Positions 1 to 64,000 of a stretch of 64,000 nucleotides of DNA are shown piece by piece. The stretch's first letter is position 1, and every line of letters begins with the position of its first letter. The notes beneath the pieces are model-generated. The model worked only from the letters and a program-made list of their open reading frames with translations, was not told where the DNA came from and did no database searches. The position numbers were made by a program, and so were the translations under genes. Where the stretch lies: positions 24,044,501-24,108,500 of the forward strand of contig NC_090782.1 in NCBI RefSeq assembly GCF_040054535.1, given 5' to 3'. This DNA comes from Antennarius striatus (lineage: Eukaryota > Chordata > Actinopteri > Lophiiformes > Antennariidae).

Positions 1-138
1 CACACACACACACAGGGACTGCAGCCAGCTCCTCTCCAGCCTCCATGAGCTAATCTGAAGCTACCGCTCGCTGCTGCTTCACTGAGCGCGCTCAGACCGA
101 CACGCCACTCGGGCTACACCCCGCCTGGAGCCGCCAGC

Positions 139-214
139 CCATCCATCCATCCATCCATCCATCCATCCATCCATCCATCCATCCATCCATCCATCCATCC
201 ATCCATCCATCCAT
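139..214. repeat. (CATC)n microsatellite
   Basis: Near-perfect tetranucleotide CATC tandem repeat read directly from the sequence. Tails of this kind also end Rex3-type retrotransposons, but no Rex3 body is recognisable beside it. Confidence 0.9.
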
Positions 215-446
215 GCCAAGTTGACCTGAGCTCCTGGCACGGATTCAGCAGGATTCATTCAAAGGTGTTTAACTTTTAACTAAACAAAGTGAACAGATGT
301 GACACCAACCTGACCCCAACCGACCACGCCTCACAATCACCAGGTTACCTGGGGGCCCCTGGGGGCCCCGGGGGGGCCTCAATGATTCTCATTAATGGGG
401 CCATTAATTAGAACCACACAGAACCCTTCATCCTCTGGTGGAGCTG

Positions 447-503
<57 letters not shown>

Positions 504-2019
504 ATGATGTGAGAGGAAAGGTCAAAGGTCATCACTGAACAGAGGAGGCCGGACGCCCTCGCAGCAGTGAACGCACCGTCGATCCTCTTCCTCATTTCAT
601 GTGGAAAAACCAACTAATTACGTGTAAATATGATAATGTATAACACCGGGGGGGGGGCCGCCCCTCGCCGCTCATTACCCAGACTCCTTTGCTCCCTCTC
701 TCTCTGCTGGTATTTCTCCCAGGGAGTCTCGCCCTTTCACGACTGGAGAAACATTAGCGGCGAGTCCGGCTAGTTTTACATCAAAACACATCATTTGCAT
801 AATCTGTGGTTGAGCCCCTCCTTCCTCATTCCTGCTGGGGGCGGGGGGGTGGGGATGGGGGTCAGATTCCCCCAGCCCTGCCCCCTCCAGCCCTCCTCGT
901 CTTCCTCAGGAGGCGATGCCCATTCGGCCTCACCTGATGCTGTAGGCAGCTGTGGTGTTCTTTGGCCCCGCCCACTGCCCCACATGGCTCCGCCTCCCCT
1001 CGGGGGCGCGGGTGGGAGGTGGGGGGGTGTTGCTCATTCAGCCGCTCTGACTGATACGCCCTGACAGCGTCGCGGTGAGCCGCCACTGGTCACATGTTCG
1101 ACCTTTTAATGGTCCCTCCCCCTCCCCTCAGACACAAAACTTTATTTAAACGACTCCAGAGCGCCACCGCTGAAGGGAAGGGGGCGGGGACTACCAGGTG
1201 TGGTACCTCTGGAAACAGATGGAGGAGATGGTCGGATGTGGACCTCGATGGAGATCTGAGGGTTTGTTCCATTGGGGGGGGGGGGGCGCTCGCCATCGAG
1301 CTGAACGGACGCCATGAGGCTGGCAGCAGCACGCCGCTCTGATGCTCCCGCCAAAGTGGCGGCTGTGAAGGCGTCGGCTTTGATGTCTCGCTGTAAAGAG
1401 GGTTAAAAAACCCTCGGTTTGGACTGGAAGGTGTCGGCGGCGTACCTGATAATTACCCAGCTCCACTAAACCGCCGTTCAAAGCGACGCCTCACTTCCTC
1501 AGCCAACAGATCTGTTGGACGAGGGTCGGCCGCAGACGCCACTCGCCGCTGCGGATTCAACACCCAGAATCCTCAGCTCCAGGAACGCGAGGACAAAACG
1601 TCCTCCGAGTTCAGGGCCAACAAAGTTGGAGCTTCTTCTTCCTGCTCGTCTCCTGCCCCAACTCGTCATCGCCGCCGTTCCAGGGTTTAATTATGGGTCA
1701 GTGAGGAAGGGAAATTAATTTCAGGCGGTGGAGAAGTCATGGAGGCGGGCTGACAGAGGCCCCGGGGCCGGGGAAGGTGGGCGCGGCGCCAAACGCCGCG
1801 GCGAAGTCCAAAGTCGCCGTGCAAAGGGTAGCAGTCAGAAGAGATCAGCGCGGCGGACGGGCGGCTGGAAGTCGGACGGAAACGCAGCGACGTTTCTGGC
1901 ACCGAGGCCTCTGACGGATGGAAATCCAGAACGACAGACGTGCCGCAACTTCACTCGACTTCATCCGACCTCTGCTGTCGAGGTCACGGCCACGGCGAGG
2001 CCTCTCCGAAAACGTCACC

Positions 2020-2060
<41 letters not shown>

Positions 2061-2823
2061 ATTTGAAACCCAGAGTAAACAAACACATGTATAACAAATA
2101 ACAATGCAGGCATAAAGTTCAGCGCCCACCTGCAGCCTGGTGAAGGTGGCCACGCCTCCTCAGCCGCTCTCCGTTGCGTGTAAACGCTATCCAGGCCTAA
2201 CAGTGGTTGTAGTTCCTCCTCTGACCATTAGGGGGCAGCACCACCAAACCATATCTGCACAAATGGGTGAGACTTTCGGAAGTCACGTGACACCATAAGC
2301 AGACAATGATAGCAGTTAGCAGCTAACAACAACCACTATGCTAACGCTCCTTTACCTGCTTTTACTTACACCCGTGTGACCTTTGACCTTTGAGAACTTC
2401 ATTTGTGTCCAGTATGACTGAACTGCAGCTAATGCTACCAAAAAAAACAAAAACACATTTACTCAGACATGCTATTTGGACGCAACACGTCGCGACAAAC
2501 ATGCTAATATACAAATAATACATACCAATACGCTCGTAATACACACTAATATGTGCATAATACATGCTAATGTACATGCTATACGACGCCATACAAGTGA
2601 AACGTGTGACGTTTCTTGAAGTCAGCTGCTCAGACCATCAGGACCTGAGGTCCCCATGTGAACACCCCCCCGACCTCTCCACCCCCCCCCAACAGGAGAA
2701 CCTCCCGTCAGACCACCTCCTTCCTGCTTCCTGACAGCAGATGTTTAATCGCTCAGGGAGGAACCCACTCATTCCACACTGCAGGGGGGAACACCGTGGA
2801 ACCGCACCACCTCAAACCTACCC

Positions 2824-2886
<63 letters not shown>

Positions 2887-3159
2887 GGTGAATCATCACA
2901 TCAGAGGAATGGAAGCCATAAAATTAGAAGTCCTGGAACGCTCTCACAACATTTCCTGTCTGCTTTTGGGCCAGAGCCCGCCCCACTGCTCCCCCATCAC
3001 CCGACTCGCCCCCTCTCCCTCAGTGCTGGGGAGTGACGGTGAGGAAGAGGGGGTTGGTGGCTGACAGCATTCCTCTTCCTCTGAGTGCAGAGGGTGAAGA
3101 AGACGAGCAGAGGAGCAGCAGCGACTGGAGGTAGGAGCTGATCGATACACACGGTCGAC

Positions 3160-3335
3160 ACACACACACCTTCAAACACCTTCACACACCTTCACACACC
3201 TTCACACACCTTCACACACACCTTCACACACCTTCACGCACCTTCACACACCTTCACACACCTTCACACACCTTCACACACCTTCACACACACCTTCACA
3301 CACCTTCACACACACCTTCACACACCGTCAGAACA
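3160..3335. repeat. CACACCTTCA tandem repeat
   Basis: Tandem array of a 10-bp unit (CACACCTTCA) with occasional 12-bp variants that carry one extra CA. It is read directly from the sequence. Confidence 0.9.
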
Positions 3336-3434
3336 GCTGACGTGAGAGGACAGCAGCGCTCCCTCACTTCCTGTCCAGACGGCCTGTTTTTAACCCTAAC
3401 CCTAACCCAGCAGCTCAACTGTTTGATGAAAGCC

Positions 3435-4258
3435 TACAACTAACCTACAGATGAACTAAACTACAGATGAACTAACCTACAGATGAACTAACCTACAGAC
3501 AGATGAACTAGCCTACAGATGAACTAACCTACAGATGAACTAACCTACAGATGAACTAGCCTACAGATGAACTAACCTACAGATGAACTAACCTACAGAT
3601 GAACTAACCTACAGACAGATGAACTAGCCTACAGATGAACTAACCTACAGATGAACTAACCTACAGATGAACTAACCTACAGATGAACTAACCTACAGAT
3701 GAACTAGCCTACAGATGAACTAACCTACAGATGAACTAACCTACAGACAGATGAACTAACCTACAGATGAACTAGCCTACAGATGAACTAACCTACAGAT
3801 GAACTAACCTACAGATGAACTAACCTACAGATGAACTAACCTACAGACAGATGAACTAGCCTACAGATGAACTAGCCTACAGATGAACTAACCTACAGAC
3901 AGATGAACTAACCTACAGATGAACTAACCTACAGATGAACTAACCTACAGACAGATGAACTAGCCTACAGATGAACTAACCTACAGATGAACTAACCTAC
4001 AGATGAACTAACCTACAGATGAACTAGCCTACAGATGAACTAGCCTACAGATGAACTAACCTACAGATGAACTAACCTACAGATGAACTAACCTACAGAT
4101 GAACTAACCTACAGATGAACTAGCCTACAGATGAACTAGCCTACAGATGAACTAACCTACAGATGAACTAACCTACAGATGAACTAACCTACAGATGAAC
4201 TAGCCTACAGACAGATGAACTAGCCTACAGATGAACTAGCCTACAGATGAACTAACCT
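3435..4258. repeat. 17-bp minisatellite upstream of the FREM1-like gene
   Basis: About 820 bp made of nearly identical units 'aacctacagatgaacta'. Some units read 'agcctacag', and some carry a 4-bp insertion (cagacag). The alternation of AACC and AGCC units and the scattered 21-bp variants suggest higher-order amplification. The array ends about 700 bp before the FREM1-like start codon. Confidence 0.95.
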
Positions 4259-4960
4259 GATTGGACCGACTCCAGAGACCTGGGTTTGTTTACAAAACTG
4301 TCAGGGGGCGTGGCAGTGGGCGGAGCAGTGGGCAGGGCTGCCTGTTGATAAAGTTTGTGAAGTCTGGACAGATGGGGGGGTGACACGCCGGCCCCAGTTG
4401 TTTCCCTGCTTTGATCCTGAAAAGACCCCCCACCCCCCATGACAATTCCAGCACCTCATTAGGGTCACACAAATTAACCCCTTGTTTCCTGCCGTGGGCT
4501 TCGGGCTGAAGTCTGATGGAGGGTGACAGCATCGTCCGGCCAGGCGTGTGGAGCAGTGGGGGGGGGGCAGCCAGTTGCATGCTGGGAGGGTTTTTTTTGT
4601 GGGGGCTGTTGGGATTTAGACCCACACTACAATTCCAGACTGGTTCAGGCTCTCATTGTGGTTCAGATTCAGGGTCAAAGGTCGTTTCTTCTTCGGTTCA
4701 AATGTGAAGCTTCCAGATTAACCCTTGTTTGACCAGTAGAACATGTGGAACATGTAGAATATGTGGAACACATAGAACACGTCTGAATGTGTGATCGTTG
4801 CTCCGGAATTGATTTGTCCGTATTAATCAGTTCCAGAGGATGTGGGTGGAGCCAGACAGAAGGGAAAGCGCGTGAAACAGTGAGGCCTTCATCCTCCTTC
4901 ATCATCAGCGGTTCTCCTCAGAAGGTTCTTCCTGACCGACAGGACGCCCTCTGGTCCAAA

Positions 4961-25841
<20,881 letters not shown>

Positions 25842-26061
25842 TCATTTCCTCAACCAATCATGATGGCCACTGGCAACAAATCCTATTTTAATGATCTGCT
25901 GCTCTGAGTGTAGAATCCAGCTCTGGCAGGTGTGATTGTCACAGAAATCTTTCATCAGGTGTTAAATCAACTATTGATTATTGATGGATTATTGTGTTAC
26001 GTTTGAGACCACAGGACTTCAAATTGACCTTGTTATTTCATTGTACAATTGTTTTGCAACA

Positions 26062-26067
26062 CATAAA
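26062..26067 (+). terminator. Possible non-canonical poly(A) hexamer for frem1
   Basis: CATAAA lies about 220 bp after the frem1 stop codon. No canonical AATAAA is seen nearer, so this variant hexamer is the best candidate. Confidence 0.35.
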
Positions 26068-26099
26068 GCTTCTTCCTGTCTTCTTCTAGCGAGTTGTGA

Positions 26100-26830
26100 G
26101 TTACATTTAGTCAGGAGATCAGGTGAGGTGGTCAGGTGACAACATCAAGGAGAAGCCGCATGGAGCCCTAGCCTTCTGTTAAACATTAGCTAGAGATAAC
26201 ACCTGTCCAAGGTCCATACTGCAGTCTGTTTTCATCTCCTGACGCCACAAGGCCCTTTAGGTTACCTGACAGGAAGATGTGGGCCTACGGTCGCTTCTCC
26301 TTCACCAGCTGGAGTCCAGTGAGGAGAAACCAGGAGACGAGGAGATCGGCTGCTCCTGCTTGTTGTTTGGAGAGGATGAATGGTGACGTCCTCTGAAGCT
26401 GTTTCCTGTTAGGACCAATCTATCAGCTGCAGATCTATTAGTTTTAAATCTATTAATTTTAGATCTATCAGCTGTAAATCTTTTAGTTGTAGATCTATTA
26501 ATTGTACATCTATCAGTTGTACCTTTTATATGTTGGTCTATTTTATTGGGACTGTGACAAAACGGAATATTTTAAACACGCATTATTAAAATCATCAAAG
26601 AAAAAATGGTATGAAACGCAACAAAAAATTGATTTGTTTATTCTTGGAACCTGTGATTCCATATTTTTGATTAACATCACTAGAAGCACAACCAGCTGGT
26701 TCAGATCACAACATGGAACTGGTAAACAGACATGTAAACAGACATGTGAACAGACATGTAAACAGACTGATAAACAGACATGTAAACACACATGTAAACA
26801 GACTGATAAACAGACATGTAAACAGACCGA
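26100..26830. other. Intergenic region between frem1 and the SAMD9L-like gene
   Basis: Contains two short degenerate arrays: 'ctattagttgtagatc' units at about 26400-26515 and a 12-bp 'aaacagacatgt' array at about 26720-26830. The 164-codon ORF over 26502-26996 runs through the second array (Lys-Gln-Thr-Cys repeats) and is not considered a gene. Confidence 0.6.
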
Positions 26831-26834
26831 GATA

Positions 26835-27345
26835 ACAACCGGACGGAGCGACTTTCGGTTTCGCTTTCCGAACGTAACACTGACTCAGCTCCGTCCAAAG
26901 ACGTCGGGCTCATATTCCACCCACAACCGACTCCCACCCGACTCTGACGCGCCCACCGATCGGTGTGCACCGGAGGTCCGACGGGGTCCCGCGTAGGTAC
27001 CGGACACGGGTCCCGGTAGATAACGGGCCACAGCGGGGACGTGGTGCAGGAGTGACGGTGAGTTCCTGCCGCGATACCTCCAGAAACATTCCGACGGGAA
27101 GCTGCGGACGCGTACCTACTTCCGGTGTTAGCAGTGACGATTAGCCGCCGTTGCGACGTTTTAATTTGTCTGTTTCGGCTTTCCGGACAACACCGCAGCG
27201 GATCCGATGAAGCGTCGGTCATCCGCCCGTAACGCCACGCCACGTAACGCAACTTTTACCGTTAATCCCGCTGCGGAACGCAGCGCTAGCTCGACTTCCT
27301 TAGCCGAGCTGCTAATCAAGGCTGCTTCCTGTCCCGCTCTCTGCT
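26835..27345 (+). promoter_or_regulatory. CpG-rich region, possible promoter of the SAMD9L-like gene
   Basis: Composition changes abruptly to many CpG dinucleotides (ACGTAACGC, CCGCCGTTGCGACG and similar) compared with flanks that are AT-rich or repetitive. It lies 0.4-0.9 kb upstream of the first coding exon, and a good acceptor-like CATAG occurs just before that exon (27728). A non-coding first exon here is plausible but not demonstrated. A 19-bp segment around 27364 is repeated near 27402. Confidence 0.4.
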
Positions 27346-27738
27346 CCGCTGCCAGCTCATGTTACATATCCCTCCGCCTCCTCCACTCGCAGTAACGTAG
27401 ACATATCCCTCCGCCCCCTCCAGCAAAAGTGATGGATTGTTATATAAATATAAATCCTTTTAATCCAAGTCTGTCTCATAATGCGGTGCCTTTTCTAATA
27501 AAGCTACTGTTTAAATACTATCATTATATTCTTACAAGATTAAGATTACTCTGAGATTATGACTTTCTTCATGCAAAAAGATTGTACTCTTCTAATCTAC
27601 AGACTATTCCTTTATAACTGTTCTAGTGCTTGGACTTTAAGTGATTTTTTTTTGGTCGATAAAACTGTTTAACATCCTTATTTTGCTCATATTCTATTTG
27701 AACCTATGGTCATCTCGTTCATTCATAGCTGATCTAAA

Positions 27739-30700
27739 ATGAGACGTTCAACAATGGATCAGGATCCTCCTCTTAAAAAATGGACCATGAAGGATGTGCA
27801 CCTCTGGCTTGTGACAAAGGTCAAAGTTCATAAAAGTTGTGCTGATGTGTTTTATGAAGAGGAGGTGTCTGGAGACAATTTGGTTTATTATACAAAGGAA
27901 GATATATTGGATTTGGGAATAAAACACGGTCCTGCAGTCAAAATCATGTCTTATCTGCAGAGCATGAATAAGGAGTCTCAACATAAACAGGATGTCCCAG
28001 CGTATGTGGAAAACTGGACCAAGGAGCAGGTGTTCCAGTGGCTGGTACAGCACGTGAACGTATATGGTCCGTATGCAGACCGGCTCCAGAGGGAGGATGT
28101 GTCCGGAGACTGTTTGGTTCACTTCAGCAAACAGGACTTTAGGGACCTGGAGGTGAAAAGCGGTCCAGCCACAAAGATTCTAGCAGAGCTCCGTAACTTG
28201 AAAACAAAACCAGAAGTGACACTGAAACCAAACCCAGACCAAAGACCAGCTCCAAACCCTACCACAACAGACCTGGGTCCGTCTCAGGCCGCTGCCACCA
28301 AACAAGAAACATGTGACCAGTTAGAGAGAAAAGCTGGAAAAACTGTGGAAAAGGAGTGTGAAAAGATTCAGCAGACATTCCAGAAGACTGCAGGGACAGA
28401 AAACCAGCAGCCAAAGACCTGGGGGGCCAAAAAGACAGAAAGTGTTGTGGTGAGGATGTTTAAAACAAATGTTCCAAAGAGGCTTCAACATTCTGAAAAC
28501 ACTGGTTTTGTAATTTTTGTGCAAAGTTTCCATTAATATATACCTCTGGTTCACAGGAGAATGTAGACCAGGCACACAAATCCAGGACCACAGCAGAAAT
28601 CCATGACATCCTGGAAGACCTTCGAAAAGAAGACCTAAAGAGATTTCACTTCCAGCTGAGGTTGTACAGAGACTCCAAGCACAAACCCTTTTCTCTGAGC
28701 AGCCTGGAGGACAAGGACACAATGGACACCGCTGCACTGATGACTGAGCGCTATGGCAGTGAGGGGGCGTTCAACGTCACCAAACATATTCTCAAGGAAA
28801 TCAATCAGCTGGATCTGGTTCTTCAGATGGAGAAGAGCCAAGGTAAGAGAAGTCGTAACCCTTTACCTACTGAGGCTAAAATTGGTGATTTGTACGTATT
28901 TTGTTATTATGGCTATAAAATGGTACATCTACGGTGAGAGCTACTCTCGGCAGACTGGGGTTACTCAGAACACAGGAACAGCACGGCTTGGTCCAAGGAC
29001 GGACCAGCAAGAGGAAGCGATGTGCCCGGAGGCAGAAGAGAGGAAAGAGGGCTGGCTGGCTAACTCAGCTAAAAGCCAAAAAACCATCGATCCCCTCACT
29101 CTTCTTGGCCAACGTCCGTTCTTTGGACAACAAAATGGACATGCCACGACATGCTACCTCCATGCTACGCCTCCGGTGTCCTGCATAGCATGGAGGCATA
29201 CTCAAAAAAAAAATTCAGAATTTTCTGAGAATCAATTTTTTTTATTGAGAGGAAAGAAAAGAGTCGTTACGCCACTGTGATGATGATACAAGAAAAGATG
29301 TCAGTATTTAGAGAATCAAGTCATACTCTTATAAGAAAGACTTTGATAGTGTTTGGACAGTATTGTATGTACAAACACACAAACAGACAAAATCCAGGAA
29401 ACAAACAAAACACACAGAAATCTAAGACTCTTGAGGAGTACAATTTGGACATGAACTCAGGTCTGAGCAGAGCTTTAGTAGGTGGAGCCTGATTGGAGAT
29501 GGGAAGCTGGTGGCTGTAGCAAACACAGGTGACAGGAATGAGTGGATTGAGAGGGAGAGGATTCAAAATAGGGAGGACAATGCAATGTCAGGGACACATC
29601 TAGGCCTACATGCAGACAGAGAATAGAAGTGAAAATCTGAAAGTGGGAGAATTGTTTTCTAAAGTTGTACGTGAAAAGTTCAAAAAATTGATTCGTTGAA
29701 TGCATTTGTTCTGTTATTCTCTCAGGTCAACAGGCGCATAACTTCTCCAAGGCAGTTCTGAAGAGAGAAGCTAACCAAGGAGACAAGCTGAGAAATTTAC
29801 TAACATGTGGTGGGAACTCGCTGGACAATTACGACAGGTTTGTTGTTGTGGTAAACAAGAGTGCTCCAGAACAAATTCAGCACCTCCAGTTTTTGATGAA
29901 GATGAAACTGTTCTGCGTGCTGGACTTCAACCCTGACTCTGAATGTCCTGGTGGACTCTGTCATTCATACACACAGTCCAGGCTGGCTAATTTGCATGCG
30001 CCATCACAATATCAAGGACAGACGGACACAGTAATTGGGAACCTGAACCTCTTCAAGCAGACCAGTTGGGTCTTCTGCAATGGCAGACGGAACTTTGATG
30101 ATGACTCCAGCAAGGAGCTGGACTACAAGGACTGGTTGAGGAAGTCCTGCAGACATGTAGAACAGTTGGTGGGGTTCATTTGCAACCCCGAGGTGTTTCG
30201 CCATGGAAGAATTCTCATCATCTTCCTCCTTCTGTCCCCTGTGGACACTGAGAAGGACCCCTTCTTTGACACCTATAAGTGTTTCATCAAACACATTGAA
30301 GAGGAGAGTGTCATCAACATATGTGAGTCTCAGGACACATATTTGAAGTGGAGGGAGCTTATTCAGGATAAGTGTCTCTACGATATTGATAAGTTTTCCA
30401 TATATGAGCTAAACCTGAGTGAGATCAGTGGTACCATAACAGCACTGGATCCGTTTGGTCAGCCATCTAGGAGGCTGCTACCATCCTCTGGTTCCAGTGC
30501 GGTTGTCCTAACCCAGAAAGACGTGGACTTCATGATGGCTCTGGACATCCTGTGCCTGAACCAATGCGAAAATATTTACGACGAAAACAGCTCTGAGTTT
30601 CACGACCTCAGAATCAAAGTGGAAGAGGAGTTCTACAAAGGAGGCAAAGTCAAGTGGTGGAACTTCTACTTCTGTGAAAAAGACAGGAAAAAGCCATTTG

Positions 30701-33354
30701 TGAAACGGTACAAGTTTGAGAGCTTGAAGAAAATGGTCAGGGCTCAGCTGAAGGATCCCAGCAATGTGTGTGATGTGATCAATCTGTTCCACAATCCAGG
30801 TTGTGGTGGAACCACCTTAGCGATGCATGTGATGTGGGATCTCCGTCAGGAGGTCAGGTGTGCCGTGCTGATTGATAACACACTGCCCAAAATAGAAGTG
30901 GCCATTCAGATCAGAAAACTGATGCAACTCGAAAGTGAGAAGCCATCTCCGGTTTTCCTGTTAGTTGATGATTCCAAGGAAAGTGACAGTATTAACGATC
31001 TTGTAAACTGCATTTACAAATCTGAGCTGGATAGCTTAAATGTGAGCACGAGCGACGCCCCAACCTGCAAAGTGGTCATCCTTAACTGTGTCCGTTCCCA
31101 AAGCCCCAAAGAGCTGTACAAGAAGCAGGGCCCGGTGCAGAGTCAGTACATCACTGCCTCCCTGACAAAAGAGGAGCAGATGGAGTTTGAAAAGAAACTA
31201 AAAGAGCTCAAAGAAACACATGAAAAACCAGAAAACTTTTACAGCTTCATGTTCCTGAAAAGCAATTTTGACCAGAAATATGTGGTTGACCTAGCTCGTA
31301 ACACATTGGAGAACTTTGATTTCAGTTGCAAGAAGGATCAGCTGTTTGCATTTTTAGCCTTGCTAAAAACCTACGAGGCAAAATCTGAAATCTCTCTTTC
31401 CCTCTGTGAAGACTTCCTGGGGATAAAAGTAATTCGCTGGCAGGATGAGAGTGTCATGGACAGAATGAAGCCATTCTCCGACTTTCTCATCATTGACATT
31501 GGAGAAAAATGGGGAGTCTGCAAAATAATACGAGTCCTTCATCAGGCCATTGCATCTGCCTGTCTGGAAGAGTTAGATCAGAGCTTCAGTTTGAAAGTAA
31601 GTGAAATCACAATGGAGATTCTTCTATGTGATCTCTTCTTTAGTGAGGGAGTAGTCAAAGACAACTTTATGTTCTCAGTTCAACAAATGTTGATAGAAAG
31701 GCAGCTCAAACAAGGGGGTAATGATAGAGAACCGTTTTCACCTCTGATTGACAAAATCCACAACCAGCAAGGAAGACAAACTGTCCAAGATATCTTTGCG
31801 AAAGCATCATCTAGGTTTGTGAAGAGTGCCTCCATTCCTCAGGCACTGGCCAGATATTTGTGCATCAAAGTAAAGGACTTCCCAGAGGCCTTGAGATGGG
31901 CCGAAAAGGCCAAGAAAATTGTTGAGAATCCATACACGTTTGACACCATTGGTCAGATTCACAAAACCAACCTAAAAGCCAACAATCAAAAGGAAAAGCA
32001 GCTGAAGTCGCAAAATCCAGAGGACTTCAACAAAAACATTCATTTAGCAGCCAATGCTATCACAACGTTCAAAGCGGCACAAGAGCTTGCAAATGCCGAG
32101 GATGAACCTGAAGTCAAAGGTTCTGAGGATGAGTTGGATGACCAACCCAGAAGGTCGTACAATGTGAAGGGATATGTGGGCGTACTGGAGATAATCTTCC
32201 TGGTTTTCGACATGTTGGGAAGACTGCCATTCTTTGACAAAAGTGATCCAGTGAAGAAGATGTACTTGCAGACATTTCTGCAGAAGGCACTGCCGATCAC
32301 TAGTGTCTTCAAGGAGGACAATGAGATCAACAACAGGCTGGAGGAGATCATCAGAGAGCAAGAAAGTTTTCTGCACACTCTGAAAAGTGAAGCTTCAGAA
32401 ATGTTTGAACGTCTCGAATCTTACTTCACATTCATAAAACGCAACAGTTCAGAGTACGATTCAAAGAACCGGTCCACCGTTTCCACTCTCTTTCGGGAGT
32501 ATGTTGTCCTGTTTTGCTCCAAGTCAGAGGAAATGAAAAGAGAACGACAAAATAATCCCCGTCTCAATGTGCAGATTGATATTGAAGAGAGGAGATTGCT
32601 ACTGGAGGAGAAACAAGCCAACCGGTTTGCAGGGATACTTCAGTACTTGGATAAACCCAACACCAAAGACATTGAGTGGATCACTACCTGCTATGCATTT
32701 TTGCAACAACAACAGCAATTTGTTGACAAAAAACAAAAGACAAGAGATACCACCAATTATATTTTATCAAATATCATTCTTTATCTTTTCAATCCCAAAT
32801 CCAAGTTAGTGAAGAGTCACAGCCAACTCTCCGCACTGCTCCAGAGAACCCTTGACGATGTTGGACGCTGGTATCCCTTCCCAGATCCATACTACCTGGC
32901 TCTGCTGTTATTTTGGCCCAGTCCTTCTCAGGAGAACACAGATATCAGAACATACATCAACTCGATCCAGAAGTCATCACGGCAGCGCTTGGCTTTATTT
33001 CCAAACAGGAATGCTGTTGCCCATTTCTATTTGGGGAAAGGAAATGGATTGAAGAGGCTCATTTCTAAACCACAGCTAGATGAAAATTTTACAGATATTC
33101 CCCGAAACACCTTGGCACAGAACTGGAGGAATGGTCATATATTTAAAGAGAAAGAAATAATGAAGTGCCTCCAACGAGTCAATGGAACCATTGAGCAAGG
33201 AGATGTGTTTGCCAACTATGGAGGACTGAAGATTCCTGTACGCCCAGCTCTCATTGGTGGGATAAGAAGTGGTTATAGTACAGAAAAAGTTTCTTTCTAT
33301 GTTGGCTTTGCTATTAAAGGACCACTAGCTTATGATATCCAACAAGAAAAGTAA
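27739..33354 (+). CDS. samd9l: SAMD9/SAMD9L-like protein with two SAM domains and a pyrin domain
   Basis: Exons 27739-28449, 28557-28842 and 29726-33354 join in phase to 1,541 aa. Exon 1 encodes two SAM domains (about 15-76 and 92-152). Exon 2 encodes a pyrin/DAPIN death-fold domain, recognised by ILEDLRKEDLKRFHFQL and the spaced AALMTERYGSEGA block. Exon 3 carries the SAMD9 body: an Alba-like N-terminal part (SWVFCNGR), the WWNFYF segment, a P-loop NTPase with Walker A NPGCGGTTLAMH (near 30790-30830) and Walker B-like LLVDD, long helical regions, and the C-terminal OB-like end with KVSFYVGFAIKGPLAYDI. SAMD9 and SAMD9L of mammals have about 1,590 aa and one SAM domain, act in the cytosol as interferon-linked antiviral and growth-restricting factors, and lack a PYD. 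The second ATG (27754, acaATGg) has the better start context and would remove 5 residues. The paralog assignment within the SAMD9 family is not resolved. Confidence 0.9.
28934..29150 (+). mobile_element. LINE fragment (endonuclease start) in samd9l intron 2
   Basis: Two overlapping frames encode RCARRQKRGKRAGWL and PSLFLANVRSLDNKMD. This is the characteristic start of the endonuclease domain of Rex1/CR1-like fish LINEs. It is frameshifted and truncated. The reverse transcriptase at 42541-43353 may belong to the same family. Confidence 0.65.
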
Positions 33355-33662
33355 GGTCACTTCCAGCACCAAACAATGCAACACAAAAAGTTGGATGATT
33401 TCATTTTCTGTTTGACTCTGGCGTTATTATTAAACTCTGGTTACTACATTGGTTGGTTGGTTGGTTCGGCGACAGTGGTGGATCACAGTTCCGGGATAGA
33501 GAGTTGCGATGTTTGTCACTTCAGATCCATGATGAATAATAATGAATTATGTTCTTAATTTTTTTTCTTTATTTTTGCAGCCTTTATTAAAAAAACGTCT
33601 TTTTATCATTGAACATCAAACTCCACCTGCTTCTTTGTTCCCTCTGTCTGCAGCACAAAGCC
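33355..33662. other. 3' UTR of the SAMD9L-like gene
   Basis: AT-rich sequence without long ORFs between the stop codon and the canonical poly(A) signal. It contains a GGTTGGTTGG run. Confidence 0.6.
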
Positions 33663-33668
33663 AATAAA
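33663..33668 (+). terminator. AATAAA poly(A) signal of the SAMD9L-like gene
   Basis: Canonical hexamer about 310 bp after the stop codon, followed by T-rich sequence. Confidence 0.6.
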
Positions 33669-33689
33669 CTTTTACATCAAACCTTTGGC

Positions 33690-34935
33690 TTGGATTTTTA
33701 ATTGTCCAGAACAAACTGATGAGACAACAGTTCAAGTAGTTATCTACTTATTTAAATTTTTTAAAAATTAAATTTTATGTACTGAATTGAACCGCAAGCA
33801 ACGAAGGATCATTGTATTGTAATATTGGTTTCAAAAACAAACCAAAATCCAATGTGACTTTTTAAAACTTGTATACCTTGAGAATGTTGTCATGGTTGAA
33901 AGTCTGTATGGTCCTTCAGCTCCAGATCAGGACAATGTTCCTGACTACAGATCACAGATGTTTCTTCAACTCCTGCAGCCGATCAATGGTCAACAAACAC
34001 CTCTCCAGGTATCCACAAAGGATCTTGATGCCCTCCAGATCATGTTGGAGGTAAGTACTGCAGAAAGACAGTATTTCCAGGGTGGTCCGGATGTTCCTTC
34101 ACAAAATTTCAGAACATTTGCCCCAAGATCTCCTTCAGTGCCAAACTATATGTCAATGGAACATTCATAAGGTGGGAAATGAGTGATGGAGCCTCTTCCA
34201 GCAGACTTGGGGCCTGAGGCAGGGTATACTCCAGGCAGGACACCAGTGCACCACAGAGCCACATGAAGGATAGACAAACACACACTCAATGTTCCCTCTA
34301 ATAATTCATGTGTCTGGGCAAACACAAGCTTCCTGAGCGCACTGAGGACCACTGTGAGTAACATCAGATGTGCACGCTGTGGCCTCACACCAGCATCACA
34401 CTTGTTCAAAACCTTGGATCATAGAAAGATACATGGTTTATTAAAATAATCAAATTACAGCAGCATTTGCATTTGTTTACTTTTAATATAAGTGTTTTGG
34501 CCCACTTGAAATGAAAAAGAAATCTTGTTATCCACAAGATGTGTAGTGTGCTATATGTGAGGGTCCCGCTTAGGCCATGGGAAGAGTGCTGCCTTGGCCA
34601 GTGAGGTCCAGTTGTGGCCTGACTTAGGGTCCTTTTCTGTAAGAAATTGCACATATACAGCTTTCAGACATAATATTTGTTCACATTAAAACATTAAAAT
34701 TTTGCACAATGACGTGTGCTGTTGCTTGTGATACAGTGTAAATGTCTGTAACTCTTTGTAAACTATATAATTACTCCTTTTTCTTATTAGCATTTCTACT
34801 ACCCAAAATTATCTAGTAGTAACAGCATTTAACGATTAATATCCACAAGTAAAAAATAAATGTCTCAGCAATATGCACAAATCTGACTTAAATTTTACCT
34901 TCTTTTTCACGTGGACACCTGTCACTCACTGAGTT
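33690..34935. other. Intergenic region with an interspersed-repeat fragment
   Basis: A 92-codon ORF at 33892-34170 (+) has no recognised similarity and I do not call it a gene. Around 34190-34300 is a segment containing 'ggcaggacaccagtgcacca' and 'agacaaacacacactcaatg', which resembles a common fish interspersed repeat. I cannot name the family. Confidence 0.45.
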
Positions 34936-34944
34936 AGAATTCAC

Positions 34945-34952
34945 ACACACAA

Positions 34953-35014
<62 letters not shown>
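34945..35014. repeat. (CA)n microsatellite
   Basis: CA run of about 35 units between the SAMD9L-like gene and the 862-aa gene. Confidence 0.95.
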
Positions 35015-35017
<3 letters not shown>

Positions 35018-35169
35018 CAACTCAAGGCACCAACACACAACAGTAATACATACAAAACATTCTTGTATCTCGAATTTTTAATTTATGCACAGCATAGAAT
35101 TTCTTGTCCGCTGACACTGTGCGAGCAGTGCGCAATTGCGTACTGCTGACACTGCGAGCAGTGCGCAAA

Positions 35170-35202
35170 GCACTAGCTTTGATCTATGGTCAAAGCTAGT
35201 GC
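35170..35202. repeat. Perfect 13-bp hairpin
   Basis: 'gcactagctttga' and its exact reverse complement flank a 7-base loop. The surrounding sequence, about 35110-35290, holds further palindromic and direct duplications (CGAGCAGTGCGCAA twice; CTTTCAGGGTA and its complement). It may be the core of a small foldback element. Confidence 0.85.
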
Positions 35203-35427
35203 ATAGCTTTGACTGACCCTGAAAGGTCAAAGCTGTGCACTAGTGAGGTACTACTTTCAGGGTACCCTGACCTACCCTGAAAGTACGTAAGAGTAGGTCG
35301 TGGGATGTTACAGTCTCTGACTGCCATGTTGGATATTGAATTTGTCCATCATCATGATTTTTCGTCCAGGGGCTTACTGTGCAACACTTATCACTTACAG
35401 TGGGAGATCTGACCAAAGGTTATTTAC

Positions 35428-35877
35428 AGTAATCCCTCGTTACTCGCGTTTAATGAGTTCCAGGACCACTCACAAAAACGAAAATCCGTGATATAGCAAC
35501 TACATTTTTATTTCATTATCTACGTATAATTTAAATGTTTATGAACCCTCCCAATACTGATATTAAACCACCTTCTATCTGTGTTACCTTTTTCCCACAC
35601 TCTTAGAGACTGTTTAAAACATGTTTGCAAACTTGCAGGAGGAACCGTGAGTCTCGCAACGCAGTGCAGACGGATGCTGTCAGCCAATAGAATGCGCATA
35701 CGATCTCACGTGACTACAGCTCATAGGAGACACTTGTTCCTCACCTCTCACTTTCTCCCTTGTCCCTAATGAGATGAAACTTACATCCCATCGAGGAAAA
35801 TATATAATACATAATTTTAAAAATCCGCGATGTAGCGAAGCCTCTCATCTTGAAGCTCAAATAAGCAAATACTGTAT
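35428..35877 (+). mobile_element. Non-autonomous DNA transposon (MITE), copy 2
   Basis: Starts CAGTAATCCCTCGTTACTCGC and contains 'gaaaatccgtgatatagc', with a matching AAAATCCGCGATGTAGC near its other end. The interior is shared, inverted, with 22163-22507. Ends of this form are typical of Tigger/pogo-like miniature elements; the family assignment is inference. Confidence 0.65.
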
Positions 35878-36232
35878 ACTATTTTACACCAAGGGAAAAG
35901 TCAGGATCAAAGCAGAAAAGTTGTTTTTATTTGGATTCAAGTCAGGAGTTGTGATTATTCAGTTTATTAGTACTAGAAGGACCAGTGTGAATTACATTAG
36001 ATCAAAGCCGTGATCTCGTGTCCTTTGATTGTAGGTGCAGTATGACCAGTCATACAATACGTATTGATCAATAGATATAGATACATAGAATTATAGGGAT
36101 GCATATTATATATGTACATGTCTGTCACATGTTTTTTTGATTTTGTGTCCTTTGATCACATGTTCTTTGATCACATGTTTTTTGAAATCATATATCAGGT
36201 TTCCAAATATAACAGAATTTTGTCCCAACCAA

Positions 36233-38821
36233 ATGATGGAACTGAATGAAGAACACAGCAACACCTCTGAACAGGTGCCAGTGGAGGTGCCGGTGGAGGT
36301 GCTAGCTGAGGCACTATCTAGCACCTCCACGTTAGTGGAGGTGCCAGTCGAGGCGCCAGTTGAGGTATACAACAAGGCCTCTGACAGTGATTCCAAAGAC
36401 AATTCTGACAGTGACTCCAGAGAGAACTCTGAGGAAACTTCTGACAAGACCTCTGATGAGGAGCTGGACGAGGTGTATGACCAAATTGTCATTGAAAGCA
36501 TCTTCTATTTCTTGGCATGGATGACAACTAGACAGTGGATGTTGCTAAAAGCAGGAAAACCTGATAATGCCACAAAAACTCAGTTGGCAGAGGTGCTTCT
36601 AAACATCGTGTCAACCCAGGCAACTGCCATGATCAAACACCTCAACCGCAGAGATAATGCTTTGTCTATAACACAAATTCACCAGATTCACTGCGACAGA
36701 CTCCAACAGAGTGTCTGCAGAGCCCTGGGACTGTCCCGACATGCTGTCATCACACACATGCTGGACAAGGTGACCAATGTAACAGATGTGTTTGTCAGTA
36801 TGTATACGAATAAGAGAAAGACAAATGTTGTGTCATCCCTGCAAGTGAACAATCTCGTTATGGAAGCCATTAAAGTTTTCCAGACCATACCCAACAACCG
36901 CAGATGCCATGCACAACTAACAACGAAGTTCTTACGTGAAAGTCACTTTCTTGAGGTAGGTGATCCCAGAAATCTGCATTCACAACAAGAACTTATTGGG
37001 GTTCTGAGAGACCTTTTAGCTTCCATTGTGACGTACACGTTGAAATTTCCACATCGCTTTGAAGCTGAAGTCTTTGAACAGCTAGCTAATATTTCAGATG
37101 AAATTTATGCAGCAGTCGGTACAAAAGATGTCGAGGAACTCAACAGGTTGATAAAATCATTATTCATGCAATGTATAGCCAAAGCGTGGAACCATCGAGC
37201 AAAGGGACAGCTGACCTGGCCTGTGCTTTTCAAATTTCACGCTGAAACCACTCAATTAAATGACTGTAAGAAACTGTGGCCAAACAAACAAAACCATGTT
37301 TTACAATATGAAGTAGTGAAACCATCAGATCAAGGGCCTGGTGAAGATGAGGACATGAAATTTTGGGTTTTCTCTTCCCTGATAAATTGGTGGTGTGAGA
37401 CAATTGACCTTGAAAGTTACTGTGAAAGGGTGGTGGTCGCCCTGATGAAGAAAGCCGTAGAAGTACCATTAGAGGTCAAAGTTGACAATTTCATCCCCAT
37501 GATTGCATCATTTTTGGACTGGGTAACGTACGAACAGTGGGAAATGATTAAAATAGGAAAGCCAGATCATGCCACAAAAATGAAATTAGCTGAGCTGCTT
37601 TTGGATATGCTGGTGATTCCAGCCATAGTTTTGAGGGACGCACTCGACAACAATGATAAATCCGTGTCTATTGAGGGTATTCTGGAGACTCTGGCTGTCA
37701 CACACATTCGTAGTTTTTGTGAAGCTCTATGCGTTCGGAAAAAGGCCCGCTGGCATGATCACATAAGAAAGTGGTCAGACTTGATCATTGTAGAACTTGA
37801 CCGATATATCAACTGCCATGATAGACCACAATTTTTTAATTGCTGCAACATTAACTCATTAGTCAATCATGGAATCAAAATGTTGGAGCTAATGATGGAA
37901 CACACCTCCCACAAAGATCGCACGCACACACCTCACTGCAAATTATTGGAAAGGGAACATATGTACCTCAGATTAGTAAAAGGCGACAACCAGACAGATT
38001 TAATATCTAATGCCATACTGAAACGTCTCATCCGTGAGCTGCAGGGCATCCTGGCCTTCATTGCCAATGACTTGTCAGAGGAAAGCTTGCTTTTGCTAGA
38101 ATTTGAAATCATGAATGAGATTAAACAGGTTTCACACATAATTGCAGAATCACTAATTAAAAAAAACCTGAGAGAAATCAGGTTGAGGACACAATCCTTC
38201 TTACTTGATTGCATCGTCAAAGCATGGAAATTGAGGACAAAAGATCAAATGTTTTACCAACCTTTATTCATCAAAGTTAAATACACTGATGATGAAAATG
38301 CCCGAAGAGTTTTTTCAATCAAAGTCAAACCAAAAAAGAACATATTGAAGGCACGCAAGAATGCTGATGATGATGAACATTATTGTCCCATGATTCATAA
38401 AAAGGTCTTGTCTTTCTTTTCTCTGATAAATTGGTGGTCAAACCATCTTTATCACCGCATTGAAAAAATATCAAACGGCTGGATGACAAAACTGTCACCA
38501 CCAACAGAGTTAGCAGGTGTACCTATTGAACATCTCATTTCATTAATTGACAGTTTGACACTGGAAGAGTGGGAATGTTTATTAAAAGGAACACTTTCTG
38601 AATCCACAAGACAGAAGGTGACAGAGCTAGCTGTTGGCGTACCAAGTTCATGTGGAAATGAGATGCAAGAGCAACAGAGAAAATATTTTGAAAGTCTGAT
38701 GGAAGCAGCTCTTGAAGTAATGCAAACTAAAAATGAAGAAAGGTTGAGTAAAACGAAAAGATTTTTACGTTGGATAAAGAATGCATTTTGTCGACGGTAT
38801 GAGATCACAATTGTCATTTAA
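36233..38821 (+). CDS. Unrecognised 862-aa protein with internal repeats of about 340 residues
   Basis: Single long coding exon. The ATG at 36233 follows an acceptor-like TTTTTTGAAATCATATATCAG at about 36198, so a non-coding upstream exon is likely. The N-terminus (1-85) is low-complexity: PVEV-type repeats, then a Ser/Asp/Glu stretch. Two long copies of one unit follow, about 86-400 and 417-760, and a truncated third begins at about 762. Landmarks recur in order: FLAWMTTRQWMLLKAGKPDN / FLDWVTYEQWEMIKIGKPDH / LIDSLTLEEWECLLKGTLSE; LFMQCIAKAWNHRAK / FLLDCIVKAWKLRTK; FSSLINWW / FFSLINWW. The predicted character is soluble and alpha-helical. I see no membrane segment, signal peptide, nucleotide-binding loop or zinc motif. 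The open frame of 2.6 kb and the conserved repeat landmarks argue for a real gene. I do not recognise the family and assign no function. It lies 2.9 kb downstream of the SAMD9L-like gene on the same strand. Confidence 0.82.
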   Translation: MMELNEEHSNTSEQVPVEVPVEVLAEALSSTSTLVEVPVEAPVEVYNKASDSDSKDNSDSDSRENSEETSDKTSDEELDEVYDQIVIESIFYFLAWMTTRQWMLLKAGKPDNATKTQLAEVLLNIVSTQATAMIKHLNRRDNALSITQIHQIHCDRLQQSVCRALGLSRHAVITHMLDKVTNVTDVFVSMYTNKRKTNVVSSLQVNNLVMEAIKVFQTIPNNRRCHAQLTTKFLRESHFLEVGDPRNLHSQQELIGVLRDLLASIVTYTLKFPHRFEAEVFEQLANISDEIYAAVGTKDVEELNRLIKSLFMQCIAKAWNHRAKGQLTWPVLFKFHAETTQLNDCKKLWPNKQNHVLQYEVVKPSDQGPGEDEDMKFWVFSSLINWWCETIDLESYCERVVVALMKKAVEVPLEVKVDNFIPMIASFLDWVTYEQWEMIKIGKPDHATKMKLAELLLDMLVIPAIVLRDALDNNDKSVSIEGILETLAVTHIRSFCEALCVRKKARWHDHIRKWSDLIIVELDRYINCHDRPQFFNCCNINSLVNHGIKMLELMMEHTSHKDRTHTPHCKLLEREHMYLRLVKGDNQTDLISNAILKRLIRELQGILAFIANDLSEESLLLLEFEIMNEIKQVSHIIAESLIKKNLREIRLRTQSFLLDCIVKAWKLRTKDQMFYQPLFIKVKYTDDENARRVFSIKVKPKKNILKARKNADDDEHYCPMIHKKVLSFFSLINWWSNHLYHRIEKISNGWMTKLSPPTELAGVPIEHLISLIDSLTLEEWECLLKGTLSESTRQKVTELAVGVPSSCGNEMQEQQRKYFESLMEAALEVMQTKNEERLSKTKRFLRWIKNAFCRRYEITIVI

Positions 38822-38879
38822 AAATGGTTGTTCATTTCGATGGCATTTGGCATCTATTACCAACAAGTTCAGAATGCAC

Positions 38880-39215
38880 TAACCCTAACCTGAACGTTTA
38901 ACCTGTGATGCCATAAATTCTGGTTTGGTTTTCTCCGGGTGCGCCGGTTTGCCAACTCAGAGGGTACCCCTCTCCGACACTTGCCTTTTGTCTATAGAGA
39001 AACTGGCGGAGAAGCAGCGTGCCCTCGACGTAGACTTGAAGGTTCAAGTCTAGCTTTAGAAAAAAGTGGGTGGATGGAGCGATAGATCAATTATTTTGAT
39101 TTGAAAGGTACAAATAAGCACACTGAGATCGGCTCCAGCAAGACCGTGACTCGCGACAGCGGAAGAAGCAGGTATTGAAGATGAATGAATGAATGATTGA
39201 ATGAAAGAATAAAAA
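38880..39215. mobile_element. Interspersed repeat with (GAAT)n tail
   Basis: Contains TTTTCTCCGGGTGCGCCGG, then 'gatcggctccagcaagaccg' and GCGGAAGAAGCAGGTATTGAAG ending in a (GAAT)n run. This arrangement is common to a fish interspersed repeat, but I cannot assign the class. An AATAAA at 39208-39213 could serve the upstream 862-aa gene. Confidence 0.5.
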
Positions 39216-39289
39216 TAACTGATAAACTATTCATTATTAACAAGTACCTTACAGTGTTATATTGATAAACTATTATTTAGAAATATCAT

Positions 39290-39560
39290 GTCACGGTTCT
39301 TCTCCTGATCCTGTCTCTTCCCCTCTTCTCCTCAGCAGAACTAAGTTGAGACTCCTCTCTGGTCCTGGAAGGTTCCTCGAGCTGCGTGCGAGTATCTTGT
39401 TCTCTAGCTGCTCGACTGTTTCTTGTGTCTCTAGTTTCTAGAGGTTCATTTTAATATTTCTCCAGTTTGAGTATCTTCCTCAATTTCTTTCACTACTCAG
39501 TAAATATTATTTGTTACTTCGACCCTTCTGGTGGTTTTCTGTTCTTACATTGTATTTAAA
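39290..39560 (+). mobile_element. Gypsy-type LTR fragment
   Basis: Begins TGTCACGGTTC, the same start as the complete LTR at 55717-56068, and ends in a region (CAGTAAATATTATTTGTTAC) like the poly(A)/R region of fish Gypsy LTRs. No internal coding region adjoins it. Confidence 0.45.
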
Positions 39561-39564
39561 TGTC

Positions 39565-40715
39565 TGACATTTCCTGCTATGTTCACATTGTTTTATTTGC
39601 CAAAGTTCTTGGGATGAATCCAACTTGGTGCAGAACTATCTTCTATTCATGTTGACATCCAGATCTTGTAGATAAACACACACAAACACATTGACCACTA
39701 GCCTGCTTTGTGCCCCATACAAGATCAAATACCCCCCGGTCTGGGCTCCTGCACTGCTTCATGGTCCACATTTAAGAAAGAAAGGCCAAGCCTGCTTCAC
39801 AGTCACCTAACACTCCCAGCAGCCCATTCATTGGACTGAAGGGTCTCTATCTCCATGAGAATGAACACACTTCTTTCCAGAAAAGGATACAATGAAATGA
39901 AGTTATTCTCCCTCACCTCCATGAACATTTGATGATAGCTGATTATAGCCCAACACACATAGCAATTCAAGCTAGTTTACCCAGCATGCCGTTGGCTTTC
40001 TCGTTAAATTAACTTTTAACTTGTCCTGAAGTCGATCTCAGTTCCTGAAATGAATCTAGATAAACAAAAACCAAAAATTAACATCTCAAAAAGAATGAAT
40101 TGTGAGTAATTGTTGACACAACCAGTGGGGGGGGGACGGGACATGACTACGAGGTTGACAAGTTTTTTATGTTGTTGCCATTTTCAAAACAGCGCTGAAC
40201 TGAAGCGTGTCTGCTAACGTGACCACGCCTCCTTCAGGAAGAGTGGCTTTGATTCTGATCGGCGTCTCGTTTCCTCTCCCCTACAGACCGTTGTTTTTTC
40301 CGAGTGAGAGCTGATGTAACAATGGTCTAATGATAACGTGTCAGGAGTTGCCTCCTCTGTGCCGAGCAACAGTCTCAGGGGGGCGTCGCTCCAGCCACCC
40401 AGCAAGAAGCTAATTATGAGCCGGCGGTCACAGTGAGCGTCCCCCGGAGGACGTCCTGCTCAGAAGACGTCACCTCTGCGACCAGGAATGAGTCAACATG
40501 CTGCTATCACCAACACTCTGAGCCTCCTGGTACCAACAGAACCAGTCTGTCAGCAGCACCGGCTGAAGTCCGGGTCAACACGTCTTGACGGAGACATGTG
40601 AACACAACTCCTGCCAACACGAACAAGCTTGGCCTTCTCCATGAGGTTCTTTGCTGGCCTGATGTGGTCTTTGATTCATCAGCGGTTGGAAGTAGGAGTC
40701 GTGTTTGAAACGGGG
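39565..40715. other. Intergenic sequence, nothing recognised
   Basis: No ORF above 63 codons and no recognised repeat body. A (G)10 run lies at about 40129-40138. Confidence 0.5.
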
Positions 40716-40717
40716 AG

Positions 40718-41790
40718 ATGGTGGTGAACCAGATCAGGTTTCAGAACCAAAGATGGACTTCATCTACTCTTGTTGGGACGAATGTTTCCAAAATGGAGCA
40801 GGGAATCCATTTCAGAAAAAAAAAATCCCGCATCCTCAAATCCAAAAGTCCTGGGAGGGTGATACTCTTCAATGAGATCTTCACTGTAAGACAGAGGCTT
40901 ACAGTGAAGAGCTTTATACGTGATCATGAGGATTTTGAATTTTATACTAGATTTAATCTGAAGCCATTGTAAGGATACAGTACTAGGACAGGAGAGATGT
41001 GCTCTCTCCTCCCAGTTCGAGTCAGTATGTGGGCATCTGTGCATTTTGAGCTAATTGAAGAGTCCTAATGGAGGACCTTAAACAGCCCGACAATAAGATA
41101 TTGCAGTAATTCAATCTAGAAGTAACATAGGCATAAGGATAAGAAATTGTGATTTTTTTTCTGTCTTTAAAGGATAAGGAATTTCAAACCTAACCAAAGT
41201 TTCGTAAATGAAAGAAGGCTGTCCGAGACACAGACTTAATATGAGAGTCAAAGGACAGATCTTGATCAAGAATCACTCCCAAGTTCCTGACATCATTAGC
41301 AGAGGAAGGAGCAATGTTATCTAAGTGAATTATAATGTTAGAAAAATCATCTCTAAGATGCTTGAGCCCAATAATAATAACTTCAGTTCTGTTACTGTTA
41401 AACATTAAGAAAATTTGAAGCACCCAGGATTTAATATCCGTAAGGCAGGTCTCTAATTTAATTAGTATGTCGGATTCATTTGTATTAATTGATAAGTATA
41501 ATTTCGTATCCTCTGCATAGCAGTGAAATTTAATGTTATGAATTCTTATATTTCCCAATGGTAAAATATATTAATGAAACAGAACTGACCCCAGAACAGG
41601 TCCTTGAGCTACTCCACAGGTGACAGTCCCTCGATCTGAAGATTTACTATTTATATGGACAAACTGAAATTGGTCGGATAGATATGATCTAAACCAGTCT
41701 AATGCTGAGTCTTTAATCCTCACGTCTCCTTCCAATCTCCGTAGAAGATTATTATGATCAACAGTATCGAATGCTGTTGATTCCTGCCTG
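40718..41790 (-). mobile_element. L2-type LINE fragment (reverse transcriptase C-terminal part)
   Basis: On the minus strand the frames read in order: DTVDHNNLLRRLEGD-like, GTVTCGVAQGPVLGS-like, then FHCYAEDTKLYLSI (the YxDD catalytic motif, here mutated to AEDT). After that come SWVLQIFLMFNSNRTEVIIIG and FKILMITYKALHCKPLSY, the typical C-terminal block of L2/Maui-like elements. Stops and frameshifts interrupt it, so it is inactive. Confidence 0.75.
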
Positions 41791-42065
41791 TTATCCTGAT
41801 TCCTGTTATTGAGCCAGCCCGTTTCCCGGACCCTGCCTTTCGTCGACCCCTCTTTGTCTGCCTGGTTTTTGGATTGCCTTCCTGTGTATGACCTCGTCTG
41901 GTTTTTTTGGACTCTGCCTGTTCGTCTGGTGTTTGGTTTGTTGGAATGATTACCCAGTACCTGACCCCTGCCTGTATTACTAAACCAGTTCTACTTTACT
42001 TGCCCACTACTCTGTCATGCTTTTGGGTTCCCCTTGTCAGTCGTGTTCTAGCCCTGACACAAAGA
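41791..42065 (+). mobile_element. Gypsy-type LTR 3' part (tentative)
   Basis: Pyrimidine-rich sequence with repeated CCTGCC/GTCTGCCTG and an ending TAGCCCTGACAC, resembling the U5 end of fish Gypsy LTRs. No paired LTR was identified. Confidence 0.35.
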
Positions 42066-42164
42066 TTTTGAGGACCACGGATCACATTGGGGCAAGACAT
42101 GGTTTGGTTTGACCACCTGAGATGCGATCTCCTCAGTGCCACCTGGTCAGCAGTCTTGTAGAGT

Positions 42165-43353
42165 AGAGTAGAGTATAACTTTATTTATCCCTTAAGGAGG
42201 TTCCGTCAGGGAAATTACTTTCTCCGTCGCACAGTAAGTACACAAAACACAGAAAAAGCACACAGAAAGCACCAGCACATAGAAAGTAGTACAACACCAA
42301 ATAAAAAGAGTAATAAATAACCCATCAAGAATATATAAATATAAAATCATAAATAGGCATAGAAATAACAACTAAACAAGCCTGGTTAAGTATGGGTAAG
42401 TATGAAATGTCTATAGAGTTTGTATTGTTTTTGCTGTATTGTTTGCGTCGTCCCTCAGCTCTCGTGTGGACTTTCTTCTTCTTCAACTCCCCCACAGAGG
42501 AGTTGAGCAGTTTAATGGCTCAGGGGGATGAAGGAGTTCTTCAGTCTGTTTGTCCTGCATGTTGGGGGGGTTCAGCCTCTGGCTGCTCAGGCTTGTCAGG
42601 CTTCTCTGGTTGTTGGTAACGGTGTGCAGAGGGTGGCTGACGTTGTCCATGATGTCCAGCAGTTTGTCCAAGGTTCTCTTCTCTTCCACCGTTGCCAGAG
42701 GGTCCAGCTTCATCCCGACCACTGAGCTGGCCCGCCTGCATCATCTTGTCCATCCTGGAGAGATCTGCCTTGGTCACGCTTCCTCCCCAACACACCATAG
42801 CGAACGACAGGACGCTGGCGACCACAGACTGATAGAACATCCACAGGAGCTTCCTGCAGACGTTGAATCCCCTAAGCCTCCTCAGAAAGTACTTCCTGCT
42901 CTGTGCTTTCTTGTACAGCTGCCTCATGTTGCTGGTCCAGTCCAGCTTGTTGTCCAGCCACAGCCCAAGATATTTACATGTCTGCACAACCTCCACCTCC
43001 TCTGTTCCTACCAGAACTGGTCTAGGTTGGGGTCTGTCCCTCCTAAAGTCAATGACTAGCGCTTTAGTTTTGGAGGTGTTGAGCTGCAGACTGTTGCTGT
43101 GACACCAGTCAACAAAGTCCCTCACCAAGCATCTATACTCCTGCTCCTCATTGTCCCTGATACATCCCACGATGGCTGTGTCATCTGCGTACTTCTGGAT
43201 GTGACACAGTTCTGAGTTGTAGCAGAAGTCCGCCGTGTACAGGGAGCAGAGGATTGGGGACAAGACAGTCCCCTGTGGAGCAGCGATGCAGCTGACCACA
43301 GTATCAGATGTGGTGTCCTTTAGCCTGATGAAATGCGGTCTGTCGGCACACAT
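42165..43353 (-). mobile_element. Rex1/CR1-like LINE, 3' half
   Basis: Minus strand: a continuous ORF (43353 to 42541) with PQGTVLSPILCSLYTADF and the catalytic KYADDTAIVG, followed by LNTSKTKALVIDFRRD and the thumb/C-terminal region (SVVASVLSFAMVCWGG). The 3' tail at 42165-42235 reads, in reverse complement, GGGATAAATAAAGT followed by an ACTCT-type microsatellite. The same tail occurs at 48841-48892. The ORF lacks the endonuclease and N-terminal RT, so it is 5'-truncated. The family name is inferred from the motifs. Confidence 0.75.
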
Positions 43354-43659
43354 AAAACTTGCACATAAATGGACATCACATTAAAAGAGCGATATTGTAT
43401 ACAGAGATATTGCATGTAAGAAAAGAAAGTTGATTGCACTGGTGGGAAGTTTTTTTTAAAGTTTTTGTTTTGCTGTTTATTGTGGTTTTGGTGAAGAAGC
43501 TATCCCTGAATCTGGTGGTCTGGGTTTTGTGTGGCCTGTAGTGCCAGCTGAAGGGCAACAGGTCAAAATGGTGGTGATCAGACTGGACAGGGAGCAGCTG
43601 GTGATTCGGGTGGAGAGACCCAGATGAAAAAGTTTCTCTACTAGGAGCTCCGGGATGAT

Positions 43660-43730
43660 CCAATCCAATCCACTTTATTTCTATAGCACAATTTAAATAA
43701 ACACAAGGTTTCCAAAGTGCTGCACAGTCA
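43660..43730. mobile_element. Short interspersed-repeat tail
   Basis: The segment with CCACTTTATTTCTATAGCAC and CCAAAGTGCTGCACAGTCA is a frequent fish retroelement tail. It directly abuts the inverted acetyltransferase pseudo-exon at 43731. Confidence 0.5.
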
Positions 43731-44210
43731 CTTACACGGTTCCAAGACCTGCACAAACAATAAAGCAGCGAATCTGCTGCGAGCCGTGGAGGACGCGATG
43801 CTGGACATGAGGACCCTGCTGGAAAACAACATCACTATTGAATGTTTCTAGGCGAATGTGATGTGATGACACATACGTGAGACATTTCATCTTCCACCTT
43901 TGAGAACTTTGTTTTAAAAGGGTGGACATGTTTGATTCTTATGTGTTGTCAACACGTTTAAACTTGTTCAGGTGCATCACCTTGACATCCCACTATATTC
44001 TGCTTGGGCAGTTTGGTGTCTTAACCAATATTTAACTTCTCTGCCTTTCTTCGTAAAATGGTGACCAGTGTCTTGAAGGAGATGAAGCTTCATAAATAAC
44101 AACTTCCTCAATCTGGCAATATTGTTGTATTACTTTTCCCAAAGTTACATGATTTCCACCAATGTCATTCCTGATAATATCAAAAATGTATTTTGACAAT
44201 GTCTGCCCAT
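43731..44210 (+). pseudogene. Inverted copy of the last exon and 3' flank of the crat-like gene
   Basis: On the plus strand, 43752-43851 encodes KAANLLRAVEDAMLDM, then RTLLENNITIECF and a stop. This is nearly identical to the final residues of the minus-strand crat-like gene (LLRALEDVMLDMRTLLEDN). Homology continues into the 3' flank: 44040-44200 is the reverse complement of roughly 46130-46270. Only the end of the last exon is present, so this is a truncated pseudogene copy in opposite orientation. Confidence 0.85.
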
Positions 44211-44334
44211 TAAATGACATACTCAAAACTGGAGAAATGTAATGAACATCACTACAGGAAACTAGAGGCACAAGAAACAGAAGTTCGCTCGAAAGGAACA
44301 TGTGCATTGCCGAAGGAATATTCCAGCACATAAC

Positions 44335-44510
44335 CCGGCTTAAAAAGCCTCAGGCTAATCCACCTGATGGGGCACAGGTGCGGAGATGAGGCACAGGTGT
44401 GGAGATGAGGCACAGGTGTGGAGATGAGGCTCTGTCGACAGGTTCGGCCCCACCTCCTATAAACACTACTGCAGAGCAACAGCGAGACACAAATACAGAA
44501 CCATGACAAT
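44335..44510 (-). mobile_element. Gypsy-type LTR fragment with CACAGGTGTGGAGATGAGG repeats
   Basis: On the minus strand it starts TGTCATGGTTCTG and resembles the first half of the LTR at 55717-56068 (CCACACCTG and GGTGGGGCC segments shared). It ends in three tandem copies of a roughly 20-bp unit. Confidence 0.55.
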
Positions 44511-44574
44511 TCATCACAAACATTTGGTGACATGAAGATCAAAAAACAACATTCTTACTAATTTTGCTTTAACA

Positions 44575-44635
44575 CTTTGAAATGTTCTTCCATAGCTTTC
44601 TTTATCAAAACAACCTTCTTTGAATTCTGTGCAAA
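44575..44635 (-). pseudogene. Orphan copy of crat-like exon 12
   Basis: Minus strand, after an intact-looking acceptor (TTTGCACAG), encodes SKKVVLIKKAMEEHF. This matches exon 12 of the neighbouring gene (SEKVDLMKKAMEAHS). No flanking exons 10, 11 or 13 are found beside it. Confidence 0.7.
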
Positions 44636-44639
44636 TAGA

Positions 44640-45515
44640 GAAAAAACATTTCATTACCTGTTAATGTTTTATCGATAACAGTTGTTGTGGTATGTGAAGT
44701 TGTTCATCTGTAATAGCCAGGGCAGACTCAATAACCTGTTAGCAATAACCTGTTAGCCTGCTAACTATGGCTTCTACCCTGTCTTTACCTGATCCAAATG
44801 TCTCATGTTTAGCTCTGCCTGGTACGCCTGAGGAATTCTGAGGTCCTCAAGACTAATGTAGCGTCAGTCTTACATGCTGTCCCAGGCCAGAGATAACTCT
44901 AGTTTAACTAAAGCATATCCCATAAAGGACTGTGTCTGTCCCTCGGACCTGCAGAGATGAAATACTATCAAAATCTAGAAAAATTATCTCTATTAACTAC
45001 AGTAAATTACAGTAATTCGCATTGAGTGTGTCCTCAGACAAAGTCAAGACAGGAGAATTAAATGTGGTTTTGTAAACATTAGGTCTTTGTCATCCAAAGC
45101 TGCCAAACTACCACCTCGTCCACTATCACATGCTACACGAGTGTTGATATGGCTGGGAGGAGAGGCTTCGTTAAGACCAACATACTCATCCTTAAGCAGC
45201 CAGGTTTGCTATCTCCAGCTCTAATTTAGCAGTTAACCCTAAACCTGCATCCAGCTACATCACTTTTGAGAGTCTTAGCATGAATGTGCTATGTTCCTCA
45301 AATTGATTCTATTGAATTTATAATTGTACATTGTCCTCCTGGACCATATTCTTCTTTTCTGATAGAATTTTCTGAACTTTTATTCAATTTTGGCTGTGAC
45401 CAAAGACGAGGTTGTAGTACTAAGAGATTTTGAATGATAGTTTCTGCGTTGGTTTTAAATCTATACTAGACTCTTTAGAATTCCCCATAGGAAGTAGATA
45501 GTCTTATCCATAAAC
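44640..45515. other. Between acetyltransferase fragments, nothing recognised
   Basis: No ORF of note and no recognisable repeat. It is probably decayed intron sequence of the broken second copy. Confidence 0.4.
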
Positions 45516-45521
45516 ACAGAA

Positions 45522-45615
45522 CAAAGGTGTGATGTTGAAATGGATTTTTTGGGGCATGGGCAAAGGTTCTGAGGAATACTGCATTACCTCTGGCTTTTTC
45601 CTTTAGACACAACCT
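45522..45615 (-). pseudogene. Orphan copy of crat-like exon 9 with its intron border
   Basis: The reverse complement matches exon 9 of the active gene (exon-like start near 45600, MPQK/FNIT-type coding) and the adjoining intron bases GTGTCTAAAG. Unlike the active gene it carries no LINE tail at this border: TTTAGA occurs once, at 45602-45607. It therefore shows the pre-insertion state. Confidence 0.8.
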
Positions 45616-45780
45616 CTGTATATATATTTATATTACATAGACATGCATGAACATGTAATATATATCTCTTATTGCTTTATTGAACCCTGCAAGGATCAAT
45701 AATCATAAATCAATTTCCCATGATATATGACTACGATATAGCAAGCAAGGATTAACACATTGAATGAGAATATATTCAGT

Positions 45781-45786
45781 TTTATT
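45781..45786 (-). terminator. Possible poly(A) signal of the crat-like gene
   Basis: TTTATT on the plus strand is AATAAA on the minus strand, about 650 bp past the stop codon. Another TTTATT lies near 45677. Confidence 0.3.
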
Positions 45787-46435
45787 CAGAAAATATGTGC
45801 AATACAGGAAACATCAACTTCATAAGTAACCTGTGGTTATCGGCCGTTGTGTGGTTGCAGTACAATCACCCTGCCAAAGAGGGCATCCATGTTCCCAAAG
45901 AATGGGGCGGCGAGTGATGAAACAGTTTTCAGCACAATTGTCCCAAATGGTTTATAGCCCAATGGGGCACCTATCAGACATCACTAGCATTTATGAAAGC
46001 TAGCCAAATTAAACTCTAACAAACTCCAAATAAACAAAGGTAATTTTTAAAGAACACATGATCTGTAAGCCTGACTGAAGGTCTGAAAGGGATCATTTTC
46101 TGATCCCACAGATATGATATGATGATCAGGAATGACATTGGTGGAAACGAAGTAGCTTTTGGGAAAAATGCTAAAACAATATTGCCAGATTGAGGAAGTT
46201 GTCATTTGTAAAGGTTCATATCCTCCATTACACTGGTCACCATTTTACAAAGAAAAGGCACAGGATGTGGGCGTCTCAAACTTTGGTGAAGGCACCCACA
46301 GCCCTGCACCCTGAATAACGCAAGCAGAACATACTGTGATGTCAAGAATCAAACATGTCCACCCTTTTATAACAAGGATCTAATGCAAAGGTATAAAATA
46401 AAAGGTCCCACAAATGTGTCACCACATTCATTTGC

Positions 46436-51891
<5,456 letters not shown>

Positions 51892-52245
51892 TTTGTTTTC
51901 AGACAAACTCCAACAGGCTGTTGAATAAAAATGAGTGAATGTCTGTTGTGCTAGAAGAGTCTGCCTCTGCCGCCAGCGCTCACGGATTATCCAACACCAG
52001 CCGTAGATAAAGGCTGATGATGGTTTGTTTAACGTGACATCATCAGCCCTGTAACCTTTGCTTAGGATTTGTCTTCTCCAAAAACTGATATCCTTCATTA
52101 GAATGTGGACAAATGTTCTGTCAACAAAGAAGACAACAGAGACCAACGATCTGCAGTACCTTTTAATGACTTCATGAGACGACATCTTTCCTTCCTTTTT
52201 TACTTGACTTGAGACCAGAACCCAAGATTCATTTGATGTCCTCAA
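51892..52245 (-). other. 5' flank / 5' UTR region of the crat-like gene, duplicated elsewhere
   Basis: Sequence just upstream of the start codon. The part at about 51950-52140 recurs as a direct copy at about 53553-53650 and as an inverted copy at about 54455-54615 (shared 'tgatatccttcattagaa' and 'ctgatgatggtttgtttaac'). The start-proximal frame is open upstream, but homology to CRAT begins only at the ATG at 51891. Confidence 0.65.
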
Positions 52246-52599
52246 TCAGAAAGTGTTCAGTAGCAACCGACTGCTGTGACACAGTTGCGTTCAAACCTCT
52301 ACCAAAGCAGCTCAGTCTCAAACCATCAGTACTCTGACCGTCAAACCCCATGATGAGAGACCTGGGCAACAAACTCCTGTCACCATCTTGATTGGTATAC
52401 TAGTTATTCGAGAGAAAGGAACTAGTTTTCACACATGGAGTTCGTCTCCAAGATCTACACCAGGAACTTTAGAGGACGAACCTGACAAAGTTTTGCATGA
52501 GACCATTTTCATCCAGGAAGTGTTGCAGAACTGTTGTCAACATCCATCCATCAAAAAACAAATATTTGTCCAAAATAACGAAATTCTTTGATGATGCCT

Positions 52600-52870
52600 C
52601 TGGGTGAGGGCATTGTCCAGATAACTGTTGGACTGTTTCTTGAGTCATACCCAAACATCCACAGAATATTTCATCAGAATCTGTTTCTTTCATGTTCTAC
52701 TTTTTCAGTAGAAAAAAAAACAGAATCAAAAACAAATCAGCACTGGCAAACACAAGCCTTCCTTGGCTGAGCATAAGCAAACACTAGCCCCCAACCTGGT
52801 CTGTGGGACCAGAGATAAAATTACCTGATTGTTTCCAAAGGGATTATTCATACTACTACTTCTACTACTA
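52600..52870. repeat. Segmental duplication unit C, copy 1
   Basis: Shares CATTGTCCAGATA, TTTCATCAGAATCTGTTTCTTTC, GAGATAAAAT and TTTCCAAAGGGATTA in the same order with 53655-53940. It has diverged by scattered substitutions and indels. Confidence 0.8.
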
Positions 52871-53160
52871 CCACTACTATTAGTAGAACTACTACTAGTA
52901 CTATTACCACTACCAGTGCTGCTACTCTCAATTTGTATACCAATGTTACAATTACTTATAGTACTACTACTATTACTACTACGATTATTCCTACTATTAC
53001 TGCTACTACTACTATTATTACCACTACTTCTACTTCAACTACAACTAATACCACCACGATCACTGATATTACTACTACTGTTACTGTTACTGTTACTATT
53101 ACGACTACAGCTATAAATATTGCTACTATTACAACTATTATTATTATTATTATTATTATT
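52850..53160. repeat. TAC/TAT trinucleotide-rich array
   Basis: About 300 bp of ACTACTACT, ATTACTACT and ATTATTATT triplets. ORFs here (poly-Leu, poly-Thr) are artefacts. Confidence 0.95.
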
Positions 53161-53179
53161 AGTAACCTTGGGATATCTT

Positions 53180-53213
53180 CACATCCTGTTGATTCTTAAA
53201 TCAACAGGATGTG
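53180..53213. repeat. Perfect 15-bp hairpin
   Basis: 'cacatcctgttgatt' and its exact reverse complement are separated by CTTA. It lies immediately after the trinucleotide array. Confidence 0.9.
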
Positions 53214-53289
53214 ATTTAAGCAGTCAGCCAACCAAAGATTTCTATTTTGATCCTTATGATTGGACATATAAAGACAGATGGAAGGGAAA

Positions 53290-53530
53290 AGCTGAGCTAA
53301 CTCTCTGTTAGCACCACAGGACTACTTGGAAACATTCAATCGAGGGTAAATATTATCTCCTGGGGTTTTATTGACCGGTCATGAATGACTCTGAACCATT
53401 TAACACGAAGGTCTTGGCGCTGCACCTGATGCCAAACAGTGCCCCTTCCAGTTGATGCTCTGAAATATGTTTGTGTTTGTTTTAGTCAGAAATCATTCAG
53501 CAGGTGTTGTCTTTACTCCTGACTGCCCCA
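53290..53530. repeat. Segmental duplication unit B, copy 1
   Basis: Nearly identical, direct copy at 56216-56465 (GCTGAGCTAACTCTCTGTTAG to CTCCTGACTG). Part of it is also present inverted at about 54640-54770. Confidence 0.9.
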
Positions 53531-53552
53531 CTGAACTCTTGGTATCTTCTGT

Positions 53553-53940
53553 GCTAAAGGAGTCTGCCTCTGCTGCCAGTATCCACAGATTATCCAACAC
53601 CAGCTGTAGATAAAGGCTGATGATGGTTTGTTTAACACTGGACACCCAGTGTTCTGGGTAAAGGACATTGTCCAGATATCTGTTTTGCTGTTTTCGTCCA
53701 CAGAACATTTCATCAGAATCTGTTTCTTTCCTGTTTTACTTTTTTAGTACAAGAAAAACAGAATAAGCAACTCAGCACCGGCAAACACAATTCCCCTTTG
53801 GATGAGCAAATGCTAACTTTAGCACCCAAACTAACGCAAACAGAACGGCCCAAGCACCATCAAAGTCTGAATGGTCCCTTGGATCAGAGATAAAATGACC
53901 TGTTTCCAAAGGGATTACTCATACTACTTCTACTTTTATT
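53553..53940. repeat. Segmental duplication units A and C, second copies
   Basis: Unit A (53553-53650) matches 51950-52050 and is followed by unit C (53655-53940), which matches 52600-52870. The order A-C is kept, so a block of about 0.9 kb was duplicated in tandem and then partly deleted. Confidence 0.8.
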
Positions 53941-54454
53941 TCTACTATTACTGTTACTACTACAAGTACTAAATACTACAAGTAGTCCTCAACATACGAA
54001 CAAGGTTGGTTCCAAGAGATTGTTCATATGATGAACTGTCATAAATCGTTAATAATAGTTGCCATTTGAGGTCTTTTAAATGTTATTACTACTCTATATA
54101 AAAGAGACTGACCAGAAACAATAACATGACATAAAAACAATATGTGAATGAAATAGAATACAAGTATAACTCGAATTACGGTGTTTCAAGTCACATCATT
54201 CTCGATGATATGTCTGTTTTTTTTTTAAAAAATACGCGGAAAATTAAAAATCAACTTAACAGCGTTTACCCAGACTTTATGTAAACCCAACTCTGGTTTG
54301 ACGGATTATGTTGCAGCATTTTGTTGCTATACTAAACGCTTTGTAATTGAGGACATCATCACATATCGTGAGGTCTGGTATCAGGTCTATTAAGTAAAAA
54401 AGAAGATGTTGTCGCATTAAGAGTCATTTAAAAGCACTTCAAATTTTTGGTCTT

Positions 54455-54770
54455 TGTTGACTTTTCTGTTGACGGTACATTTTTCCATCTTCTAATGAAG
54501 GATATCAGTTTTTGGAGAAGACGAATCCTCAGCATTGGTTACAGGGTTGATGATGTCATGTCAAATAAACCAGTGTTGGATAATCGGTGGGCACTGGCAG
54601 CAGAGGCAGATTCCATCCAGCACAGCAGATACTGAGAGGTTGGTGGGACAGTCAGGAGTAAAGACAACACCGGATGAATGATTTCTGACTAAAACAAACA
54701 CAACATCATTGAGGGCATCAACCAGCAGTGGCACTGTTTGGTATCAGGTTCAGTGCCAAGACTTTCATGT
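54455..54770. repeat. Inverted copies of units A and B
   Basis: 54455-54615 is the reverse complement of unit A, and 54640-54770 is the reverse complement of part of unit B. The adjacent order matches B then A in 53400-53650, read backwards. Confidence 0.8.
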
Positions 54771-55147
54771 TAAATAGGTATGTTCGGGGGTGCTCTCACT
54801 TTTTCAATATGTGAGCTGCTTATAAAATGATCACGTCAAAAGAATCTACCAATTGCAAAAAATGCAAAACATATATTTATTTATAATTGTATTGAGAATT
54901 CTTTACATGAACAATCTGTGTTAATGTACCTTGTATAACTGCATGTGTCCATGTTGCACCAACACAACACATTTAACTATGTACTTTTTTTTTTTGGTCA
55001 TTCCTCTGATGACTTGCACTGAATAGAATCAACCAGGCATGCAGAGTCCAGACAGTAGCTGTTGACAGGTAGCCTCAAGCACACTTCAATGATCATCAGC
55101 CATGGTGGAACCGTAGCTTGACTTAATAGTCTTCATGATGGAAAAAA

Positions 55148-55684
55148 TTGATAGAGCCCAACTCTGTTCCTGTGTCCGAGCCCGAGTCTGTTCCCGAGTC
55201 CGAGCCCGAGTCTGTTCCCGAGTCCGAGCCCGAGTCTGTTCCCGAGTCCGAGCCCGAGTCTGTTCCCGAGTCCGAGCCCGAGTCTGTTCCCTGGTCCGAG
55301 CCCGAGTCTGTTCCCTTGTCCGAGCTCGAGTCTGTTCCTGAGTCCGAGTCCAAGTCTGTTCCTGGGTCTGAGCTCGAGTCTGTTCCTGAGTCTGAGCTCG
55401 AGTCTGTTCCTGAGTCCAAGCCCGAGTCTGTTCCTGAGTCCGAGCCTGAGTCTGTTCCTGAGTCCGAGTCTGTGTCCGAGCCCGAGTCTGTTCCCAAGTC
55501 CGAGCTCGAGTCTGTTCCTGAGTCCAAGCCCAACTCTGTTCCTGAGTTCGAGCCTGAGTCTGTTCCTGAGTCCAAGTCTGCACCCCAGCCTGTCTCTGCT
55601 CCCGGACCCCTGTTCCCAACACTTGGCCTGGACTCCATTTGGTTCGGGAGCACGACCCGGACCCTCCCTGGGACCGTTTTTTGA
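55148..55684 (+). mobile_element. ESEPESVP repeat ORF, terminal coding part of a Gypsy-type element
   Basis: A 178-codon ORF made of an 8-residue unit (ESEPESVP), encoded by a 24-bp repeat, followed by a non-repetitive end and then, in another frame, DVGGHALRGG. It lies directly before a polypurine tract (TTAAGGGGGGGG) and a complete LTR. In fish Gypsy elements a Pro/Glu/Ser-rich tail often ends the polyprotein before the 3' LTR. I therefore read this as a retrotransposon remnant, not a host gene. It has no protease, RT or integrase domain. Confidence 0.6.
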
Positions 55685-55716
55685 TGTTGGGGGTCATGCC
55701 TTAAGGGGGGGGTTAC

Positions 55717-56068
55717 TGTCACGGTTCAGTGTGCCTGTGCTGTTTGTGTGGCAGGGGGAGAGGCCAAACTTGTGGGTGGAGCCTCGGCTGCACACCTGTT
55801 GCTAATCTCCACACCTGGACTCGATCAGGGTGATGAACATGAGGTTTTGAAGCCAGGTTCTGTCTATGCTCTGTGCCGGTGTGTCTTTGTAGTTTTGGTC
55901 CTGAAGTCTTGTTTTGAAGTTCTGTTTTGTAGTTCGGTCTTGATTCGGCCTACGTTCTGTGGATTCTTGCCTGTGTTTGGAGGTTTTTTGCAGTTTCTGA
56001 TTAAATCATGGACAAAAACTTTGCCAACCCTGTCCTGCGTTTGGGTCCATACCCCGCTCTTCGTGACA
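55717..56068 (+). mobile_element. Gypsy-type LTR (3' or solo)
   Basis: A 352-bp segment starting TGTCACGGTT and ending TTCGTGACA (TG...CA with short inverted ends). It is preceded by the purine-rich tract at 55704-55712, which fits the polypurine primer site of a 3' LTR. No matching 5' LTR or pol region is found within the window. Confidence 0.75.
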
Positions 56069-56215
56069 AATACTAATAGTACTGGTAGGAGTTGTAGTGG
56101 TACAGGTAGTTAAAGTAATGTTAATAGTAATGTAGTAGTAGTAGGAATAGTAACAGTATTAGTAGAAGTAGTAGTCTAATAGTAAAAGTGATAGTAATGG
56201 TAATAGTGATATTGC

Positions 56216-56465
56216 TAAGCTGAGCTAACTCTCTGTTAGCACCACAGGACTACTTGGAAACACCCAATCGAGGGTAAATATTATCTCAGGAGGTTTATTG
56301 ACCGGTCAGGAATGAATCTGAACCGTTTAACACGAAGGTCTTGGCGCTGCACCTGATGCCGAACAGCTCCACTGCCTGTTGATGCCCTCAAATATGTTAG
56401 TGTTTGTTTTAGTCAGAAATCATTCAGCAGGTGTTGTCCTTACTCCTGACTGTCCCACTGACCTT
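56216..56465. repeat. Segmental duplication unit B, copy 2
   Basis: Direct copy of 53290-53530 with few substitutions. The Gypsy-type LTR block lies between the two copies. Confidence 0.9.
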
Positions 56466-57039
56466 TGTGTTGGTTTCAGAGGATCAGGTAAACATTATTA
56501 CATTTAAATGGTGGTTCTTTGTTCTTCTGTTCGCTCCTGTCATGGAACTCTGAATCTCATTAATCTAATACCAGGAGGTGAATTAATGTTCCTGAATTAT
56601 TAACAGCACTGGAAATAGAAAATGTTTATTAATACAAATTTACCAAAGGGAAATTTTACAATTCAATAAAAATAGTCTATAACATCTCCTGCAGTCAGTT
56701 CATCAAATGTGCATTGATGTTTGAGTTGCTCCTTTAGACTAAATGTCATGGCCAGAATCTGACAAAAGTGGTTTTTTCAAGGTGAACAAATGTACGTGAC
56801 AGTTTTGACTCTCTCCAAAGATCTACTCAGTAAATTGACTCATCTTAAGTGGCTTATGCTAATGACTAGCATTAGCATACAAGGGCTCAATGATGTCTTT
56901 CAAATTCATAATTTGTCAACAATTGACACTTAATGGTACTCCCAACGACCATCATTGGGGCACCCATGTGGGTCTTGGCGACTGTCGTTGGAATGTGAAT
57001 AGCGCTGACACCTCCCAATGAGTTGAGGCAACACCAACC

Positions 57040-57150
57040 ACCCACTGAAGAAGAAATGAAGACTCGTGGATGAGAGTCGAAACATCTTCAGGGAACTTTC
57101 TACAAGTCCAGTGAATTGATTTAAACAGCTTTCATTAACTATGGCTGAGG
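57040..57150. mobile_element. Interspersed-repeat fragment
   Basis: Contains AAGACTCGTGGATGAGAGTCGAAACATCTTCA, a phrase (GATGAGAG.CGAAACRTCTTCA) common to fish retroelement-derived repeats. The class is not determined. Confidence 0.45.
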
Positions 57151-57224
57151 ATTGCTTTGCTGCTTTTTGCAGATGATGTGATGATGTTTGCATCATTGGC
57201 CTGTCACCTGCAGCACTCAGGTGC

Positions 57225-57492
57225 GCCGGGACGCCTCCCTAGGGAGGTGGTCCTGGCATGTCCAAATGGGGGGAGACCTTGGGGCAGACCCAGGACCAGG
57301 GGAGGGATTATACCTCAACACTGGCCTGGGAACGTCTAGGGATGCCCCAGTCAGAGCTGGTGGATGTGGCCAGGGAAAGGGAAGTTTGGGGCTCCCTGTT
57401 GAAGCTGCTGCCCCCACGAGCCGACTACTGATAAGCGGTAGAAGATGGATGGATGGATGGATGGATGGATGGATGGATGGATGGATGGATGG
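57225..57492 (+). mobile_element. Rex3-like (RTE clade) retrotransposon 3' end
   Basis: The segment containing GGAGACCTTGGGGCAGACCC, 'caacactggcctgggaacgt' and GGATGTGGCCAGGG ends in CCGACTACTGATAAGCGG and a (GGAT)n tail at 57448-57492. This is the classical 3' terminus of Rex3/RTE in fish. Stops interrupt the frame. Confidence 0.75.
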
Positions 57493-57701
57493 ACTGTGTC
57501 ACTGTAGGAACCTGAACTGTTTTACTGCATGAATCTGGACCGCAGGGTCATCAGCCGCCGCCACCAATGGTCTTTAGTTAGTTACATTCATCCAGGCATT
57601 CTTGTGGCTTGTTGGTGGTAGTTTGGGTAATGTTAGTTCTATTAATCTGGTTTGTCCGGTGTGGATCTGTCCTGTCCTGGTCTCCTCCTTTACATCTACA
57701 G

Positions 57702-57819
57702 AACAAGTCCAGCTTGTCCATCTGTGACGATGGGAAGAAGAACCTCGCTGTGAAGACGAGGAGGCGACATGATGGCCGACTTCATGTTTCACTGGAGGGT
57801 TCCACATCGACATACCTGG
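57702..57819 (+). other. Possible exon upstream of the PDZ gene
   Basis: Follows a good acceptor (TCTACAG). Only one frame is open and encodes SSLSICDDGKKNLAVKT and further basic residues. Its possible donors do not give the phase needed for the exon at 58100, so its membership in the PDZ gene is unproved. Confidence 0.3.
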
Positions 57820-57827
57820 AAGTCTAC

Positions 57828-57832
57828 ACACA

Positions 57833-57910
<78 letters not shown>

Positions 57911-58024
57911 GTAAACAAGCTGAGGTTTCACGTTAATTAGTTCTGACGAGCTGCTTGGTTTAATCCGTCTTCCTCTGTCACACAGACCAATCAGAGCGGC
58001 TGATGTCAACCTTTCCCCTCCCCC

Positions 58025-58095
<71 letters not shown>

Positions 58096-58096
58096 T
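57828..58096. repeat. (CA)n / (GT)n inverted microsatellite pair
   Basis: CA run at about 57828-57902 and GT run at about 58027-58096, separated by 125 bp. The GT run ends 3-4 bases before the acceptor TTCAG of the next exon. Confidence 0.95.
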
Positions 58097-58099
58097 CAG

Positions 58100-61000
58100 C
58101 CTCTTTGTGCCATCCGGGTTGCCGCATTTTAAGGACGGTGCTTGTATGAAGCGACGCTGCGTTCCTCTGAGAGCCGACCACACACTGCTGACCCCCGACA
58201 CACACTCTCTGTGAGTAACACACCGCCGTCCATGTTGTCAACTTTTTAAACACCTGCTGAGGGTTTTTGTGGGCTCCTCGTTTGTTTTTGATCGTATTCA
58301 TTGATCTGTTGGTAATCTCATGGTTGATCTGTGAGGAATGGAATCAACTGTTCTTGTAGGAAACACCTAAAGATGTTTCGTCTCTTCTTCACCTCTTCAT
58401 CTTCAGATCCTGTGGGAGTTCCAGACATTTTAATAGAAACCTCTATTCCTTATTCAGCACAGAGATCGTACTTAGTGACAAGATCCTTTCGTTATTCTTC
58501 TTGTCGAAGAAAGAAGCTGATTGTGGTTGAAAATAAAGAGATTCTGGTGAAGTTTTTGTTTTGTAAGCGACTTCCTGGACTTTTTTCAATCGACACTTCC
58601 CGTTCCGTTGGTTACGTCTCATGTTTGACGGCCGGTGTCGTTTTATCTTTGTCACCAGAGAGAGGTTGACAGTCTTTATCGATGTTAGCGGCCCTGTTTT
58701 CATCTGTTTTGTCAGCTGCTCTCATTTCGCTGTTGTTTTCCTGTCGGTGGTTGATGAGACCGACCAATCTCGAAGTTGATGGACCGGCGCCGTCCTGCTC
58801 TGCCTTCATGCTTCATGGGACATTTACACTCAGTCAAGTCTCAGAGGGAATAAACCGACAGCCTCCTGTCACTTCTTTTAGCTCCACAGGTTGTTTAAAT
58901 ATAATCACAGCCAAATGAGAACAGTGTTCAACACTTCTGCGTCTCCACTGTGGATGGACTGCAATTAAAAAAACTAACGTAAAGTCTGGAATATAAGACA
59001 CTACTCTTTTGTCCCTGTGGTTTAAACATCGATGTGGCTAATTGTTAGGTTTTCCAGGCTAACGGCCTCCAGGGGGTGCTGTGACAGGAAGTATCAGAGA
59101 GAGACAGACAGACGGACGAGATATTGTGCCGAGGACATGTTGCACATTACGTACACCACTTATAATGGGAAACAAGTTAAGAAATCCAAATGATTCAGCT
59201 TTTAAGTTAAAGGCAATCTATTTGTCTGTTCAAGTAGGAAATGTCACTGTTCACGAAAAAAAAAAAGGGTGTTTAAAAAGTTTAAAGAGCTTTCTGTGTA
59301 AATATCTCATGTCACAACACCGACACCTGTGGCTTATGTTCAGGTGCAGCCGAGACATGTACAGGTTTTTTCTTTTAAAATTTATTTGGTGCGGCTTATA
59401 TTCAGGTGCGCTTAATAGTCCGGAAATGAAGGTAGTGTTTGCTAAAGTAGCGTGGCTGTTTGAGTGTGTCGGCCATTGAATTGTGTCGTGAAGGGTACGC
59501 CACGCTAGAAACCTGCTCAACTCGCTTGGATCCACAGTGGAGATGATCCCAAAAAAGTGGTACCAGGTACTTATTCCCCAACAGAGACATTTAAAGTCCT
59601 ATGCAGCCTCCTTTAACTCTGCTCCATTCGCAGGTCGGGGGTCAGGCTGCATCCTACCGCCCAGCCGAGGTCAGGCGTTGTGCCCTCTTTGTCGGGACAC
59701 CTCGGTTTCTTGCCCAGCAGCGACTCGGCACCCACTTCGACAAGGCGTCGCCCTCGCGCGGCGTCTCCGACTCGTCGCCTGCGATTTGAAGATGAGACGG
59801 AAACGGAGGTGGAGTCTCGCTACCTGGAGCGCCAGAGGCGATGGGCGGGGCAACGAGGGGCATGTGTCCTGGTCTCCAAGCCAGACTTGAGCCTGTATGT
59901 CAATGGTAAGGTGGGACAGCAAGGGGGTTCTTGTGGAACAGTTTTAGGAAGCAGGGTCAACCTGAACCTTCAGTCATGCCCATTTATACCTGAAGACTGG
60001 GCGCGGAGTTTATACAGATCCCACCTCCACCTGCGGACTGAGCCAATCAGAGAGACCTACATTGGTTCTGTCACACCTGCTGAAACCAGTGATGACGGTC
60101 CAAACGCTCAGAGCTTTGCTAACCTCCACCTGAGGACGACCAGTCTGGTGGAACTTAATGCAAATCAAGGGCACCTCCTACAAGCAACGCCCACGGACCT
60201 GCCAATCAATCCTTACGCCCCTGATCAACTAACCACTCCCACAACCTCATGGTGTCCGTCATCATCGATGATGTCACAGGACATACGGTTCAGCAGCACG
60301 AAGGAAGTGAAGAACCAGAACCAAAACCTGGAGGAACCTGAGGGACCAGCAGGAGTCAAACCCCAGGGAGGTGTCCGATCTGTTGAGGGGTCCGATCTGG
60401 AGCTCAGGATGAAGAATTCCTCGTCCTTCTCATCCTCCTCCACCTCAGAGGCGACCGGTGAGCACATTTAGTCACTACTGATGGACAGAACAAATGTCGT
60501 AGCTCAAAGCCGTTCCACACTGTTTCACAAGCAGGTAACGTTTTCACATCTCATCCTTTCATTGGTTTACAGCTGAGAACCACGCCCCTCCTCTTTCAGA
60601 CAGCAGCATTAATGGACAAATCAAGCAGCCAATGAAAGCAGAGATTCAAAGTGACGTCACTCCCGTTCCAGAGCAGTGAGTTTAAACCAATCACATCTGT
60701 TACTGTGAGACCACTGAGAGCATTTTTTACTACGTAAGGTTTGCTGTCTTCAAGTTAGATTTCATTCTGCAGTAGAAAATGAAGTTATTCACTAGTGATG
60801 TTGGCTCTGACATCATCACACATTCATCCACCTGAACCTGTGAACCCGGACTGTTTCACTATGTGAACCTGGACTGCTTCGACATGTTTCTGAACCAAAC
60901 TTTTATTCCAGGTTCATTAGAGACGACTCGATTCGTCTCTCTTTGCGGCGTCTTTTCTCCTCCGTCAGACTGGGCAGGACTCGAACCGGCAGCCTTGACC

Positions 61001-61863
61001 GTCTTAGCTCACGGCCCCTCCCATCAGCACCACCTCAACCGGCCCCCTCACCACCTAAGAAGTCCACCGGTGTGCTAAGGAAAACTCTTTCTGTCCAGTC
61101 CCTCAGTGTGGTGAGAGCGTCATCTTCATCGGCTGCACATTTTCATTGACCACCAGGGGGGGTCACCCTTCTTCTTGTCTAACCCGTATATTTCCTGTCT
61201 CTCCACCAGGGGTCACCAATTGTACAACTGAGGAAGTTGTCGTCAGTCCAAAATCTTTTGTCGGAGAAGAAGAGAGATCGTTCTGCTGACTACAGACCAG
61301 CTGCTGACCAGTAAAGGAACAAAGACATTGAGATTAGCCCATTATCTGCAGAATAAATGCGACCAATCACATCCTGTCTTCCTGTTTTTCTGCTCCTCAG
61401 GGTTCTGCATCGTTGTCTCAGTCTGGAGGACGTTGGTTGTCCCAGTTCAGTCCGTCATGTTGGCCGGGTTCTGGAGGTTTGTTCCGATGGAACGTTTCTG
61501 CTGGAGATCAGTCGACCCAACAACCGAAAGTTTGGCTTCATCATCAGCAGAGGGAGACGACGCGCCGACTCAGGTACTGTCGGCCCCCAATGCTGACTCA
61601 GCATGTTCTGGGTTTGGAAGTGGCTTCGTGCTAACACTGCTAACAGTGTACTCGTGTGTCCCGTAGGTGTGTACGTAGAGGACATGGCGGACGGCGGCAC
61701 TCAGAAGCTGTACGCCGGCCTGCTGGCGGTCGGAGACGAGATCCTGGAGGTGAACCAGGAGAAGGTGGCCCACCTCAGCCTGGACCAGGTGACCCGACTC
61801 CTGACCCAGAACACCTCTGCCACCGTTCGAGTGCTGCGACACCACAAGGCGCCTCCCCAGTGA
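58100..61863 (+). CDS. PDZ-domain protein, 3' part of the gene (KIAA1614-like, tentative)
   Basis: Exons 58100-58210 (less sure), 59634-60457, 60573-60675, 60912-61110, 61210-61310, 61401-61573 and 61667-61863 join with compatible phases to about 568 residues. The true start codon lies upstream and is not found. The middle is polar and low in conserved domains. Exon 60912 encodes a basic Ser/Arg/Pro-rich region (SLRRLFSSVRLGRTRTGSLD). The last two exons form one PDZ domain. Its carboxylate-binding loop region is KFGFIISRG, followed by GVYVEDM, KLYAGLLAVGDEILEVN and a stop shortly after LRHHKAPPQ. PDZ domains bind C-terminal peptides of partners, so a scaffold role is likely. The C-terminal PDZ preceded by a Ser/Arg-rich segment recalls KIAA1614, but this is from memory of the family and uncertain. 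Confidence 0.7.
58970..59430. mobile_element. Possible non-autonomous hAT-like element
   Basis: The left side carries 'taaagtctggaatataagac' and the right side 'ggcttatattcaggtgcgct' then TAATAGTCCGGAAAT. Ends of the form ...TTATATTCAGGTGCGC..TAGTCCGGAAA are common in small fish DNA transposons. It sits in the first long intron of the PDZ gene. Confidence 0.5.
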
Positions 61864-62042
61864 TCGCCATGATGGCGTCAATCAAGGTCCGAGCCCAAGC
61901 CCCAGGTGAAGGTCTACCGGTGTGACAAGTAGCGGAAACCATCCATTGATGATGTCATTGATCAATCTGAAAAGCGATTGATCGTTTTGAAGATGAAAAC
62001 ACGTGAGATCAGAGTTTGGTTTTCTACTCCTTAGTTTATTGA
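61864..62042 (+). other. 3' UTR of the PDZ gene
   Basis: Non-coding stretch from the stop codon to the poly(A) signal. Confidence 0.55.
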
Positions 62043-62048
62043 AATAAA
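62043..62048 (+). terminator. AATAAA poly(A) signal of the PDZ gene
   Basis: Canonical hexamer 180 bp after the stop codon, within TTGAAATAAAAGTC. The overlapping TTTATT upstream could also act on the minus strand for a gene entering from the right, but no such coding exon is seen. Confidence 0.6.
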
Positions 62049-62099
62049 AGTCACCTGCAGACACAAATATTTCAGTCAGACGTCAACGAGACAATGCTT

Positions 62100-62970
62100 T
62101 CGATCAATCAATACCACAGTTCAAAGGATCAATACAGTTAACGATCAGTCTGTTCATGCTAACAGGATCCCGAGCGTGTACTTGAATACCAGTATTATTA
62201 GCATTGTTTCAGGCTCTATGTTGGACGATGAAGACTTTGGGAAACAGGAAGAATAAAAGAAGACCTGAACACTGTGGCTGCATTTTACTTTGACAGGAAC
62301 AGGAAGTTGTTGTTTTTTTAACGTCTCATCACCCGCTATGCGTACCTTCAGCATCTTGATGTGGAACGATGTGATTGGTTGCTTCATTTTATAAAACCAG
62401 ACACAAACACAAACAGAAAAAAACTAAACACTTCATTCGGGAAAATTAGCTGAACAAGAAATACTCGTTTAAATTAAAAGTTCAAAATGCAAAAGCAAAC
62501 ATTTAGTAAAATTCAACGATGTCAGTCTCAACAGAAATAACATGATTCCTCTTCTCATCTTTTGTCCATTCCTGTTTAAATTTTTATTGTGACAGTAACA
62601 GGAAATCCTTTTAAAACTTTCAATTTTAACATCTTGTGTACCATTTACGTTTTTTCTGGGGGGTGGGGGGGTGTAGTGATGTGATTGGCTGCTGCTACAC
62701 AGCTCCCCTGTTCCTGGTTTGATTTCAGGACAGCACTGCTCCACAATAATAGCCTTTTCTTAAGATGGGCTTTTATTTTGGAGGAGCTGCAGGAAGTCTG
62801 AGGTCTGAACTACAGACATATCAACAGTATTAAGGATCAATAAACTGATCCGAGTCAGACCAGGAAGGAAAAAATGATCGGCTAAAGTAAACACAACAAA
62901 ATACTAAACATCAGTCAATGATATAAAAACTGTAAACAGAAACAGGAAGTTTTAGTGTTCTCAAGGTTAA
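62100..62970. other. Intergenic, nothing recognised
   Basis: AT-rich sequence with short minus-strand ORFs (77 and 91 codons) that have no recognised domain. It could be the 3' UTR of a gene beyond the window edge. Confidence 0.4.
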
Positions 62971-63415
62971 AATGTGGTTAAACTGGAGTTAAACTGAAGT
63001 TAAACCAGAATTAAACTGAAGTTAATCTAGATTTAAACTGACGTTAAACTGGAATTAACATGGACTTAACCTGGACTTAAATTTAGGTTAAACTAAAGCT
63101 AAACTGGAGTTCAACTGAAGTTCAACTGCAGATAAAATGGCTTACACTGGAGTTAAACTGGACTTAAACTCAGTTAAACTGTAATTTAGGTGGGATTAAC
63201 TGGAGTTAAACAAGATTTAAATTGTAGCTAAACTGGAGTTAAACTGAGATTAAACTGGAGTTCAACTGGCGTGAAACTGGAGTTAAACTGGACATAAACT
63301 AGAGGTAAAATTGGGGTTACACTGGATTTAAATTGTAGTTAAACTGGAGTTAAACATGTTAAAATGGAGTTAAACTTGAGTTAAACTGAAGTTAAAACTG
63401 GAGTTTAACTGGATA
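62970..63415. repeat. TTAAACTGGAGTTAAACTG minisatellite
   Basis: About 450 bp of degenerate 11-12 bp units built on 'gttaaactggag'. Confidence 0.9.
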
Positions 63416-63849
63416 TTCTGAGCCCTTCTAATCAAACAGACAAACATGAAAACTTTAGTCGACCACTCAAAGAACCAAAGTGCCTTTCAAGGGACAGTCC
63501 TGGAGATTCCAGTCCAGTCCAGCCCAAAGTGGGGTTCAGTGGGTCTGTTGGTTCAGCTTAACAGAAACCAGTTCAGACTGGTCAACACAAACTGACTGAT
63601 GAAGGCTGCTGGTCTTAGCCTGGAACCGAACTGGAACTGATGGCGACTACAGGAAATACTGCTTTACATTACAGTTAGTTTAAGGTGGACTGATGGGTTC
63701 TAGCGGTGGAGTTAGTCAGTTTCCAGGATCCTGATTGGTTGATTACTCTGAAAGAGCAGGTGTGTCACCTGTCCTCAGGCATCAAATCCCAGAAGGCTTC
63801 ACTTCCAGGGTCCAGCTGCTTCAGGATCATGACTTTATCCAAGTGAGTT

Positions 63850-64000
63850 CCATTCCAGGAAAGATAAGAGTCTCAAGAAGTCCAGAAGAGTCACGTAGAG
63901 TCCAGAAGAGTCCCACAGAGTCTACAAGAGTCCCGTAGTGTCCAGAAGAGTCCCATAGAGTCCAGAGGAGCCCCTAAGAGTCCTGTAGAGTCCAGAAGAG
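63850..64000. repeat. GTCCAGAAGAGTCC minisatellite at window edge
   Basis: Degenerate 14-19 bp units 'agagtccagaagagtccc' continue to the end of the window, so the full length is unknown. Confidence 0.9.

What the first reader, a model, noticed from the sequence alone, without database searches (positions are those of the whole stretch)
27739..33354. SAMD9-family protein with two SAM domains and a fused pyrin domain
Seen: exon 1 codes for two SAM domains, and exon 2 (phase-compatible, 286 nt) codes for a clear pyrin/DAPIN domain. Exon 3 codes for an otherwise full-length SAMD9-type body with Walker A GCGGTT. Known: mammalian SAMD9 and SAMD9L have one SAM domain and no death-fold domain, and PYDs nucleate inflammasome-type assemblies. 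Inference: this fish form may couple a SAMD9 STAND-type effector directly to PYD signalling through ASC-like or other PYD partners. If real, it would be a distinct architecture for an antiviral effector.
Basis: partly seen in the sequence, partly recalled or inferred. Interest (0 to 1): 0.78.

Follow-up and report, generated by a model that had tools for sequence, protein, structure and literature searches.

The report
Fish SAMD9 with pyrin, no nuclease
A fish antiviral-type gene of the SAMD9 family carries two SAM domains and a pyrin domain where human SAMD9 carries its tRNA-cutting domain, so it probably signals through partner proteins instead of cutting tRNA itself; fish proteins with SAM plus pyrin were already reported in 2017.

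Summary
Three exons splice in frame (GT-AG) into 1541 aa: exon 1 holds two SAM domains, exon 2 a strong PYRIN domain (62.2 bits, cut-off 22.9), exon 3 a SAMD9 body (E 2.5e-227). One detail is wrong: the body is not "otherwise full-length". It begins at about human residue 382, so the tRNase-SA/AlbA_2 effector domain (156-385) is missing, and nothing like it was found in the window. SAM-SAM-PYD stands in its place. In the same genome the tRNase domain was found at three places, all on another contig: two in shortened paralogues with a hydrophobic tail and no detected SAM, PYD, TPR or OB, one degenerate. [quoted passage not shown] I add the tRNase loss in this gene and its separation from nuclease-bearing paralogues. 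Best reading: an interferon-inducible STAND-like sensor that signals by PYD (ASC-like exons are present) rather than by cutting tRNA. Function is inferred; no transcripts or other fish genomes were available.

The parts
26853..26868 (-). ISRE/IRF-type element GAAAGCGAAACCGAAA, about 870 bp upstream of the start codon, at the edge of a GC-rich likely promoter (about 26.85-27.4 kb)
   Evidence: 1 in the window, 0.02 expected in shuffles; genome-wide count (1634) not above the reversed-pattern control (1641), so only suggestive; GC profile
27739..28449 (+). exon 1: start codon, two SAM domains, linker; donor GTGAGG (top 1.0% of GTs in the window by a recalled weight matrix)
27775..27966 (+). SAM domain 1 (limits approximate)
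   Evidence: (2 stretches)
28012..28203 (+). SAM domain 2
28557..28842 (+). exon 2: pyrin exon, phase 0 in, phase 1 out; donor GTAAGA (top 0.24% of GTs in the window by a recalled weight matrix)
28599..28820 (+). PYRIN (PYD/DAPIN) domain
   Evidence: (62.2 bits), (61.9 bits)
29726..33354 (+). exon 3: SAMD9 body (SIR2-like, STAND-like P-loop NTPase, TPR, OB regions by alignment to SAMD9, about human 382-1587); no tRNase-SA domain
30799..30816 (+). Walker A GCGGTT (SAMD9-type, Gly in place of Lys), preceded by a His (FHNP) at the place of the family's conserved His
   Evidence: PMC5445408 for the family signature
33663..33668 (+). possible poly(A) signal AATAAA

Best explanation
This is one gene for a SAMD9-family STAND-like protein, SAM-SAM-PYD-SIR2-NTPase(GCGGTT)-TPR-OB, in which the tRNA-cutting effector domain is missing and a pyrin exon, probably taken from an NLR-like gene by exon shuffling, stands at that position. 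Shown: gene model, domains, absence of the tRNase domain. Inferred: the protein is induced by interferon, stays closed until its TPR/OB half senses a viral or stress cue, oligomerises through NTPase and SAM domains, and the clustered PYDs seed ASC or other PYD partners (inflammasome-like signalling or cell death) instead of depleting tRNA-Phe.
For: In-frame GT-AG model; SAM x2 and PYRIN far above the Pfam cut-offs; SAMD9 body over about human 382-1587. The same PDB search with a C12 paralogue hits the tRNase-domain chains 7ksp and 9o0d; exon 3 does not, even at E 10. A tRNase HMM gives at most 4.5 bits in the window against 456 and 228 bits in two C12 loci. The tRNase domain is found at 3 places in the genome, all on C12, none on C7. 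PYD exons elsewhere mostly share the phase-1 donor (7 of 9 examined); the nearest PYD by BLAST lies upstream of a FISNA-NACHT exon on C16. ASC-like PYD and CARD exons lie on C9. ISRE-like element upstream; fish samd9l genes are interferon-induced or raised in infection (PMC6612602, PMC7509425, passages). PMC13245274 (passages): other eukaryotic STAND proteins recruit adaptors, mammalian SAMD9 uses its tRNase directly.
Against: No transcript data. No test that this PYD filaments or binds ASC; it is only 27-38% identical to the 10 other PYDs found, the small tree groups it weakly with C13 and C7b rather than with the NLR-type PYD, and its single-sequence AlphaFold model is poor (pLDDT 59.6). The ISRE pattern is not enriched genome-wide over its control. 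The PYD lies between SAM and body, not at the N-terminus as in NLRPs.
Confidence: 0.6

Rival explanations
1. Regulatory or decoy protein: without tRNase it acts in trans on the nuclease-bearing paralogues (hetero-oligomer through SIR2/NTPase), or dampens PYD signalling, rather than starting an inflammasome.
For: The C12 paralogues keep tRNase+SIR2+part of the NTPase, and no SAM/TPR/OB was detected for them, the complement of this gene; no canonical full-length SAMD9 was found in the assembly (best candidates only).
Against: No evidence of interaction; body identity is only 35-39%; the two kinds lie on different contigs.
Confidence: 0.2
2. The SAM domains are the working signalling part and the PYD is a passive or degenerate passenger.
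For: SAM is proposed to stand in for death-fold domains in vertebrate SAMD9 (PMC5445408); two SAM copies here.
Against: The PYD scores 61.9 bits, sixth of the 11 genomic PYDs, open and in phase; skipping exon 2 breaks the frame, so it cannot simply be left out.
Confidence: 0.13
3. Gene-model artefact: exons 1-2 and exon 3 belong to different genes.
For: No RNA-seq here.
Against: Exon 3 lacks an upstream Met and needs a phase-1 partner, which exon 2 supplies with a strong donor; the same domain combination is reported for other fish (PMC5445408).
Confidence: 0.04

Closest known systems
Fish SAM+Pyrin subfamily of SAMD9 proteins (Mekhedov, Makarova, Koonin 2017, PMC5445408)
   Same: SAMD9 core with both SAM and Pyrin in a fish protein
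   Different: The parts of the text I read (parts 1 and 2 of 4, and passages) do not say whether the subfamily keeps AlbA_2/tRNase or has two SAMs, and its figure is not held; here there are two SAMs and no tRNase
Mammalian SAMD9/SAMD9L (PDB 9zjr, 37ht; tRNase-domain chain 7ksp)
   Same: SIR2-like, GCGGTT NTPase, TPR, OB body over about 1200 aa; SAM at the N-terminus
   Different: No tRNase-SA domain, second SAM, PYD added, coding region in three exons (human coding region in one exon: recalled, no call)
NLRP-type inflammasome sensors
   Same: PYD + STAND-type NTPase + C-terminal repeats; phase-1 PYD exon in this genome's PYD genes
   Different: Body is SAMD9, not NACHT-LRR; PYD is internal
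Chromosome-12 SAMD9-like paralogues of this genome
   Same: SIR2-NTPase core
   Different: They have tRNase and a hydrophobic C-terminal tail; no SAM, PYD, TPR or OB detected

Membership tests
SAMD9 family | SIR2-NTPase-TPR-OB core homologous to SAMD9 | tested here: met
   E 2.5e-227 over about human 382-1587
SAMD9 family | Walker A with GGT/S instead of GKT/S and an upstream His | tested here: met
   FHNPGCGGTT; signature from PMC5445408
SAMD9 family | SAM domain (vertebrate members; missing in some, PMC5445408) | tested here: met
   two stretches
SAMD9/9L anticodon nuclease (tRNase-SA) | tRNase-SA/AlbA_2 domain with catalytic E184, E196, E218, D241 | tested here: not met
   absent in the window, present in C12 paralogues
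Fish SAM+Pyrin SAMD9 subfamily | SAM and Pyrin fused to the SAMD9 core | tested here: met
   on the gene model; subfamily stated in PMC5445408
Fish SAM+Pyrin SAMD9 subfamily | clusters with the published fish members in a tree | not testable with these tools
   no other fish genomes are held; the one genome-contig scan gave no relative
Inflammasome sensor | PYD domain | tested here: met
   PYRIN 62.2 bits
Inflammasome sensor | PYD filament formation and ASC recruitment | not testable with these tools
   needs protein assays

The most novel reading that the evidence does not exclude
In this fish the SAMD9 system is split in two: a nuclease-free SAM-SAM-PYD sensor/scaffold on one chromosome and sensor-free, tail-anchored tRNases (catalytic residues kept) on another, either working together in trans or having divided the ancestral sensor-plus-nuclease job into PYD signalling and membrane-bound tRNA cutting.
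Probability: 0.25. Interest if true: 0.75.

Novelty: new member of a known kind. Interest (0 to 1): 0.48.

Why it matters
Mammalian SAMD9/9L are described as unusual among eukaryotic STAND proteins because they carry their own effector, a tRNA nuclease (PMC13245274). A member with an adaptor domain in place of the nuclease would show that the SAMD9 sensing half is modular. It would also give a way to ask what that half senses, with an inflammasome-type read-out that is separate from translation shut-off.

Tried and rejected
Searching the genome with Pfam PF04326 (SLFN_AlbA_2) found nothing, but this is uninformative: Pfam also gives no hit for the three C12 frames that have the domain. I replaced it by a search with a paralogue's own tRNase domain and an HMM of two paralogues.

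AlphaFold of the PYD exon alone was poor, so no fold search was run. One scan of prokaryote genome contigs with the SAMD9 alignment gave 60 pattern matches and no relative. Caspase-type peptidase domains are at many places (32 matches), none close to a PYD match, so no PYD-caspase gene was identified.

Literature: SAMD9 with PYD and zebrafish gave 2 papers, neither on this by title; SAMD9 with PYD and teleost gave none. Listings (15 of 15; 25 of 243; 15 of 125; 30 of 55; 15 of 16,334; 12 of 1,327; 4 of 4) were seen as listings only. Of the eight papers opened, PMC5445408 was read in parts (parts 1 and 2 of 4) and the other seven as passages; only PMC5445408 was seen to state the SAM+Pyrin architecture. 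PMC8928420 says that zebrafish candidates share under 30% identity with human SAMD9L; PMC8265083 reports higher SAMD9L expression in resistant grass carp; neither mentions a PYD on SAMD9 in the passages seen.

That exon 3 is a full-length SAMD9 was rejected. A whole-genome search with exon 1 (the SAM exon) did not complete, so I cannot say whether other SAMD9-like SAM exons exist; in the 8 C12 loci searched a small SAM profile made from the two SAMs here found none.

Full report
Check. Exon 1 scores SAM_1 at 5.5e-21 with two stretches and exon 2 PYRIN at 5.4e-17 (62.2 bits, cut-off 22.9). In the PDB, exon 2 is closest to the PYDs of NLRP6, NLRP10 and NLRP3. Exon 3 lies in an open frame of 1220 codons and matches SAMD9 at E 2.5e-227. 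Its first methionine is residue 390 of the spliced protein, inside the conserved SIR2-like region, so it is unlikely to be a gene of its own. The two donors rank in the top 1.0% and 0.24% of GTs in the window by a simple weight matrix recalled from memory.

What is missing. The exon 3 match covers positions 227-1432 of the 1434-residue SAMD9 chain 37ht. With an offset of 155, all seven human residues named in PMC13245274 (passages: E184, E196, K198, K214, E218, R221, D241) fall on the right letters of 37ht in the alignment (counted by eye), so I take the chain as human 156-1589 and the match as starting at about 382. The tRNase-SA effector domain is 156-385. It is therefore absent. A C12 paralogue searched the same way hits the 230- and 234-residue SAMD9 chains 7ksp (2.4e-36) and 9o0d (2.8e-33), which by length and name are the human and rabbit tRNase domains (PMC12331169, passages). 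Exon 3 does not hit them even at E 10. An HMM of two paralogue tRNase domains gives at best 4.5 bits (E 2.6) in the open frames of 20 or more codons in all six frames of the window, introns included, against 456 and 228 bits in two C12 loci; the first of these supplied one of the two training sequences, the second none. Exons 1 and 2 give no SAMD9 chain in the PDB at E 0.01.

The rest of the family in this genome. The window lies in an unnamed 548-Mb assembly of 42 contigs. The body query matches three places: this gene and two on contig C12, 37-39% identical and only over the SIR2-NTPase half. The tRNase query also matches three places, all on C12. Two are open frames of 793 and 816 codons with tRNase, SIR2 and part of the NTPase, ending in a hydrophobic stretch (best 19-residue Kyte-Doolittle means 2.57 and 2.58). 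In the 8 loci of C12 searched, no TPR/OB piece, SAM or PYD was found (the SAM profile was small, so a diverged SAM could be missed). Read by eye, one copy keeps seven of the seven named residues and the other six of seven (K198 is T). The third is a tRNase-only frame of 259 codons, which by eye has lost E196 and D241. So no canonical SAM-tRNase-body SAMD9 was found here. These searches score only the best candidates, and the assembly may be incomplete.

Origin and partners of the PYD. The genome has at least 11 PYRIN matches over the cut-off, this one included. The window PYD is nearest by BLAST to one on C16 (38%). That one lies about 3.8 kb upstream of a FISNA-NACHT frame on the same strand, probably a fish NLR, though the two exons were not shown to be joined and reverse-transcriptase-like frames lie between them (by eye). 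The small tree disagrees: it groups the window PYD weakly with those on C13 and C7 (supports 0.53 and 0.86). Of the 9 other PYD exons examined (C13 left out), 7 have their best donor in phase 1, and C16 and C22 at the same 58-nt distance as here; four of the seven score low, in C22 a phase-2 site is nearly as good, and C9c and C7b do not fit. This fits exon shuffling without proving it. An ASC-like pair, PYD then CARD on one strand about 2 kb apart, is on C9, not shown to be one gene. A 16-base ISRE-type element lies about 870 bp upstream of the start codon (1 found, 0.02 expected in window shuffles). Genome-wide the pattern is no commoner than its reversed control (1634 against 1641), so it is only suggestive.

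How it most likely works. In the model reviewed in PMC13245274 (passages), SAMD9 is a closed STAND-like protein whose C-terminal half senses and whose tRNase acts, and the review contrasts this with other eukaryotic STAND proteins, which recruit adaptors. Here the effector place is taken by SAM-SAM-PYD. The simplest inference is a return to adaptor signalling: sensing, oligomerisation, clustering of PYDs, nucleation of ASC or another PYD partner. None of these steps is shown.

Comparison with what is known. Mekhedov et al. 2017 (PMC5445408; [quoted passage not shown] They also predict inflammasome-like particles. Their figure is not held, so I cannot tell whether their fish subfamily is tRNase-less or has two SAMs. 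A fish samd9l is induced by interferon in salmonid cells (PMC6612602, passages), SAMD9L is listed among interferon-stimulated genes raised in salmon gill poxvirus disease (PMC7509425, passages), and four samd9-like genes belong to a trout antiviral response, there discussed as potentially targeting tRNA-Phe (PMC12648952, passages). Which SAMD9 architecture these genes have was not seen. If some are like this one, the tRNA-Phe reading will not hold for every fish copy.

Verdict. Observation confirmed, one detail corrected, interpretation partly supported and already proposed. The remaining interest is the clean absence of the effector domain in this gene and its survival in complementary, tail-bearing paralogues.

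Noticed in passing
own genome C12:5395219-5397597 + (L015 7219-9597) and C12:5345708-5348155 - (L016 3708-6155): Two SAMD9-like frames on opposite strands about 47 kb apart, with tRNase+SIR2+part of the NTPase and a hydrophobic C-terminal tail, no SAM, TPR or OB detected; possible membrane-anchored anticodon nucleases.
   Followed up: partly
own genome C12:5904385-5905161 - (L024 5385-6161): A tRNase-only SAMD9-like frame of 259 codons that by eye lacks E196 and D241; probably a dead copy or decoy.
   Followed up: partly
own genome C7:24170025-24174375 (L017): A PYRIN exon and, 4 kb away on the same strand, a CARD frame with a weak PYRIN match (22.1 bits, under the cut-off), about 62-66 kb beyond the window: another death-fold locus close to this gene.
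   Followed up: partly
window 36089-38821 +: Open frame of 910 codons without a Pfam family over its cut-off, with a motif repeated inside it by eye; 12 other places in the genome match weakly at 23-33% identity.
   Followed up: partly
window 4787-13041 +, probably further right: Frem-type extracellular matrix gene (Frem_N, Cadherin_3) as left neighbour; its right end was not settled.
   Followed up: partly
window 41190-43380 -: Frames that look by eye like a reverse transcriptase of a LINE-type element; no search run.
   Followed up: no
window 26720-26830: Short tandem array of an 'acatgtaaacag'-like unit just upstream of the ISRE-like element, seen by eye.
   Followed up: no
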